From Nonomuraea dietziae (GTDB taxonomy: Bacteria; Actinomycetota; Actinomycetes; Streptosporangiales; Streptosporangiaceae), in assembly GCF_014195505.1 (NCBI RefSeq), contig NZ_JACIBV010000001.1:6882001-6946000 (forward strand): a stretch of 64,000 nucleotides of DNA. Direction: 5' to 3'. Made by a program: the position numbers and the translations under genes. The notes under the pieces are model-generated. The model had not been told where the DNA came from, did no database searches, and saw only the letters and a list, made by a program, of their open reading frames with translations. This document shows, piece by piece, positions 1 to 64,000 of the stretch (its first letter is position 1; the number at the start of each line of letters is the position of its first letter).

Positions 1-346
1 CGCGGGACTGCCCAACAGGGCCCTGTACAGCGCCACCAAGGGCGCGGTCCTGTCGCTGACGCTGGCGATGGCGGCCGACCACGTCCGCGAGGGCATCAGG
101 GTCAACTGCGTCAACCCCGGTACCGCCGACACCCCATGGGTCGGCAGGCTCCTCGACGCGGCCGACGACCCCGAGGCCGAGCGGGCGGCGCTCAACGCCC
201 GCCAGCCGATGGGCCGCCTGGTCTCGGCGCAGGAGGTGGCAGCGGCCATCAGCTATCTGGCGGGGCCCGAGGCCAGCGCCACCACCGGCACGTCACTCGC
301 CGTCGACGGCGGCATGCAGGGTCTGCGCCTGCGTCCGAGCAACTAG
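1..346 (+). CDS. SDR family oxidoreductase, 3' part (5' end outside window)
   Basis: C-terminal ~114 residues of a short-chain dehydrogenase; the frame is open from base 2, so the start lies upstream. The catalytic Tyr-x-x-x-Lys motif (YSATK) is near the left edge, followed by the usual VNCVNPG segment after the active site and a C-terminal TGTSLAVDGG motif typical of classical SDRs. The NAD(P)-binding Gly motif is not in the window. It ends 29 bp before a sugar-binding lipoprotein gene on the same strand, so it probably opens or precedes the same operon. In related clusters for L-fucose or L-rhamnose such SDRs oxidise a keto-deoxy sugar acid or the sugar itself; the substrate here is inference. 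Confidence 0.9.
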   Translation, partial: AGLPNRALYSATKGAVLSLTLAMAADHVREGIRVNCVNPGTADTPWVGRLLDAADDPEAERAALNARQPMGRLVSAQEVAAAISYLAGPEASATTGTSLAVDGGMQGLRLRPSN

Positions 347-375
347 GAATCCACCCCCCATAAAGAGGCGAAATC

Positions 376-1416
376 ATGAAGTTCGGCCCCGTGGTCGCGA
401 GCGCGGCCCTTCTGGCTCTCATCACCGCGTGCGGCTCCACAGAGAGCGGCAGCAGCCCGAGCGCCGCCGCGAGCGGCGCGACCGGCGGAAAGATCGGTAT
501 CGACCACCCGCGGGCCGACTCCGACTTCTGGAACTCCTACATCAAGTACATCCCGCAGATGGCGACCGAGCTCAAGGTCGACCTGATGAACTCGACCAAC
601 TCACAGAACGACGTCGCCAAGCTGGTGGCCAACACGCAGGCGCTGGTCAGCCAGGGCGCCAAGGTCATGGTCATGGCCCCGCAGGACACCGGCGCGATCG
701 CCTCCACGCTCCAGCAGCTGGAGAACAAGAAGATCCCGGTCGTGACCGTGGACACCAGGCCCGACAAGGGCAAGGTCTACATGGTCGTGCGCGCCGACAA
801 CCGCGCCTACGGCACCAAGGCCTGCGAGTTCCTCGGCGAGAAGCTGGGCGGCAAGGGCAAGGTCGTCGAGCTGATGGGCGCGCTGTCGTCGGTCAACGGC
901 CGTGACAGGGCCGAGGCCTTCCGCGAGTGCATGAAGACCAAGTTCCCCGGGATCACCGTCTTCGAGGAGCCGACCGAGTGGGACGGCGGCAAGGCCGCCT
1001 CGATGCTGCAGACCCGTCTGGAGCAGAACCCCGACGTCAAGGGCATCTACATGCACGCGGGCGGGGTCCACCTGGCCCCGACGCTGCAGGTGCTGAAGGC
1101 CAAGAACATGCTCGTCGCCCCCGAGGACGCCAAGCATGTCTTCGTGGTGTCCAACGACGGCATCCCGCAGGAGTTCGAGGCGATCCGCAAGGGCGAGATC
1201 GACGCCACGGTCTCCCAGCCGGCCGACCTGTACGCCAAGTACGCGCTCTACTACGCCAAGGCCGCCGCGGAGGGCAAGACCTTCAAGCCGGGCCCGACCG
1301 ACCACGACTCCACGATCATCCAGCTGCCGAACGGTCTCGAGGACCAGCTTCCCGCCCCGCTGGTGACCAAGGAGAACGTGGACGACCCGAATCTCTGGGG
1401 TAACCAGGTCAAGTAA
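376..1416 (+). CDS. Sugar ABC transporter substrate-binding lipoprotein
   Basis: 346 residues. The N-terminus is a lipoprotein signal (basic start, Ala/Leu core, lipobox LITAC), then a Ser/Ala/Gly linker and a periplasmic-binding-protein type 1 fold of the ribose/galactose class (KIGIDHPRADSDFW, the MVMAPQDTGA segment, the VVSNDGIPQE segment). It should be tethered outside the membrane and deliver sugar to the permease. An AGAGGCG ribosome site precedes the ATG. The stop overlaps the next start as TAATG, so it is translationally coupled to the ATPase. The neighbouring mutarotase and aldo/keto reductase suggest a 6-deoxyhexose such as L-fucose or L-rhamnose, but the sequence does not show the ligand. 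Confidence 0.93.
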   Translation: MKFGPVVASAALLALITACGSTESGSSPSAAASGATGGKIGIDHPRADSDFWNSYIKYIPQMATELKVDLMNSTNSQNDVAKLVANTQALVSQGAKVMVMAPQDTGAIASTLQQLENKKIPVVTVDTRPDKGKVYMVVRADNRAYGTKACEFLGEKLGGKGKVVELMGALSSVNGRDRAEAFRECMKTKFPGITVFEEPTEWDGGKAASMLQTRLEQNPDVKGIYMHAGGVHLAPTLQVLKAKNMLVAPEDAKHVFVVSNDGIPQEFEAIRKGEIDATVSQPADLYAKYALYYAKAAAEGKTFKPGPTDHDSTIIQLPNGLEDQLPAPLVTKENVDDPNLWGNQVK

Positions 1417-2888
1417 TGAAAAATCACGTTGAAGCCCGGAACATCGTGAAGCGCTTCGGCCCAACCGTGGCGCTCAACGGAGCCGGCATCTCCATCAAAG
1501 AGGGCGACACCCACGCCCTCGTCGGCAGGAACGGCGCGGGCAAGTCCACGCTCGTGTCGATCCTGACCGGGCTCCAGCGTCCCGACGAGGGCGAGGTGCT
1601 GTTCTCGGGAGAGGCGGCGCCCCCTCTCGCCGACAGGGACGCCTGGCGCCGGCGGGTCGCCTGCGTCTACCAGAAGTCGACGATCATCCCCGAGCTGTCC
1701 GTCGCGGAGAACCTCTTCCTCAACAGGCAGACCGCCGGCGGCCCGATCAAGTGGAAGGCGCTGCGCGCCCGCGCCCGCGAGGTGCTGGAGACCTACCAGG
1801 TCGACATCGACGCCGACGTGCTCGCCGGCGACCTCGGCGTCGAGCAGCGCCAGCTCGTCGAGATCGCCCGCGCCCTCTCCTTCGGCGCGACGTTCATCAT
1901 CCTCGACGAGCCCACCGCCCAGCTCGACGGCCCCGCCATCGAGCGGCTCTTCGAGCGGATGCGCGCGCTGCGCGAGCAGGGCGTCACGATGATGTTCATC
2001 TCGCACCACCTCGACGAGGTCTACGAGATCTGCCAGAGCGTGTCGGTCTTCCGCGACGCCAGGCACATCAGGACCGCCGAGGTCGACGACCTGCCGCACG
2101 ACGAGCTGGTCTCCGCCATGACAGGCGAGGCCACCGCCACCTACACCTACCGATCGCGTACGGCAGGCACCGGCGTCGTGCTCGCCGCGAAGGGCCTGTC
2201 GTTGACCGGCCGCTACGAGGCGGTCGACCTCACCGTGCGCTCCGGCGAGATCGTCGGCCTGGCGGGCTCGGGCAGCAGCGGCAAGGTCGGGCTGGCCGAG
2301 ACGCTGGTGGGCCTGCGCAGGCCCGACAAGGGGGTGGTGAGCGTGAACGGCACCCCGATCAAGGACGTGCCGTCCGCGCTGAAGGCGGGGCTCGGCTTCG
2401 TGCCGCAGGACCGTCACCACGAGGGCTTCGTCCCTCTGCTGTCGATCGCGGAGAACGCCACGATCCCGATCGCGCACAAGCTCGGCAGGTTCGGCTTCGT
2501 GTCCCCCGCGAGCAGGCGCGCGCGGGCCGTAGAGATGATCAAGGATCTCGACATCAAGACCGAGGGGCCTGACCAGCCCGTCGGCGACCTGTCGGGAGGC
2601 AACGCGCAGAAGGTCGTGCTGGCCAGAGCGCTGGCCGACGACCCCAAGGCGCTGGTGGTGATCAACCCGACCGCCGGAGTGGACGTCAAGGCCAAGCAGT
2701 CGCTGCTCGGCGCCGTCGAGGACGCCGTCGAGAGGGGAGCGGGAGCCGTCCTGGTCTCCGACGAACTGGACGACCTGCGCGTCTGCGACAGGGTGCTGGT
2801 GATGTTCCACGGCAGGGTCGTGAAGGACGTGCCGCGTGGCTGGAGTGACCACGAGCTCGTGGCCGTGATGGAAGGTATCGAACAGTGA
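1416..2888 (+). CDS. Sugar ABC transporter ATP-binding protein (RbsA/MglA type)
   Basis: 490 residues with two tandem ABC domains, the standard architecture of ribose/galactose importers. Domain 1 has a canonical Walker A (GRNGAGKST, about residue 38), signature-like LGVEQRQLVEIARAL and Walker B ending LDEPTAQLD. Domain 2 has a degenerate Walker A (GSGSSGKVG), a good signature LSGGNAQKV, and a Walker B in which the Asp-Glu pair is replaced (VVINPTAGVD), so only one site should hydrolyse ATP well. A degenerate second half is common in this family. It overlaps the binding-protein stop by one base and the permease start by four (GTGA). Confidence 0.94.
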   Translation: MKNHVEARNIVKRFGPTVALNGAGISIKEGDTHALVGRNGAGKSTLVSILTGLQRPDEGEVLFSGEAAPPLADRDAWRRRVACVYQKSTIIPELSVAENLFLNRQTAGGPIKWKALRARAREVLETYQVDIDADVLAGDLGVEQRQLVEIARALSFGATFIILDEPTAQLDGPAIERLFERMRALREQGVTMMFISHHLDEVYEICQSVSVFRDARHIRTAEVDDLPHDELVSAMTGEATATYTYRSRTAGTGVVLAAKGLSLTGRYEAVDLTVRSGEIVGLAGSGSSGKVGLAETLVGLRRPDKGVVSVNGTPIKDVPSALKAGLGFVPQDRHHEGFVPLLSIAENATIPIAHKLGRFGFVSPASRRARAVEMIKDLDIKTEGPDQPVGDLSGGNAQKVVLARALADDPKALVVINPTAGVDVKAKQSLLGAVEDAVERGAGAVLVSDELDDLRVCDRVLVMFHGRVVKDVPRGWSDHELVAVMEGIEQ

Positions 2889-3883
2889 CCACATCGACCA
2901 CCCCGTCCGCGCCCACCGCGGTGAGCGCGGCGGGGCCCAGGCTGAGGCTGACCAGGTTCAGGGACCTGACGCTGGTGCCGGTGATCGTCCTGCTGCTGGT
3001 CGTGGGCGCCTTCGTCGATCCGGTGTTCCTCACCCCCGGCAACCTGACCAACGTGCTGCAGCAGCAGTCGGCGCTCGCGCTGGTCGTGCTGGCCGAGGCG
3101 CTGATCCTGATCGCCGGCAAGTTCGACCTGTCGCTGGAGTCGACGGTCGGCATGGCGCCGGCGATCACGGTGCTGCTGATCCCCGCCGCCTCGGGCGGCA
3201 TGGGCCTGCTGGCGATCCCGATCTGCCTGCTCATCGGCGCGGCGATCGGGGCGTTCAACGGCTTCCTGATCCTGAAGTTCCAGCTGTCGGCGTTCGTCGT
3301 GACGCTGGCCATGCTGATCGTCGTGCACGGCCTGCACCTGGGCCTGACCGGCGGCAAGAGCCTGTTCGAGCTGCCCGAGTCCCTGCTCTACCTGGGCAGC
3401 GCCACCTGGCTCGGCCTGCCGGCCGCGATCTGGATCGCGGGCGTGCTGTTCGCGGTCGGCATCGTGACGCTCGGCTACTTCCGCGTGGGGCGCTCGCTGT
3501 ACGCCATCGGCGGCAACGCCGACGCCGCCCGGGCGGCGGGCATCCGCGTCGAGCGCGTGGTGTGGACGGTGTTCATCATCGGCGGCGCCCTCGCCGCGCT
3601 CGCGGGCATCCTGGAGACCGGACGCCTGGGCGGCATCAGCGCCAACCAGGGCGTGGGCTGGATCTTCATGGTGTTCGCCGCGGCGGTCATCGGCGGCGTC
3701 AGCATGGACGGCGGCAAGGGCACGATCTTCGGCGCCCTCACCGGCGTGCTGGTGATCGGCCTGGTGGAGAACATCCTCACGCTGAAGGGTGTGCCGGGCG
3801 AGTGGAAGCAGCTCGTCTACGGCGTGATCATCCTGGTGGCTCTCATGATCAGCCGGGTGGCCGGCGGGAAGGCGCAGGACTGA
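2885..3883 (+). CDS. Sugar ABC transporter permease (RbsC type)
   Basis: 332 residues, GTG start in a GTGA overlap with the ATPase stop. Strongly hydrophobic with about eight to ten membrane segments; it carries the BPD_transp_2 family pattern, including a loop reading RSLYAIGGNADAARAAGI that contacts the ATPase, and the segment GVGWIFMVFAAAVIGGVSMDGGKG. It forms the membrane channel with the preceding two products. Length is normal for RbsC-like permeases. Confidence 0.94.
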   Translation: MTTSTTPSAPTAVSAAGPRLRLTRFRDLTLVPVIVLLLVVGAFVDPVFLTPGNLTNVLQQQSALALVVLAEALILIAGKFDLSLESTVGMAPAITVLLIPAASGGMGLLAIPICLLIGAAIGAFNGFLILKFQLSAFVVTLAMLIVVHGLHLGLTGGKSLFELPESLLYLGSATWLGLPAAIWIAGVLFAVGIVTLGYFRVGRSLYAIGGNADAARAAGIRVERVVWTVFIIGGALAALAGILETGRLGGISANQGVGWIFMVFAAAVIGGVSMDGGKGTIFGALTGVLVIGLVENILTLKGVPGEWKQLVYGVIILVALMISRVAGGKAQD

Positions 3884-3884
3884 G

Positions 3885-4190
3885 ATGCAGCGGCTGGCGC
3901 TCCGCACCAGGCTTAAGGCGGGCTGCGAGGAGATCTACGACAGGGAGCACGCCACCGTTCCCGCCGAGCTCGAGCGGGCCATGCGCGAGAACGGCGTCCA
4001 CTCCTGGCGGATCTGGAGGGACGGTCTCGACCTGTTCCACTTCGTGGAGGTCGACGACTACGCGGCCCTGCAGGCGGCGATGAAGGACCACCCCGCCGAC
4101 AAGGCGTGGCAGGCCCGGATGAACCGCCTGCTCGACGGCGACTTCGACAAGGACTCCGGCGGGCTCGCGCTGGTCTGGGAGATGGCATGA
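3885..4190 (+). CDS. L-rhamnose mutarotase family protein
   Basis: 101 residues, the size of RhaM (DUF718). It matches the family pattern: a start reading RLALRTRLKAGCEEIYDREH, a central SWRIWRDGLDLFHFVEVDDY strand pair, and a C-terminal LVWEM. The enzyme equilibrates alpha and beta anomers of a 6-deoxyhexose, making the form the next enzyme uses. The ATG lies one base after the permease stop, and its own stop overlaps the next ATG (ATGA), so it belongs to the transporter operon. L-fucose is as plausible as L-rhamnose because the next gene looks like an L-fucose (D-threo-aldose) dehydrogenase. Confidence 0.88.
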   Translation: MQRLALRTRLKAGCEEIYDREHATVPAELERAMRENGVHSWRIWRDGLDLFHFVEVDDYAALQAAMKDHPADKAWQARMNRLLDGDFDKDSGGLALVWEMA

Positions 4191-5116
4191 GCCTCGCACT
4201 GCCCGCCTTCGGCTTCGGCGGCGCGCCCATCGGCAACCTGTTCAGCCCCGTGAGCGATCAGGAGGCTTTCGACGCCGTCGAGGCCGCGTGGCAGGCCGGG
4301 GTGCGCCTGTTCGACACCGCTCCCCACTATGGCCTGGGCCTGTCCGAGCGCCGCCTCGGCTCGGCCCTGGCCGGACGGTCGGGTTACGTGTTGTCGACCA
4401 AGGTCGGCAGGGTGCTGGAGCGGGGTGAGCCCGCGCCCGACACCGAGGGGTTCGCCGTCACCACCGACCTGCACAGGAAGTGGGACTTCTCCGCCTCGGG
4501 AGTGCGCCGCTCCCTCGACGACTCGCTCGTACGGCTCGGCCTGCCCTCGGTCGACCTCGCCCTCGTCCACGACCCCGACGACCACGCCGAGCAGGCCCTC
4601 GCCGAGGCCTATCCGGCGCTGGCCGCCCTGCGCGAGGAGGGAGTGGTGCGGGCGATCGGGCTCGGGATGAACCAGTGGCAGCTGCCGCTGAGGTTCGTCA
4701 GGGAGACCGACATCGACGTCGTCATGCTGGCGGGACGCTACACGCTGCTCGACCAGTCGGGCCTGCCCCTGCTGGAGGAGTGCGCCGCCCGAGGGGTGCG
4801 GGTGATCGCGGCCGGGGTCTTCAACAGCGGCATGCTGGCGACCGACGAGCCAGGCGGCACCTTCGACTACGCCCCCGCCTCCGCGAGCCTGGTGGACCGG
4901 GCGAGGAAGATCGCCGCGGTGTGCGCGCGGTACGGCGTGAGCCTGCCCCAGGCGGCGATCGCGTTCCCCCTTCGGCACCCCGCCGTGTCGTCGATCGTGC
5001 TGGGGTCCCGCAACGCCGGCGAGGTGAGGCGCAACGCCGACCTCGCGGCGCGGCCGGTGCCCGAGGAGGTGTGGACGGAGCTGACGTCGGAGGGCCTGGT
5101 CCGGCCTCCAGGGTGA
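4187..5116 (+). CDS. Aldo/keto reductase, L-fucose/D-threo-aldose dehydrogenase-like
   Basis: 309 residues from the ATG in the ATGA overlap. An in-frame ATG 81 bp upstream is rejected because it lies inside the mutarotase gene and would add a non-family peptide. Aldo/keto reductase barrel: start FGFGGAPIGNL, catalytic Asp-Tyr stretch VRLFDTAPHYGLGLSERRLG, then STKVGR with the catalytic Lys, His in LALVHDPDDH, and a C-terminal SSIVLGSRNAGEV that would bind the cofactor phosphate. The long insert EGFAVTTDLHRKWDFSASGV is typical of the L-fucose/galactose dehydrogenase branch. It would oxidise the imported sugar to its lactone. Last gene of the operon. Confidence 0.88.
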   Translation: MSLALPAFGFGGAPIGNLFSPVSDQEAFDAVEAAWQAGVRLFDTAPHYGLGLSERRLGSALAGRSGYVLSTKVGRVLERGEPAPDTEGFAVTTDLHRKWDFSASGVRRSLDDSLVRLGLPSVDLALVHDPDDHAEQALAEAYPALAALREEGVVRAIGLGMNQWQLPLRFVRETDIDVVMLAGRYTLLDQSGLPLLEECAARGVRVIAAGVFNSGMLATDEPGGTFDYAPASASLVDRARKIAAVCARYGVSLPQAAIAFPLRHPAVSSIVLGSRNAGEVRRNADLAARPVPEEVWTELTSEGLVRPPG

Positions 5117-5135
5117 ACGGGCACGCGGCTCGGGA

Positions 5136-5152
5136 GGAGGGGCGACCCCTCC
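5136..5152 (+). terminator. Hairpin after the sugar operon
   Basis: Perfect 7-bp stem (GGAGGGG / CCCCTCC) with a CGA loop, 20 bp after the aldo/keto reductase stop and before the convergent LigD-like gene. There is no U tract, so it is a probable factor-dependent or bidirectional terminator. Confidence 0.5.
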
Positions 5153-5180
5153 GGCCTCGCGCCGCGCTGCCGGGCGCAGG

Positions 5181-6119
5181 TCAGGAGGAGGGCACGAAGA
5201 CCCAGGATCTCGACTCGCCCTCCTCGTAGGGGGAGTCGATCAGCTTGCCCACCACTCCTGGCAGGCCCTGGTCGCGGGCGGCCTGCCGTACCGGCTGGGG
5301 CTGACCCCGCCACGCGGGCGCGGTCTGCCAGCGGGGGCCGGCGATCTCCAGCGCCTCCAGCGCCGCCCTCCTGCGCAGGTACGGCTCGGCGACCAGCGAC
5401 CTGCCCTCGTCGTAGAGCAGGTCGTAGGCGATGAAGATCTCGGCGCCCGCCATGGTGACGATCTCGCCGTCGAGCACCGCGGTCCTGCTGCCGAACCGCT
5501 CGGCCAGCGGTCTGAGCAGCGGCAGGGTGGTGCGGCCTCCCTCGATCGGGACCAGCGTCCTGCGCCCGCCCCACGCGAACTCGAAGGAGTAGCCGTCGGC
5601 GTTCTTGGGGAGCCTGGTCCTGGTGACGGGCGTCATCGGGGCGAGCTCGGGCAGCGGGTCCCTGAGGCGGGGATCCATGCGATGGATCATCCAGTTCTTG
5701 CCGCGCGTCTGGAAGAGCACGAACCTGCCCTGCGCCCGCTCGCCGTGCAGGACCACCTTCACCTCGCGGTCCGACCACTTCTCCGTCTCGTAGGTGCCGC
5801 GGTCCCAGATCGTCATCGCGCCGCCGCCGTACTCGCCGCGCGGGATCTCGCCCTCGAACGTCGCGTACTCCATCGGGTGGTCCTCGGTGTGCACCGCCAG
5901 GTGGTTGATCGCGGGATCCTCGGGCAGCCCCTTGGGGATGGCCCACGAGGCGAGCACGCCGTCGCGCTCGAGGCGCAGGTCCCAGTGCAGCGACCTGGCG
6001 TGGTGCTCCTGGATCACGAACGTGTCGTCGCCCCTGGGCTCGGGCGGCTGGTCGGGGACCGGCTCAGGGGTCCTGGAAGGGTCTCTCTTGCCTCGGTAGC
6101 TCTCCAGCTTGTCGGCCAC
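5181..6119 (-). CDS. LigD-type 3'-phosphoesterase fused to a degenerate ATP-dependent ligase domain
   Basis: 312 residues, GTG start. Residues ~30-150 are a LigD 3'-phosphoesterase domain, which trims 3' ends during non-homologous end joining. The active-site residues I know from LigD are present: H39 (IQEHHA), H45 and D47 (LHWDL), H81 (TEDHPMEY), plus GEIPRGEYGGG. Residues ~175-310 resemble the adenylation domain of an ATP-dependent DNA ligase (LDGEIV, YDLLYDEG, GVVGKLIDSPY), but the nucleotidyl lysine motif is ruined: FEFAWGGR replaces the family ExKxDGxR, so A182 stands for Lys and G184 for Asp. The last motif is also lost (SWVFVPSS). It should act as a phosphoesterase, not a ligase. No ku or polymerase gene is adjacent. 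Confidence 0.88.
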   Translation of the reverse strand: MADKLESYRGKRDPSRTPEPVPDQPPEPRGDDTFVIQEHHARSLHWDLRLERDGVLASWAIPKGLPEDPAINHLAVHTEDHPMEYATFEGEIPRGEYGGGAMTIWDRGTYETEKWSDREVKVVLHGERAQGRFVLFQTRGKNWMIHRMDPRLRDPLPELAPMTPVTRTRLPKNADGYSFEFAWGGRRTLVPIEGGRTTLPLLRPLAERFGSRTAVLDGEIVTMAGAEIFIAYDLLYDEGRSLVAEPYLRRRAALEALEIAGPRWQTAPAWRGQPQPVRQAARDQGLPGVVGKLIDSPYEEGESRSWVFVPSS

Positions 6120-6129
6120 ACCCGGGGTC

Positions 6130-6588
6130 CTACCCGTTAATCTCGTACCTTGTTGTCCACAGTCCTGGGATCACCTCGACGTCCTCGACCTTGGTGAAGC
6201 CCAGCTTCTCGTAGAGCGTCCTCGCGGGGCCGTTGTCGCGGCCGGTGGAGACGATCACATGCCTGCCAGCCGCCCTGCCGAGCAGCTCGGCCACCAGCGC
6301 CCTGCCGATTCCCCTGCGATGGGCTCGGGGGTGCACGACCAGGCGGTCGATGTCGATCTCCTCCGGCGTCTCCGCCCAGGCCACGGCGCCCACGCACGTG
6401 CCGTCGTCGTCGAAGACGCCCCTCCAGCGCAGGGGTTCGGCGAGCAACTCGTCGAGCGACTCGTGCAGGGGCGGGATGCGGTCGTCGCCGATGAGCTCCG
6501 CCTCCACGGCGTAGGCGGCGCGCTGCAGGTCAAGCAGCGCCTGGTCGGGGTCGAGGTCACGGATCAGCACGACATCAACCTGCCACAA
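6130..6588 (-). CDS. GNAT family N-acetyltransferase
   Basis: 152 residues. The GNAT core is clear: strand 4 IDRLVVHPRAHRRGIGRAL with the acetyl-CoA pyrophosphate loop (RRGIGRA), then TGRDNGPARTLYEKLGFTKVE. It transfers an acetyl group from acetyl-CoA to an amine that cannot be deduced. It ends 10 bp upstream of the start of the phosphoesterase gene on the same strand, so the two may be cotranscribed. A GTG six codons inside (before LIRDLDPDQ) is an alternative start. Confidence 0.85.
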   Translation of the reverse strand: MWQVDVVLIRDLDPDQALLDLQRAAYAVEAELIGDDRIPPLHESLDELLAEPLRWRGVFDDDGTCVGAVAWAETPEEIDIDRLVVHPRAHRRGIGRALVAELLGRAAGRHVIVSTGRDNGPARTLYEKLGFTKVEDVEVIPGLWTTRYEING

Positions 6589-6646
6589 CGGGGACAGACG
6601 CGCAGTCCGATATCTGCCGGTCCGCTGGTTCTCGCCCGACGAGCGC

Positions 6647-7318
6647 TCAGAGAGCCTTCCTCAGCCAGGCCTCGACGCCCGCCACATGGACGATGGCCCA
6701 CGAGCGGGCCACCTCGGGCTGCCGCGAGGCGATCGCCTCGTAGATCGCCGTGTGCTGCTCCTGGGTCTTCTCCATCGCGCCCTCCTGGGTCAGCCCGCGC
6801 CAGATGCGCGCACGGGTCGTCGGGCCCGACAGGCTCTCGATGAACGAGCACAGGACGGCGTTGCCCGCTCCCTGGGCGATGCGCTGGTGGAAGGTGAGGT
6901 CGTTGGCCACCAGCTCCTCGATCGTCGGCTCGGAGGGCAGGGAGTCGAGGACCGCCTTCAGCTCGGCGACGTCGTCGTCGCTCATCGCGGTCGCGGCCAT
7001 CGCCGTGGCGGCGGGTTCGAGTATGCGGCGCACCTCGAAGAACTGGATCACGGTGTCGTCGCGGTGCAGGTCGAGCACGAAGGACATCGTGTCGAGCAGG
7101 AGCCTGGGCTCGAGGCTGGTGACGTAGGTGCCGTCGCCCTGCCGTACGTCGAGGACGTTGATGAGGGCCAGCGCCCGCACGGCCTCGCGCAGCGAGTTGC
7201 GCGAAAGGCCGAGGCGTTCGGCCAGGTCGGCCTCCTTGGGCAGCCTGTCGCCCGGGGAGAGCTCGCCCGAGAGGATCATCTGCTTGATCTTGTCGATGGC
7301 CGCGTCCGTGACCGCCAC
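6647..7318 (-). CDS. GntR/FadR-family transcriptional regulator (FCD domain)
   Basis: 223 residues, GTG start behind a GGGGGA ribosome site. N-terminal winged helix: IKQMILSGELSPGDRLPKEADLAERLGLSRNSLREAVRAL, split here by the usual GntR turns. The C-terminal all-helical FCD ligand domain has the metal-binding pattern FFEVRRILEP, then FHQRIAQGAGN and TQEQHTAIYEAI. FCD regulators usually sense sugar acids or organic acids and repress transport and catabolic genes. A 21-bp palindrome sits 8 bp upstream, so autoregulation is likely. The sugar operon ending at 5116 is a plausible target, but no copy of the site is seen in front of its genes in this window. Confidence 0.9.
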   Translation of the reverse strand: MAVTDAAIDKIKQMILSGELSPGDRLPKEADLAERLGLSRNSLREAVRALALINVLDVRQGDGTYVTSLEPRLLLDTMSFVLDLHRDDTVIQFFEVRRILEPAATAMAATAMSDDDVAELKAVLDSLPSEPTIEELVANDLTFHQRIAQGAGNAVLCSFIESLSGPTTRARIWRGLTQEGAMEKTQEQHTAIYEAIASRQPEVARSWAIVHVAGVEAWLRKAL

Positions 7319-7326
7319 GTAATCCC

Positions 7327-7342
7327 CCTAGACATCGGATGT

Positions 7343-7347
<5 letters not shown>
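7327..7347. promoter_or_regulatory. Perfect palindrome, probable GntR operator
   Basis: The 21-bp sequence has two 10-bp perfect arms (CCTAGACATC / GATGTCTAGG) around a central G. It lies just upstream of the GntR start codon and overlaps the stop codon of the metallo-hydrolase gene behind it. FCD regulators bind short palindromes of this kind, so it is the likely site for the adjacent regulator. Confidence 0.75.
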
Positions 7348-10455
<3,108 letters not shown>

Positions 10456-10527
10456 GCCTTCCACCCTGTCGCCTGCCAGGGGGCGAGGCCAAGTGGCCCA
10501 TTGGCCACAATGTGTAAGGATTGGGCC

Positions 10528-11475
10528 ATGCATCGTGTGGTCGTCCTGGCGCTCGACGGCGTCATCCCGTTCGAACTCAGCCTCGCCTCGCGCATCTTCG
10601 GCACGGCGAGAGGGCGCTACGAGGTGATCACCTGCTCGCTCGACGGCGGGCCCGTGCGGACGGACGCCGACTTCTCGATCGCGGTCGAGCACGACGCGGG
10701 CGTCCTGGCCACGGCCGACACCGTGATCCTGCCCGCCGCCGAGTGGTTCGGCGAGGTCAGGGGGCCCGCCGACCTGCCGCCCGCGTTGATCGAGGCGCTC
10801 TCGACGGTACGGCGGGGCACCCGGATGGTCTCCATCTGCCTGGCCGCCTCCGTGCTGGCGGCTGTGGGGTTGCTCGACGGCCGTCCCGCGACCACGCACT
10901 GGGCGCACGCCGAGCACTTCGAGCGGCACTTCCCCGCGGTCAGGGTCGCTCCCGAGGTGCTGTTCGTCGACGACGGCGACGTGCTCACCTCGGCGGGCGC
11001 CGCGGCGGGCGTCGACCTGATCCTGCACCTCATCAGGCGCGACCACGGCAGCGAGGTCGCCAACCAGGTCGCCAGGCGGTGCGTCGTGCCGCCGTGGCGC
11101 GACGGCGGTCAGGCCCAGTACATCGAGCGCCCGATGCCCGAGCCCTCCTCGACGGGCACCGCCGCGACCAGGACGTGGGCGCTGACCCGGCTGCACGAGC
11201 CGCTCCTGCTGGACGACCTGGCCGACCACGCGCGGATGAGCAGGCGCACCTTCACCAGGCGCTTCAGGGAGGAGGTCGGCATGAGCCCCGGCCAGTGGCT
11301 CATCGGCCAGCGCGTCGAGCTGGCCAGGCGGTTGCTGGAGTCGAGCGACCTGCCGGTGGACCAGGTCGCCGAACGCGTGGGCTTCGGCACCGCAGCCTCC
11401 CTGCGTCAGCACCTGCACGCCGTGGTGGGCGTCTCGCCGCACGCCTACCGCCGCACCTTCGCGGGCCGTTCGTGA
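10528..11475 (+). CDS. GlxA/FtrA-type transcriptional regulator (DJ-1/PfpI domain plus AraC HTH)
   Basis: 315 residues from ATG 10528, which has an AGGA ribosome site; a Met six codons upstream is possible. N-terminal DJ-1/PfpI domain (residues ~1-180) with the nucleophile-elbow segment MVSICLAASVLAAVGLLDGR and ATTHW; C-terminal AraC/XylS domain with two helix-turn-helix motifs (DDLADHARMSRRTFTRRFR, then VDQVAERVGFGTAASLRQH). Proteins of this layout are cytoplasmic regulators whose PfpI part senses a ligand. The divergent oxidoreductase gene 72 bp away is the likeliest target. Confidence 0.9.
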   Translation: MHRVVVLALDGVIPFELSLASRIFGTARGRYEVITCSLDGGPVRTDADFSIAVEHDAGVLATADTVILPAAEWFGEVRGPADLPPALIEALSTVRRGTRMVSICLAASVLAAVGLLDGRPATTHWAHAEHFERHFPAVRVAPEVLFVDDGDVLTSAGAAAGVDLILHLIRRDHGSEVANQVARRCVVPPWRDGGQAQYIERPMPEPSSTGTAATRTWALTRLHEPLLLDDLADHARMSRRTFTRRFREEVGMSPGQWLIGQRVELARRLLESSDLPVDQVAERVGFGTAASLRQHLHAVVGVSPHAYRRTFAGRS

Positions 11476-11519
11476 TTCTTCGGCGCCCGCCGAAGTGATC
11501 CGCTCATACGGTCGAGCCC

Positions 11520-12146
11520 ATGAACATCACCGACGTGGCGACGGACCACGTGACGATCACGCCGAGCATCCTCTACTTCGGGACACCGGTCGTGTTGCTC
11601 TCCACCGAGAACGAGGACGGCTCGGCCAACCTCGCTCCGATGTCCTCCGCGTGGGCGCTCGGGCAGGTGGTCGTCCTGGGCCTGGGCGCCGAGGGCCAGA
11701 CGGGACACAACCTGGCGGTCAGGCCCGACCTGGTGATCAACCTGCCGGAGCCGGGGCAGTGGGCGGCGGTGGAGCGGCTCGCCCCGCTGACGGGACGCAA
11801 CCCCGTTCCAGAGCACAAGCAGGGCGCCTTCCGCTTCGAGCCGGGCAAGTTCGCGGCGGCGGGCCTGCGGGCCGAACCCTCCGATCTGGTGAGGCCGCCC
11901 AGGGTGGCCGGATGTCCGATCCAGCTGGAGAGCCGCGCCGTGCGGGTGCGGCCCAACGTGTCGGGCGACTTCCTCATCGTGGAGGCCAGGGTGCTCAGGG
12001 TCCACGCCGATCCGCGCCTCGTCGTGCCTGGCACCCAGCACATCGACCCGGCCCTGTGGAGCCCGCTGATCTACAACTTCCGCCACTACTTCGGCCTCGG
12101 CGCGGAGCTCGGCCACAGCTTCCGCTCACAGACGCCTCGACGCTGA
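11520..12146 (+). CDS. Flavin reductase-like (FMN-binding split barrel) protein
   Basis: 208 residues. The FMN-binding split-barrel fold of flavin reductase-like proteins is seen in PVVLLSTENEDGSANLAPMSSAWALG and the later VINLPEPGQW. It probably binds FMN and either reduces flavin for a monooxygenase or acts on a small substrate. It begins 44 bp after the AraC-type regulator on the same strand and ends one base before the convergent KstR-like gene. No partner monooxygenase lies in the window. Confidence 0.8.
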   Translation: MNITDVATDHVTITPSILYFGTPVVLLSTENEDGSANLAPMSSAWALGQVVVLGLGAEGQTGHNLAVRPDLVINLPEPGQWAAVERLAPLTGRNPVPEHKQGAFRFEPGKFAAAGLRAEPSDLVRPPRVAGCPIQLESRAVRVRPNVSGDFLIVEARVLRVHADPRLVVPGTQHIDPALWSPLIYNFRHYFGLGAELGHSFRSQTPRR

Positions 12147-12147
12147 G

Positions 12148-12753
12148 TCAGAGGTCGGACAGCAGCCGCGTCGCGGCGATCTCGATGCGCCGCTGGATCT
12201 GCTCATGGGTGCGCCGCCCGCGCAGCATCTCCAGCAGCTCCTGCACCCACACGCTGGACAGCAGTCCGGTGAGCACCAGGTCGTCCTCGGCGGCGTCGGG
12301 TCCGCCCGCCACCCGCAGCAGCAGCCCCGCCATCCGGTCGCCGAACGGCGTCTCGACCTCGGCCAGGATCAACGACCTGATCAGCGCGTCGGCCAGTTCG
12401 GGCTCGCGCATGAGGCCGCGGGTGGCACGCATGAGGACGTCGACCGCGCGCCCCGACGCCGTCGTGGCGCTCGGGGGGCGCCGCTCGATGCTGCTCTCCA
12501 GCAGGTCGATCTCCTCGCCGACCACCGCGACGACCAGGTCCATCTTGGAGGGGAAGTAGCGGTAGAGCGTGCCGAGGGCGACGCCCGCCCGCTCGGCGAC
12601 CGTGCGCATCTGCATCGCCTCGACACCGCCTCGCGAGGCGAGCGCGGCGGCGGCCTGGACGATGCGCTTGCGGCGCTGGCGCTGGCTCCTGGTGCGCGCG
12701 CCGGTGTCGGGCTGGGGGTCATGCGCGGGAATCGTCGCATGCGGAGGGCGCAT
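12148..12753 (-). CDS. kstR: TetR-family repressor, KstR-like
   Basis: 201 residues. N-terminal helix-turn-helix reads RSQRQRRKRIVQAAAALASR, then GGVEAMQMRTVAERAGVAL and GTLYRYFPSK, very close to what I recall of KstR, the repressor of cholesterol catabolism in mycobacteria and rhodococci; the C-terminal ligand domain is more diverged. In those bacteria KstR is released by a sterol CoA-thioester. The gene is divergent from the fadD17-ltp2 operon, and KstR-type boxes lie immediately in front of its own start and in the shared promoter region, so it should repress both itself and the operon. The call as KstR rather than another TetR rests on this context plus motif similarity. Confidence 0.85.
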   Translation of the reverse strand: MRPPHATIPAHDPQPDTGARTRSQRQRRKRIVQAAAALASRGGVEAMQMRTVAERAGVALGTLYRYFPSKMDLVVAVVGEEIDLLESSIERRPPSATTASGRAVDVLMRATRGLMREPELADALIRSLILAEVETPFGDRMAGLLLRVAGGPDAAEDDLVLTGLLSSVWVQELLEMLRGRRTHEQIQRRIEIAATRLLSDL

Positions 12754-12767
12754 GAGAACACGTTATC
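12754..12767. promoter_or_regulatory. KstR-type box at the repressor's own start
   Basis: GAGAACACGTTATC carries the core AACnnGTT of the KstR site, with the outer T/A positions not matching. It abuts the ATG of the repressor gene, where binding would block its transcription. Confidence 0.55.
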
Positions 12768-12866
12768 CGATGTCCCGTCGGCCCCGCTTGTTACTTACCG
12801 GTCACGGACCGGGCCTGATGGGCCCAGCGTTCACGGAGTCATGACGCAGCCAGGCACTGGACAGAT

Positions 12867-12884
12867 ACTAGAATCTGTTCTAGT
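12867..12884. promoter_or_regulatory. KstR-type operator before fadD17
   Basis: ACTAGAATCTGTTCTAGT is a perfect 7-bp inverted repeat around TCTG and fits TnnAAynnGTTnnA, one base off the KstR consensus core. It lies 39 bp upstream of the fadD17 start, in position to control the whole plus-strand sterol operon. Confidence 0.75.
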
Positions 12885-12922
12885 TTGCGGAACGGTTGAC
12901 CGAGCGCTTGCTGGGAGGCCGG

Positions 12923-14590
12923 ATGACCGAGGACACGCTTGCCGCCCTGCTCGAACGACGAGCCGACGACGACCGTCCAGGGCTGCTGTTCGAGGACCTC
13001 TCCTGGACGTGGCGCGAGGTCGTCGGCCGCTGCCGTTCCCATGCCAGGCGCCTGGCAGGGGCCCGGCATGTGGGCGTCCTGTGCGACAACCTCCCTGACC
13101 TGGTCTTCCTCATCGGCGCGGCGGCGCTCGGCGGTCCTGTGGTGGTCGCGCTCAACCCGACCAGATCGGCGGCCGAACTGCGGAGGGACGCCGCCGCCAC
13201 CGACGTGGACCTGCTGCTGTGGGAGGCCCCCTACGAGCACCTCGCACGGGCCCTGCCCCTTCCCTCCCTCCGCCTGACCGAGCTCACCGAGACAGCCGGG
13301 CTCCCCGAGACAGCTGGGCTCCCCGAGCAGGCCGGGTTCGCCGGAAAGGCCGGGTTCGCGGAGACGGCCGGGTTCCCCCAGACGGCCGGGGGTGACGGCG
13401 GCGGCGCTCGGGCGGCCGCGGCCGAGGAGCTGGTGATGCTGATCTTCACCTCGGGCACCTCGGGAGCGCCGAGGGCCGTGCGGATCACCCAGCGGAAGAT
13501 CGCCGTTCCCGGCGCCAACCTCGCCGCGATGCTGACGCCCGCCGACGTCGTCTACTGCTCGATGCCGCTCTTCCACTCCGGCGCCGTCATGGCCGCCCTC
13601 GCCCCCGCCGTGGCCTCGGGCGCGACGCTGGCGCTGCGCAGACGCTTCTCGGCCTCCGGCCTGCTGCGGGACGTGCGCCGCCACGGCTGCACCTACCTGC
13701 ACTACGTCGGAAAGGCGCTGTCCTACGTGCTGGCCACGCCCCCGCGCCCCGACGACGCCGACAACCCGCTGAGGATCGCTTTCGGGAACGAGGGCAGCGC
13801 GACCGCCATCAGACGCTTCGGTGAGCGGTTCGGCTGCCACGTGATCGACGCGTTCGGCTCCACGGAGACGGCCCTGTCGGTCACGCCGGACCCGTCCGGG
13901 CCCAGCGGCGCCCTCGGCAGGCTCCCCGAGGGGATCGAGATCAGGAACCCGGCGACGGGCGAGCGCTGCGCGCCCGCGATCATCGTCGACGGCAGGCCGT
14001 CCAACTCCGACGAGGCGATCGGCGAGCTGGTGAACGTCAGGGGCGTCGGCCTGTTCGAGGGCTACTACAACGACCCCGCGGCCGATGCCGAGCGGGTCAG
14101 GCAGGGCGCCTACTGGTCGGGCGACCTGGCCTACGCCGACCCGCAGGGGTTCGTGTTCTTCGCGGGCAGGGGCACCGAGCGCCTGCGCGTGGACGGCGAG
14201 AACCTGGCGGTCGCACCGATCGAGTCGGCGTTGAGGGAGTTCCCCGGGGTGGTCGAGGCGGCGGTCTACCCGGTGCCCGACGCGGCGGCGGGCGACCAGG
14301 TGATGGCGGCGCTCGTCATGGACCGCCCGTTCGACCCCGGGGCCTTCGCCGCGTTCACCGAGTCGCTCGGCGCCAAGGCCGTACCCCGATACATCCGGAT
14401 CTGCGGGGAGCTGCCGCAGACCGCCTCCCACAAGGTAGTCAAACGCGTCCTGGCCGGACAGGCCTGGCGCACCTCCGACCCCGTCTGGTTCCGCCCCGGC
14501 TCGGCGTTCACCAGGCTGACAGGCGAGGACATCGACGTGATCGAGGAAGAGTTCGCCCGGCACGGCCGCACGCACCTACTGGAGAGCTGA
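12923..14590 (+). CDS. fadD17: Steroid side-chain acyl-CoA synthetase, FadD17-like
   Basis: 555 residues from ATG 12923 (GGGAGG ribosome site); a TTG nine codons upstream is less likely. AMP-forming ligase: P-loop LIFTSGTSGAPRAV, then SMPLFHSGAV, DAFGSTETALS and the hinge/Asp motif YWSGDLAYADPQG. Runs such as ALRRRFSASGLLRDVRRHG and YVGKALSYVLATP closely match my memory of Mtb FadD17, which loads CoA on sterols with shortened C5 side chains. Mtb FadD17 is ~502 residues; part of the excess is a run of six 18-bp repeats before the P-loop (residues ~123-157). First gene of an operon whose next start follows its stop directly. Confidence 0.87.
   Translation: MTEDTLAALLERRADDDRPGLLFEDLSWTWREVVGRCRSHARRLAGARHVGVLCDNLPDLVFLIGAAALGGPVVVALNPTRSAAELRRDAAATDVDLLLWEAPYEHLARALPLPSLRLTELTETAGLPETAGLPEQAGFAGKAGFAETAGFPQTAGGDGGGARAAAAEELVMLIFTSGTSGAPRAVRITQRKIAVPGANLAAMLTPADVVYCSMPLFHSGAVMAALAPAVASGATLALRRRFSASGLLRDVRRHGCTYLHYVGKALSYVLATPPRPDDADNPLRIAFGNEGSATAIRRFGERFGCHVIDAFGSTETALSVTPDPSGPSGALGRLPEGIEIRNPATGERCAPAIIVDGRPSNSDEAIGELVNVRGVGLFEGYYNDPAADAERVRQGAYWSGDLAYADPQGFVFFAGRGTERLRVDGENLAVAPIESALREFPGVVEAAVYPVPDAAAGDQVMAALVMDRPFDPGAFAAFTESLGAKAVPRYIRICGELPQTASHKVVKRVLAGQAWRTSDPVWFRPGSAFTRLTGEDIDVIEEEFARHGRTHLLES
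13289..13392 (+). repeat. Six 18-bp tandem repeats inside fadD17
   Basis: Units of 18 bp, e.g. GAGACAGCCGGGCTCCCC, repeat five times with drift plus a partial sixth. They encode a hexapeptide of the form ETAGLP/ETAGFP. They sit in the loop just before the ATP-binding motif, where insertions are tolerated. Confidence 0.9.
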
Positions 14591-15439
14591 GTGGATTTCA
14601 CCCTGGACGAGACCCAACAGGACCTGCGTACCCTCACCGCCGACCTGCTGGCGAAGAACCCCGAGTGGCCGGCCATGGAGCAGGCGGGTCTGGCGGGCAT
14701 CTGCACGCCGGAGGAGGGGCTCGGCGCGGTGGAGATGGCCGTGGTGCTGCGCGAGGTGGGCGCCGTCGCCGCCGCCGTGCCCGCGCTGCCGGTCCTCGCC
14801 GCCTCCCTCGCCCTCGCCCGGTACGGCAGGCAGGTCGACGGCCTGCCCACCGTCGCGGTCAAGGGCATGAGCGCCCCCTACGCGCAACAGGCCACGCACG
14901 TCCTCTACGCCACGGACGAGGGCGTGTTCCTGACCGACGACTTCGAGGTGACCCCCGAGTTCACCTCCACGGGCGAGCCCTCGGGGACGATCCGCGACAG
15001 GGGTGGCGAGCGCCTCGCGGGGCCCGGCGACGACCCACGGCTGATCGTCACCGTCGCCATCGCCGCCCAGGCCAGCGGTGTCCTGGCCGGAGCGCTCAGG
15101 CTGACCACCGACTACATCAGGACCCGCAGGCAGTTCGGCCGCCCTCTGGCCGAGTTCCAGGCCGTCACCATGCAGATCGCCGACGTCTACATCGCCTCGC
15201 GCGCCCTCGACGTCGCGATGTGGTCGGCCGCGTGGGGCATGGACCGCGACGACGTGGCCATCGCAGGGTTCCACGTGTGCGAGGCGTTCAAGGCGCTGTT
15301 CACCTGCCAGCACCTGCACGGCGGGCTCGGCCTCGACGTGACCTATCCCCTGCACCGCTACTTCGCCCAGGCCAAGCACCTGACCCATCTCCTCGGCGGC
15401 GCCGACGCCCAGCTCGACCTGATCGGAGCGCACCTCTGA
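14591..15439 (+). CDS. fadE28: Acyl-CoA dehydrogenase subunit, FadE28 (ChsE1)-like, short
   Basis: 282 residues, GTG start immediately after the fadD17 stop (TGAGTG). Acyl-CoA dehydrogenase-related: N-terminal MDFTLDETQQDLRTLTADLL, a shortened middle domain, and a C-terminal helical domain with TRRQFGRPLAEFQAVTMQIAD and HLHGGLGLDVTYPLHRYFAQ. In mycobacteria FadE28 pairs with FadE29 as an alpha2beta2 enzyme that dehydrogenates the 2'-propanoate side chain of cholesterol intermediates. Mtb FadE28 is 339 residues as I recall, so this one lacks much of the beta-rich middle domain. It would depend on the next product for activity. Confidence 0.85.
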   Translation: MDFTLDETQQDLRTLTADLLAKNPEWPAMEQAGLAGICTPEEGLGAVEMAVVLREVGAVAAAVPALPVLAASLALARYGRQVDGLPTVAVKGMSAPYAQQATHVLYATDEGVFLTDDFEVTPEFTSTGEPSGTIRDRGGERLAGPGDDPRLIVTVAIAAQASGVLAGALRLTTDYIRTRRQFGRPLAEFQAVTMQIADVYIASRALDVAMWSAAWGMDRDDVAIAGFHVCEAFKALFTCQHLHGGLGLDVTYPLHRYFAQAKHLTHLLGGADAQLDLIGAHL

Positions 15440-16593
15440 TGCTGATCGACCTGACCCCCGAACAGCGCGCGCTCCGCGACGAGCTGCGCGAGTACTTCCG
15501 CGCCTGCCTCACCCCCGAGGACCGCAGGAAGATCGCCGAGGATCCCTTCGGCGACGCCTACATGGAGCACTGCCGCAGGCTCGGCCGTGACGGCAAGCTG
15601 GGGCTCGGCTGGCCCAAGGAGTACGGCGGAGGCGGCTACGGCCCGCTGGAGCAGCAGATCTTCGCCAACGAGATCGCGCGCGCGGGCGTGCCGTACCCGA
15701 TCATCACGCTGCAGACCGTCGGCCCCACACTGATGCAGTACGGCACGCGCAAGCAGAAGGACTTCTTCCTGCCCCGCATCCTGGCGGGCGAGTGCCACTT
15801 CGCCATCGGCTACAGCGAGCCCGAGGCCGGCACCGACCTGGCCTCGCTGCGCACGACGGCGGTCAAGGACGGCGACCACTACATCGTCAACGGCCAGAAG
15901 ATCTTCACCAGCGGCGCGCACTACTCCCAGTACATCTGGCTGGCCGCCCGCACCAACCCCGAGGCCAAGAAGCACAAGGGCATCACGATGATGATCGTGG
16001 ACTGCGCCGACCCCGGCTTCTCGTGGACGCCGATCGTCACCATGGACGGCCGCCACCACACCAACGCCACCTACTACCAGGACGTCAGGGTCCCCGAGGA
16101 CATGGTGGTCGGCGAGGTGGACAAGGGCTGGGACCTCATCGTCAACCAGCTCAACCACGAACGCGTCACGCTCGGCCCCGCGGGCAACCTCGCCCAGACC
16201 TACGACCGGTTCCTGTCGTGGGCGCGCGGCAAGGGGCTGCTCGCCGAGCCCGACGTGCGCAGAGCGCTGGCCAGGGTCTACACCTACTACCGCACGAACG
16301 AGCTGCTGAACTGGCAGGTCGCGGCCAGCATGGACCTCGGCTGGCTGGGCGCGCCCGACGCCTCCGCCACCAAGGTCTACGGCTCCGAGCGGATGCAGGA
16401 GATCGGCAGGCTCGTCTGCGACGTCCTGGCCAGGTACGGCGACCCCGCCGATCCAGAGACGGCCGAGCTGATGGAGCGCGTGGACCACGGCGTCAAGGGC
16501 GCGGTCGTGCTCACCTTCGGCGGTGGGGTCAACGAGGTGCAGCGCGAGCTCATCGCCATGCTGGGCCTGTCGCTGCCGAGGCCGCCGCGATGA
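15439..16593 (+). CDS. fadE29: Acyl-CoA dehydrogenase subunit, FadE29 (ChsE2)-like
   Basis: 384 residues from the ATG in the TGATG overlap with fadE28. Full acyl-CoA dehydrogenase: MLIDLTPEQRALRDELREYF, LGLGWPKEYGG, FAD/substrate segment HFAIGYSEPEAGTDLASLRT, VNGQKIFTSGAHYSQYIWLA, and DGRHHTNATYYQDVRVPEDM. These match Mtb FadE29 closely from memory, including length (387). With FadE28 it should introduce the double bond into the C-22 sterol CoA-thioester, passing electrons to ETF. Overlaps chsH2 by ATGA. Confidence 0.9.
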   Translation: MLIDLTPEQRALRDELREYFRACLTPEDRRKIAEDPFGDAYMEHCRRLGRDGKLGLGWPKEYGGGGYGPLEQQIFANEIARAGVPYPIITLQTVGPTLMQYGTRKQKDFFLPRILAGECHFAIGYSEPEAGTDLASLRTTAVKDGDHYIVNGQKIFTSGAHYSQYIWLAARTNPEAKKHKGITMMIVDCADPGFSWTPIVTMDGRHHTNATYYQDVRVPEDMVVGEVDKGWDLIVNQLNHERVTLGPAGNLAQTYDRFLSWARGKGLLAEPDVRRALARVYTYYRTNELLNWQVAASMDLGWLGAPDASATKVYGSERMQEIGRLVCDVLARYGDPADPETAELMERVDHGVKGAVVLTFGGGVNEVQRELIAMLGLSLPRPPR

Positions 16594-17498
16594 GCGCCCA
16601 CGATCGCGAAGAGACGGGCGCGCACGAGGAGCTCATGGAGCTCGCCGCCAAGCAGGCCGCCCTCGGCGAGGTGCGGGGGGCTCCCGCCGCCGACCCCGTG
16701 AACGAGCCCATGATCAGGCACTGGCTCGCCGCCATGGGCGACGCCAACCCCGCCTACCTGGCCAACGGCGTCGCGCCGCCCGCGATGGCGCAGGTGTGGA
16801 CGATGCAGGGGCTCGGGCCCCGCCAGCCGTCCCCCGTGGACGAGGTCATGACCGCGCTCAACGAGGCGGGCTTCACCGGCGTCGTCGCCACCAACTGCGA
16901 CCACACCTACCATCGGCCGCTGCGCGTGGGGGAGCGGGTCACCGCCGCCACCCGCTTCTCCGACCTGAAGGGCCCGAAGAGCACGGCCCTCGGTGAGGGC
17001 TACTTCGCCACCTGGACCGTCACCTGGTACTCGGAGGACGACCCGGTCGCCGAGATGCTCTTCAGAGTCCTGAAATTCCGGCCCAAGGAGCGGAAGAAGC
17101 CGTATCCGCTGAAACCGGCGATAAATCAGGACACCGCCTTCTTCTGGGAGGGTGTGAAACAGGGCGAGCTGCGTATCCAGCGCTGTGGCGACTGCGGCGA
17201 GCTACGGCACCCGCCGGGCCCGCTCTGCCCTACCTGCCGATCGGCCAACCGCGACCACGTGGTCGCCAGCGGACTCGGCACGCTCTACAGCTTCGTGGTG
17301 CACCATCACCCGCCCGTTCCGGGGAGAGAGACGCCTTTTGTGGTGGCTGTGGTGGAACTGCCGGAAGGGGTGCGGATTGTGGGCAACATCGTGGACTGTC
17401 CCGTCGAGGACGTGGGTATCGGTATGGAGTTGCGCGTGACGTACAGCTCGATGGACGACGAACTGACCCTTCCCCTGTGGGCACCGCGGGAGCCGTGA
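16590..17498 (+). CDS. chsH2: ChsH2-like hydratase subunit (MaoC-like plus DUF35 OB-fold)
   Basis: 302 residues from the ATGA overlap; Mtb ChsH2 (Rv3542c) is 311. The N-terminal half is a MaoC-like hot-dog domain (NEPMIRHWLAAMGDANPAYL, NCDHTYHRPLRVGERV). The C-terminal half is a DUF35 domain with a zinc ribbon of four Cys (RCGDCGELRHPPGPLCPTC) followed by an OB fold. In mycobacteria ChsH1-ChsH2 hydrates the sterol enoyl-CoA, and the DUF35 part binds the Ltp2 aldolase. The presence of both neighbours supports the same complex here. Confidence 0.92.
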   Translation: MSAHDREETGAHEELMELAAKQAALGEVRGAPAADPVNEPMIRHWLAAMGDANPAYLANGVAPPAMAQVWTMQGLGPRQPSPVDEVMTALNEAGFTGVVATNCDHTYHRPLRVGERVTAATRFSDLKGPKSTALGEGYFATWTVTWYSEDDPVAEMLFRVLKFRPKERKKPYPLKPAINQDTAFFWEGVKQGELRIQRCGDCGELRHPPGPLCPTCRSANRDHVVASGLGTLYSFVVHHHPPVPGRETPFVVAVVELPEGVRIVGNIVDCPVEDVGIGMELRVTYSSMDDELTLPLWAPREP

Positions 17499-17929
17499 TG
17501 CGTACGCTGACCGAAGGACAGGTCGAGATCGGTTCGGTTCTCCCCGAGCTCTCGATTGATCTCACTCCTACGCTGATCGTCTCCACGGCGCTGGCGACCA
17601 TGGACTTCACCCCTGTCCACCACGACGTCGAGGGCGCCAGAGCCCAGGGCTCCAAGGACATCTTCCTCAACATCCTCACCACGATGGGGCTGGTCGAGCG
17701 GTACGTCACCGACTGGATCGGGCCCGAGGCCGTGATCAAGCGGATCAACGTCAAGCTCGGGGTCCCCGCCTACGCGGGCGACCGGCTGACCTTCACCGGC
17801 GCGGTCGTGGACTGCGAGGAGGGGGAGTACACCGTGGAGGTGCGCGGCAAGGTCAGCCTCGGCGACCACGCCACCGCCACCGTGGCCTTCCGCCTGCCCG
17901 CCCCCGGCGACGGCACGGCGGCGCCATGA
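17498..17929 (+). CDS. chsH1: ChsH1-like MaoC dehydratase subunit
   Basis: 143 residues from the ATG in the TGATG overlap. Single hot-dog MaoC domain: the ATMDFTPVHHDVEGARAQG helix carries the Asp-x-x-x-x-His catalytic dyad of (R)-hydratases, and LGVPAYAGDRLTFTG follows. It is the catalytic partner of ChsH2 in the hydration step before aldol cleavage. Mtb ChsH1 is 129 residues. Overlaps ltp2 by ATGA. Confidence 0.92.
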   Translation: MRTLTEGQVEIGSVLPELSIDLTPTLIVSTALATMDFTPVHHDVEGARAQGSKDIFLNILTTMGLVERYVTDWIGPEAVIKRINVKLGVPAYAGDRLTFTGAVVDCEEGEYTVEVRGKVSLGDHATATVAFRLPAPGDGTAAP

Positions 17930-19089
17930 GGTCCGAGGCCGCGATCGCCGGGATCGGCGCCACGGAGTTCAGCAAGGAGTCGGGACGCTCTGAGCTGCGG
18001 CTGGCCGCGGAGGCGGTGCTCGCCGCCCTCGACGACGCGGGCCTGACCCCCTCCGACGTGGACGGCATGGTCACCTACACCCAGGACACCAACCAGGAGA
18101 TCGCCGTCGCCCGCGAGGTGGGCATCGGCGACCTCACCTTCTTCTCCCGCGTCCACTACGGCGGGGGCGCCGCCTGCGGCACGGTGATGCACGCGGCCAT
18201 GGCGGTCGCCACAGGGGCCGCGCGGACCGTGGTCTGCTACCGGGCCTTCAACGAGCGCTCGGGACGCAGGTTCGGCCAGCCCGACGCGAGGGTGGGCGGC
18301 GAGCCTTCCTCCCAGGGGCTCGAGATGAGCTGGCACGTGCCGTACGGGCTGATGACCCCCGCGGCCTGGGTGGCGATGTTCGCCCGCAGGTACATGCACG
18401 TCTCGGGGGCCACCTCCGAGGACTTCGGCAGGGTCGCGGTGGCGATGCGCAGGCACGCCGCCACCAACCCCGCCGCGTGGTTCCACGGCAGGCCGATCAC
18501 GCTGGAGGAGCACCAGGCGTCACGCTGGATCGCGGAGCCGCTGCACCTGCTCGACTGCTGCCAGGAGAGCGACGGCGGGGTGGCGCTGGTGGTCACCACG
18601 GCCGAGCGCGCGCGTGACCTGCGCAGATCCCCCGCGGTGATCGCCGCGGCGGCCCAGGGCTCGGGCACGGGACAGATGATGATGACCAGCTACTACCGCG
18701 ACGACATGGCGGGCCTGCCCGAGATGTCAGTGGTCGGGACGAGGCTGTGGGAGATGTCGGGACTGTCGCCCGCCGACATCCAGACCGCCATCCTGTACGA
18801 CCACTTCACGCCCTTCGTCCTCAACCAGCTGGAGGAGCTCGGCTTCTGCGGCAGGGGAGAGGCGAAGGACTACGTCAAGGACGGCGGCATCGAGCTCGGC
18901 GGCAGGCTGCCGGTCAACCCGCACGGCGGCCAGCTCGGCGAGGCCTACATCCACGGGATGAACGGCATCGCCGAGGCCGTCCGGCAGATCAGGGGCACCT
19001 CGGTCAACCAGGTGGGCGGTGTCGAGAACGTACTGGTCACCGCGGGGACAGGGGTGCCGACCAGCGGCCTGGTCCTGACGCGGGGCTGA
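17926..19089 (+). CDS. ltp2: Ltp2-like steroid retro-aldolase (thiolase fold)
   Basis: 387 residues, one more than Mtb Ltp2 (386). Lipid-transfer/thiolase-fold protein: AAIAGIGATEFSKESGRSE, VHYGGGAACGTVMHAAMAVA, then DHFTPFVLNQLEELGFCGRG, and GGRLPVNPHGGQLGEAYIHG near the end. In mycobacterial cholesterol catabolism Ltp2, bound to ChsH2, cleaves the 17-hydroxy side chain to androstenedione and propionyl-CoA. It is the last gene of the operon; the gene order fadE28-fadE29-chsH2-chsH1-ltp2 is exactly that of the igr locus. Confidence 0.93.
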   Translation: MRSEAAIAGIGATEFSKESGRSELRLAAEAVLAALDDAGLTPSDVDGMVTYTQDTNQEIAVAREVGIGDLTFFSRVHYGGGAACGTVMHAAMAVATGAARTVVCYRAFNERSGRRFGQPDARVGGEPSSQGLEMSWHVPYGLMTPAAWVAMFARRYMHVSGATSEDFGRVAVAMRRHAATNPAAWFHGRPITLEEHQASRWIAEPLHLLDCCQESDGGVALVVTTAERARDLRRSPAVIAAAAQGSGTGQMMMTSYYRDDMAGLPEMSVVGTRLWEMSGLSPADIQTAILYDHFTPFVLNQLEELGFCGRGEAKDYVKDGGIELGGRLPVNPHGGQLGEAYIHGMNGIAEAVRQIRGTSVNQVGGVENVLVTAGTGVPTSGLVLTRG

Positions 19090-19095
19090 GGAGGC

Positions 19096-19117
19096 CCTGC
19101 GGCTCGCGGGCCGCAGG
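19096..19117. terminator. Hairpin between convergent ltp2 and the sigma-like gene
   Basis: 8-bp perfect stem (CCTGCGGC / GCCGCAGG) with a 6-nt loop, 7 bp after the ltp2 stop. It sits between convergent genes and may serve both. Confidence 0.55.
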
Positions 19118-19158
19118 CCTGCCTCCTTCTCCCTACCCCGGCACCCGGATGCCTTCGC

Positions 19159-20709
19159 CTACCTCGGGACCCAGAAGAAGACCAGCATCGCGATCGCCAC
19201 GCAGATGAGGAAGCCTGCCACCTCCCACGCCCAGTCGTGGTGACGGTTGCGCCGCTTGCCCTTCCTCTTCGCCGCGGCCTTGCCCTTGGCGGCCTTGCCC
19301 GTGGCCGCCTTCTTGGCCGGGCGCTTCTGAGCAGGGCTCTTCTGTGGCGCGCTCTTCGGAGACGTGCTCTTCGGAGACGCGCTCTTCTGCGGGGCGGGTC
19401 TCTTCGGCTGCTCGGGCGGGGCGGGCCGCACCGGCTCAGGGGCGAGCGGCGCCGACGCCGCCTCCGTGGACGCCCCGGCCTCCCGCACCTGCGCCTCGGC
19501 CTTCGGCTCCTCCCGCACCGGCGTTCCGGCAGGCTCGGGAGGCAGCACGTAGACCGGCTCCCTGGGGGGACGGCGCGGCGCGAACAGGGAGGGCTCGGGG
19601 CGGGGCTCGCCCTTGTGCACGAGCAGGTCGGCCAGCGCCCTCCGGTCCCGTGCCCGCATCGGCACGTCCGTGGAGTCGGCGGCCGTGTCGGGGGTGTGGT
19701 CAGGGGGCGCCGCGGTCCAGTGGTCGTCGAGGATGTCACCGGCGGGCGGATCGGCGGGCCGCTCCTGGACGGCGGGCTTGCTGAAGGCGTCCCACGCCGA
19801 GGGAGCGTCGAGCACGTCGCCGGGCGTCGGAGCCGAGAGCACGGGCCCGCGCGCGGCCGACGAGCGCGGCAGGGGTCTGTCGCGCATGAGGGGATGGCGG
19901 GGGGAGCGGCCCTCGCGCAGCTTCGGCATCGGCGCGGTCGCCGCCTCGTGCGGTGAGACGCGCGAAGGGTCGGGAGGGGTCAGCAGCTCGGTCGGGAAGA
20001 TGCCCGTGCTGGTCGCGGGGTCGCTGACGCCCAGCGGTTGCGGCCAGGACGGCGCGGTCGGCCACAGCGGCCTCACGAACAGCGAGGTCGTGCGCGCGGC
20101 CGGAGCGGGGGCGGCGGGACGCGGGCCGAGCAGGCGGATCCTGATCGCGGCCGGCGGAGGGCGCCACGGCAGGCGGCCGAGCACATCGCGCAGGGGCGCG
20201 ACGCCCAGCGCGCCGTACACCTCGGCCACCGGCTGGGACAGCCGCGGCCCCGCGGTGCCCAGCGCCGACAGCAGCGACTGGCGGAAACGGAGCGCGGCGT
20301 TCTGGATCAGCTCGACGGCGGTGTCGTTGGCCACGTCGAGCACCCAGGCCAGCTCGGCGTCGGTGAGCCCGATGACGACGGACAGCACGAGCACCTCGCG
20401 CTGGTGCGGGCGCAGCTCGCGCAGGACGCGCTCGACCAGGGCGGTGGCGGGGTCGACCAGAGGGTCGATGACGGGAGGCGCGTAGACGATGTCGCGGCGG
20501 AAGATCTCCCGCCGCGCGAGCGCGTACAGCGCGGCACGCGGCGGCTCCACGGAGAGCGCGCTGGACAGCACGGCGTCCAGCGCGTCGGAGGCGGAGCCCG
20601 TGTCGCCGAGCTGGTCCGCGCAGTAGGCGAACAGCCCGGCGGCGTGACGGTCGTAGAGCTCGGCGATCAGATCCTCGCGAGAGCGCTGATCGGTGAGCGG
20701 AAGGGTCAC
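19159..20709 (-). CDS. Sigma-70-region-like protein with basic C-terminal tail and membrane anchor
   Basis: 516 residues from GTG 20709, which has a GAGGAA ribosome site; an open frame extends upstream but is Pro/Thr-rich and lacks family signal. N-terminal ~170 residues resemble an ECF sigma factor: region-2-like DLIAELYDRHAAGLFAYCAD and region-4-like LRELRPHQREVLVLSVVIGL with TDAELAWVLDVANDTAVELI. A long Pro/Ala/Arg-rich middle follows. Residues ~440-490 are Lys/Pro/Ala repeats like histone H1 (KSASPKSTSPKSAPQKS), and the last ~20 residues form one membrane helix (GFLICVAIAMLVFFW). It would be tail-anchored with the DNA-binding part in the cytoplasm. Whether it is an active sigma factor is unknown. 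Confidence 0.75.
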   Translation of the reverse strand: MTLPLTDQRSREDLIAELYDRHAAGLFAYCADQLGDTGSASDALDAVLSSALSVEPPRAALYALARREIFRRDIVYAPPVIDPLVDPATALVERVLRELRPHQREVLVLSVVIGLTDAELAWVLDVANDTAVELIQNAALRFRQSLLSALGTAGPRLSQPVAEVYGALGVAPLRDVLGRLPWRPPPAAIRIRLLGPRPAAPAPAARTTSLFVRPLWPTAPSWPQPLGVSDPATSTGIFPTELLTPPDPSRVSPHEAATAPMPKLREGRSPRHPLMRDRPLPRSSAARGPVLSAPTPGDVLDAPSAWDAFSKPAVQERPADPPAGDILDDHWTAAPPDHTPDTAADSTDVPMRARDRRALADLLVHKGEPRPEPSLFAPRRPPREPVYVLPPEPAGTPVREEPKAEAQVREAGASTEAASAPLAPEPVRPAPPEQPKRPAPQKSASPKSTSPKSAPQKSPAQKRPAKKAATGKAAKGKAAAKRKGKRRNRHHDWAWEVAGFLICVAIAMLVFFWVPR

Positions 20710-20946
20710 GGGGCCGGATTCCTCTGTCAGAAAGATCGGACGCGGGGGATGAGGGGGCGGCGTCGGAGTGTTGCAGGCAATCATGCCGGTTGTGGTCTTG
20801 GAATGCACCACTGGATGCTCATTTGGTAGCCCCGTGAACCGTTTCACCTGGGGGCCAACGGGACAGACGGGGATCGGTCGCCGTAGTCTGTCTCGCAGAG
20901 ATCATGGGGCGGGCCGCGGCCCCGCCGCTCGAGCGAGAGGTCGCGC

Positions 20947-21993
20947 ATGATCACATTCGACTCCGTCACGAAGCGCTATCCGGATGGCTTCGTGGCCGTG
21001 GACGACCTGTCTCTCGAGGCGGAGACGGGACAGATCACCGTGCTGGTGGGGCCGTCGGGATGCGGCAAGACCACCACGCTCAGGATGATCAACAGGATGA
21101 TCGACGCCACGGAGGGCCAGATCCTGCTGGACGGCTCCGACGTCAGGCAGATCGACCCGCCGACTCTGCGCAGGGGCATCGGGTACGTCATCCAGCAGGC
21201 GGGTCTCTTCCCCCATCGCAAGATCGTCGACAACGTGGCGACCGTGCCGTACCTGCTGGGCTGGGAGAAGAAGAAGGCCCGCGACCGCGCCATGGAGCTG
21301 CTGGAGCGGGTCGGGCTCGACCCCAAGATGGCCCAGCGCTACCCCTTCCAGCTTTCGGGCGGGCAGCAGCAGCGCGTCGGCGTGGCCCGCGCGCTGGCCG
21401 CCGACCCGCCCGTCCTGCTGATGGACGAGCCGTTCAGCGCCGTCGACCCGATCGTGCGCACCTCGCTGCAGGAGGAGCTGCTCAGGCTGCAGGCCGAGCT
21501 GAACAAGACGATCGTCTTCGTCACCCACGACATCGACGAGGCGATCAAGCTCGGCGACAAGGTCGCGGTGCTGCGGGTCGGGGGCAAGCTGGCCCAGTTC
21601 GCCGCCCCCAAGACGCTGCTGTCGGAGCCGGCCGACGACTTCGTGCGGGAGTTCCTCGGCAGGGACCGCGGCATCAGGCGGCTGTCGTTCGTCTCCAGTT
21701 CGTACCTGAAGCTCCGCACGGACCTGACCGTCACCTCGTCCTCCGCCGCCGGCCCCTCGGACGACGCGTGGCTGATGGTCGTGTCCGAGGACGGCAAGCC
21801 GGTCGGGTGGCTCGATCGCGACGAGCCCTTCGGCACCTACGTCCACGGCAAGGACTCCCTGCGCGCGGCGCTCGACGCGGCCCTGTTGTCCTCCTCGGGG
21901 CAGGCCGTGGCGCTCGACGAGTCGGGCAGGGTCGTCGGCGTCGCCACCAGGAAGGCCCTCGACGAGGCTCTCTCGGAGGCCGCCGATGGATGA
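20947..21993 (+). CDS. Glycine betaine/proline/choline-type ABC transporter ATP-binding protein (OpuCA/ProV-like)
   Basis: 348 residues. ABC ATPase with Walker A VGPSGCGKTTT, signature LSGGQQQRVGVARAL, Walker B VLLMDEPFSAVDP and the H-loop FVTHDIDEA. The early residues (MITFDSVTKRYPDG) and the KIVDNVATVPYLLGW segment are typical of osmoprotectant importers. The C-terminal ~100 residues form a degenerate CBS pair, as in OpuCA, where CBS domains sense ionic strength. First gene of a four-gene operon; it overlaps the next by 8 bp. Confidence 0.92.
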   Translation: MITFDSVTKRYPDGFVAVDDLSLEAETGQITVLVGPSGCGKTTTLRMINRMIDATEGQILLDGSDVRQIDPPTLRRGIGYVIQQAGLFPHRKIVDNVATVPYLLGWEKKKARDRAMELLERVGLDPKMAQRYPFQLSGGQQQRVGVARALAADPPVLLMDEPFSAVDPIVRTSLQEELLRLQAELNKTIVFVTHDIDEAIKLGDKVAVLRVGGKLAQFAAPKTLLSEPADDFVREFLGRDRGIRRLSFVSSSYLKLRTDLTVTSSSAAGPSDDAWLMVVSEDGKPVGWLDRDEPFGTYVHGKDSLRAALDAALLSSSGQAVALDESGRVVGVATRKALDEALSEAADG

Positions 21994-22663
21994 CGAGCAG
22001 CCGCTGTTCAGATGGAGCTGGGTCGAGAGCAACTGGAACTCCGACTCGCCCAACAGCATCGTCAACCTGCTCGAGGCGCACGTCGTGATGTCGCTCGTCC
22101 CGGTCGTGCTCGGGCTGCTCGTCTCGCTGCCGCTGGGGCTGGCCTGCGTGCGGTGGCGCTTCCTCTACCAGCCGACCTCCGCGGTCATGAACGTGATCTA
22201 CGCGCTGCCGTCGCTGCCGCTGTTCATGCTGCTGATCCCCCAGACCGGCCTCACCAGGATGACCGTGATCATCCCGCTGACCTTCTACGCCCTCGCGGTG
22301 CTGGTGCCCGCCGTCGTCGACGGCATGGGCTCGGTGCCCGACCACGTGAGGCAGTCGGCGGTGGCCATGGGCTTCACGCCGCTGCGCCGCCTGGTCCAGG
22401 TGGAGCTGCCGATCGCGGTGCCCGTCGTGCTGGCAGGGCTGCGCGTCGTCACCGTCTCCAGCATCAGCCTGGTCAGCGTCGGCGCGCTCATCGGGCAGGG
22501 CGGCCTCGGCAACCTGTTCACCGACGCCTTCCAACGCGACTTCTACACCCCCGCCATCGCGGGCATCGTGCTCATCGTGCTGCTGGCGCTGGTCGGCGAC
22601 GGGATCGTGCTGGCCGCCCAGCGCCTGCTCACGCCCTGGATGCGAGCGAGGAGGGCGTCGTGA
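21986..22663 (+). CDS. Osmoprotectant-type ABC transporter permease (OpuCB-like)
   Basis: 225 residues with five to six membrane segments and the MetI-like EAA loop VRQSAVAMGFTPLRRLVQVELPIA, which docks on the ATPase. The LISLVSVGALIGQGGLG-type segment (here SISLVSVGALIGQGGLG) is a hallmark of OpuCB/ProW permeases. It pairs with the second permease, whose GTG start overlaps its stop (GTGA). Confidence 0.92.
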   Translation: MDDEQPLFRWSWVESNWNSDSPNSIVNLLEAHVVMSLVPVVLGLLVSLPLGLACVRWRFLYQPTSAVMNVIYALPSLPLFMLLIPQTGLTRMTVIIPLTFYALAVLVPAVVDGMGSVPDHVRQSAVAMGFTPLRRLVQVELPIAVPVVLAGLRVVTVSSISLVSVGALIGQGGLGNLFTDAFQRDFYTPAIAGIVLIVLLALVGDGIVLAAQRLLTPWMRARRAS

Positions 22664-23331
22664 ACTGGTTGATCGACTTCTTCGGGAACCCGGACAACTG
22701 GTCGGGCCCCGGCGCCATCCCCGTCAGGCTCCTCGAACACCTCGGCTTCTCGGCCGCCGCGCTGGTGCTGGCCGCGCTCATCGGGATCCCGCTCGGCCTG
22801 CTCATCGGGCACACCGGCAAGGGCTCGGTGATCGTGGTGGTCAGCGCCAACCTGGCCAGGGCGCTGCCGACACTCGGCCTGCTGGTGCTCATCGTGCTGC
22901 TGCTCGGCACCGCCTCGATCTGGCCCGTACTGATCCCCCTGGTGGCGCTGGCCGTGCCGCCGATCCTGGTCAACACCTTCGAGGGCATCAGAGGGGTCGA
23001 TCCCGAGCTGCGCGACGCGGCCTATGGCATGGGACTGCGCGGCCCGCAGGTGCTGTTCAAGGTGCTCGTGCCGGTCGCGCTGCCCCTCGTCATGCTCGGC
23101 CTCAGGCTGGCGGCGGTGCAGGTCGTGGCGACCGCGGCGGTGGCCGCCTACGTCGGGCTCGGCGGGCTCGGACGTTACATCATCGACGGTTTGGCGACAC
23201 AGGACTACGAGAGCGTGGTCGGCGGCTCGGTGCTGATCGTGGGCTTCGCGCTCGCCGTACAGGGTCTGTTCACCCTCGCGCAGAAGGTGATGGTCTCCCC
23301 GGGGGTGAGCCAGCGACTGAGGGTCCGCTAA
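22660..23331 (+). CDS. Osmoprotectant-type ABC transporter permease (OpuCD-like)
   Basis: 223 residues from GTG 22660; a longer in-frame reading exists but overlaps the first permease. Five to six membrane helices, EAA loop ELRDAAYGMGLRGPQVLFKV and the family segment VAAYVGLGGLGRYIIDGLATQ. Forms a heterodimeric channel with the preceding permease. Confidence 0.92.
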   Translation: MNWLIDFFGNPDNWSGPGAIPVRLLEHLGFSAAALVLAALIGIPLGLLIGHTGKGSVIVVVSANLARALPTLGLLVLIVLLLGTASIWPVLIPLVALAVPPILVNTFEGIRGVDPELRDAAYGMGLRGPQVLFKVLVPVALPLVMLGLRLAAVQVVATAAVAAYVGLGGLGRYIIDGLATQDYESVVGGSVLIVGFALAVQGLFTLAQKVMVSPGVSQRLRVR

Positions 23332-23367
23332 TCTCTCCATTACCCCCCGTTTAGAAGGGAAATAAGC

Positions 23368-24300
23368 ATGAGACGCATATTCGGCACCGCGGCGGTCCTG
23401 TTCTCGGCGATGCTCACCCTGTCGGCCTGTGGTGGCGGCGGCAGCGGCAGCAACCCGCTGGACACCACCTCCGCGAGCGCGGCTCCCACGGGGTCCGCGT
23501 CGGCGCCGGGCGGGGGCACGGCCGTCGTCGGTTCGTTCAACTTCCCCGAGAGCGTGCTGCTGGGCTCCATCTACGCCCAGGCGCTCAAGGCCAAGGGCGT
23601 GACGGTCGAGGAGAAGCCGAACATCGGCAGCCGCGAGGTCATCTACAACCAGGTCAAGAGCGGCGGGCTGACCATCCTGCCCGAGTACAACGGCGCGCTG
23701 CTGTTCTTCGTCGACCCCAAGTCGACCGCCGCCTCGAAGGAGGAGGTCAACAGCGAGCTTGCCAGCAAGCTGCCGGCCGAGCTCGAGATCCTCGAGTCCT
23801 CTCCCGCGCAGGACAACGACTCTCTGACGGTCACCAAGGAGACCGCTGAGAAGTACAAGCTGACGACCATCGAGGACCTGGCCAAGGTCTCGAAGCAGAT
23901 GGCGGTCGGCGGTCCTCCCGAGTTCAAGAAGCGCCGTGAGCAGCAGTTCAAGGACGTCTACGGCCTTGAGTTCAAGGAGTGGAAGCCGACGGGCGACACC
24001 ACCGCGGACGCGATCAAGGACGGCACGGTCCAGGCGGGCAACGTCTTCACGACCGACCCGAAGATCATCATCAACAACATGGTCTCGCTGCAGGACCCCA
24101 AGAACGTCTTCAGCGCCCAGAACGTCACGCCGCTGGTGAACAAGGCGGCCACGACGGAGACGATCAAGACCACTCTGAACGCCGTGTCGGCCAAGCTGAC
24201 GACCGAGAACCTCACGCAGATGATGCAGAAGATCTCCGTCGACAAGGACGACCCCGCCACGGTCGCCAAGGACTGGCTGACCACCAACGGCCTGCTGTAA
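23368..24300 (+). CDS. Osmoprotectant ABC transporter substrate-binding lipoprotein (OpuCC-like)
   Basis: 310 residues. Lipoprotein signal with lipobox LTLSACG, a Gly/Ser/Ala linker, then an OpuAC-fold domain: VVGSFNFPESVLLGSIYAQA, NIGSREVIYNQVKSGGLTIL, PEYNGALLFF. This is the classic start of quaternary-amine binding proteins. Near the C-terminus come PLVNKAATTETIKTTLNAVS and repeated helices. It should bind glycine betaine, choline, carnitine or a similar compound; which one cannot be read from sequence. Last gene of the operon, followed by two strong hairpins. Confidence 0.92.
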   Translation: MRRIFGTAAVLFSAMLTLSACGGGGSGSNPLDTTSASAAPTGSASAPGGGTAVVGSFNFPESVLLGSIYAQALKAKGVTVEEKPNIGSREVIYNQVKSGGLTILPEYNGALLFFVDPKSTAASKEEVNSELASKLPAELEILESSPAQDNDSLTVTKETAEKYKLTTIEDLAKVSKQMAVGGPPEFKKRREQQFKDVYGLEFKEWKPTGDTTADAIKDGTVQAGNVFTTDPKIIINNMVSLQDPKNVFSAQNVTPLVNKAATTETIKTTLNAVSAKLTTENLTQMMQKISVDKDDPATVAKDWLTTNGLL

Positions 24301-24361
24301 CGGAAACACGCGATGTCCGAGCCAAAGGCAAGGTCCTCGCCCGCGGCTCGGGCAGCGCTCT

Positions 24362-24384
24362 TTTCAGGGGCCATGCCCCTGAAA
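24362..24384 (+). terminator. Rho-independent-like hairpin after the osmoprotectant operon
   Basis: Perfect 10-bp stem (TTTCAGGGGC / GCCCCTGAAA) with a CAT loop, about 60 bp after the binding-protein stop. The A/T ends of the stem make it look bidirectional. Confidence 0.65.
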
Positions 24385-24389
24385 CCCCG

Positions 24390-24413
24390 GTGAGGGGCCT
24401 TCCGGCCCCTCAC
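24390..24413 (+). terminator. Second strong hairpin
   Basis: Perfect 10-bp stem (GTGAGGGGCC / GGCCCCTCAC) with a TTCC tetraloop, only five bases after the previous hairpin; together they form a tandem terminator. Confidence 0.6.
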
Positions 24414-24643
24414 ACTCCCCGGTCGTCACGCGCGCCCTTCGACGCGTTCCAGCGCCGGCGCACTCCCAGGCTCTGAAGTCCTGGTGCGCGCGCGATCTCG
24501 GCGTGTAGCGGCGGTAAGGGGAGTCGCACCACGAGCGTCTTCTCGATCACGCAAACGGTCTGAAGCGAGGGGGACGACACCCCGGGCGGGTCGGGTGCGA
24601 AGGTCGTCCTGTCGTTTCGGCGGGGTGGGGTGTACGTCCCGTC

Positions 24644-25138
24644 ATGTGCCAGAGTGATCGAGTGAGTGAGTTCACCGAGGCGATGGCACAGCTGGCGGCG
24701 GGCGTGGCCGTGATCACGGTGAAGGACGGCCGTGACGACGTGGGCGTGACGGTGTCCGCGCTGATGTCCGTCTCCGTCGATCCGCCGCTCATCCTGGCCA
24801 GTCTGTCCAGCCGCGGCTATCTCGCCGAGGTGTTGCTCAGGCAGGACCGCTGGGCCGCCTCGCTGCTCTCCTCGGGGCAGGCGGCGATCGCCAGCAGGTT
24901 CGCGGTCGCCGGCCGTCCGAGCGCCCGTCACCTGGTCTCCGGCGCGCCGCACCACCGGGGCCCGCACACCGACGCGCTGATCATCGAGGGTGGGGTGGCG
25001 GCGCTGGAGGTGGAGACGACGCAGGTCGTGCCCGCGGGAGACCATGCTCTGTTCGTGGCGGGGGTGCTCGCCGTCGACTACGTGGACTCCGCGCCCCTCC
25101 CCCTGGTACGGCTGCGCGGACGCTACCGGCCGGTGTAG
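24644..25138 (+). CDS. Flavin reductase family protein
   Basis: 164 residues from ATG 24644; GTG 24662 would give the more usual N-terminus (VSEFTEAMAQLAAGVAVITV) and is a serious alternative. Flavin-reductase-like FMN-binding domain: GVTVSALMSVSVDPPLILASL and RFAVAGRPSARH. It would reduce FMN or FAD with NAD(P)H, usually for a partner monooxygenase, none of which is adjacent. It stands alone between the osmoprotectant operon and a convergent LysE gene. Confidence 0.85.
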   Translation: MCQSDRVSEFTEAMAQLAAGVAVITVKDGRDDVGVTVSALMSVSVDPPLILASLSSRGYLAEVLLRQDRWAASLLSSGQAAIASRFAVAGRPSARHLVSGAPHHRGPHTDALIIEGGVAALEVETTQVVPAGDHALFVAGVLAVDYVDSAPLPLVRLRGRYRPV

Positions 25139-25169
25139 GGCGGCGCCGTCAGAGGTGCGTGGACGTGCG

Positions 25170-25823
25170 CTACGTCAGAGGTGTGGTCACGTTCCCCGAG
25201 GTGCCGAGGGCGAGCATGACGGCCAGGACTCCGAGCAGGCTTCCCATGGTGATCCGCTGGGTCCGCAGCCAGGAGGGACGGCGGGCGAGAAACCCCGCGA
25301 GGGCTCCGGCGGCCAGCACGATCGACAGGTTCACCGAGACGGCCACCATGATCTGGAAGCCGCCGAGGATGATGCCTTGGAGCAGCACATCACCCTTGGT
25401 GAGGTCGACGAACTGCGGAATGATCGCGACGTACAGGATGGCGATCTTCGGGTTGAGCAGGTTCGTCAGCAGCCCCATGGTGAAGAGCCTGCGCGGGGAG
25501 TCGGCGGGCACGTCCTGAACGGTGAAGACCGATACGCCGCCGGGTTTGATGGTCTTCCAGGCGAGCCACAGCAGATAGCACGCCCCGGCGATCCTGATGA
25601 CGGTGAGCAGTTCGGGCACGGCGGCGAACAGCACCGCCAGCCCCAGGTTCGCGCCCACGAGGTAGACCAGGAAGCCGGCCGCGACCCCGCCCAGGGAGAT
25701 GATTCCGGCCCGGCGTCCCTGGCTGATGCTTCTCGACACCAGGTACATCATGTTCGGGCCCGGCGACAGCACCATGCCCAGCGCAATCGACACCACGCCG
25801 AGCAGTGCGCTCTGTTCGATCAT
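25170..25823 (-). CDS. LysE/RhtB family amino-acid exporter
   Basis: 217 residues from ATG 25823, which is nine bases after an AAGGTGG ribosome site; a GTG two codons upstream is possible but too close to that site. About six membrane helices and the family motif GMVLSPGPNMMYLVSRSISQGRRAG (given here in pieces: GMVLSPGPNMMYL, SRSISQGRRAG). Exports an amino acid or analogue. It is divergent from a MocR-type regulator with a PLP-binding domain, a frequent pairing in which the regulator senses an amino acid or vitamin B6. Confidence 0.9.
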   Translation of the reverse strand: MIEQSALLGVVSIALGMVLSPGPNMMYLVSRSISQGRRAGIISLGGVAAGFLVYLVGANLGLAVLFAAVPELLTVIRIAGACYLLWLAWKTIKPGGVSVFTVQDVPADSPRRLFTMGLLTNLLNPKIAILYVAIIPQFVDLTKGDVLLQGIILGGFQIMVAVSVNLSIVLAAGALAGFLARRPSWLRTQRITMGSLLGVLAVMLALGTSGNVTTPLT

Positions 25824-25980
25824 CGCCACCGTCCACCTTCTGCGTTCGAGCCATGGGATCGCCGCAGGCCACTGATTGCGCCGATATGGCGAAGCTATCC
25901 CTCAGTCCATTCTCAGTGCAATATAAGAAATTGAACTCGGAGCAATTCTGTGCTTGACTCCCCTCGGAGAGGAGACGGCC

Positions 25981-27318
25981 ATGGACGACTTCCGGCGGGT
26001 GGCTGACGAGGTGGCGGCGGACATCGCGGCTGGGCGGCTACGGCCCGGCGATCGCCTGCCGCCGCAGCGGGAGTTCGCGCGGCAGCGCGCCATCGCCACC
26101 TCCACCGCCGCCCGCGTCTACAAGGAACTGGTGCTGCGTGGCCTGACGGTCGGCGAGGTCGGACGCGGCACCTTCGTCAGGGCCGCTGCTCCACGCCCGC
26201 AGCCCGCTCTCGCCGAGCCGGCCGACAGCAGGGTCGATCTGGAGCTCACCTACGCCTTCGTGCCCGAGCAGGCGAGCCTTCTGGCCGAGAGCATGGGCGC
26301 TCTGCTGCGTCCCGACGTGCTGGAGGCGTCCATGCGCCCGGTGGGCGCGGCGGGGACGCTCCCTGCGCGCAGCGGCGTCGCCGATCTGCTCGCCCGCGAG
26401 GACTGGCGGCCGGACCAGGAGCGGGTGCTGTTCGCTGGCAACGGTCGTCAGGCGATCGCCGCGGCCATGACCGCGCTGGCCTCCCCCGGCGCCAGGATCG
26501 GCGTGGAGGAGCTCACCTATCCCGTCGTCAAGGCGATCGCGAGCCGCCTTGGGGTCACTCTCGTGCCGCTGGCCGTCGACGCGGCAGGACTGGTTCCCGA
26601 GGCCGTCGAGGCCGCCATGCGCAAGACCCCGCTCGACGCCGTCTACCTTCAGCCGACGCTGCACAACCCGCTGTCGCTGACCATGCCGGTGGAGCGCAGG
26701 ATCGAGCTGGCAGGCCTGCTGAGGCGGCTGGGCCTGCACGCGATCGAGGACGCGATCTGGTCCTTCCTGCGCCACGACCTGCCGCCTCTCGCCGCGCTCG
26801 CCCCCGAACGCACCATCCTCGTCGACAGCCTGTCCAAGCGGCTGGCTCCCGGCCTGACGCTCGGGTTCGCCGTCGTGCCCGAGGCCCTCGGGGCGAACGT
26901 CTCGACCGCCCTGCGCTCCGGTGGTTGGACGCCGATGCGTTTCGCGCTGGACGCCGCCACCCGATGGCTGAGCGACGGCGTGGTCGGCAAGGTGACCCGC
27001 GCCAAGCAGGCGGAGGCCGCCGCCCGGCAGGAGCTCGCCGCCCGGCACCTGGGGGAGTTCGCGGTGCACAGCGATCCGCATTCCTTCTACTGCTGGTGGG
27101 AGCTCCCGCCGCTGTGGCGGGCCGACACCTTCGTCGCCGCCGCCGCGCGCCAGGGCATCGCGGTCACCCCCGCGGCGGCCTTCGCCGTGGGCCACTACCG
27201 CGCCCCGAACGCCATCCGGCTGGGCCTGGCCTCCCCGCCCGCCGACATCCTCGCCCGCGCCCTGGCCACGCTCGCCGGCCTCGCCCGCTCGACTCCGGAC
27301 GATCTGCTCTCCGAGTGA
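25981..27318 (+). CDS. MocR/PdxR-type transcriptional regulator (GntR HTH plus aminotransferase domain)
   Basis: 445 residues from ATG 25981 with a GGAGAGGAG ribosome site; a TTG nine codons upstream is rejected. N-terminal GntR helix-turn-helix (RLRPGDRLPPQREFARQRAI, TSTAARVYKELVLRG), then a type-I aminotransferase-like domain of ~350 residues with DAVYLQPTLHNPLSLTMP and the PLP-lysine region VDSLSKRLAPGLTLGF, where the Lys after SLS is the expected Schiff-base residue. It uses PLP chemistry to sense a ligand rather than to transaminate. The 157-bp gap to the divergent exporter probably holds its operator. Confidence 0.92.
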   Translation: MDDFRRVADEVAADIAAGRLRPGDRLPPQREFARQRAIATSTAARVYKELVLRGLTVGEVGRGTFVRAAAPRPQPALAEPADSRVDLELTYAFVPEQASLLAESMGALLRPDVLEASMRPVGAAGTLPARSGVADLLAREDWRPDQERVLFAGNGRQAIAAAMTALASPGARIGVEELTYPVVKAIASRLGVTLVPLAVDAAGLVPEAVEAAMRKTPLDAVYLQPTLHNPLSLTMPVERRIELAGLLRRLGLHAIEDAIWSFLRHDLPPLAALAPERTILVDSLSKRLAPGLTLGFAVVPEALGANVSTALRSGGWTPMRFALDAATRWLSDGVVGKVTRAKQAEAAARQELAARHLGEFAVHSDPHSFYCWWELPPLWRADTFVAAAARQGIAVTPAAAFAVGHYRAPNAIRLGLASPPADILARALATLAGLARSTPDDLLSE

Positions 27319-27363
27319 CGGCCGGGAGGAAGACGGCGCATCCGGACAAGAAATGACGTGTAA

Positions 27364-27377
27364 TATGCACGTGCATA
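27364..27377. promoter_or_regulatory. Perfect 14-bp palindrome before the flavodoxin-fold reductase
   Basis: TATGCACGTGCATA, a perfect palindrome flanked by TGTA and ACAT, 21 bp upstream of the ATG. It overlaps the likely promoter, so it looks like a repressor operator, for instance for a MarR- or TetR-type protein not encoded next to it. Confidence 0.6.
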
Positions 27378-27398
27378 CATCTCGATCGGAGACAGCGA

Positions 27399-27965
27399 AT
27401 GGCCGAGCGTAGGTTCCTCTTCCTGATGGGCAGTGCGCGGCCGGGTGGCAACACCGAAGCCCTGGCGAGGACGGCCGCCGAGCACCTGCCCGAGGGGGCG
27501 GAGCAGCGCTGGCTGCACCTCGACGACCTGCCGCTCCCGCCGTTCAGGGATGTACGGCACGTCGACGACGGCGTCTACCGGGCGCCCGTGGGGAACGAGC
27601 GGGTGCTTCTGGAGGCCACGCTCGACGCGACCGACCTGGTGATCGCCTCGCCGCTCTACTGGTACAGCGTGTCGGCCTCCACCAAGCTCTACCTCGACTA
27701 CTGGTCGGCCTGGATGCGCGTGCCCGGCGTCGACTTCCGCAGGCGCATGGCCGGCAAGACGACCTGGGCGATCAGCGCCGTGAGTGACGACGACATGGCG
27801 GTGGCCGACCCGCTGGTGGGCACCTTGCGGCTGTGCGCGCAGTACTTCGGCGGACGGTGGGGCGGCGCGCTGCTCGGCTTCGCCAACCGTCCGGGCGAGA
27901 TGGCGACCGACCACGACGCGCTGACGAGGGCCAAGACCTTCTTCACCGCGCGAGCGACGGGCTGA
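27399..27965 (+). CDS. NADPH-dependent FMN reductase / flavodoxin-fold oxidoreductase
   Basis: 188 residues with a GGAGA ribosome site. Flavodoxin-like fold: first strand and FMN phosphate loop FLMGSARPGGNTEALAR, then DATDLVIASPLYWYSVSASTKLY, whose SPLYWYSVS loop packs on the isoalloxazine ring. It would reduce quinones, azo compounds or metal complexes with NAD(P)H; the substrate is unknown. Probably monocistronic, with a palindromic operator upstream. Confidence 0.87.
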   Translation: MAERRFLFLMGSARPGGNTEALARTAAEHLPEGAEQRWLHLDDLPLPPFRDVRHVDDGVYRAPVGNERVLLEATLDATDLVIASPLYWYSVSASTKLYLDYWSAWMRVPGVDFRRRMAGKTTWAISAVSDDDMAVADPLVGTLRLCAQYFGGRWGGALLGFANRPGEMATDHDALTRAKTFFTARATG

Positions 27966-27977
27966 CCGCCGTCACCT

Positions 27978-28220
27978 TCACATCCAGCGGCCGTGCGGTC
28001 CCACCTGGCTGAGGGTGTGGAGAGCCGCCAGCAGCGTGACGCCGAGGCAGACCACCGCGAAGGAGCGCGGTCCTGGCCGCTGGATGCCCGCCCGTCGCCA
28101 GGCGGCCACCACCACGACCGCTGTGCCGGACGCCAGCAGCAGGTGCGCGCCGTGCTGCCACGGCAGACCCTCCCCGCCGCTCCACGCGAGGCCGTCGACC
28201 ACCCTGTGACCGACGGCCAC
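27978..28220 (-). pseudogene. Duplicated 3' fragment of the adjacent cytochrome b-like gene
   Basis: An 80-codon open frame (GTG 28220) whose product ends GAHLLLASGTAVVVVAAWRR then LLAALHTLSQVGPHGRWM. It parallels the last ~80 residues of the gene at 28258-28875 (GAHLLLAFVVAAALVVAWRR, then LLAVLFPLNQIWLHGPSM), and the DNA is also visibly similar. It directly follows that gene on the same strand, and a stop codon lies a few codons upstream, so it is a tandem partial duplication, not a complete gene. It might still be translated as a two-helix membrane peptide. Confidence 0.7.
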
Positions 28221-28257
28221 GTTGACTGGCCGGTCGTGTGAGGATCATCAGGGCCGG

Positions 28258-28875
28258 TCACATCGAGGGGCCGTGCAGCCAGATCTGGTTGAGGGGGAAG
28301 AGGACCGCCAGCAGCGTCAGACTGAGGCAGATCACCACGAAGTAGAGCGCTCTGGGCCGCTGGGCCCCCGCCCGCCGCCACGCGACCACCAGGGCGGCCG
28401 CGACGACGAAGGCGAGCAGCAGGTGCGCGCCGTACCACCAGGCGATCGGCGCCTCGCCCCGGATCCTCCCCGCGAACAGGTCGTCGGTCAGCGCGTAGCC
28501 GGCGACCGCGTTGAGCGCGCCCAGCACGAGGAGTGCGATCACCGGCACCGCCTGGAGGAACGCGCGGCAGGCCGTCAGGCGCAGGGCGACGCCCACCAGG
28601 AAGATCACCGACGACCACTGGTGGAGGTGCCGGATGAACAGGCCGCCGCGCACGTCGAAGCTGAGGTCCAGCACCGAGGCGTAGGCCGTGCTCATGGCGA
28701 TGCCCTTGAGCAGGTCGTAGGAGCCGTCGTAGACCACCTCCTCGGCGCTCGGCGTGTAGAAGAAGGTGAGGAAGGCGCCGGTGAGCAGGACGACGACGAA
28801 GCAGTAGACGAGCATCTCGCCCACCAGCCTCTGCTGGGGCCACATCTGGCATATTTCACCATGAACAAGGATCAC
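28258..28875 (-). CDS. QcrB-like cytochrome b N-terminal domain protein, degenerate
   Basis: 205 residues from GTG 28875; a Met 10 codons inside (MWPQQRLVGE) is an alternative. Four to five membrane helices. The segment FYTPSAEEVVYDGSYDLLKG with AYASVLDLSFDVRGGLFIRH matches the N-terminal region of actinobacterial QcrB, the cytochrome b of the bc complex. The following heme site is altered: QcrB has an IHHW-type motif and a downstream His, while this reads LHQW and then VALRLTACRAF. It is also less than half of QcrB length and no qcrA/qcrC is nearby. It probably does not bind both hemes; function unknown. Confidence 0.7.
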   Translation of the reverse strand: MILVHGEICQMWPQQRLVGEMLVYCFVVVLLTGAFLTFFYTPSAEEVVYDGSYDLLKGIAMSTAYASVLDLSFDVRGGLFIRHLHQWSSVIFLVGVALRLTACRAFLQAVPVIALLVLGALNAVAGYALTDDLFAGRIRGEAPIAWWYGAHLLLAFVVAAALVVAWRRAGAQRPRALYFVVICLSLTLLAVLFPLNQIWLHGPSM

Positions 28876-28892
28876 CCAGGAGAATAGGCCGG

Positions 28893-29393
28893 GTGACTGA
28901 CCCGAGAATCGATCCCCCGGCCGCCGGTGACGAGCGTGAGCTCCTCACCGCCTTCCTCGACTGGCATCGCGAGACCTTGGCCGTCAAGTGCGCGGCGCTG
29001 ACCGACGAGCAGTTGCGCGAGCGGGCGGTCCCGCCCTCCGCCATGTCGCTGCTCGGCCTGGTCCGCCATCTCACCGACGTCGAGCGCTACTGGTTCCGCC
29101 GCGTCCTCGAAGGCGCCGACCTGCCCGCCCTGTACTGGAATGACGTCGACGACGTCGAGTTCGACGTCGCGGACGTCCCGGCCGACGAGGCGCTGGCCGT
29201 GTGGCGCGCCGAGGTGGACGAGTGCCGCAAGGTCTCGGCGAACACGCCCATCGACGCTCTCGCCAAGGTCGCCAGGCGTGGAGCCCACTACTCGCACCGC
29301 TACATCCTCATCCACATGATTGAGGAGTACGCCCGGCACAACGGCCACGCCGACCTGATGCGCGAGCGCATCGACGGGGTCACCGGCGAGTAG
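28893..29393 (+). CDS. DinB/DUF664 family protein
   Basis: 166 residues, GTG start with a GGAG site. Four-helix DinB-superfamily protein: a metal-binding His in LGLVRHLTDVERYWFRRVL and two more in ILIHMIEEYARHNGHADLMR, the usual three-His arrangement. Related actinobacterial proteins are mycothiol-dependent transferases or of unknown function. It is divergent from the cytochrome b-like gene with only 17 bp between start codons, so the promoters overlap. Confidence 0.87.
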   Translation: MTDPRIDPPAAGDERELLTAFLDWHRETLAVKCAALTDEQLRERAVPPSAMSLLGLVRHLTDVERYWFRRVLEGADLPALYWNDVDDVEFDVADVPADEALAVWRAEVDECRKVSANTPIDALAKVARRGAHYSHRYILIHMIEEYARHNGHADLMRERIDGVTGE

Positions 29394-29398
29394 GACGC

Positions 29399-31097
29399 CT
29401 AGCGGATGACGATCTCGCCCGGCAGCAGGAGCGGGCCGTAGGAGGGAAGGCCGAGCTCGCCCGCGATCCTCGCGAACGGACCCCAGGCCTCCAGCCGCAC
29501 CCTGGCCAGCGCCGCCGCCTTGTCCTCGCTCGACTCGGGCCCCTTCAACCGCTCCAGCGGGTTGAGCCGCGGATAGGTGCGCACGGGAGCGTCGTCGGCG
29601 AGGCCCTGCCCGCTTGCGGGCCAGGCCGAGGGCGTCCTCCAGCCCGCCGAGCTCGTCGACGAGCCCGCGCTCGCGCGCGTCGGCGCCGGTCCAGACGCGG
29701 CCGCGAGCCAGCTCGTGCGCGCGCTCCCTGGTCAGGTGGCGTCCCTCGGCGACCTTGCCCACGAAGTCGTCGTAGATGCGGTCGAGCCAGGCGTTGACCC
29801 TGTCCCACTCCTCCGTGGAGAAGGACCGGGCCGAGGAGAACATCGCCGCGTTGGCCCCCTCGGTGATCATGTCGGTGGTGACGCCCGCCCTCTGCATCAG
29901 CCCGCCGAGCACGGCCTTGCCGCCGAGCACGCCGATGGAGCCGGTCAGGGTGCCGGGCTGGGCGATGATGACGTCGGCCGCCATGGCGACGAAGTAGCCG
30001 CCGGAGGCCGCGACGTCGCCCATGGAGACGATGACCGGCTTGACCTTGCGGGTGAGCACGACCTCGCGCCACACCGTGTCGGAGGCGACATAGGAGCCTC
30101 CGGGGCTGTCCACTCTGAACACCACGGCCTTGACGTGCGGGTCGCGCCTGGCCGCGCGGATGGCGGCGCTGATCGTGTCGGAGCCCATCGAACCGCCGCC
30201 GCCCAGCGGGCTGCGCCCGCTGCGGCCCAGCTTGATCATTCCGTGGCCGTGGATGAGGGCGACGCTGTCCGCCGTCGGGTTCGGCAGCTTCCTCACGGCC
30301 GCGCCGCGCGCGTAGCGGGAGACGAACTGCAGGTGCGCCTGGTCGCCCGCGGCCTTCTTGACCTCGTCGTACACCTCGTCCCTGTAGGCGAGCCTGTCCA
30401 CGAGACCCGCGTCGACGGCCTCGGCGCCGATGAAGGGACCCCTGTCGACCAGCTCGCGAACCTTGCCGGGGTCGAGCCGCCTGCCTTCGGCGATGCCCGC
30501 GACCACGTGCTCGAGGATCGACTCGGCGAGCCTGCCGTACGACTCCCTGTGCGCGTCGGTCATGTGATCCTGGGTGAAGGTGTTGGCGGCGGTCTTGTAC
30601 TCGTGCCGCTGCCCCACCTCGTAGGCGATGTCGAGCTTCTCGAGCGCGCCCTTGAGGAAGCGCTGCTCGAGGGCGATGCCGGTGAGGCCGACGTCGCCGC
30701 TGGGCTGGAGGTAGACGCGTTCGAAGGCGCTGGCCAGGTAGTAGGGGATCGTGCCCTGGCCGAACTCGCCGAACGTCTCACCGTAGGCGACCGTCAGCCT
30801 GCCCGAGGCGCGGAAGTGGGTGACGGCCTGGCGCAGCTCCTGCACCATCGCCAGGCCGAGCGGGTTCCCGCCGATCTTGACGATGAGAGCCTTGACGCGG
30901 GAGTCGTGCCTGGCGCGCTTGAGGCCCGACAGGACGTCGGCCAGGCGCGGCTTGCGCATGGTGAGAATCGCGTTGAGCGGATCGGCGGGAGGACCCGCGG
31001 TCAGCCCCTCGGTGAGGTCAAGCTCCAGCACCAGCGGGGCGGTACGCCGCTGGCGGAATCGGTCAACGGTGTCAACGATCGCCTTGGTCGCGTCCAT
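29399..31097 (-). CDS. sppA: Signal peptide peptidase SppA (67-kDa type), frameshifted near the 3' end
   Basis: About 565 residues if one extra base is removed. Start ATG 31097 with an AAGGTGA ribosome site. Tandem S49 protease domains: the N-terminal half provides the catalytic Lys (K168 in RHEYKTAANTF) and the C-terminal half the Ser (S365 in GDVAASGGYFVAMA), as in E. coli SppA, so the dyad is intact. SppA degrades leftover signal peptides at the membrane. After LGLARKRAG the frame is lost; deleting one of three C's at 29604-29606 (plus strand) restores LADDAPVRTYPRLNPLERL and a natural end GEIVIR. Without correction the protein would carry a long foreign Arg-rich tail. Confidence 0.88.
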
Positions 31098-31261
31098 AAA
31101 TGTCACCTTAAGCGACGCCCCCGCGCCCGCGAGCGCCCCCAACCCAACCATCTCGTACGGCAAGCCCGCCATGCTCCTCCGCAGGCGCGTGGTCCCCTCC
31201 GCCGAAGGCGCGCCGCCCAGCGGGACTCCGGCCGGGCGCCGCAACGGCGCCCGCAAGCGAA

Positions 31262-31291
31262 ACGGCCACGCCCGAAGGAGGGCGTGGCCGT
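31262..31291 (-). terminator. Terminator of the subtilase-CBM2 gene
   Basis: Perfect 12-bp stem (ACGGCCACGCCC / GGGCGTGGCCGT) with a 6-nt loop, 16 bp past the stop of the protease gene at 31308. Confidence 0.75.
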
Positions 31292-31307
31292 GATGCGCAC
31301 TGACAGG

Positions 31308-33014
31308 TCAGGCGGCCGTGCAGGTCAGCGTCGCAGGCGGGTTGTTCGCCCCGCCGCGCAGCTGCCCGTTGAACCCGAACTGCGCCGAGGCCTCGGGAGC
31401 CAGGGAGCCGTTCCAGCGGGCGTTCGTCACCGTGACGTCCGCGCCGCTCTGGGAGACCTTGCCGTTCCAGAGGGTCTGCACCCTCTGGCGGTCGGGGAAG
31501 GTCCAGGTCACCTTCCAGCTCTTGATCGGCAGCGTGCCGGTGTTCTTCACCGTGACCGAGGCCTGGAACCCGCCGGGCCACGACGCCTTGGTGGCGTAGG
31601 TGGCGGCGCACTCGATGCGCGGCAGCGCCTTCCAGACGTCCAGGCGCGGCGTGGTCAGCTGCTTGCCCGCGCTGGTGTAGGTGATCGGCTTGCCCGCGGC
31701 CTTGAACCTGGCGAGGATCTCCTCAACCGAGGCGTCGGGCAGCTTCTCCCTCATCAGCGCGAAGGCGCCCGCGACGTGCGGGGCGGCCATCGAGGTGCCG
31801 CCGAAGCCCGCGTACCTGTCGTCGGGCACGGAGGAGAAGATCGGCCAGCCGGGGGCGAACAGGTCGAGCATCTCGCCGCGGTTGCTGAAGGACGACACGT
31901 CGTCGGTACGGGTGCCGACCTGCGGGTACTCCACGTCGGTCGAGCCGACGGTCACCACGTTGGAGACGCAGGCAGGCCAGGAGACCGAGGCGTCGAAGGC
32001 CTCGTTGCCCGCCGCGACGACGGTGGCGACGTTCTGCGCGATCAGCTGGTCGACCTGGGCCTTGAAGTCGGCGCCGTCGCCGGTGTCGCAGGCGGTGTCG
32101 TACTTGCCGCCGCCGAGGCTGAGGTTGACCGAGACGATGCCGAACTGCTTGGCGATCAGGTTGACGTACGACATCCCGGTGAGGATGGAGGAGTCGTAGG
32201 CCAGGGCGCAGGGGGTGTTGGCGGGCCCGCCGCAGTACTCGGGGTTGGTGAACCTGCTGAACACCTGCACCGGCACGATGGTCGCGCCGGGGGCGACGCC
32301 GTTGGAGGGCTCGCGCTGCGAGGAGTGCGCCTTGCCCGCGACGATGCCGGCGACGTGGGAGCCGTGCGCGCAGATCCCGAAGGTGGCGTCGCCGGGCGCG
32401 ACGTTCTTCATGCAGGCGTCGGTGGTGGCGCTGGCCGCGCCCGCGCCGATCTGGAACGGCGCGCCGCTCGGGCACAGGGAGGTGGCGGTGTCGGCGGCGT
32501 TCTCGGCGGAGAAGCACGCTTCGGCGGCGATGCGGCCGCCGAAGAACGGGTGGTCGCCGTCGATGCCCGTGTCGAGGACGGCCACGGCCTTGCCCGCCCC
32601 GGTGACGCCCGCGGCCTGCGCCTTGTCGGCGCCGATGATCGGCAGGCTCCTGACCAGGTTGGGGGAGTTGAGGCGGTCCTCGCGGATGGAGACGACGTTC
32701 GCCTGGCCCGCGATCTTCTTGAACTCCTCGACGGTGCCCTCGTAGACGAAGAAGTCGAGCTTGCCCGCGAGCGCTTCGGGGGTGGGCGCGACGTTCTCGA
32801 CGCTGGGGGTGACCGCCTCGGCGGTGGCGGCGAGGGACTTGGCCTGCGCGGGGCTCTGCACCTGGACGATGGCCCTGTGCGTGCCGCTGATCCGCACGGC
32901 GGGGTCGAGTTTCTTGAGCGGGTCGTCCGCGGCGGCTTGCGCGGGGGCTGTGACGAGCCCGGCCGAGAGGGCGGCGAGGGTGGCCGCACCGGCCAGGAGA
33001 GACCGCAGTCTCAC
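31308..33014 (-). CDS. Secreted subtilisin-like protease (S8) with C-terminal cellulose-binding module CBM2
   Basis: 568 residues from GTG 33014 (CGGAGG site); a longer frame upstream has no family signal. Sec signal ~1-27 ending AQA, a prodomain to ~residue 125, then the S8 catalytic domain with Asp148 (VAVLDTGIDG), His217 (CAHGSHVAGI) and Ser in GGTSMAAPHVAG, so the triad is complete. The last ~100 residues are a family-2 carbohydrate-binding module (WPGGFQASVTVKNTG, IKSWKVTWTFPDRQRVQTLW, NGKVSQSGADVTVTNARWNG), with bounding Cys and conserved Trp. CBM2 is usual on cellulases and chitinases, not proteases, so this enzyme may be targeted to plant or fungal cell walls. A paralogue lies just upstream. 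Confidence 0.92.
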   Translation of the reverse strand: MRLRSLLAGAATLAALSAGLVTAPAQAAADDPLKKLDPAVRISGTHRAIVQVQSPAQAKSLAATAEAVTPSVENVAPTPEALAGKLDFFVYEGTVEEFKKIAGQANVVSIREDRLNSPNLVRSLPIIGADKAQAAGVTGAGKAVAVLDTGIDGDHPFFGGRIAAEACFSAENAADTATSLCPSGAPFQIGAGAASATTDACMKNVAPGDATFGICAHGSHVAGIVAGKAHSSQREPSNGVAPGATIVPVQVFSRFTNPEYCGGPANTPCALAYDSSILTGMSYVNLIAKQFGIVSVNLSLGGGKYDTACDTGDGADFKAQVDQLIAQNVATVVAAGNEAFDASVSWPACVSNVVTVGSTDVEYPQVGTRTDDVSSFSNRGEMLDLFAPGWPIFSSVPDDRYAGFGGTSMAAPHVAGAFALMREKLPDASVEEILARFKAAGKPITYTSAGKQLTTPRLDVWKALPRIECAATYATKASWPGGFQASVTVKNTGTLPIKSWKVTWTFPDRQRVQTLWNGKVSQSGADVTVTNARWNGSLAPEASAQFGFNGQLRGGANNPPATLTCTAA

Positions 33015-33113
33015 TGTGCCTCCGAGGGGGGTGATCCAATTTGTGAGGCTGAGTGTACAGATGTGAAATTTGATGTCAGAAGCGAAGCAAAGTGTCTTTT
33101 GGGTAACGCGAAG

Positions 33114-33142
33114 GAGGCCGGTCCCGTGGAGGGACCGGCCTC
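33114..33142 (-). terminator. Terminator of the second subtilase gene
   Basis: Perfect 12-bp stem (GAGGCCGGTCCC / GGGACCGGCCTC) with a 5-nt loop, 18 bp past the stop at 33161. It separates the two protease genes into two transcripts. Confidence 0.75.
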
Positions 33143-33160
33143 TCGGCTGCGTGCCGCGCG

Positions 33161-35170
33161 CTACTTGCCGAGTGCGGCGGTGGCCTTCTTCAGGCTCGCG
33201 CTGCTCGCCTTGGCGGTCAGCCGGACCTTCTCCGCGGCCTGGACCGGCGCCAGTGTGGAGGTGGCCCCGTGCGCCCAGTTGAGCCACGCGGCCAGCAGGG
33301 CGCGGTCCAGCTTCGCCCGCGCGCCCTTGGGGGCCTTCAGCACCCTGTAGGCCTTGCCGAGAGAGGAGGCCTTGGTCAGCTCGGGGAAGACCTTGCTCGT
33401 CTTGTGGGCGAGCTTCAGGTAGCAGGTGAGCGTCTCGTCCGACAGCTGCCCCGTGCCGCGGTAGACCTCCACTGCCCACTCCTTGGCCGTCATGCGGGTG
33501 CCGGCCGTACCGCGGGTGCACACGGACGAGGGAGCGGCGGGAGGTGTCGCGGTGACGGTCACCGTCACCGTCACGGTCGGCAGGGGGATGGGGGTCGGAT
33601 CGGGCTCGTCGCTCTCGCCTGGATCGTCGGAGCGGGGGTCCTCGGACCGGGGGTCCTCGTCCGTGGGCTCGGGGGAGGGGCCGCTCTCCGAGGGCGCGGG
33701 CGCGGGCCCGCTCTGGCTGACCGTCGGCTGCGGCGCGGCGCCGCTCGCGGCGGCCGCCAGGTCGAGGCGCGGCGTGGTCACCTGGACGCCTCCCGCCTGG
33801 TAGGAGAACGGCCTGCCCGAGGTCTTCAGCTTCTCGACCAGCGCGCCGATCGCCTGGTCGGGGAAGGCCGCCTTGAGCACGGCCAGCGCCCCCGCGACGT
33901 GCGGGGCCGCCATCGAGGTGCCGCTGTGGGTGGCCATGGCGTCGTCGGGCACAGAGGACTCGATGTCCACCCCCGGCGCGAACAGGTCCAGCAGCGGGCC
34001 CGAGTTGGAGAAGTCGGCGATGTGGTCGCCGTTGTCACTCGCGCCCACCGCGACGGCCGAGGAGACGCAGGCGGGGAACGTGGTGCCCTCGAAATACTCG
34101 TTGCCCGCGGCGACCACGGTCGCCACGCCCTTGGCCAGCAGGTCGTCGATCTTCGGCTTGAAGACCTGCCCCTCCTCCGAGGTGTCGCAGGAGGTGTCGG
34201 ACAGCTGCCCGCCGAGGCTGAGGTTCATGGCCGCGATGGGCGTGGCGGGCGCCAGCGAGGCGACGTGGTCGACGGCCAGGCGCAGCGACGACTCGAAGGC
34301 CATCAGGCAGGCGGCGGCGCCGCAGGTGTCCTCGTCGTTGACCCTGCTGAACACCTGCACGGCCACGATGCTCGCGCCCGGCGCGACGCCGCCCTGGCCC
34401 GCCGCGATGCCGGCCACGTGGGTGCCGTGCTCGCAGAGGTTCTCGCCGCCGACCAGGCACTTGGCGTACTCGGAGTCGGCCGCGCCCGTGCCCGTCATCT
34501 GGCTTTGGCCGTTGGGGCACAGGGACTCGACGCCGTCGTACTCGGTGGAGGAGAAGCACGCCTCGGCGACGATCCTGCCGCCGAAGAAGGGGTGGTCGCG
34601 GTCGATGCCGGTGTCAAGGATGGCGACGGCCTGTCCCGCGCCCGTCCTGCCCTCGGCGTGCACCTTGTCGGCGCCGATCACGGGGAGGCTGGAGATCGCG
34701 GTCGGCGGGTAGGCGCGGTCGCGGTGGATGGAGGCCACCCTCGGGTCCTCGGCCAGCTTGGCCAGCTCCTCCGCGGTGCCCTCGACGACGATGAAGGGCT
34801 GCGCGGCCGGCTGTGTCTCGGGCTGGAGCACGACCTGCGCGTCCTGGGCGGCGGCCTGGGCGGCGACGGGCGCGGTCTGCGCGGCGTCGGTGAGCTCGAC
34901 GATGACGCGGCTGGTCCCCTCGGCGACCGCCAGCCCCTCCTCGAGCTTCTCCTCAGGCCGGCCTTGGGAAGGCTGCGCTGGAGGGGGCTGCTCTGAGGAG
35001 GGCTGTTCTGATGGCGGCTGCTCGGGGGAGGGCTGTTCTGCCGGAGGTGTGCTCTCGGGGGGTGCGGAGGCGGTGGGGGCCGGTGTCGACGGAGGCTCTC
35101 CGGCGAGGGCCGGAGCGGCGGGCAATAAGGCCAGCAGGATCGAGCACACGATCAGGCGTCGAAATCGCAC
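33161..35170 (-). CDS. Secreted subtilisin-like protease (S8) with Pro-rich linkers and unknown C-terminal domain
   Basis: 669 residues, GTG start with a GGAGG site. Sec signal (LLALLPAAPALA), then a Pro/Ser/Glu/Gln-rich repeat stretch, a prodomain, and the S8 domain with Asp (VAILDTGIDRDH), His (CEHGTHVAGIAAG) and Ser (HSGTSMAAPHVAGA), so the triad is complete. It is a paralogue of the 31308 protease (same GADK and FFGGRI segments). Unlike it, it has an acidic Pro/Ser/Asp linker and a final ~110-residue Ala/Lys/Leu-rich helical domain starting VCTRGTAGTRMTAKEW that I do not recognise, in place of the CBM2. Confidence 0.9.
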   Translation of the reverse strand: MRFRRLIVCSILLALLPAAPALAGEPPSTPAPTASAPPESTPPAEQPSPEQPPSEQPSSEQPPPAQPSQGRPEEKLEEGLAVAEGTSRVIVELTDAAQTAPVAAQAAAQDAQVVLQPETQPAAQPFIVVEGTAEELAKLAEDPRVASIHRDRAYPPTAISSLPVIGADKVHAEGRTGAGQAVAILDTGIDRDHPFFGGRIVAEACFSSTEYDGVESLCPNGQSQMTGTGAADSEYAKCLVGGENLCEHGTHVAGIAAGQGGVAPGASIVAVQVFSRVNDEDTCGAAACLMAFESSLRLAVDHVASLAPATPIAAMNLSLGGQLSDTSCDTSEEGQVFKPKIDDLLAKGVATVVAAGNEYFEGTTFPACVSSAVAVGASDNGDHIADFSNSGPLLDLFAPGVDIESSVPDDAMATHSGTSMAAPHVAGALAVLKAAFPDQAIGALVEKLKTSGRPFSYQAGGVQVTTPRLDLAAAASGAAPQPTVSQSGPAPAPSESGPSPEPTDEDPRSEDPRSDDPGESDEPDPTPIPLPTVTVTVTVTATPPAAPSSVCTRGTAGTRMTAKEWAVEVYRGTGQLSDETLTCYLKLAHKTSKVFPELTKASSLGKAYRVLKAPKGARAKLDRALLAAWLNWAHGATSTLAPVQAAEKVRLTAKASSASLKKATAALGK

Positions 35171-35175
35171 ACGTC

Positions 35176-35199
35176 CTCCGAGGGGTGATGATCTCGGAG
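35176..35199 (-). promoter_or_regulatory. Hairpin covering the ribosome site of the second subtilase gene
   Basis: 7-bp perfect inverted repeat CTCCGAG / CTCGGAG with a 10-nt loop. On the minus strand its 3' arm overlaps the GGAGG ribosome site of the protease. A TACACT sequence just upstream may be the -10 element and is also found before the paralogous protease. Confidence 0.5.
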
Positions 35200-35214
35200 T
35201 GTAGAGAGATTTGT

Positions 35215-35238
35215 CCCGACAGCACAGGGGCTGTCGGG
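35215..35238 (-). terminator. Terminator of glgB
   Basis: Perfect 9-bp stem (CCCGACAGC / GCTGTCGGG) with a 6-nt loop, 16 bp past the glgB stop codon. Confidence 0.7.
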
Positions 35239-35254
35239 GTTTCTCAGTAAACGC

Positions 35255-37412
35255 TCACGTTGTCGTGGGCGGCGTCCCCTTGAGCCAGACCGCGCCCAGC
35301 GGCGGCACCACCAGGGTGGTCGAGTACGGCAGGCCGTGCCACGACTCCTCCACCGCCTCCACCGCTCCGAGGTTGCCGACCCCGCTGCCCCAGTAGTCGT
35401 AGGCGTCGGTGTTGAGCATCTCCTCCCACCGCCCGCCGTACGGCAGGCCCAGCCTGAAGTTCTCGTGCGGACCGCCGCTGAAGTTGACCACGCACGCCAC
35501 CGCGGACCCGTCCTCGCTCACCCGGAGGAAGGAGAAGACGTTGCCCTGGGCGTCGTCGGCGTCGATCCACCTGAAGCCGTCGGGCGTGCTGTCGAGCTCC
35601 CACAGGGCCGGTGTCTCGCGGTACATCCTGTTGAGGTCGCGCACCAGCTTCTGCACGCCGCGGTGCCCGTCGAAGTCGAGCACCCACCAGTCGAGCCCGC
35701 GCTCCTCCGACCACTCCGAGCCCTGGCCGAACTCCCCTCCCATGAACAGCAGCTGCTTGCCCGGATGCGCCCACATGAACGCGAACAGCGCCCTGAGCTG
35801 CGCGAAGCGCTGCCACTCGTCGCCCGGCATCTTGCCCAGCAGCGAGCCCTTGCCGTGGACGACCTCGTCGTGGGAGAGCGGCAGCACGAAGTTCTCGCTG
35901 TAGGCGTACATCAGCGAGAAGGTCATCTGGTGGTGGTGGTACTGCCGGAAGATCGGCTCGTGGCGCAGGTAGGCCAGGGTGTCGTGCATCCAGCCCATGT
36001 TCCACTTGAAACCGAACCCCAGCCCGCCCAGGTGCACGGGGCGCGAGACGCCCGGCCACGCGGTGGACTCCTCGGCGATCGTGATGATGCCCGGCTCCTC
36101 CCTGTAGCAGACGGAGTTCATCTCCTTCAGGAACTCCACCGCGTCGAGGTTCTCGCGCCCGCCGTAGACGTTGGGCGTCCACTCGCCCTCTCGCCTGGAG
36201 TAGTCGAGGTAGAGCATCGAGGCGACCGCGTCGACCCGCAGCCCGTCGATGTGGAACTCCTTCATCCAGTAGAGGGCGTTGGCGACCAGGAAGTTGCGCA
36301 CCTCGTTGCGGCCGAAGTCGAAGACGTAGGTGCCCCAGTCGGGGTGCTCGCCCCGCGCGGGGTCGGCGTGCTCGTAGAGCGGGGTGCCGTCGAAGCGGGC
36401 AAGCGCCCAGTCGTCCATCGGGAAGTGCGCAGGCACCCAGTCGAGGATCACCCCGATGCCCCGCTGGTGGAGGGCGTCGACGAGGTGGCGGAACTCGTCG
36501 GGCTTGCCGAAACGCGAGGTCGGCGCGTAGTAGGAGGTCACCTGGTAACCCCACGAGCCGCCGAAGGGGTGCTCGGCCACGGGCAGCAGCTCCACGTGGG
36601 TGAAGCCCATCTCGCTGACGTAGTCGGTCAGCTGCTCGGCCAGCTCCAGATAGCCGAGCCCCGGCCGCCACGACCCGAGGTGCACCTCGTAGGTGCTCAT
36701 CGGCGCCTGCTGCGGCACGGTCGCGTGGCGGGAGTCCATCCAGTCGGCGTCGTTCCACGCGTAGTCGGAGCGCTCGACCACCGAGGCGGTCTGCGGCGGC
36801 ACCTCGGTGCGCCTGGCCATCGGGTCGGCCTTGTCGCGCCACATCCCGTCGGCGCCGAGGACCTGGTACTTGTAGCGCTCGCCCTCTCCCATGCCGGGCA
36901 CGAACAGCTCCCAGACCCCCGACCTGCCGAGCGAGCGCATGGGGTGGGCCACGCCGTCCCAGTGGTTGAAGTCGCCGACGACCCTGACGCCCCGCGCGTT
37001 CGGCGCCCACACCGCGAACGCCGTGCCGTCGACGTCCTCGTGGCGCATCACCCTGGCGCCCAGCGCCTCCCACAGCCGCTCGTGCCTGCCCTCGCCGATC
37101 AGGTGCAGGTCCACCTCCCCGAGCGTGGGCCAGTGCCGGTAGGGATCCTGCATCTCGTACGGCTCGCCGCCCGCGTAGCGCACGCGCAGCCGGTAGTCGG
37201 GCACCTTGTCCAGACCCGCGACCGTCGTCTCGAACACCCCGTGCGCGACGTGTTTCAACGGGCGGGGCCTCGTCGTCGAAGACCACCTCGACCTGTTCGG
37301 CCAGTGGACGCAACGCCCTGAACGTGACTCCGCGCGGCTCCAGGTGCGCTCCGAGAATCGAGTGCGGGTCGTGGTGTGCGCCACCCGCGAGTCGGTCGAG
37401 CTCTGTCCTCAT
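35255..37412 (-). CDS. glgB: 1,4-alpha-glucan branching enzyme GlgB, frameshifted near the 5' end
   Basis: About 718 residues if one base is removed. Start ATG 37412 has an AGGGG site seven bases away; an ATG two codons upstream is too close to it. The first ~50 codons ([39 protein letters not shown]) are in one frame, and from [15 protein letters not shown] onward the protein continues in another. Dropping one base in the GGGG run at 37264-37267 gives DDEARPLKHV and a normal GlgB. CBM48 then GH13: Asp in [17 protein letters not shown], Glu in [10 protein letters not shown], Asp in [15 protein letters not shown]. It adds alpha-1,6 branches to glucan made by GlgE. A terminator precedes it, so it has its own promoter. 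Confidence 0.9.
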
Positions 37413-37555
37413 CGGCATGCCCCTAACCCTGCCCTATAGCGACCTTCCAACCCATGCCCTTGCCCGCTGTCGCCATGCGAATTCACACGAGCGGTATGTG
37501 GAAATACGGGCTTAACTATCACGATCGCTTTACATCACGCCCACACCGCGTGAAT

Positions 37556-37585
37556 CGGCCCCCCTGACGCGTGCCAGGGGGGCCG
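37556..37585 (-). terminator. Terminator of the copper amine oxidase pair
   Basis: Perfect 11-bp stem (CGGCCCCCCTG / CAGGGGGGCCG) with an 8-nt loop, 37 bp past the stop of the catalytic-domain gene. It separates that transcript from glgB. Confidence 0.75.
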
Positions 37586-37622
37586 GGACCGGGCCGCGGG
37601 TGCGGCGGGCCGTTTCGAGGGG

Positions 37623-38768
37623 TCAGTGCGGGTTGGTGGCGGTGACGTCGCGGGGGGTGATGCGGAAGCCCTGCCAGTGGATCGGCATCGGGTCGGCGTC
37701 CTCGTCCCTGGCGACGTGGTGGAAGCCGACGTTGACCCACAGCACGGGGTCGGTCACCCGCTCGCCGTTCGCGTAGCGGTCGACGGACCTCCTGCACCTG
37801 GGGGAGACGTTCTCGCTGGCCAGCCGCTCGCAGGCGCGGTACTGCGTCACGTAGACGTCGGCGTGCGTGAACGCCTCGTCGGAGGGGCCCCGGTACTCCG
37901 CGCTGTCGGAGTTGTTGATCTCCCAGGAGACCGGGTGCCTGTCGCCGTTCCTCACGCGCGGGTCCACCACCCGCCACCAGCGCATCCGCCCGTTGACCGC
38001 CTTCGTCTCCCGCTTCAGCGTGCGCTTGGTCATCGACCGCTTCTTGGTGCCGCTGCCCGAGAAGTCGTACTGCTCGACCACGTCGTGCGTCTTGCCCTGG
38101 ATGTCGAAGTCCATCCGCCAGAAGACGTTGTGGCTGTGCGACTCCTCGAAGTGCTTGCGGCCCACCCCGATCGGCCAGCCGTGCTTCGGCGCCGTCGTGG
38201 TGCCCGCCAGCGAGCCGGTCGCCCCGACCCTCGGGGTGATCGAGCCGTCGTCGCCGAAGACCCATTCGGAGATGTAGGTGTACCAGCCGACCTGATAGGC
38301 GGCCAGCACGACGAGCTCCTGCCCCTGGGCGGACTCGCGGGCGTCGGGGTCGCCCCAGCCGTCCTTGAGGTAGGCGTGGCCCCGCGGGCGCGTCGTCAAG
38401 CACACCTTGCCCTTGGCGCGCTCACCGCCGGGACAGTCGGCCTCCGTCAGCGCCACGACGGCCGAGCCCAGTGAGCCGATGTCGTGGTAGCGCGGCTCGC
38501 CGCTGTCGTAGGGCACGTGGATCTGCGCCAGCGCGGCGCTGCGCAGCACGCTGATCGGCCTGTTGCCCTTCGGCGTGTAGACGACCTTGGTGACGGTCAG
38601 GCCCTCGATCGTGCGCATCTCCCAGCACAGCCGCCAGCGCGCGCCGTTGGGGAGCGTCTTGTCGATGAGGTAGGGCGAGCTGCACGCCTGGGCGGCCCGC
38701 GCCGGCGCGGGGGGAGCGGCGGGCGCGATGAGCAGCCCCGCGAGCATCAGACGGAGGAACAAACTCAC
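37623..38768 (-). CDS. Copper amine oxidase catalytic-domain protein (secreted, half of a split enzyme)
   Basis: 381 residues from GTG 38768 in a GTGA overlap with the preceding gene. Sec-type signal (LMLAGLLIAPAAPPAPARA), then the catalytic D4 beta-sandwich of copper amine oxidases and nothing else: a base-like Asp in GEPRYHDIGSLG, copper ligands HSH in EESHSHNVFWRMDFDIQG, and third ligand region WVNVGFHHVARDEDADPMP. The topaquinone site is altered: the family has TxxN-Tyr-D/E, here YQVGWYTYISEWVF, so the Tyr is kept but the Asn is Trp and the acid is Thr. The N-terminal D2-D3 domains are encoded by the next gene upstream. Cofactor formation is therefore uncertain. Confidence 0.85.
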   Translation of the reverse strand: MSLFLRLMLAGLLIAPAAPPAPARAAQACSSPYLIDKTLPNGARWRLCWEMRTIEGLTVTKVVYTPKGNRPISVLRSAALAQIHVPYDSGEPRYHDIGSLGSAVVALTEADCPGGERAKGKVCLTTRPRGHAYLKDGWGDPDARESAQGQELVVLAAYQVGWYTYISEWVFGDDGSITPRVGATGSLAGTTTAPKHGWPIGVGRKHFEESHSHNVFWRMDFDIQGKTHDVVEQYDFSGSGTKKRSMTKRTLKRETKAVNGRMRWWRVVDPRVRNGDRHPVSWEINNSDSAEYRGPSDEAFTHADVYVTQYRACERLASENVSPRCRRSVDRYANGERVTDPVLWVNVGFHHVARDEDADPMPIHWQGFRITPRDVTATNPH

Positions 38769-39415
38769 CACTCCAGCGTGTGAACCCTCTTGGCGGACAG
38801 GTCGATGACGATGCGGCTCGTGTCGAGGAAGGTGCCGTCGGGCAGCCGCACGAACAGCCGCAGGCAGCGGTGCTGGGCGCACCTGCCCCGCTCGGGGGAG
38901 AAGATCAGCCCGCGCAACGCCAGGTCGGAGGGGGAGGCCAGCTCGCGCCCCGCCGCCTTCCTGAACGACTGGCGCACGCCTGCGCCCAGCTTCGGATCGG
39001 CCAGCAGCAGCTCGGCGGCGCGCAGCTCCTCCCGCTTGGACGGCGGCGGCTGGACCCCTCTGCCCTTGGTCTCCTCGATCACCTTGCTGCTGCCGAGGTC
39101 GACCGTCCTGACGATCAGCGTGTCGGTCGAGTAGTCGTAGATGTAGGCCTCGGCCCTGCGTGCCTGCTCGGCGTCCTTGTCGTCGTCGCGCTCGACGTAC
39201 AGGAGCTCGGTCTGCCCCGACTTGAGATGGTTCTTGGCGGTGGCGATCTCACCCGCGCGGGCGATCTCCTCGGGCGTCAGCGGGTCTCCCTGAGAGGGAG
39301 TCTCCCGCACGCCCTGCGCGGCCTGGGGCGCCTCTCCACTGGTCACCAGCAGGAGAGTGCCGCAGACGAGCACGGCGCCCAACCCCGCGGCCGCGATCAC
39401 AAGACGTCGCCGCAT
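38765..39415 (-). CDS. Copper amine oxidase D2-D3 domain protein (secreted, other half of the split enzyme)
   Basis: 216 residues. N-terminal MRRRLVIAAAGLGAVLVCG is a signal peptide or anchor. The rest resembles the non-catalytic N2 and N3 domains of copper amine oxidases: DPLTPEEIARAGEIATA, then a strand ending RRAEAYIYDYSTDTLIVRTV, DLGSSKVIEETKGRGVQPPP and the second repeat KREELRAAELLLADPKL. In normal enzymes these precede the catalytic domain in one chain. The GTGA overlap with the catalytic-domain gene implies matched production. The family assignment is from pattern recognition and needs a profile search. Confidence 0.72.
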   Translation of the reverse strand: MRRRLVIAAAGLGAVLVCGTLLLVTSGEAPQAAQGVRETPSQGDPLTPEEIARAGEIATAKNHLKSGQTELLYVERDDDKDAEQARRAEAYIYDYSTDTLIVRTVDLGSSKVIEETKGRGVQPPPSKREELRAAELLLADPKLGAGVRQSFRKAAGRELASPSDLALRGLIFSPERGRCAQHRCLRLFVRLPDGTFLDTSRIVIDLSAKRVHTLEW

Positions 39416-39425
39416 GCCGCCCCCT

Positions 39426-39459
39426 TTACTCTTCGCTCATGTTTGCATGCGAAGAGTAA
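39426..39459 (-). promoter_or_regulatory. Long inverted repeat before the copper amine oxidase pair
   Basis: Perfect 11-bp arms (TTACTCTTCGC / GCGAAGAGTAA) with a 12-nt spacer, 11 bp upstream of the D2-D3 gene start and at the likely promoter. A/T-rich against the local background, it looks like an operator for a dimeric repressor. Confidence 0.65.
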
Positions 39460-39527
39460 TGCGTTTGCTACGCTGCTCGTGGAGAAACGGCAGACTCAGG
39501 GCGGCTCGGGTGCACCTGCGCGGAGGG

Positions 39528-40835
39528 TCAGCGGAAGGCCGCCAGCGGGATGGGCAGCCAGGTCGGCCTGTTGCGGGCCTCGTAGACCACCTCGTAGACC
39601 GCTTTGTCGTACTCCAGCGCCCTCAGCAGCGCCGCGTCGTCGCCGCACACGTCGGCGTAGCCGTCCAGGAACGCCGCGCGGTTGCGGATGGCCCACTCGG
39701 CCGCCCTGGGGCGCAGGGCGGCGCCGTCGGGGTGGTCGGCCAGCAGGTGACCGGCCGCGTAGTCGAAGGAGCGCAGCATCCCCGCCACGTCCCTCAGGGG
39801 CGAGGCGAGCGCCCTGCGCTCCTCGATCGGCTGTCCTGGCTCGCCCTCGAAGTCGAGGACGATCCAGTCGACGGGCGTGCGCATGACCTGGCCGAGGTGA
39901 TAGTCGCCGTGCACGCGCTGCACGCGCACCTTGCCGGTCAGCTCCTCCACCTGGTGGAAGGCTCGCTCGACCAGCTCGGCGTGCTCGGCGAGCGCGGGCA
40001 CCTCCTCCAGGGCCCTGGCGAGGCGGCGGCGGAAGCCCTCCACCATGCGCTTGACCTCCGACGGGCTCACGACGTCCGTCGGGAAGGCGGCGGCCAGCTC
40101 CCTGTGGATCTCGGCGGTGGCGATGCCGAGGCGGTGGGCCTCGGCGGCGAAGTCGCCGCCCGCCTCGGCCGCGCTGACCTCGGGCAGCGAGCCGTAGAGG
40201 TCGCGGACGCTGGCGAGGGCGAGGTCCCACCCGTCGTTGGAGGTGGTCAGATACTCCTGCGTGAAGGCCAGCGTCGTCGAAATGCCGTCGACGTCGGTCT
40301 CGATCCACCCGTACGGCTGGGCGATGTGCGCGGCCCCGCGGGCGGCCAGCGCGGTGACCACCTCGAGCTCGGGGTTCACCCCCGGGATGAGCCTGCGGAA
40401 CAGCTTGCAGATGTACGCGTCGCCGAACACCAGGGAGGTGTTGGACTGCTCGGCCCCGAGCACCAGGCTGCGCTGCGAGGTGTCGATCTCCACCCCTGGC
40501 GCGGTGCGGAACCTGATCGGCCCGTGGTCGCGGCCGGTGGCCATGCCCTCCAGCAGGAGGCTGGTGAGCGAGGAGTCGTGGGCGGCGTCGAAGAGGTGGC
40601 CTTCGTCCGACACGCCGATGAGAGCGTGTTTGAGCCTGTCGGGCAGCTCGGGGCTGACGCCGAGCAGGAGCTGGTAGCGGTCGCGGGCGCCCGCCTGCCG
40701 TACCGACAGGATCAGGTGGCGCAGTCCGTCGCCGAGAGGGGTGTCGGAGTCGATGGAAAGGCCGTCGAGAGGACGCCCCTTGCCCGCGAACCAGCGTTGG
40801 TGGGTGATCCAGCGGGCAAGGAGGTCCTCAAGCAC
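39528..40835 (-). CDS. mak: Maltokinase (Pep2/Mak)
   Basis: 435 residues, GTG start behind an AGGAG site that overlaps the treS stop. Aminoglycoside-phosphotransferase-like kinase: N-terminal cap MLEDLLARWITHQRWFAGKG, catalytic loop RVHGDYHLGQVMRTP and the metal Asp in IVLDFEGEPGQPIEERR. It phosphorylates maltose with ATP to maltose 1-phosphate, the GlgE substrate. Only three bases separate it from treS upstream; in many actinobacteria the two are fused. The next gene downstream is on the same strand but begins the amine oxidase unit. Confidence 0.93.
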   Translation of the reverse strand: MLEDLLARWITHQRWFAGKGRPLDGLSIDSDTPLGDGLRHLILSVRQAGARDRYQLLLGVSPELPDRLKHALIGVSDEGHLFDAAHDSSLTSLLLEGMATGRDHGPIRFRTAPGVEIDTSQRSLVLGAEQSNTSLVFGDAYICKLFRRLIPGVNPELEVVTALAARGAAHIAQPYGWIETDVDGISTTLAFTQEYLTTSNDGWDLALASVRDLYGSLPEVSAAEAGGDFAAEAHRLGIATAEIHRELAAAFPTDVVSPSEVKRMVEGFRRRLARALEEVPALAEHAELVERAFHQVEELTGKVRVQRVHGDYHLGQVMRTPVDWIVLDFEGEPGQPIEERRALASPLRDVAGMLRSFDYAAGHLLADHPDGAALRPRAAEWAIRNRAAFLDGYADVCGDDAALLRALEYDKAVYEVVYEARNRPTWLPIPLAAFR

Positions 40836-40838
40836 GGC

Positions 40839-42551
<1,713 letters not shown>

Positions 42552-42574
42552 AGTTGGACTCCCCGATCGCTGTG

Positions 42575-44731
42575 TTACCGATGAGCCGCTCGCACGGTGA
42601 AGACGTGCGCCGGGTGAATGTGTGGGTCGAGGCGCACGTAGTTGCTCTGCCGCCAGCGGTACGACTCGCCCGACACCTCGTCGTCGACGACGAACTCGGC
42701 ATTCCAGTCGAGACCGAGGGCCGGCAGGTCGAGATCGACTGTCGCCTCATGAGTATTGTGCGGGTCCAGGTTGACGACCGCCAGGACCACGTCGCCGAGG
42801 CCGTGCCGTCGTGTGGCCGTGTCGTAGGCGCCAGGGAGCCGCTTGGAGAAGCAGACCAGGTCCGGGTGGTCGACCCTGTGGAACTTCAGGTTACGCAATT
42901 CCTGGAGGGCCGGGTGAGCTCTTCGGAACAAATTGAGGTGGGTGATGAAGGGCGCGAGAGTCCGCCCTTCCCTCTCGGCGGCCACCCAGTCCCTCGGCCG
43001 GTACTGGTACTTCTCGCTGTCGAGGTACTCCTCGCTGCCAGGGCGTACCGCGACGTGCTCGGCGAGTTCGTAGCCCGAGTAGACGCCCCAGGTGGGGGAG
43101 GTGAGGGCGGCCAGGACCGCGCGGATCTTGAAGGCGGGGACCCCGCCGTGCTGAAGATATTCGTGCAGGATGTCGGGCGTGTTGACGAAGAGGTTCGGCC
43201 TCAGAAAGTGCGACGTCTCATGAGATAGCTCCGAAAAGTACGTTTCAACGTCATATTTGGAGTTCTTCCATGTGAAGTACGTATACGACTGGTGATATCC
43301 GATCTTCGCCAGGGTCTGCAGCATCGGAGGCCTGGTGAACGCCTCGGCCAGGAAGATCACATCCGGGTCGGTGGCGCGGATGTCGGCCAGCAGGCGCTCC
43401 CAGAAGCCGACCGGCTTGGTGTGCGGGTTGTCCACCCTGAAAATCCGCACACCGTGGTCCATCCAGTGCCTGACGACCCGCTTGACCTCGGCGTAGATGC
43501 CCTCGGGATCCTTGTCGAAGTTGAGCGGGTAGATGTCCTGGTACTTCTTCGGCGGGTTCTCCGCGTAGGCGATGCTCCCGTCGGCGCGGATCGTGAACCA
43601 CTCGGGGTGCTCCGTGACCCACGGGTGGTCGGGAGAGCACTGCAGCGCGAAGTCGAGCGCCACCTCCATGCCCAGCTCCCTGGTCCTGCCCACGAAGTCG
43701 TCGAAGTCGTCGATCGTGCCGAGGTAGGGGTGGACGGCGTCGTGCCCGCCGTCCTCGGAGCCGATCGCCCAGGGCGAGCCCGGGTCGTCGGGGCCGGGTG
43801 TGAGCGTGTTGTTACGGCCCTTGCGGAAGGTCGTGCCGATCGGGTGGATCGGCGGCAGGTAGACCACGTCGAAGCCCATGCGGGCGATGGCGGGCAGCCG
43901 CTTGGCGGCGGTCTGGAAGTTGCCCGACTTCGACACGCCCTCGCCGTCGACGATCGCGCCCTCGGACCTGGGGAAGAACTCGTACCACGAGCCGAACAGG
44001 GCTCTGCGGCGTTCCACCCTGACCTTCTGCTGCTTGCTCCTGGTCAGCAGGTCACGCAGCGGATGCGCCTCCAGCAGCGCCGTGGTCTCGGGCAGCTGGG
44101 CGATCGACAGCCTGGCACGGGGGTCGAGGGCGTCGTCGCGCAGCGTGGAGGCCACTGCCAGCAGCGCCGCCCTGTGCCCGCACGTCTCCGACGGCTTGAG
44201 CTCGGTGCCGGCCTTGAGTGCGCCCGGTTTGACCGTGTCGGTCATGAGCTGGCCGTTCTTCTGCTGACCTGTCTTGAGTGTGCCGTTGCCGTTGCGCGTC
44301 GTGCCGTTACCCGCGTGGGGGGCGGGGCAGTCGGTGGCCCTGACGGCGCGGGCGGCCCGCTCGAAGAGCCTGGCGCCCTCCTCGCACATCAGTTCCACGT
44401 CCATGCCGCGCGGGATCTTGATCTCCGCGTCGTGCAGCCACGTCCCGATCGGGTCGCCCCACGCCTCGATCCTGAACTGCCAGTCGCCCTCGTCGGGCAG
44501 GCACACGGACACCGCCCAGCGGTCGGTGCCCTTGCCCTGTTCTCGCATGTGTTTCAGGTGGCCGCGCCGCCCGTCGGGGGCGGTGAGCACGACACCGGCG
44601 GCGACCGCGTCGTGCCCTTCTCTGAACACGGTCGCCGCGATCTCGAAGCTCTCTCCGGCGACCGCCTTGGCGGGCCACTGCCCGCAGTCAACGACGGGGT
44701 AGATGTCCGTGATGGGAATTCGACCGATCAT
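42575..44731 (-). CDS. glgE: Alpha-1,4-glucan:maltose-1-phosphate maltosyltransferase GlgE
   Basis: 718 residues, GH13 subfamily 3. N-terminal [20 protein letters not shown], catalytic core [35 protein letters not shown], nucleophile Asp in [16 protein letters not shown] and acid Glu in [12 protein letters not shown]. It extends alpha-1,4-glucan two glucoses at a time using maltose 1-phosphate. Residues ~136-184 are an unusual Asn/Gly/Thr/Lys-rich insertion absent from typical GlgE. First gene of the glgE-treS-mak operon, divergent from glgP. Confidence 0.95.
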
Positions 44732-44949
44732 CGCGTCCTGTTCTCATGTGTCGAGCGGGCGTCTGTGGCAATGACGATCCTCGCACCTTCACGCGTGCAG
44801 CAGCTGGCACCGTCCCGCGACGGTGCGTCAAAGCTCAATGTGGGGAGTGCCCTAATAGTCCCTCTTGATGCCTCTACATGGAAGGGTTGTGAAACGGAAG
44901 TGATCCACTCCCGCCTGAACACCGCTCCTCAGCCCCTAGGGTCGAATTC
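44732..44949. promoter_or_regulatory. Divergent promoter region between glgE and glgP
   Basis: 218 bp between the two start codons, the only place for both promoters. It contains an 8-bp inverted repeat at 44807-44826 (GCACCGTC / GACGGTGC, 4-nt spacer), a candidate operator. I see no convincing -35/-10 pair. Confidence 0.55.
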
Positions 44950-47532
44950 GTGAGAGCTATCCGCAGGTTTACCGTCCGCACCGTCCTGCCCACGGAGCTG
45001 GCCGCCCTCGGCGAGCTTGTGCACAACCTCCGATGGTCCTGGCATCCAGAGACCACGGACCTGTTCGCCGAGGTCGATCCGGCCGTCTGGGAGCGAGTCG
45101 GGCACGATCCCGTCGCGCTGCTGGGCGCCGTCGACCCCGCCAGGTTGCGCGAGCTGGCCACCGACCGCCGCTTCCTGCGCCGTCTCGCCGACGCCGCCGA
45201 CGATCTGCGCGAGTACATGACCGCGCCCCGCTGGTATCAGACGTTGCCCGAGGCCGCGGGCGCGATCGCCTACTTCTCGCCCGAGTACGGCATCGCCGCG
45301 GCGCTGCCGCAGTACTCCGGAGGCCTCGGCATCCTGGCAGGTGACCACCTCAAGGCGGCCAGCGATCTCGGCGTGCCGATCCTGGCGGTCGGACTGCTCT
45401 ATCGCCACGGCTACTTCACTCAGTCGCTGTCGCCAGAGGGCTGGCAGCTGGAGCACTACCCCAGTCTCGACCCCGGCGGCCTTCCGCTGAGCCTGCTGAA
45501 GGACGAGGGGGGCACGCCCGTACACATCAGGATCGGCCTGCCGAACCAGCGCGCCCTGCACGCGCAGGTGTGGGTGGCGCAGGTCGGCAGGGTGCCGCTG
45601 CTACTGCTCGACTCCGACGTGGCCGACAACGACAACGCCGCCCGCGACGTCACCGACCGCCTGTACGGCGGGGGCACCGACCACAGGCTCATGCAGGAGC
45701 TGCTGCTCGGCGTCGGCGGCGTGCGGGCCATCCGCGCCTACTGCCGGATCACGGGACACGCCGAGCCTGAGGTCTTCCACACCAACGAGGGCCACGCGGG
45801 CTTCCTCGGCCTGGAGCGCATCCGCGAGCTCACCGAGGCGCGGCTCTCCTTCGACGAGGCGATCGAGGCGGTTCGCGCCGGCACCGTCTTCACCACCCAC
45901 ACGCCGGTCCCCGCGGGCATCGACCGTTTCCCCTCGGACATGATCGAGCGTCAGTTCGGCGGCGACAACGCGTGGCCGACCGTCCCTGTCGAGCGCGTCC
46001 TCGCGCTGGGCGCCGAGCAGGAGCCCGGGCGCTTCAACATGGCCATCATGGGCATGCGCCTGGCCCAGCGCGTCAACGGCGTATCCGAGCTGCACGGCGA
46101 GGTCAGCAGGGGGATGTTCCAGGAGCTGTGGCCCGGCTTCGACCTGCACGAGGTGCCGATCGGCTCGATCACCAACGGCGTCCACGCGCCCACCTGGGTA
46201 GGCCGCGAGATCATGGAGCTGGCCGGTCGCGAGCTGCCCGAGCTCATCGAGAAGGGGCAGGGCTGGGAGGGCGTCCAGAAGATCTCCGACCCCGAGATCT
46301 GGGGCATCCGCGGCAGGCTGCGCGAGCGCCTGGTCGAGGCGGCGAGAGTACGGCTGCGCCGCTCGTGGCGCGACCGCGGCGCCTCCGACGCCGAGCTCAC
46401 CTGGGTCGACGACGCCCTCGACCCCGACGTGCTGACGATCGGATTCGCCCGCAGGGTGCCGTCCTATAAGCGGCTCACCCTGATGCTGCGCGACCCCGTG
46501 CGGCTGCGCGAGCTGCTGCTGTCTCCCGACAAGCCGGTGCAGATCCTCATCGCGGGCAAGGCCCACCCGGCCGACGAGGGCGGCAAGAAGCTCATCCAGC
46601 AGATCGTCAGGTTCGCCGACTCCGAGGACGTGCGGCACCGCATCGTCTTCCTGCCCGACTACGACATGGCCCTCGGCCAGCTGCTCGTCCAGGGCTGCGA
46701 CGTCTGGCTGAACAACCCGCTGCGTCCCCTCGAGGCGTCGGGGACCTCGGGCATGAAGTCGGCGCTGAACGGCGGGCTCAACCTGTCGATCCGCGACGGC
46801 TGGTGGGACGAGTGGTACGACGGCACCAACGGCTGGGCCATCCCCACCGCCGACGGTGTCGCCGACGCCGACAGGCGCGACGAGCTCGAGGCGGCCGCGC
46901 TCTACGACCTCATCGAGCACGAGGTCTCCGACCGCTTCTACGACAGGGCGCCCGACGGGCTGCCCAGGCGGTGGCTGGAGATGGTGCGCCACACGCTGAC
47001 CTCGCTCGGGCCCAAGGTGCTGGCCGGCCGGATGCTGCGCGACTACGTCGTGGGTCTCTACCTGCCCGCCGCGGCCTCGGCGAGGGCCCTGTCGACCGAC
47101 TCCTACGCCCCGGCCAAGGCGTTCGCCGCCTGGCGGGTGCGCGTCACCAAGGCGTGGCCGGGCGTGCGCGTGGAGCACGTGGAGGCGTCGGGCGTCGGCG
47201 ACACGCCGGAGGTGGGCGCGGCGCTCGACCTGCGCGCGACGATCGCCCTGGGCGAGCTGGAGCCCCACGACCTGCTGGTCCAGGCCGCCTACGGCAAGGT
47301 CGGCCCGCACGACGAGCTGCTGAGCCCCCGCTACCTGGCCATGACGCTCGAAGGGACGACCGACGACGGCAAGGCCCACTACGTGGGCAAGGTGCCGCTC
47401 GACAGTACGGGGGCGTTCGGCTACACGGTGCGGGTGGTGCCCAACCACCCGCTCATGGCCGCTCCCGCCGAGCTCGGCCTGCTCGCCCTCCCGGAGGAGC
47501 CCGTGGGAATGACCAACGGCACCCTCCGCTGA
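44950..47532 (+). CDS. glgP: Glycogen/alpha-glucan phosphorylase GlgP
   Basis: 860 residues, GTG start. GT35 phosphorylase of the actinobacterial type, with an N-terminal DUF3417 segment (RRFTVRTVLPTELAALGELV) and the YFSPEYGIAAALPQYSGGLG region. The PLP lysine is in ASGTSGMKSALNGGLNLSI, and the cofactor-phosphate region RPLEAS precedes it. It releases glucose 1-phosphate from glucan ends, the degradative counterpart of the minus-strand operon. Ends with a strong terminator. Confidence 0.95.
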   Translation: MRAIRRFTVRTVLPTELAALGELVHNLRWSWHPETTDLFAEVDPAVWERVGHDPVALLGAVDPARLRELATDRRFLRRLADAADDLREYMTAPRWYQTLPEAAGAIAYFSPEYGIAAALPQYSGGLGILAGDHLKAASDLGVPILAVGLLYRHGYFTQSLSPEGWQLEHYPSLDPGGLPLSLLKDEGGTPVHIRIGLPNQRALHAQVWVAQVGRVPLLLLDSDVADNDNAARDVTDRLYGGGTDHRLMQELLLGVGGVRAIRAYCRITGHAEPEVFHTNEGHAGFLGLERIRELTEARLSFDEAIEAVRAGTVFTTHTPVPAGIDRFPSDMIERQFGGDNAWPTVPVERVLALGAEQEPGRFNMAIMGMRLAQRVNGVSELHGEVSRGMFQELWPGFDLHEVPIGSITNGVHAPTWVGREIMELAGRELPELIEKGQGWEGVQKISDPEIWGIRGRLRERLVEAARVRLRRSWRDRGASDAELTWVDDALDPDVLTIGFARRVPSYKRLTLMLRDPVRLRELLLSPDKPVQILIAGKAHPADEGGKKLIQQIVRFADSEDVRHRIVFLPDYDMALGQLLVQGCDVWLNNPLRPLEASGTSGMKSALNGGLNLSIRDGWWDEWYDGTNGWAIPTADGVADADRRDELEAAALYDLIEHEVSDRFYDRAPDGLPRRWLEMVRHTLTSLGPKVLAGRMLRDYVVGLYLPAAASARALSTDSYAPAKAFAAWRVRVTKAWPGVRVEHVEASGVGDTPEVGAALDLRATIALGELEPHDLLVQAAYGKVGPHDELLSPRYLAMTLEGTTDDGKAHYVGKVPLDSTGAFGYTVRVVPNHPLMAAPAELGLLALPEEPVGMTNGTLR

Positions 47533-47537
47533 CCACG

Positions 47538-47567
47538 CGGGCCCCGGAGCGCCGTCTCCGGGGCCCG
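47538..47567 (+). terminator. Terminator of glgP
   Basis: Perfect 12-bp stem (CGGGCCCCGGAG / CTCCGGGGCCCG) with a 6-nt loop, 5 bp past the stop. Confidence 0.75.
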
Positions 47568-47697
47568 GCCCGAGGCCTCCAGCCGCGCGACCCGTGGTTG
47601 ACCTCGGGACGCCGAAGAGATGCCGGTTTGCGGTCATGACGCCCTGGAGCAGTCCTTCCTCCCGTCCAGGCCCCATAATCGGTATGTGGAAGACACC

Positions 47698-48561
47698 ATG
47701 AACGGTCTGAGGGCAGACACACTCGTGGCCACCGTCCGCGGTGTCCTTCCTTCACTCACCCCCGCCGCGCAGACCGTCGCCCGTCTGATACTCGAGGACC
47801 CCGCGACCGTCGCCCGCAGCACCATCACCGAGCTCTCGGCCGCCTCCGGCACCAGCGAGGCGACGATCGTCCGCACCGCCCGCCTGCTCGGCTTCGCCGG
47901 ATACCCGCAGCTCAGGCTGGCTCTCGCGGCTGCGGCCGCGCAGCCCGACCGGCTGGTGCCCGGCGACCTGGCCCCCGACGACCCGCTGTCGGAGGTCATC
48001 CTCAAGGTCTCGCGAGCCGAGTCCGAGGCGATCAACGACACCGTCGCCCAGCTCACCTCCGAGCGGCTCGGCCTGGTCGTGGACGCCATCGTGGGCGCCC
48101 GCAGGATCGACTCCTACGGCGTGGGCGCCTCGGGGCTGGTGGCCGAGGACGTGGCGCAGAAGCTCATGCGCATCGGCCTGTCGAGCCACGCCTTCCAGGA
48201 CGCGCACCTGGCGCTCACCAGCGCGGTGCTGCTCAAGGCGGGCGACGTGGCGATCGGCATCAGCACCTCGGGCGAGACGCCCGACGTCCTCGAGCCGCTG
48301 CGCCTGGCGGGGGAGGCGGGGGCCACCACGGTCGCCATCACCAACAACCCGCGCTCCTCCCTCGCCGCGATGGCCGAGCACGTGCTGATCTCCGCCGGCA
48401 GGGAGACCGAGTTCCGCCCCGGCGCGCTGGCCAGCCGCATCAGCCAGCTGCTCGTCGTCGACTGCGTCTTCGTGGGCGTGGCCCAGCGCACCTTCGACTC
48501 CTCGCAGGAGGCGCTGCAGAGCACCAGACGCGCCGTCGCCGAGTTCACCCGCAAACGCTGA
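47698..48561 (+). CDS. MurR/RpiR-family transcriptional regulator (HTH plus SIS domain)
   Basis: 287 residues from ATG 47698; GTG 47686 four codons upstream is possible. N-terminal RpiR helix-turn-helix (LTPAAQTVARLILEDPATVA, ELSAASGTSEATIVRTARLL) and a C-terminal SIS domain (RIDSYGVGASGLVAEDVAQK, GISTSGETPDVLEPLRLAGE) that binds a phosphosugar. Relatives respond to MurNAc-6-P, glucosamine-6-P or similar. No murQ-type gene is beside it; the neighbouring secreted amidase would release muropeptide pieces, which makes a cell-wall sugar a reasonable guess. Confidence 0.9.
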   Translation: MNGLRADTLVATVRGVLPSLTPAAQTVARLILEDPATVARSTITELSAASGTSEATIVRTARLLGFAGYPQLRLALAAAAAQPDRLVPGDLAPDDPLSEVILKVSRAESEAINDTVAQLTSERLGLVVDAIVGARRIDSYGVGASGLVAEDVAQKLMRIGLSSHAFQDAHLALTSAVLLKAGDVAIGISTSGETPDVLEPLRLAGEAGATTVAITNNPRSSLAAMAEHVLISAGRETEFRPGALASRISQLLVVDCVFVGVAQRTFDSSQEALQSTRRAVAEFTRKR

Positions 48562-48590
48562 GGGACCCCGCCCGGTGAGGGCGAGGTCCC
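48562..48590. terminator. Bidirectional hairpin between the RpiR and amidase genes
   Basis: 12-bp stem with one mismatch (GGGACCCCGCCC / GGGCGAGGTCCC) and a 5-nt loop. It starts directly at the RpiR stop and lies 13 bp past the amidase stop, so it can serve both convergent genes. Confidence 0.7.
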
Positions 48591-48602
48591 GTCGAACAGC
48601 GC

Positions 48603-50516
48603 CTACTGGAACGTCACCCGCACGTCGTCGGCCTTGACGAACATCACCCGGTGACCGAACTGGATCTGCCAGTACTTCGTCTTGCCGCGCACGACGGTGT
48701 GCGGGGCGGGGTCGAAGGTCACCGCCCTGTAGTACTCGGCCGCCGCGGGCCCTGCCAGCGTGTACTTCTCCCCTTCGGAGAAGGTGTACTGCAGCGGCGT
48801 CACAGCCTGGTACGGGATGCCCGCGGGGTAGGCCTCCTGCTCCGGGTAGGCCCTGCCGTACACGGGGACGGTCTTGAGCCCTGGACGGGGGGTCACGACG
48901 AGCCCCATGGACGGCACCGCGGTCGGGTTGGCGGCGGGGTTGTGGAACCACGCCTTCTGACCGAGGTACCAGATCGCGGTCCAGTCGCCGTCGCGGTCGG
49001 CCACGGCGTAGCGCTGCCCGGTGGTGGCGCGGGCGCTGTGGTCGTAGACGCTGTAGAGCGAGTCGCCCGTGGGGTGCTTGCCGATGTCCTTGACCAGCGG
49101 AGCGTCGGGGCGCGGCTCGGTGCGCAGCCACACCGTGGAGGCGGGCAGTGGCGGACACGCGGCCGAGGGGTTCTTGCGGTCACAGCCGTAGAAGTACGGC
49201 TTGTTCGTCTCGAAGTCCGGCTTGATCATGATGGAGCCGGACCTCGGGCCGCCGAACTGGTGCAGCGGAGCGCCCATGAGCTCGAAGTAGTGCGCCCAGT
49301 CCCAGAAGGGGCCGGGGTCCTCGTGCATGCCCCTGACCGTGGTCGGCAGCGTGCCTGGCACGTTGTCGTGGCCGATGATGTGGGCGCGGTCGAGCGGCAC
49401 GCCGTGGCGCATGGCCAGGTAGCGCACGAGCTTGGCCGACGTGCGGTACATCGCCTCGGTGTACCAGGTGCTGCCCTCGGCCAGGAAGCCCTCGTGCTCG
49501 ATGCCGATGGACTTGGCGTTGATGTACCAGTTGCCGGCCTGCCAGCCGACGTCCTTGGTCTTGATCTGCTGGGCGATGTGCCCGTCGCTGGACCTGACCG
49601 AGTAGTGCCAGCTACCGGGCCACCTCGGGTCCTGGTTGAGCCGCACGGAGGGCGCCCAGTAGCCCTCCATGTCGTGGATGACGATGTAGTCGATCTTCTG
49701 GTTGTTCGGCCTGTCGGACAGGTCGTAGTGGCCGTAGTTGTTGTTCGGCAGCTGCGCGTATCCTGCGGGGATCCACTCGCAGGAGATCGAGCGCGGGCAC
49801 TCCACGCCGTCGCGGCGCGGCAACGAGAGCCCGAGCTTCTCCAGCCACGACTCGATCTTGCCGAGGTCGGGCACCGGCTTCAGGGTGACCCGCTGCCCGT
49901 CGTCGGTGGTGCGCGTCATGCCCGAGGCGATCACCGAGAAGACCTCGTCGGCGAAGAACTTGGCCGCCTCGTACTCGGTGGCTCCGGAGTAGCGCGCGAC
50001 CGCGCCGTACCACTGGCCGGGATCGTCGCTGAGCGGCGCGCCGAGCTGCTTCTGGTAGTCGGCCAGCAGCGCGGCGCCGCCGCGGATGTTGGCCGCGGGG
50101 TCGGTCTTCAGTGTCTCGTGCGACTCGCCCGTCAGCGCCGCGGCCTTCTCCATCGTCCTGAGCGAGGCGGGGATCTCCTCCGGCGTCTCCGGCGCCTCGG
50201 ACGGCAGGGCCAGCGGGCGCGTCTCGTCGCCCCGCGGGTCCTCCTCGCCCTCGGCGTGGTGGTTGGAGCCGGTGAAGGCGGCCGCGTCGGTCAGGTGCAT
50301 CGGCCCGAACCCCGCGTCGTTGCTGGGCTGGCCCGCGTGGGAGTCCCACCTCGACCCCAGGTAGGAGACGCCCAGCAGGACGCTCTCCGGCACCTGGTAG
50401 GTCTCGGCAGCCTTCGCGAACGCCTGCTGCCTGTCATCGGGCGCGGCCTCGGCGTGCGCGATCGCGGTGGGTATCAGCAGCGGTAAGAAGCAGGCGACCG
50501 CCAACGCTCTGCGCAT
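48603..50516 (-). CDS. Secreted N-acetylmuramoyl-L-alanine amidase (Amidase_2) with accessory domains
   Basis: 637 residues. Sec signal (ALAVACFLPLLIPTAIAHA), then a lysozyme-like/transglycosylase-like region (FAKAAETYQVPESVLLGVSY, PSNDAGFGPMHLTDAAA) up to ~residue 210. The zinc amidase domain at ~270-430 has first ligand His in YIVIHDMEGYW, then SIGIEHEG, AHIIGHDNVPGT and HEDPGPFWDW. The C-terminal ~200 residues look like bacterial SH3 repeats (TVWLRTEPRPDAPLVKDIGK). It cleaves the bond between MurNAc and L-Ala in peptidoglycan outside the cell. Its ribosome site is within a hairpin. Confidence 0.9.
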   Translation of the reverse strand: MRRALAVACFLPLLIPTAIAHAEAAPDDRQQAFAKAAETYQVPESVLLGVSYLGSRWDSHAGQPSNDAGFGPMHLTDAAAFTGSNHHAEGEEDPRGDETRPLALPSEAPETPEEIPASLRTMEKAAALTGESHETLKTDPAANIRGGAALLADYQKQLGAPLSDDPGQWYGAVARYSGATEYEAAKFFADEVFSVIASGMTRTTDDGQRVTLKPVPDLGKIESWLEKLGLSLPRRDGVECPRSISCEWIPAGYAQLPNNNYGHYDLSDRPNNQKIDYIVIHDMEGYWAPSVRLNQDPRWPGSWHYSVRSSDGHIAQQIKTKDVGWQAGNWYINAKSIGIEHEGFLAEGSTWYTEAMYRTSAKLVRYLAMRHGVPLDRAHIIGHDNVPGTLPTTVRGMHEDPGPFWDWAHYFELMGAPLHQFGGPRSGSIMIKPDFETNKPYFYGCDRKNPSAACPPLPASTVWLRTEPRPDAPLVKDIGKHPTGDSLYSVYDHSARATTGQRYAVADRDGDWTAIWYLGQKAWFHNPAANPTAVPSMGLVVTPRPGLKTVPVYGRAYPEQEAYPAGIPYQAVTPLQYTFSEGEKYTLAGPAAAEYYRAVTFDPAPHTVVRGKTKYWQIQFGHRVMFVKADDVRVTFQ

Positions 50517-50520
50517 GGGT

Positions 50521-50551
50521 GACTCCTTGACTGGGGGGTCGTTCAGGAGTC
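50521..50551 (-). promoter_or_regulatory. Hairpin covering the amidase ribosome site
   Basis: Perfect 7-bp inverted repeat GACTCCT / AGGAGTC with a 17-nt loop. On the minus strand the 3' arm contains the AAGGAGT ribosome site four bases before the ATG. Confidence 0.5.
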
Positions 50552-50570
50552 AGCGTCTCAACATTTTCCT

Positions 50571-50585
50571 TCCTCTAGAAGAGGA
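50571..50585. promoter_or_regulatory. Short inverted repeat upstream of the amidase gene
   Basis: TCCTCT-AGA-AGAGGA, 6-bp arms with a 3-nt spacer, 55 bp before the amidase start and near its likely promoter. Possible operator; weak on its own. Confidence 0.35.
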
Positions 50586-50609
50586 TTGAGAAGGATTTTT
50601 TCAGGACTT

Positions 50610-50637
50610 CATCGGGGAGGCCCCCGCCTCCCCGATG
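50610..50637 (-). terminator. Terminator of the VOC-family gene
   Basis: Perfect 12-bp stem (CATCGGGGAGGC / GCCTCCCCGATG) with a CCCC loop, 6 bp past the stop codon. Confidence 0.75.
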
Positions 50638-50642
50638 CCCGG

Positions 50643-51077
50643 TCAGCCGTTGGCGGCCTCTTCGAGCTCCTTGACGTTGATCTTCGACATCTTGAGCATC
50701 GCCTGCATGGCGCGCTCGGCCCTGGCCGGGTCGGGGTCGCTGAGCAGCTTCGGCAGCGCCTTGGGGATGATCTGCCAGGACAGTCCGTACTTGTCCTTGA
50801 GCCAGCCGCACTGGCTCTCCTGGCCGCCCTCGACGAGCTTGGCCCACAGCTCGTCGACCTCCTCCTGGGTGTCGCAGTCGACGTAGAGCGAGATCGCCTC
50901 GGTGAAGGTGAACTGCGGCCCGCCGTTGAGCGCGATGAAGCGCTGCCCCTCGATCTCGAACGTCACGATCATGGGAGTGACCTCGACGACGCGCGAGTTC
51001 GGGAAGATGGAGACGTAGTGGTTGGCCGCCTCCTCCGCCTGGTTGTCGAACCAGAGGTACGTGGTGATCTTCTGCAT
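50643..51077 (-). CDS. VOC family protein (PhnB-like)
   Basis: 144 residues, one glyoxalase/dioxygenase-fold repeat pair: QKITTYLWFDNQAEEAANHY, FALNGGP-type strand (here FIALNGGPQFTFTEAIS), and KDKYGLSWQIIPKALPKLL at the end. Members of this subgroup are often annotated as PhnB or as 3-demethylubiquinone methyltransferase-like, without known activity. The catalytic metal ligands of true glyoxalases are not evident. Probably monocistronic. Confidence 0.88.
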   Translation of the reverse strand: MQKITTYLWFDNQAEEAANHYVSIFPNSRVVEVTPMIVTFEIEGQRFIALNGGPQFTFTEAISLYVDCDTQEEVDELWAKLVEGGQESQCGWLKDKYGLSWQIIPKALPKLLSDPDPARAERAMQAMLKMSKINVKELEEAANG

Positions 51078-51167
51078 GATGTGCTCCTCTCTCTGCTCGC
51101 TATAGTCGCAATCCGGCTGGACCGCCGAGTAGTGCCTCGTTCACCAACACCGTGTGAAGGATTCACA

Positions 51168-51773
51168 GTGATCCGAGTTCTGATCGCGGAGGATGTGCGC
51201 ATCCTGCGCGAGACGCTGGCCGCCGTGCTCGAGCTGGAGGACGATCTCGAGGTCGTGGCCGCCGTGGAGCGCGGCGACCAGATCGTGCCCGCCGCGCTGG
51301 AGTCGCGTCCCGACGCGGCGGTCCTGGACATCGAGCTGCCGGGGCTGGACGGCCTCAGCGCCGCCGCGCTCCTGACCGAGCGCCTGCCCGAGTGCCGCGT
51401 CGTGGTGCTCACCGGCTTCGCCAGGCCCGGCTACCTGCGGCGCGCCATGGCCTCGGGGGTGAGCGGCTTCCTGCTCAAGCACTCACCGCCCGGCGATCTC
51501 GTCGAGGCCATCAGGAAGGTGGTCGCGGGAGAGCAGGTCGTCGATCCGCAACTGGCCATGGCCGCCCTCCGCAAGGCCGACAACCCGCTGGCCGCCCGCG
51601 AGGTCGACGTGCTCAGGATGGCCGCCACGGGCGCCGAGGCCGACGAGATCGCGGTACGGCTCTCGCTCAGCAGGGGCACCGTCCGCAACTACCTGTCGTC
51701 AGCGGTCATGAAGCTCAACGCGAGGAACAGGGTCGACGCGATCCGCATCGCCGCCGACGAGGGCTGGCTCTAG
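51168..51773 (+). CDS. DesR/NarL-type two-component response regulator
   Basis: 201 residues from GTG 51168 with a GAAGGA site; the frame is open upstream but lacks family signal. Receiver domain with acidic pocket (IRVLIAEDVRILRETLAAVL), phospho-Asp in PDAAVLDIELPGLDG and Lys in FLLKHSPPGDL. C-terminal LuxR helix-turn-helix (LAAREVDVLRMAATGAEADE, LSRGTVRNYLSSAVMKL). Such regulators (DesR type) often control membrane fluidity or envelope stress. Its 3' end overlaps that of the histidine kinase on the opposite strand by 75 bp. Confidence 0.93.
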   Translation: MIRVLIAEDVRILRETLAAVLELEDDLEVVAAVERGDQIVPAALESRPDAAVLDIELPGLDGLSAAALLTERLPECRVVVLTGFARPGYLRRAMASGVSGFLLKHSPPGDLVEAIRKVVAGEQVVDPQLAMAALRKADNPLAAREVDVLRMAATGAEADEIAVRLSLSRGTVRNYLSSAVMKLNARNRVDAIRIAADEGWL

Positions 51774-53585
51774 CGGAGCCGTCGCGGTGAGCGTGTGGGT
51801 CTCGCCCGTGCGCTCGGAGCTCAGCCGCCCGCCCAGGGCGTCCAGACGGTGGGTGAGGTTGCCGACGCCCGCGCCCGGCCGGTGATCGGGTGAGGCGGCG
51901 GTCACGCCGTCGTTGGTCAGGCTGAGCCGTACCTGCCTGTCGTCGGCCACGATCTCCAGCGAGCAGTGGCGGGCCGCGCTGTGCCTGAGCACGTTGGTCA
52001 CGCCCTCGCGCAGCACCGCCGCCAGCGCCTCGTCCACGCCGGCGGGCAGCGCCGCCGCCGTGTGGGACCAGCTCACCTCGACGCCCATCGCCTCCAGAAC
52101 CGCGCGGGCCGACTCGACCTCGGCGGCCAGCGAGATCTCCGTGCGGCCCGAGGCCACCGAGTCGATGTCGGCGAGCACCTGGCGGGCCGCCTCCAGGCCG
52201 TCGCCGAGCTGCCGCGCGGCAGCGTCGGGATCGCGCTCGAGCAGCCGGAAGGCCAGCTCGGCCTTGAGCACCACCACAGACAGGCCGTAGCCCAGCAGGT
52301 CGTGCAGGTCGCGGGCGAAGCGCAGCCGCTCGCGCGCCACCTGGACCCTGGCCAGCTCCGCCCGCGCCTCCCGCAGCTCGACCGTCAGCCTGGCCATGCG
52401 CCACAGGGCGTAGACGATGATCGCCCGCTCGATCACGTACACCACCCCGTAGACCGCGTCCAGGACGTTGCCCGCCAGGCCGGTCTGGGTCAGGTGGAAG
52501 ACGACGTCGACCGTCAGCACCGCGCCCGCGGCGGCCCACCGGACCGGCCCGCGCAGCAGCACGACGACGGCGCCTGGCAGCAGCGTGGCGACGTACCAGA
52601 GCTTCGCGCCGAGCAGCGCCGTCGGCGCGTAGGTGAGCAGCACCAGCCCCGCGAGCGTCCAGCCCTCGTGCCGTCCGCCCGGCAGGCACGCTCGCAGGTA
52701 GAGCGCGACGAAGCCGAGCAGCGCCACGACGAAGACCAGCAGGGGGAGGCCGGACAGGCCGATCTGGAACAGGTGACGGACCTCGTGCGGCACGATCATC
52801 AGCAGCAGCGTCGTGACGACGAGGACGTTCACGACCCTCGTGGTCAGGTCTCCGGCCACCACCGGCCTGGCGGTGACCCCGTCGCGGTGGGCGTGCGAGA
52901 CCGACCGCACCTCGGTGAGGGCCGTGCGCGCCGTCGCGAGGCTCGCCTCGAGCTCCTCCCGCGACAGGCCAGGACGCTGGAGCACCAGGGCCACCTGCTT
53001 CAGGCTCGAACCCACCCGCTCGTTGAGCTGCTCGGCGAAGGCCAGCCGCTCACGGGCCACCTCGGCCGCCGCCAGGCTCGCCTGGGTACTGCGCAGGTCG
53101 GCGATGAGGTCGGCCAGCCGCACCACGCCGTACAGCGCGATCCCGACGAAGGCGGCCTGTCCCACCATGAGGTAGAGCGCCTCGCTCACCGTGGGCCGCA
53201 CGGTGAGCCCTGACAGGAACTGGGCGAGCAGCACCAGCGAGAACGCGCCCCACCTCGGCCCCGGCCTCCTGATCAGCAGCAGGACGGCGGCGGCCAGGAA
53301 ACCGGTGTTGCCGTACCAGGTGCTCGCGAACCACACCAGGCCCGCCCCTGTCAGGACCGCCTGGACGGCGAGCGTCCACCGCCAGCCTCGCGGCCTGCGC
53401 CCGTCGGCCCGCCGTACGCAGTTGCGCAGGTGCAGCCCCAGCAGGACGGCCAGCGGAGCGAAGGCCACCGCCTTGGCGGCAGGAGGATCGTCGGAGTAGA
53501 GGATGCCGATGAAGCCGCCGAAGGAGAAGCCCGCGCTGGCCACCACGGCGACCAGTTGGGCGAGCCTTAACGCTTGAGCGTCCAT
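51699..53585 (-). CDS. Tandem DesK-type sensor histidine kinase; first kinase half degenerate
   Basis: 628 residues from ATG 53585 (GGAAGG site). Two sensor modules in one chain. Module 1 (~1-215): four to five membrane helices and a HisKA_3-like helix in which the phospho-His is Asn188 (LAFAEQLNERVG), with no ATPase domain. Module 2 (~240-605): five to six membrane helices, a proper HisKA_3 site with H428 (RFARDLHDLLGYGLS), and a HATPase domain with N box (VLREGVTNVLRHSAAR) and G box (GAGVGNLTHRLDALGG). Kinase activity should come only from module 2. The last ~25 residues run into the response regulator gene on the other strand. That regulator is the likely partner. Confidence 0.9.
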   Translation of the reverse strand: MDAQALRLAQLVAVVASAGFSFGGFIGILYSDDPPAAKAVAFAPLAVLLGLHLRNCVRRADGRRPRGWRWTLAVQAVLTGAGLVWFASTWYGNTGFLAAAVLLLIRRPGPRWGAFSLVLLAQFLSGLTVRPTVSEALYLMVGQAAFVGIALYGVVRLADLIADLRSTQASLAAAEVARERLAFAEQLNERVGSSLKQVALVLQRPGLSREELEASLATARTALTEVRSVSHAHRDGVTARPVVAGDLTTRVVNVLVVTTLLLMIVPHEVRHLFQIGLSGLPLLVFVVALLGFVALYLRACLPGGRHEGWTLAGLVLLTYAPTALLGAKLWYVATLLPGAVVVLLRGPVRWAAAGAVLTVDVVFHLTQTGLAGNVLDAVYGVVYVIERAIIVYALWRMARLTVELREARAELARVQVARERLRFARDLHDLLGYGLSVVVLKAELAFRLLERDPDAAARQLGDGLEAARQVLADIDSVASGRTEISLAAEVESARAVLEAMGVEVSWSHTAAALPAGVDEALAAVLREGVTNVLRHSAARHCSLEIVADDRQVRLSLTNDGVTAASPDHRPGAGVGNLTHRLDALGGRLSSERTGETHTLTATAPLEPALVGGDADRVDPVPRVELHDR

Positions 53586-53663
53586 CGTGTCCGCCTTCCG
53601 TGTGCCCACATTCTCGCCGTTTCGGACAGCGGCTCTCGCCCTGTTCGCGGATAGGGTCGCCCC

Positions 53664-54437
53664 ATGGGTGAGTTTGCACGCGTCGAGGTTTCCGACCAGA
53701 TCGCCACGATCAGGCTCGATCGTCCGAAGATGAACGCCCTCAACGGGCAGGTCCAGCGCGAGATCGCCGAGTGCGCGCGAGCCGTGGACGCCGACCAGGA
53801 CGTCCACGCGGTCGTCGTCTACGGAGGGGAGCGCGTCTTCGCGGCTGGCGCCGACATCAAGGAGATGGCCGACATGTCCTACGCGGACATGGCCGCCCAC
53901 TCGAGGACCCTGCAGGACTGCTTCACCGCGCTGGCCCGGGTCGGCAAGCCGGTCATCGCCGCGATCACCGGTTACGCGCTGGGCGGCGGCTGCGAGCTGG
54001 CCCTCTGCGCGGACTTCAGGGTGGCGGGCGAGAGCGCCAAGCTCGGCCAGCCGGAGATCCAGCTCGGCATCATCCCAGGAGCCGGCGGCACCCAGCGGCT
54101 GTCCCGCCTGGTCGGCCCCGCCAGGGCCAAGGACCTCATCTTCAGCGGACGGCACGTGAGCGCGGCCGAGGCGCTGGAGATCGGCCTGGTCGACAGGGTC
54201 GTGCCCGACGTCGACGTCTACACGGCGGCCCTGGAATGGGCGGCCACCTTCGTCGGCGGCCCCACGGTCGCGCTGCGCGCCGCCAAGCAGGCGATCGACC
54301 AGGGGCTCGAGGTGGACCTGGACACAGGGCTCGAGATCGAGCGCCTGCAGTTCTCCGGGCTGTTCGCCACGGACGACGCCAAGATCGGCATGCGCGCCTT
54401 CACGGAGAAGAGCAAGCCCAAGTTCACCGGCCGCTGA
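53664..54437 (+). CDS. Enoyl-CoA hydratase/isomerase family protein
   Basis: 257 residues. Crotonase fold: oxyanion-hole segment FAAGADIKEMADMSYADM, catalytic Glu in GYALGGGCELALCADFRVAG and second Glu in LGQPEIQLGIIPGAGGTQRL, both present, so a true hydratase (syn addition of water to 2-enoyl-CoA) is likely. It resembles EchA8-type general fatty-acid hydratases. It stands alone, divergent from the histidine kinase gene with 78 bp between starts. Confidence 0.92.
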   Translation: MGEFARVEVSDQIATIRLDRPKMNALNGQVQREIAECARAVDADQDVHAVVVYGGERVFAAGADIKEMADMSYADMAAHSRTLQDCFTALARVGKPVIAAITGYALGGGCELALCADFRVAGESAKLGQPEIQLGIIPGAGGTQRLSRLVGPARAKDLIFSGRHVSAAEALEIGLVDRVVPDVDVYTAALEWAATFVGGPTVALRAAKQAIDQGLEVDLDTGLEIERLQFSGLFATDDAKIGMRAFTEKSKPKFTGR

Positions 54438-54483
54438 CCCCGGACGCGCCGGCGGACGTTGTGCCTCGGCACCGGGCGATCGG

Positions 54484-55017
54484 TCAGCCGGGCTGCCGCT
54501 CGGCGGATGGGTCGACGAAGCCGAGGCGGCGGTTCATGGCGATCGCGGAGGTGTTGCGGGGGTGGTGGAAGGTGATCAGGCGCTCGTACCCGGCCGATCG
54601 CACGAACCGGATCGCCAGCAGTTTCAGTGCCAGCGACAGCCCCCGCCCACGATGGGGCGCGAGGACGCCGGTCATCTCGCTGAAGGCGTACCCCTCGTCC
54701 GGGTGCAGGGAGGTCGTGGACATGCCGATCCACTCTCCTTCGAGGGTCGCCAGCACGACGCCCTCGGCGGAGAAGGTGGGCACCTCGATGCGCTGGGCGA
54801 GGTACTCGTCGTAGGTGTAGAACGCGCCCCTGTCCGGGATGTCTGCTGAGCAGGTCCTGTTGAGGTCGTAGAGGGCGCGCCGGTGGGCGGGGGTGTCGCC
54901 GAGTTCGGCCATGGTCGTGAACGCGATGCCCGACTCGCGGGCCCGACCGAGGCGGGGCTCGAAGGCCGCGTCGTCGAAGGTGTCCACGTGCAGTTCGAGG
55001 CGTACCCAGTCGACCAT
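54484..55017 (-). CDS. GNAT family N-acetyltransferase
   Basis: 177 residues. The core GNAT motif is TGVLAPHRGRGLSLALKLLA (pyrophosphate loop RGRGLS), followed by FHHPRNTSAIAMNRRLGFVD. The substrate is unknown. Similar single-domain GNATs in actinomycetes include antibiotic-modifying and mycothiol-related enzymes, but nothing here indicates which. It is convergent with the hydratase gene. Confidence 0.85.
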   Translation of the reverse strand: MVDWVRLELHVDTFDDAAFEPRLGRARESGIAFTTMAELGDTPAHRRALYDLNRTCSADIPDRGAFYTYDEYLAQRIEVPTFSAEGVVLATLEGEWIGMSTTSLHPDEGYAFSEMTGVLAPHRGRGLSLALKLLAIRFVRSAGYERLITFHHPRNTSAIAMNRRLGFVDPSAERQPG

Positions 55018-55132
55018 GTCCTGGACCCTATCCGGAGCGGCGCCGCACGCTTTTCGCGGATCAGGGGATGACCGGGACGGGGTTGGGAGAGCGGCTCAGG
55101 AGGCAGGTGGTTTGCCGCTATCGTGGCGTTTC

Positions 55133-55513
55133 ATGATGCGCGTCCCCGTCCCCGCGCGGCTGAAGAAGGCCGTCCGTTCGTGGTTCGACTCCCGTTACAT
55201 CTCGGTCGCCGACCATCGGCAGGACATCAAGGACGCGCTGTGGGAGGTTCAGACGCTGCGCCGTGAGGTGACCACTCTGCAGGAGGAGGTCAGGCGGCTC
55301 AGGGCGGCCAGGCAGCAGGGCCCGCAGCCCGCGGCGCAGGCGGCGGCCGCCACGGCGGTCGCGGAGAAGGCGGCCGAGGCGCACAGGCTGGCCCACGAGA
55401 CGGCCCAGGCGCTCGACAGGATCCTGCAGAACGAGGTCCTGCTCTGGCAGGCGGTCGACGAACTCAGGGCCGCGAACGAGGGCGCCGTGGGCGGGGGGCA
55501 GTCGTGCGCGTGA
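55133..55513 (+). CDS. Small coiled-coil protein, first gene of the D-aminopeptidase operon
   Basis: 126 residues from ATG 55133 (a second ATG follows directly). N-terminal basic ~20 residues, then a heptad-like stretch LWEVQTLRREVTTLQEEVRR and a second Ala-rich helix to ~residue 110, typical of a two- or four-stranded coiled coil. No enzymatic motif. It overlaps the next gene by 10 bp, so it is made together with the PP-loop protein and may be its partner or scaffold. I do not recognise the family. Confidence 0.7.
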   Translation: MMRVPVPARLKKAVRSWFDSRYISVADHRQDIKDALWEVQTLRREVTTLQEEVRRLRAARQQGPQPAAQAAAATAVAEKAAEAHRLAHETAQALDRILQNEVLLWQAVDELRAANEGAVGGGQSCA

Positions 55514-56715
55514 GCTGGAAGGGCGGCGAGCTCACCTTCAGGCTCGACCCCGAGGACGAGATCACCGGCACCGTGTCCGACGGTTACCCCGTGAAGCTGG
55601 CGGTCAACTCCTGCGAGGTCAAGGGCGTCCCCTCCGACGCGCACAACGACCTCTGGGCCGTCGCCGCCTGGACGGTCGTCGCGCCCTGGACCAGAAGGCG
55701 CATCACCTTCGACCGTCCCGTGTCGAGCGCGCTGGCCGCCGCGCTCCACGACGGCTGGGGGATCGAGGCGGGCCCCGTGGGAGGCCCGCCGCGCGACCCC
55801 GGCCCCACGCTGGCGATCTCCTACAGCGGCGGCGCCGACTCGGTGGCCGCCGCGGCGGTCTTCCCCGACGCGCCGTTCGTGCACTTCAGGCGGGTATCGC
55901 ACAGCAGGGTGCCGAACCGCTGGCCGCACTACCGCTCCGACGTGCTGGCCAAGTTGGCCGCGCAGACCGGCCGCGAGGTGACCACGGTCGAGTCGGACCT
56001 GGAGTTCACGCTGGCCGAGCCGCGTCCCGGCTATCCCGAGCACCACGCCGTCATGGTGGGGGCCCTGCTGAACGCCGACAGGCTGGGGCTGGGCGGCGTC
56101 GGCCTCGGGTACGAGATCGGCTCCCGCTGGCTGGGCGGAGGGCGGTACGTGCACCGCTTCACCCCCGACAACCCGATGTGGGCGCCCCACGGCATGTGGG
56201 GGCGGCTGTTCGCCGCAGCGGGGCTGCGGATCGTGCTGCCCGTGGGCGGCGTGAGCGAGGCGATCACGATGAGGATCGCGCTCGACTCCCCGCTCAAGGC
56301 ACAGGTGCGCTGGTGCCTGCGCGGCACCTCGGGGCCCTGCCGTACGTGCGGCAAGTGCCTGTACAAGGAGCTCATCCAGGCCGCGGTGGAGCGCCGTCCG
56401 ATGGACACGCCGATCACCGCGGACCGTCCCGTGGCGCGCAAGTGGCAGGAGCCCCCGCCGTACGGCGGGCAGGAGATGATCGAGTACGGCTGCGCGAGGG
56501 TTCCCGGCATCGAGAAGACGCCCTTCGCCAGGGCGGCCGGGTACCTCGGGGCCACCGAGGAGTCCACCGGCTGGCTCGACCACTGCTACAGGCCGGCGAT
56601 CGAGGAGATCCCCGAGCCGTGGCGGGAGCGGGCGGAGCGGTTCATGGCGGAGAACGTCGGGTTCATGGACGAGGCCCAGGCGCGGCGAGTCGAGACATGG
56701 GGTGGCGCGGCATGA
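55504..56715 (+). CDS. PP-loop ATP-pyrophosphatase-like protein with Cys cluster
   Basis: 403 residues, GTG start. The region ~residues 103-115 reads LAISYSGGADSVAAAA, the SGGxDS loop of PP-loop ATPases, which activate a substrate by AMP transfer. Later come SRVPNRWPHYRSDVLAKLA and, near ~275, CLRGTSGPCRTCGKCLYKEL, a Cys cluster like that of QueC/MurL-type enzymes. The first ~90 residues are beta-rich and unrecognised. The general layout recalls MurL, the ATP-using L-Glu epimerase of peptidoglycan synthesis, but I cannot claim orthology, and no murD2 is present. The stop overlaps the D-aminopeptidase start (ATGA), so both act together. It is probably cytoplasmic. Confidence 0.75.
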   Translation: MRVSWKGGELTFRLDPEDEITGTVSDGYPVKLAVNSCEVKGVPSDAHNDLWAVAAWTVVAPWTRRRITFDRPVSSALAAALHDGWGIEAGPVGGPPRDPGPTLAISYSGGADSVAAAAVFPDAPFVHFRRVSHSRVPNRWPHYRSDVLAKLAAQTGREVTTVESDLEFTLAEPRPGYPEHHAVMVGALLNADRLGLGGVGLGYEIGSRWLGGGRYVHRFTPDNPMWAPHGMWGRLFAAAGLRIVLPVGGVSEAITMRIALDSPLKAQVRWCLRGTSGPCRTCGKCLYKELIQAAVERRPMDTPITADRPVARKWQEPPPYGGQEMIEYGCARVPGIEKTPFARAAGYLGATEESTGWLDHCYRPAIEEIPEPWRERAERFMAENVGFMDEAQARRVETWGGAA

Positions 56716-57554
56716 AGGTCTACCTGTCGGTGGACATGGAGGGCGTGACCGGGTTGACCGACCCGGAGGAGATGCACGCGGGCAAGCGCGGCTACGAGCG
56801 CGGCTGCGAGCTCATGACCGCCGACGCCAACGCCGCCATCGAGGGCGCCTTCGACGCGGGCGCCACCAGCGTGCTGGTCAACGACGCGCACGGCTCCACC
56901 AAGAACCTCAGGATCGACCTGCTCGACCCCCGCGCGACGCTGATCCGCGGCCCCGGCAAGTCGCAGCGCATGGCGCAGGGGCTCGACGCCTCCTTCGACG
57001 CCGCGATGTTCGTCGGCTACCACGCGAGGGCCGGCGTGCAGCACGGCGTGCTCAACCACACGTGGATGGGCAAGGAGATCCAGAACGTCTTCCTGAACGG
57101 CGCGCCCTGCGGCGAGACGCGGCTGGTCGCGGCGTGCGCGGGCTTCCACGGCGTGCCCGTCGCGCTGGTCACCGGCGACGAGGCGGTCGGCCAGGAGGCG
57201 GCGGAGCTGCTGGGCGAGGTCGAGACGGTCGCGGTCAAGAAGGGCATCGACAAGTTCTCGGCCGAACTGCTGCCACCGAGCGTGGCTCAGGCGCGAATCC
57301 GTGAGGGGGCTGCGCGAGCGCTCGGCAGGTTGAGCGGGTTCACACCTTACGAGACGGACCGGCCGTACACGCTGGGCGTGGAGTGGAACTCCACGGCCAT
57401 CGCGGCGGCCTGCGGGCTGGTGCCGGGCGTGAAGCAGACGGGCGCGCGGGAGATCGAGTTCGCCACCGACGACTTCACCCAGATCATGGCGTTGATGGGG
57501 CTGTTCGCGACCATCGGTGGGCAGGTGGCCTGCGGCAGCGGGCCCTATGGCTGA
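56712..57554 (+). CDS. dppA: M55-family D-aminopeptidase (DppA-like)
   Basis: 280 residues. Starts MKVYLSVDMEGVTGLTDPEE: the Asp and Glu of SVDMEG are the first zinc ligands of DppA. Further ligands: His in VLVNDAHGSTKNL, His in FVGYHARAGV, and Glu in APCGETRLVA; the catalytic His is in HGVLNHTWMG. All match the M55 family, whose Bacillus member removes N-terminal D-amino acids (D-Ala-D-Ala, D-Ala-Gly-Gly) as a ring-shaped decamer. No signal peptide, so it is cytoplasmic. It overlaps both neighbours and so belongs to the same translation unit. Confidence 0.92.
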   Translation: MKVYLSVDMEGVTGLTDPEEMHAGKRGYERGCELMTADANAAIEGAFDAGATSVLVNDAHGSTKNLRIDLLDPRATLIRGPGKSQRMAQGLDASFDAAMFVGYHARAGVQHGVLNHTWMGKEIQNVFLNGAPCGETRLVAACAGFHGVPVALVTGDEAVGQEAAELLGEVETVAVKKGIDKFSAELLPPSVAQARIREGAARALGRLSGFTPYETDRPYTLGVEWNSTAIAAACGLVPGVKQTGAREIEFATDDFTQIMALMGLFATIGGQVACGSGPYG

Positions 57555-59100
57555 CAGGGGCACGCTGACCAGGCGCGGACTGCTGGTCGGCATCGGAGCG
57601 GCCGGCGGCGCCGGCGCGATGTACGCGGCGATGGGCGCGCTGGGGCTGGCCCCCTCCGAGCAGGACAAGACGTTCACCCCGCCCAGGCAGGGTGATTTCA
57701 CGCTCAAGGGCAGGGGCGCCGCCAAGGTCGTCATCCTCGGCGCGGGCGTCGCGGGGCTGACGGTCGCCTACGAGCTGGGCAAGGCGGGCTACGACTGCAC
57801 GCTGCTCGAGGCGAGCGACAGGATCGGCGGGCGCAACCTCACCCTGCGCGGCGGCGACAGGCTCACCGAGCTCAACGGGGCCGCCCAGGACGCCCGTTTC
57901 GGCGAGGGCGTCTACTTCAACGCGGGCCCCGGCAGGATCGCGCCGTGGATGGTGACGATGGACTACTGCCGCGAGCTCGGCGTCCCCATCGAGACCTTCG
58001 TCAACTCCAACGCCTCGGCGTACGTGCACACCGAGGGAAGGACGGTCCGCAACAAGACCGCTCGCGCCGACATGTACGGCTATGTCGCGGAGCTGCTGGC
58101 CAAGGCCACCCACCACCGCGCGCTCGACCGCAGGCTCACGGGCGAGGACCGCGAGCGCCTCCTGGAGTTCCTGCGCAGGTTCGGAGACCTGGGGCCCAAG
58201 CTCACCTACGAAGGCTCCGAGCGCCGCGGTTTCACGAGATATCCGGGCATGGACGGCGGAACGGCGCTGACCTCACCCGCCGGCCTGCACGAGGTGCTCG
58301 CCGCGGGAGTCGGCCGCGCGATCACCAACGACTTCGGCTACGACCAGGCGACCCCGATGTTCCAGCCGGTCGGCGGCATGGACGCGATCGTCACCAGGCT
58401 GGTCGAGGCGGTCGGCCGCGACCGCGTCAGGACCGGAGCCAGGGTCACGAAGATCACCGACCAGGCCGGGTCCGTCACCGTCACCTGGGAAGGCGGCGAG
58501 CTCACCGCCGACTACTGCGTCACCACGCTGCCCCCGCACATCCTGGCGAAGATTCCGCACAACCTGGGCGCCCTCGTCACCGCCGCGCTCCGCACGCCCG
58601 TCCCCGTGGCGGCAGGCAAGATCGGCCTGGAGTACGGCAGGCGCTGGTGGGAGCTCGAGGACCGCATCTACGGCGGCGTCACCGAGACCGATCTCGACAT
58701 CACACACATCTGGTATCCCTCCTACGGCTACCACTCCGAGCGCGGCCTGCTCGTCGGCTACTACAACTCGGGCGAGCCCGCCGAGCTGTACGGGGCGCTC
58801 ACTCCCGAGGACCGCAGGCGCCGCGCGCTCACCCAGGGCAAGAAGATCCACGGCGAGAAGTACCGCGCCGAGCTGCTGTCGAGCGTCTCGATCGCGTGGG
58901 AGCGCCAGCCTCATCTCCAGGGCGGATGGGTGCGCTGGCCGGCCTTTGATTCGTCCTTCACTCTCCTGCAACGTCCGTCGGGGAGGGTGTACTTCGCGGG
59001 CGACTGGCTCACCCACCTGGTCGCATGGCAGGCGGGTGCCATGGAGTCGGCGAGGAGTACGGTCACCCAGCTGCACCGGCGTGTCACAGCGTCGGCGTAG
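57547..59100 (+). CDS. Tat-exported FAD-dependent amine/amino-acid oxidase
   Basis: 517 residues from ATG 57547, an 8-bp overlap with dppA. The N-terminus has a twin-arginine signal (LTRRGLLVGIGAAGGAG). FAD-binding Rossmann motif VVILGAGVAGLTVAYELGKA at ~residue 62, then EASDRIGGRNLTLRGGDRLT, a hallmark of the monoamine/L-amino-acid oxidase family, and a C-terminal FAD contact VYFAGDWLTHLVAWQAGAME. It would oxidise an amine or amino acid outside the membrane, giving imine, H2O2 and ammonia. Why an exported oxidase is coupled to a cytoplasmic D-aminopeptidase is unclear. Confidence 0.9.
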   Translation: MADRGTLTRRGLLVGIGAAGGAGAMYAAMGALGLAPSEQDKTFTPPRQGDFTLKGRGAAKVVILGAGVAGLTVAYELGKAGYDCTLLEASDRIGGRNLTLRGGDRLTELNGAAQDARFGEGVYFNAGPGRIAPWMVTMDYCRELGVPIETFVNSNASAYVHTEGRTVRNKTARADMYGYVAELLAKATHHRALDRRLTGEDRERLLEFLRRFGDLGPKLTYEGSERRGFTRYPGMDGGTALTSPAGLHEVLAAGVGRAITNDFGYDQATPMFQPVGGMDAIVTRLVEAVGRDRVRTGARVTKITDQAGSVTVTWEGGELTADYCVTTLPPHILAKIPHNLGALVTAALRTPVPVAAGKIGLEYGRRWWELEDRIYGGVTETDLDITHIWYPSYGYHSERGLLVGYYNSGEPAELYGALTPEDRRRRALTQGKKIHGEKYRAELLSSVSIAWERQPHLQGGWVRWPAFDSSFTLLQRPSGRVYFAGDWLTHLVAWQAGAMESARSTVTQLHRRVTASA

Positions 59101-59110
59101 GGTCCTGCGC

Positions 59111-59626
59111 ATGGATCTCAGATGGGTGCCCGCCCTCGACCGGATGGACCTGCTCGCCGAACCGGTGGCGAGAGCCGTACGTGAGCTGAAGGAGGAGGTG
59201 CGCGTGGCCGAGATCGACGCCGAGCTGGCCGACACCGCCGCCTTCTGCGACCGGTACGGCGTGGCGATGGACGCCTCCGCCAACTGCGTGGTGGTGGCGG
59301 GCAGGCGGGGCGGCGAGGTGCGCTACGCCGCCTGCATGGTGCTGGCCACGACGAGGGCCGACGTCAACGGCGTGATCAGGAGACATCTCGACGCACGCAA
59401 GATCAGCTTCGCCTCCATGGACGACGCGGTCTCGCTGACCGGCATGGAGTACGGCGGCATCACCCCGCTGGGCCTGCCCGAGGGCTGGCCGATCCTGGTC
59501 GACAGCAGGGTGGCGGCCCATCCCGAGGTGGTCATCGGCAGTGGTGTGCGGCGTTCGAAGCTCGCCCTGCCGGGGGCCGCTCTGGCCGGATTGAAGACCG
59601 CGGAGGTCCTCGATCTGGCGAATTGA
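59111..59626 (+). CDS. YbaK/EbsC-type aminoacyl-tRNA deacylase
   Basis: 171 residues, ATG 59111, 10 bp after the oxidase stop. YbaK fold: CDRYGVAMDASANCVVVAGR, RRHLDARKISFASMDDAVSL and TGMEYGGITPLGLPEGWPIL, the last typical of the family, then VDSRVAAHPEVVIGSGVRRS. These enzymes hydrolyse mischarged tRNAs such as Cys-tRNA-Pro or Ala-tRNA-Pro. It likely shares the operon with the preceding genes. Confidence 0.88.
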   Translation: MDLRWVPALDRMDLLAEPVARAVRELKEEVRVAEIDAELADTAAFCDRYGVAMDASANCVVVAGRRGGEVRYAACMVLATTRADVNGVIRRHLDARKISFASMDDAVSLTGMEYGGITPLGLPEGWPILVDSRVAAHPEVVIGSGVRRSKLALPGAALAGLKTAEVLDLAN

Positions 59627-59747
59627 GACCAATGCGAGACCGATGATTGGGAAACCTATGGGGTCACTTCAGACGTTACACGAGTGGGAATGTGACCTTG
59701 TGGTTCATCTCGTGGGCGGGGTTTGAGCCGGTATGGTGCTTCATGCC

Positions 59748-62174
59748 ATGAACGATGACCGACTAGGCCCTTACCGGCTGCTCAGGCGGCTCGGTGAAGG
59801 GGGCATGGGCGTTGTCCACCTCGCTGTCGACCCGCAGGGACGGCAGGTGGCGGTCAAGGTCCTCAGGGCCGAGGTCGCCGGCGACGACGTCGCCAGGCGG
59901 CGGCTCTCGCGTGAGGTCGACACGATGCGGCGGGTGCGCAGCAAGTACATCGCCGAGGTGCTCGACGCCGACGTCACGGGACACCGCCCGTACATCGTCA
60001 CCCGCTACGTCGCAGGCCGTCCGCTCGACGAGGTCGTCAAGCAGGACGGTCCGCTCGAGCTGCCCGCGCTGGTCAGGGTCGCGCACGGGGTGGCCTCGGC
60101 GCTGGCCGCCGTCCACTCCGTCGGAGTGATCCATCGCGACCTCAAGCCGGGCAACGTGCTGATCCTCGACGGCGACCCCGTCCTGATCGACTTCGGCATC
60201 GCCCAGGCGGTCGACGCGACCAGGCTGACCCAGACCGGCATGTTCATCGGCACGCCCGGCTACCTCGCGCCCGAGATCATCGAGGGTCATGAGGCGGGCC
60301 CCGAGGTCGACATCCACGCGTGGGCGGGCACGCTGCTGTTCGGCGCGACCGGCCAGCCGCCCTTCGGCAAGGGCACGCTGGAGATGATCTTCTACAACAT
60401 CACGGCGGGCAAGGCCGAGGTGTCGGCGGCGCCGCGCGAGCTGCAGCCGCTGCTCAAGGCAGCCTTCCAGCGCAACCCCTCCAAGCGGCCCAAGGCGGCC
60501 GACCTGGCCGAGCAGACCGCCAGGCTGCTGCCCAAGTCCGCCAGGGTGCCCGACGAGATCTCCACCGTGCCCAGGCCCGACCGTCCGGGCTCGCGCCCTG
60601 TGACCGACCCCGCCGACGTGCCCACGCCGGCGATCCCGCCCGCCAGGCCTCCGCTCGGTCAGCCGTCCCTGTCAGGCCCGTACGGCGGCGCCGCGCCCAT
60701 GTCCGGCGCCGGCGCCCCCGGCAGCCAGGAGTTCGTCTCCCTCCTCGGCAACCAGGCCCCCTCGGGTCCCTCGACGGGCGGCCACGTGGGTCCCTCAACG
60801 GGCGGTCACGGCCAGGCGGGCCCCGCCGGCGGCCCCACGGGTCCCGGCACCGGCGGGCACGGGGCGACGGGCCCGGGTTCGGGCGGTCATGGGCCCTCGG
60901 GTCCCGGGCAGGCGGGCGAGCACGCCACGACCGGCGGCGACCCGTGGCCGACCAGACGCGTGACGCCCGAGGAGCTGCGGCAGATGCGTGAGGAGGGCGG
61001 CGTGCCCGCCCACCCGTGGGACGTGCCGACCAGGGCCTCCACCGAGCCGCCCACAAGCCGCCCATGGCCGGGCAACCAGGCCGACCACAGCGCCCCGCAC
61101 ACCCCTCCTGGCGCGCCGAACCCGCCCGGCGGGTTCCCTTCAGCGGGCCACGCAGGCGGCTTCCCCGCGCCCGGCGGCCAGTCGCCGGGCTTCCCCGCGC
61201 CCGGCGGCCAGTCGCCGGGCTTCCCCGCACAGAGCGGCCCTTCGTCGGGCTTCCCCGCGCAGGGCGGTCCTTCGTCGGGCTTCCCCGCGCAGGGCGGTCC
61301 TTCGTCGGGCTTCCCCGCGCAGGGCGGTCCTTCGTCGGGCTTCCCCGCGCAGGGCGGGCAGGCAGGCGGCTATCCTGGCGCGCCACCGTACCCGCGCGAC
61401 GGTGACATCCCCACGCGCAGGGTGCGCCCCGACGCGCCCGACTACCCTCGCGGTGCCCCGCAGCCCTACGGCCACCAGTACCCGCAGGCCGGTCATCCCG
61501 CGCCCGACCCCGAGACCTGGCGCGAGCCGCGCATCCCTGGGGCGCGCCCCGGCCTGGCGCTGCAGCGTTCCAAGGCGTACGGCGTCGCGGGCGCCATGCT
61601 GCTCGTCGTCATGATCGTGCTCGCCGTGCTGGCGCCGCTGATCGTCAGCGCGGTGGCGATCCCGTTCGCCGTGCTGCTGCGCGCGGCCGACCTGGCCCAG
61701 CCGCAGCTCAACGTCAGGCGTTCGACGGGTTCGGCCGCTGCCGACGTGCTGCGCGTGTTCGCCCAGCCCGCCGCGCTGCTGAAGTCGATCGGCATCACGG
61801 TCGCGCTGGTGCCGTACGCGCTGATCCTGGGCCTGCCCGTCACCCTGCTGCTCACCGTGCTCGTGCACTCGATGCCGCTGGCCAACGCGCTGGCCTGGGG
61901 TGGAGCGATCGCCCTGTGGACCGTCTGCGCGGGTCCCGGCGTCGAGGCTCCGGGACGGCAGATGCGCAGGACGCTCGCCTCCTTGGTTCCGTCGCGTACG
62001 GTGGCCATGGTGACCGCCGGCGTGCTCGCCGTCGGAGCCGCGCTCTCGCTGGTCCTGGCGCTCGGCACAGTGCCCGAAATGGGTAGAAAGTCGGTATGGG
62101 TGCCCGTCGACGTGAGTCCGCTCACGGACAGGCTGATGGACCTGCGGGGGAAGGCGGGCCAAGGAGGGGGATGA
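59748..62174 (+). CDS. Membrane Ser/Thr protein kinase (PknB type) with Pro/Gly repeats
   Basis: 808 residues from ATG 59748; ATG 59733 five codons earlier is possible. Kinase domain ~1-270 with Gly loop RLGEGGMGVVHL, Lys in VAVKVLRAEV, catalytic loop VIHRDLKPGNVLI and DFGIAQAV, all intact. A long Pro/Gly/Ser/Thr linker follows, with seven 10-residue repeats of GFPAxGGxSS type at ~471-540, then a basic segment and four or more membrane helices (MLLVVMIVLAVLAPLIVSAV onward) at the C-terminus. Unlike PknB it has no PASTA domains. It is the first of two related tandem kinases, which may regulate each other. Confidence 0.93.
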   Translation: MNDDRLGPYRLLRRLGEGGMGVVHLAVDPQGRQVAVKVLRAEVAGDDVARRRLSREVDTMRRVRSKYIAEVLDADVTGHRPYIVTRYVAGRPLDEVVKQDGPLELPALVRVAHGVASALAAVHSVGVIHRDLKPGNVLILDGDPVLIDFGIAQAVDATRLTQTGMFIGTPGYLAPEIIEGHEAGPEVDIHAWAGTLLFGATGQPPFGKGTLEMIFYNITAGKAEVSAAPRELQPLLKAAFQRNPSKRPKAADLAEQTARLLPKSARVPDEISTVPRPDRPGSRPVTDPADVPTPAIPPARPPLGQPSLSGPYGGAAPMSGAGAPGSQEFVSLLGNQAPSGPSTGGHVGPSTGGHGQAGPAGGPTGPGTGGHGATGPGSGGHGPSGPGQAGEHATTGGDPWPTRRVTPEELRQMREEGGVPAHPWDVPTRASTEPPTSRPWPGNQADHSAPHTPPGAPNPPGGFPSAGHAGGFPAPGGQSPGFPAPGGQSPGFPAQSGPSSGFPAQGGPSSGFPAQGGPSSGFPAQGGPSSGFPAQGGQAGGYPGAPPYPRDGDIPTRRVRPDAPDYPRGAPQPYGHQYPQAGHPAPDPETWREPRIPGARPGLALQRSKAYGVAGAMLLVVMIVLAVLAPLIVSAVAIPFAVLLRAADLAQPQLNVRRSTGSAAADVLRVFAQPAALLKSIGITVALVPYALILGLPVTLLLTVLVHSMPLANALAWGGAIALWTVCAGPGVEAPGRQMRRTLASLVPSRTVAMVTAGVLAVGAALSLVLALGTVPEMGRKSVWVPVDVSPLTDRLMDLRGKAGQGGG
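61158..61367 (+). repeat. Seven 30-bp tandem repeats in the first kinase gene
   Basis: Seven 30-bp units, each coding for a decapeptide beginning GFPA (GFPAPGGQSP in the first two, GFPAQGGPSS in the middle ones). The central three units are nearly identical, so copy number could change by slippage. Confidence 0.9.
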
Positions 62175-62178
62175 GTAG

Positions 62179-64000
62179 ATGAGCACCGGCAACACCCAGG
62201 CGCCCGAGCGTCTCGGTCCCTACAGACTGGTCAGGAAGATCGGCGAGGGTGGCATGGGGGTTGTCCACCTCGGGATCGACGAAGAGGGGCGCGAGGTCGC
62301 CATCAAGGTGCTGCACCCCCACGTCGCCGCCGACCTCAAGGCGCGAGACCGGCTGACCCGCGAGGTCGAGACCATGCGCAGGGTGCGCAGCCGGCACGTC
62401 GCCGAGGTGCTCGACGCCGAGCTCGTCGGCGGGCAGCCGTACGTCGTGACGAGGTTCGCTCCGGGACGCACGCTCGAGGAGACCGTCCTCGCCGAGGGCC
62501 CGCTGCCGGCGGCGCAGCTGATCAGGCTGGCGCAGGGGCTGTGTTCGGCGCTCGTCTCCATCCACGCCGCCGACGTCATCCACCGCGACTTCAAGCCGTC
62601 CAACGTCATGCTGGTCGACGGCGAGCCGCTGGTCATCGACTTCGGCATCGCGCACCTGGTCAACGCCACCAGGCTGACCCAGACGGGCATGTTCGTCGGC
62701 ACGCCCGGCTACCTCGCGCCCGAGATCATCCGCGACACGGAGATCACCCAGGCGGCCGACGTGCACGCGCTGGCCTCCACGGTGTTCTTCGCCGCCGTGG
62801 GCGCGCCGCCGTTCGGCACGGGGACGTTCGAGGTCATCTGCTTCAACATCATGGAAGGCCGGGCGCAGCTCGACAAGGCGCCCGCGTGGCTGCGCGGCTG
62901 GCTCGGCAAGGCGCTGGCGGTCGACCCCCGCGCAAGGCCCGCGGCGCAGGAGCTGCTGCGTATGGCGCGCAGGCTCGACCCCTCGGTGACGGCCTTCAAC
63001 GAGACCCCGCCGAGCGGCACGCGGGTCCTGGAGTCGTCGCCACCACCGCCGGTCAACAGGACCAAGACGCTCGCGCGCGACGACAGCTACTCCGACCTGC
63101 TGCCGCCGGTCGAGTACGCCAAGCCGCCGAGGCCCGCGCCGCAGCCGCGCAAGGAGGCCAAGCCCCGCAAGGAGCCGAAGCCGCCGCCGTACGTGCCGGC
63201 GAACGTGCCGCCCTACCGGCCGCCCGCGCCGTACCCCGACCAGCGGGTCGCGGGCTACCCCGCGCCACAGCAGGCGGCGGCCGTGCGGCCGCCGCAGCCC
63301 GCCACTCAGCCGAGGCCCTACACGCCGCCGCGGGCCGACCGGCCGAAGTACCGCGTGGGGCATCCGCTCATCGCGGCGCTGCTGCTGACGCTGCTGGTCG
63401 CACTGGCGGTCATGATGCCGGTGATGGTCGGCGCGGCCGCCGTGGTGATCGCGCTGGTGCTGCGCGTGGGCGAGTACCTCTTCGGTGACCTGGTCGCGCG
63501 CCGCCAGCTGCGCGGCAGCAGCGCGGCCGATCCCGCGTTGATCCTGCTCGGCACGCCATGGGCGCTGATCAAGGCGGCGCTGGTGTCGCTGGTGCAGGTG
63601 CCGCTGTCGATCCTGTGGGGCGTGTGCGTCTGGGGCGTGCTGCACTACGGGTTGAAGATCGAGAGCGACCAGGCGGTGGCCTACGCGGCAGGCGCCTTCG
63701 CGGCCGGGCTGTTCCTGCTGCCGGGAGGGGGCGCGCCGCGCAAGGCCGTCACCCGCACGCTGACCGGCGTCATCCGCAGCCCTGGAGCCGGGCTGGTGGT
63801 CGCGCTGGTCGTCGGCACGGCGGCGCTGCTCGCGGTGCTGTTCGCGATGGGCCAGACGCCCACGTGGCACCCGTGGGAGCAGCCCTCCGACGTGGTGAGG
63901 GAGCTGACCCGCAGCGCCAGGGAGAGCGTGACGGGGCTCATCGGAGGGCTCATCGACTCCCTCATGACGAGCCTCGGTCTCGGCTTCCTCACACCCTGGT
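62179..64000 (+). CDS. Membrane Ser/Thr protein kinase, paralogue of the previous gene (3' end outside window)
   Basis: At least 607 residues, ATG 62179, four bases after the first kinase stop, frame open to the edge. Kinase domain ~1-270: LVRKIGEGGMGVVHL, Lys in VAIKVLHPHV, HRDFKPSNVMLVDGE (HRDF in place of HRDL), DFGIAHLVNATRLTQTG, and the conserved GTPGYLAPEII. Next a Pro/Lys-rich linker, then the same multi-helix membrane region as the first kinase (HPLIAALLLTLLVALAVMMP, ALIKAALVSLVQVPLSILWG) continuing to the right edge. Tandem duplication of an ancestral gene is likely. Confidence 0.9.
   Translation, partial: MSTGNTQAPERLGPYRLVRKIGEGGMGVVHLGIDEEGREVAIKVLHPHVAADLKARDRLTREVETMRRVRSRHVAEVLDAELVGGQPYVVTRFAPGRTLEETVLAEGPLPAAQLIRLAQGLCSALVSIHAADVIHRDFKPSNVMLVDGEPLVIDFGIAHLVNATRLTQTGMFVGTPGYLAPEIIRDTEITQAADVHALASTVFFAAVGAPPFGTGTFEVICFNIMEGRAQLDKAPAWLRGWLGKALAVDPRARPAAQELLRMARRLDPSVTAFNETPPSGTRVLESSPPPPVNRTKTLARDDSYSDLLPPVEYAKPPRPAPQPRKEAKPRKEPKPPPYVPANVPPYRPPAPYPDQRVAGYPAPQQAAAVRPPQPATQPRPYTPPRADRPKYRVGHPLIAALLLTLLVALAVMMPVMVGAAAVVIALVLRVGEYLFGDLVARRQLRGSSAADPALILLGTPWALIKAALVSLVQVPLSILWGVCVWGVLHYGLKIESDQAVAYAAGAFAAGLFLLPGGGAPRKAVTRTLTGVIRSPGAGLVVALVVGTAALLAVLFAMGQTPTWHPWEQPSDVVRELTRSARESVTGLIGGLIDSLMTSLGLGFLTPW

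Follow-up and report, generated by a model that had tools for sequence, protein, structure and literature searches.

A conserved operon in Nonomuraea dietziae encodes a DUF6395 PP-loop protein as a candidate carboxylate-adenylating enzyme of surface glycans

In the 64,000-nucleotide stretch of the genome of the soil bacterium Nonomuraea dietziae that was analysed (the window; the whole genome is 10.2 Mb), four genes form a real operon that is conserved in the host clade. We propose, with belief and doubt about evenly divided, that the core of this operon is the pair of a small protein (CC) and a PP-loop protein of the DUF6395 family, whereby DUF6395 would adenylate a carboxylate on a surface glycan, CC would serve as an adaptor, and the M55 peptidase and oxidase encoded downstream would be non-obligatory. 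This glycan role is favoured over the D-amino-acid pathway suggested in the original prediction because relatives of the PP-loop protein elsewhere often lie among sugar-polymer genes. The features are, in window positions:

55133-55513, plus strand: CC, a 126-aa helical-looking protein
55504-56715, plus strand: PP-loop ATPase, DUF6395 (PF19932), GTG start; QueC/QatC-like with some MurL-like features
55825..55842, plus strand: PP-loop motif SGGADS, residues 108-113
56257..56259, plus strand: Glu252, invariant in DUF6395 (24/24)
56314..56358, plus strand: predicted Zn site C271-x7-C279-x2-C282-x-K284-C285 (sequence motif)
56712-57554, plus strand: M55 D-aminopeptidase, DppA-like, with a PF04951 match; conserved neighbour
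57547-59100, plus strand: FAD enzyme, L-amino-acid-oxidase-like, predicted to be exported (coordinates from ATG); conserved neighbour

The overlaps of 10, 4 and 8 bp in this set were re-measured with the same values, all on the plus strand; the mechanical open reading frame of the FAD enzyme begins earlier, at GTG 57517. To describe conservation, 64 syntenic loci from the named collection (near relatives from Nonomuraea, Streptosporangium, Thermoactinospora and other Streptosporangiaceae) were searched by tblastn within each stretch, some stretches being short, and were screened solely for the window's own eight neighbours. All four genes were present in 54/64 loci, including two (L022 and L030) with the oxidase at a distance of 4.8 kb and 1.3 kb, and in 63/64 the PP-loop gene has CC no more than 130 bp upstream of it. 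With script-picked gene starts, the gap between CC and the PP-loop gene is negative in 46 of 63 loci (implausibly long in two, L045 and L084, where the CC frame stays open), and that between the PP-loop and M55 genes is exactly -4 in 34 of 54, which goes beyond chance overlap. The M55 and oxidase genes overlap in one other locus of the 54 (L021). Conserved synteny is by itself little evidence of a common function, because flanking genes are also kept in many loci: an enoyl-CoA hydratase gene precedes the set, and genes for an aminoacyl-tRNA editing protein and a Ser/Thr kinase follow it. The editing-domain protein (PF04073) lies at 59111-59626 of the window, downstream of the oxidase, and many relatives retain it.

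M55 is missing from 10/64 loci, nine of which keep the CC-PP pair, and the oxidase is missing from 2/64. The M55 peptidase and the exported oxidase are thus not obligatory to the CC-DUF6395 core; they are long-standing neighbours that probably share a transcript with it. In two genomes, G483 (L106) and G544 (L207), DUF6395 is reduced to a remnant and the oxidase was not seen at its usual place; M55 remains beside the remnant in both, and CC too in G544.

The PP-loop protein passes PF19932 with 229.7 bits (gathering score 25). No function is on record for DUF6395 in the library searched, and queries for QueC with glycan terms and for an ATP-dependent uronate epimerase returned nothing on DUF6395 among the matches listed. 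The SGGxDS loop and Cys cluster described earlier are present, as SGGADS and Cys 271, 279, 282 and 285 (C-x7-C-x2-C-x2-C). Ten residues are invariant in all 24 DUF6395 proteins compared (G110, D112, S113, G202, E252, C271, C279, C282, K284 and C285); GGxDS occurs in 21/24 and SGGxDS in 18/24. The PP-loop gene is present as a single copy in each of the 36 host-genus genomes searched (our own included) and absent from the 23 other genomes (order, class) of the same search. In the GTDB sample of the host family, 98/250 genomes have a DUF6395 match, two of them as fragments only (G483, G544). When 197 genomes of the class were searched with a DUF6395 profile, full-length matches were confined to the host family, all others being short and weak, and a phylum sample yielded 2/396 genomes, our own being one. 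The G832 match is below the cut-off.

QueC is the closest profile to DUF6395 (hhalign 95%), sharing the PP-loop, C(x)7-9CxxCxxC and the core fold. Its canonical Cys pattern is C(x)8CxxCxxC, compared with a first spacing of x7 in the window protein and x7-9 in 23/24 DUF6395 proteins by a stricter pattern (x6-9 in 24/24). QueC has about 220 aa and carries the substrate motifs YxQxHxxE, VPxRN and YPDC (PMC13329287). None of these three motifs occurs in any of the 24 DUF6395 proteins, so that the 7-carboxy-7-deazaguanine pocket is probably not kept; the patterns are strict, since they recover only 6, 9 and 8 of 13 QueC, respectively. TIGR00364 (QueC) gave no match to the window protein at E up to 1. 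A term search of the text of PMC13329287 returned no MurL, DUF or glycan word.

In the structure-based search proposed in the original prediction, Foldseek alone gave no match in the PDB at E ≤ 0.001 and a VIA second look was needed, in which the best match was QatC, with YcfA and TilS also listed. By sequence, phmmer of the PP-loop protein found nothing in the PDB at E up to 1, and the A1 profile found only GMP synthase and Cap9 (E 1.1-5.9). Searched by itself, the N-terminal domain yielded nothing beyond weak, unrelated matches and is unlike that of MurL by profile (0.7%); therefore, we claim no N-terminal likeness to QatC or MurL.

QatC is part of the qatABCD anti-phage defence and was solved in complex with QatB (PDB 9y01, 9y02). 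This raises the alternative that DUF6395, like QatC or Cap9, modifies a protein by conjugating a small molecule to CC, in line with the top structural match and the small partner gene retained in 63/64 loci. The partner of QatC has an N-terminal Gly motif; QatB requires this Gly, and in CdnD it is modified (PMC13279940). By comparison, Gly stands at position 2 in 0/66 CC proteins (script-picked starts), which set back the model of CC as substrate. Three of the QatC motifs listed in PMC13329287 are rare or missing in DUF6395 (Dx4Rx7WxR 0/24, Px4TK 1/24, Cx19CGxCxxRR 0/24), and the missing QueC motifs also speak against such a reaction. Furthermore, tblastn placed CC beside DUF6395 in only 2 of 17 stretches outside the syntenic locus (G386 and G593), neither of them viral. 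Protein modification is accordingly considered unlikely.

The low frequency outside the syntenic locus also means that CC is not a family-wide partner of DUF6395, though within the host clade it is likely the partner of the PP-loop protein. Its conserved stretches are DxRY and RLAxETAxAxDxxLQxEVxxWQAxD, and W105, Q106 and D109 are kept in 64, 65 and 64 of 65 aligned rows, respectively. Judging from its helical-looking stretches and the missing Gly2, a role as adaptor is more likely than one as QatB-like substrate. Two loci elsewhere give some backing to the CC-PP link. In G593, a CC homologue lies directly upstream of a divergent DUF6395 copy. In the distant phylum member G386, the homologue (33% over 108 residues, E 1.4e-9) sits between two DUF6395 genes, on the other strand; this locus (L090:16066-18678 into L091:1690) holds four tandem DUF6395 genes, with CC between the second and third.

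The description 'QueC/MurL type' proved right at the superfamily level, given the QueC-like fold, the Zn cysteines, the MurL profile match and shared residues. MurL resembles DUF6395 in length (440 vs 403), element order, GGxDS, Ser-Glu, the four Cys and CxxCxKC, and differs in its first Cys spacing (x13 vs x7-9). The MurL profile match is collinear with DUF6395 and pairs the PP-loop, Ser-Glu, all four Cys and CxKC. By hhalign, E252 pairs with MurL E285 (Glu in 16/16), where QueC has Lys (13/13), and K284 with MurL K324 (16/16), where QueC has S, T, P or A. At the E252 position, LarE has Lys (3/3) and MnmA has Glu in a forced alignment, the confident part of which stops short. The Glu shared with MurL hints at MurL-like chemistry in DUF6395. 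This profile match is not strong, because three DUF6395 alignments gave 74.2%, 63.8% and 35.8%, and LarE and MnmA reach 47-55%. The MurL reference used here was reached through a G259 murD gene that is separate from the genome's other mur genes, and was named by NF041275 at 411 bits, itself below the 700-bit cut-off. In the reverse direction, the DUF6395 profile missed MurL among the candidates scored, at most nine per genome, in G259 and G972, which both carry it, and no MurL was found in the viral contigs. The window protein gave nothing against NF041275, the MurL equivalog, at E up to 1, and its identification as MurL by model was rejected on this ground and because the genome has MurI. MurL operates beside MurD2, in a host that has no source of D-Glu (PMC8788868). 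The present host is unlike that setting, having MurI and no murD among the four genes.

The intact M55 D-aminopeptidase was confirmed, with PF04951 covering 262 of 264 positions (325.8 bits) and DppA 1hi9 matching at E 8e-51. For the 'exported amine oxidase', export agrees with a twin-Arg start (MADRGTLTRRGLLVG, by eye); 'amine oxidase' is too loose, since the closest solved relative is L-amino acid oxidase 2jae (421 bits; next match 105 bits). The 2jae enzyme comes from Rhodococcus. The idea that the operon makes, edits or recycles D-amino-acid peptides, with DUF6395 epimerising a peptide end, M55 cleaving it and the oxidase removing free amino acids, could draw on the MurL-type residues and profile match and on the intact M55 gene downstream of the PP-loop gene in 54/64 loci, 34 with the 4-bp overlap. 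The wider comparison does not support it: M55 is dispensable, being absent from 10/64 loci, the oxidase is closest to an L-amino-acid oxidase, and MurI is present in the host. In addition, tblastn found M55 and the oxidase in 0/17 stretches around DUF6395 outside the syntenic locus, and many of these non-syntenic DUF6395 genes lie among glycosyltransferases and nucleotide-sugar enzymes. We therefore regard this pathway as very unlikely.

Outside the syntenic locus, glycosyltransferases lie near DUF6395 in 5/8 bacterial settings, and a glycosyltransferase match was found in 6/8 distinct viral groups (L107, L109, L210, L211, L222 and L223, with L211 below the cut-off); both are raw counts. In G386, DUF6395 stands beside a GDP-mannose dehydratase, a GDP-fucose-synthase-like gene, several glycosyltransferases and an ABC transporter ATPase, with rhamnose and permease genes nearby (by eye). 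In G591 and G593, DUF6395 lies within a hom-thrC stretch (gene names by eye) with glycosyltransferases near; the Pfam match is weak in G593, where the same stretch holds a homologue of the G591 enzyme (E 2.9e-130). G833 has DUF6395 near a glycosyltransferase by Pfam. On a Priestia plasmid the context includes glycosyltransferases (PLSDB labels), a pyruvyl transferase gene and a glucuronoxylan-methyltransferase-like gene (PF21729), the latter being the next annotated gene after DUF6395, 1.2 kb on. In the viral contig L109, DUF6395 is immediately followed by a UDP-glucose/GDP-mannose dehydrogenase gene; neither this gene nor the methyltransferase-like one was seen in G386. No glycosyltransferase was seen in the stretches read for G787, G819 and the second G500 copy (by eye) or for viral L214 and L226, and no glycan genes were seen beside CC-DUF6395 in the window. 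Since glycan context recurs in this way, and given the missing QueC motifs and TIGR00364 match, a nucleobase, tRNA or purine enzyme of QueC, TilS or YcfA type whose proximity to glycan genes is coincidental has little probability, although QueC is the nearest profile and YcfA and TilS are among the structural matches.

In our own genome, the G591 glycosyltransferase has four strong homologues, which lie beside hom and thrC at 3.881-3.891 Mb. Among the 250 family genomes, this glycosyltransferase type was found at E ≤ 1e-50 in 98/98 genomes with DUF6395 and 59/152 without, and at 1e-125 in 97/98 and 1/152, respectively. This co-occurrence is weak evidence because both genes mark the same clade, so that phylogeny confounds the comparison. 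Co-loss is inconsistent, with G544 and G623 fitting and G483 and G649 not; G483 keeps the glycosyltransferase although its DUF6395 has decayed. The region at ~3.88-3.90 Mb of our own genome (L205:8511-14749, L206:3682-7240) contains a GT2 glycosyltransferase cluster inside the hom-thrC stretch, and near it lies a protein weakly similar, below the cut-off, to asparagine synthase/QueC.

Taken together, DUF6395 is a family that has received little study; it is QueC/QatC-like and shows some traits of MurL. Not all PP-loop enzymes adenylate a carboxylate. For DUF6395, this is the likeliest first step because the ATP site and the Zn site are kept: the protein would bind ATP at SGGADS, hold a structural Zn ion through the four cysteines and most likely adenylate a carboxylate with formation of AMP and PPi. 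The activated carboxylate might then be amidated, conjugated or, MurL-style, epimerised. QueC and Cap9 act with ATP on a carboxylate (PMC13329287, PMC13279940), as does MurL, for which the adenylate is the authors' proposal (PMC8788868). The window copy probably acts on a carboxyl group carried by a surface-glycan precursor or polymer, and CC would probably hold DUF6395 at the glycan machinery in the host clade.

It is a long shot that DUF6395 is a second family of ATP-driven epimerases beside MurL, acting on a sugar-borne carboxylate. Here, a hexuronic acid, or else a glycan-borne amino acid, would be adenylated to acidify the adjacent C-H, the centre would be inverted in one direction and the ester hydrolysed, and Glu252 (Glu in MurL, Lys in QueC) would take part in these steps. 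The L109 dehydrogenase gene and the Priestia PF21729 gene near DUF6395 are the leads to this hypothesis, the likelihood of which is lowered by the 35.8% MurL match in one alignment and the two genomes in which the profile missed MurL.

QueC-like enzymes have lately been found in unexpected roles, such as protein deazaguanylation in type IV CBASS and the qatABCD reaction. DUF6395 looks like another QueC-like branch, with residues common to QueC and MurL, and is often near surface-glycan genes in actinobacteria, on a Bacillota plasmid and in viral contigs. Present in every host-genus genome searched, it gives this unstudied family an enzyme that can be tested, and it may help to trace the origin of MurL-type ATP-driven epimerisation.

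Among the viral contigs, L215 was left out of the counts, its protein being by eye a PAPS-reductase-like PP-loop enzyme. A recurrent ~230-aa dehydrogenase-like protein lies upstream of viral DUF6395 in three contigs (L107:5945-6637, L210:7635-8345, L223:9325-10005), two of which give sub-threshold UDP-glucose/GDP-mannose dehydrogenase matches only. Viral L214 (4329-6725) carries two tandem DUF6395 genes, followed by an alanine-dehydrogenase/PNT-like gene.
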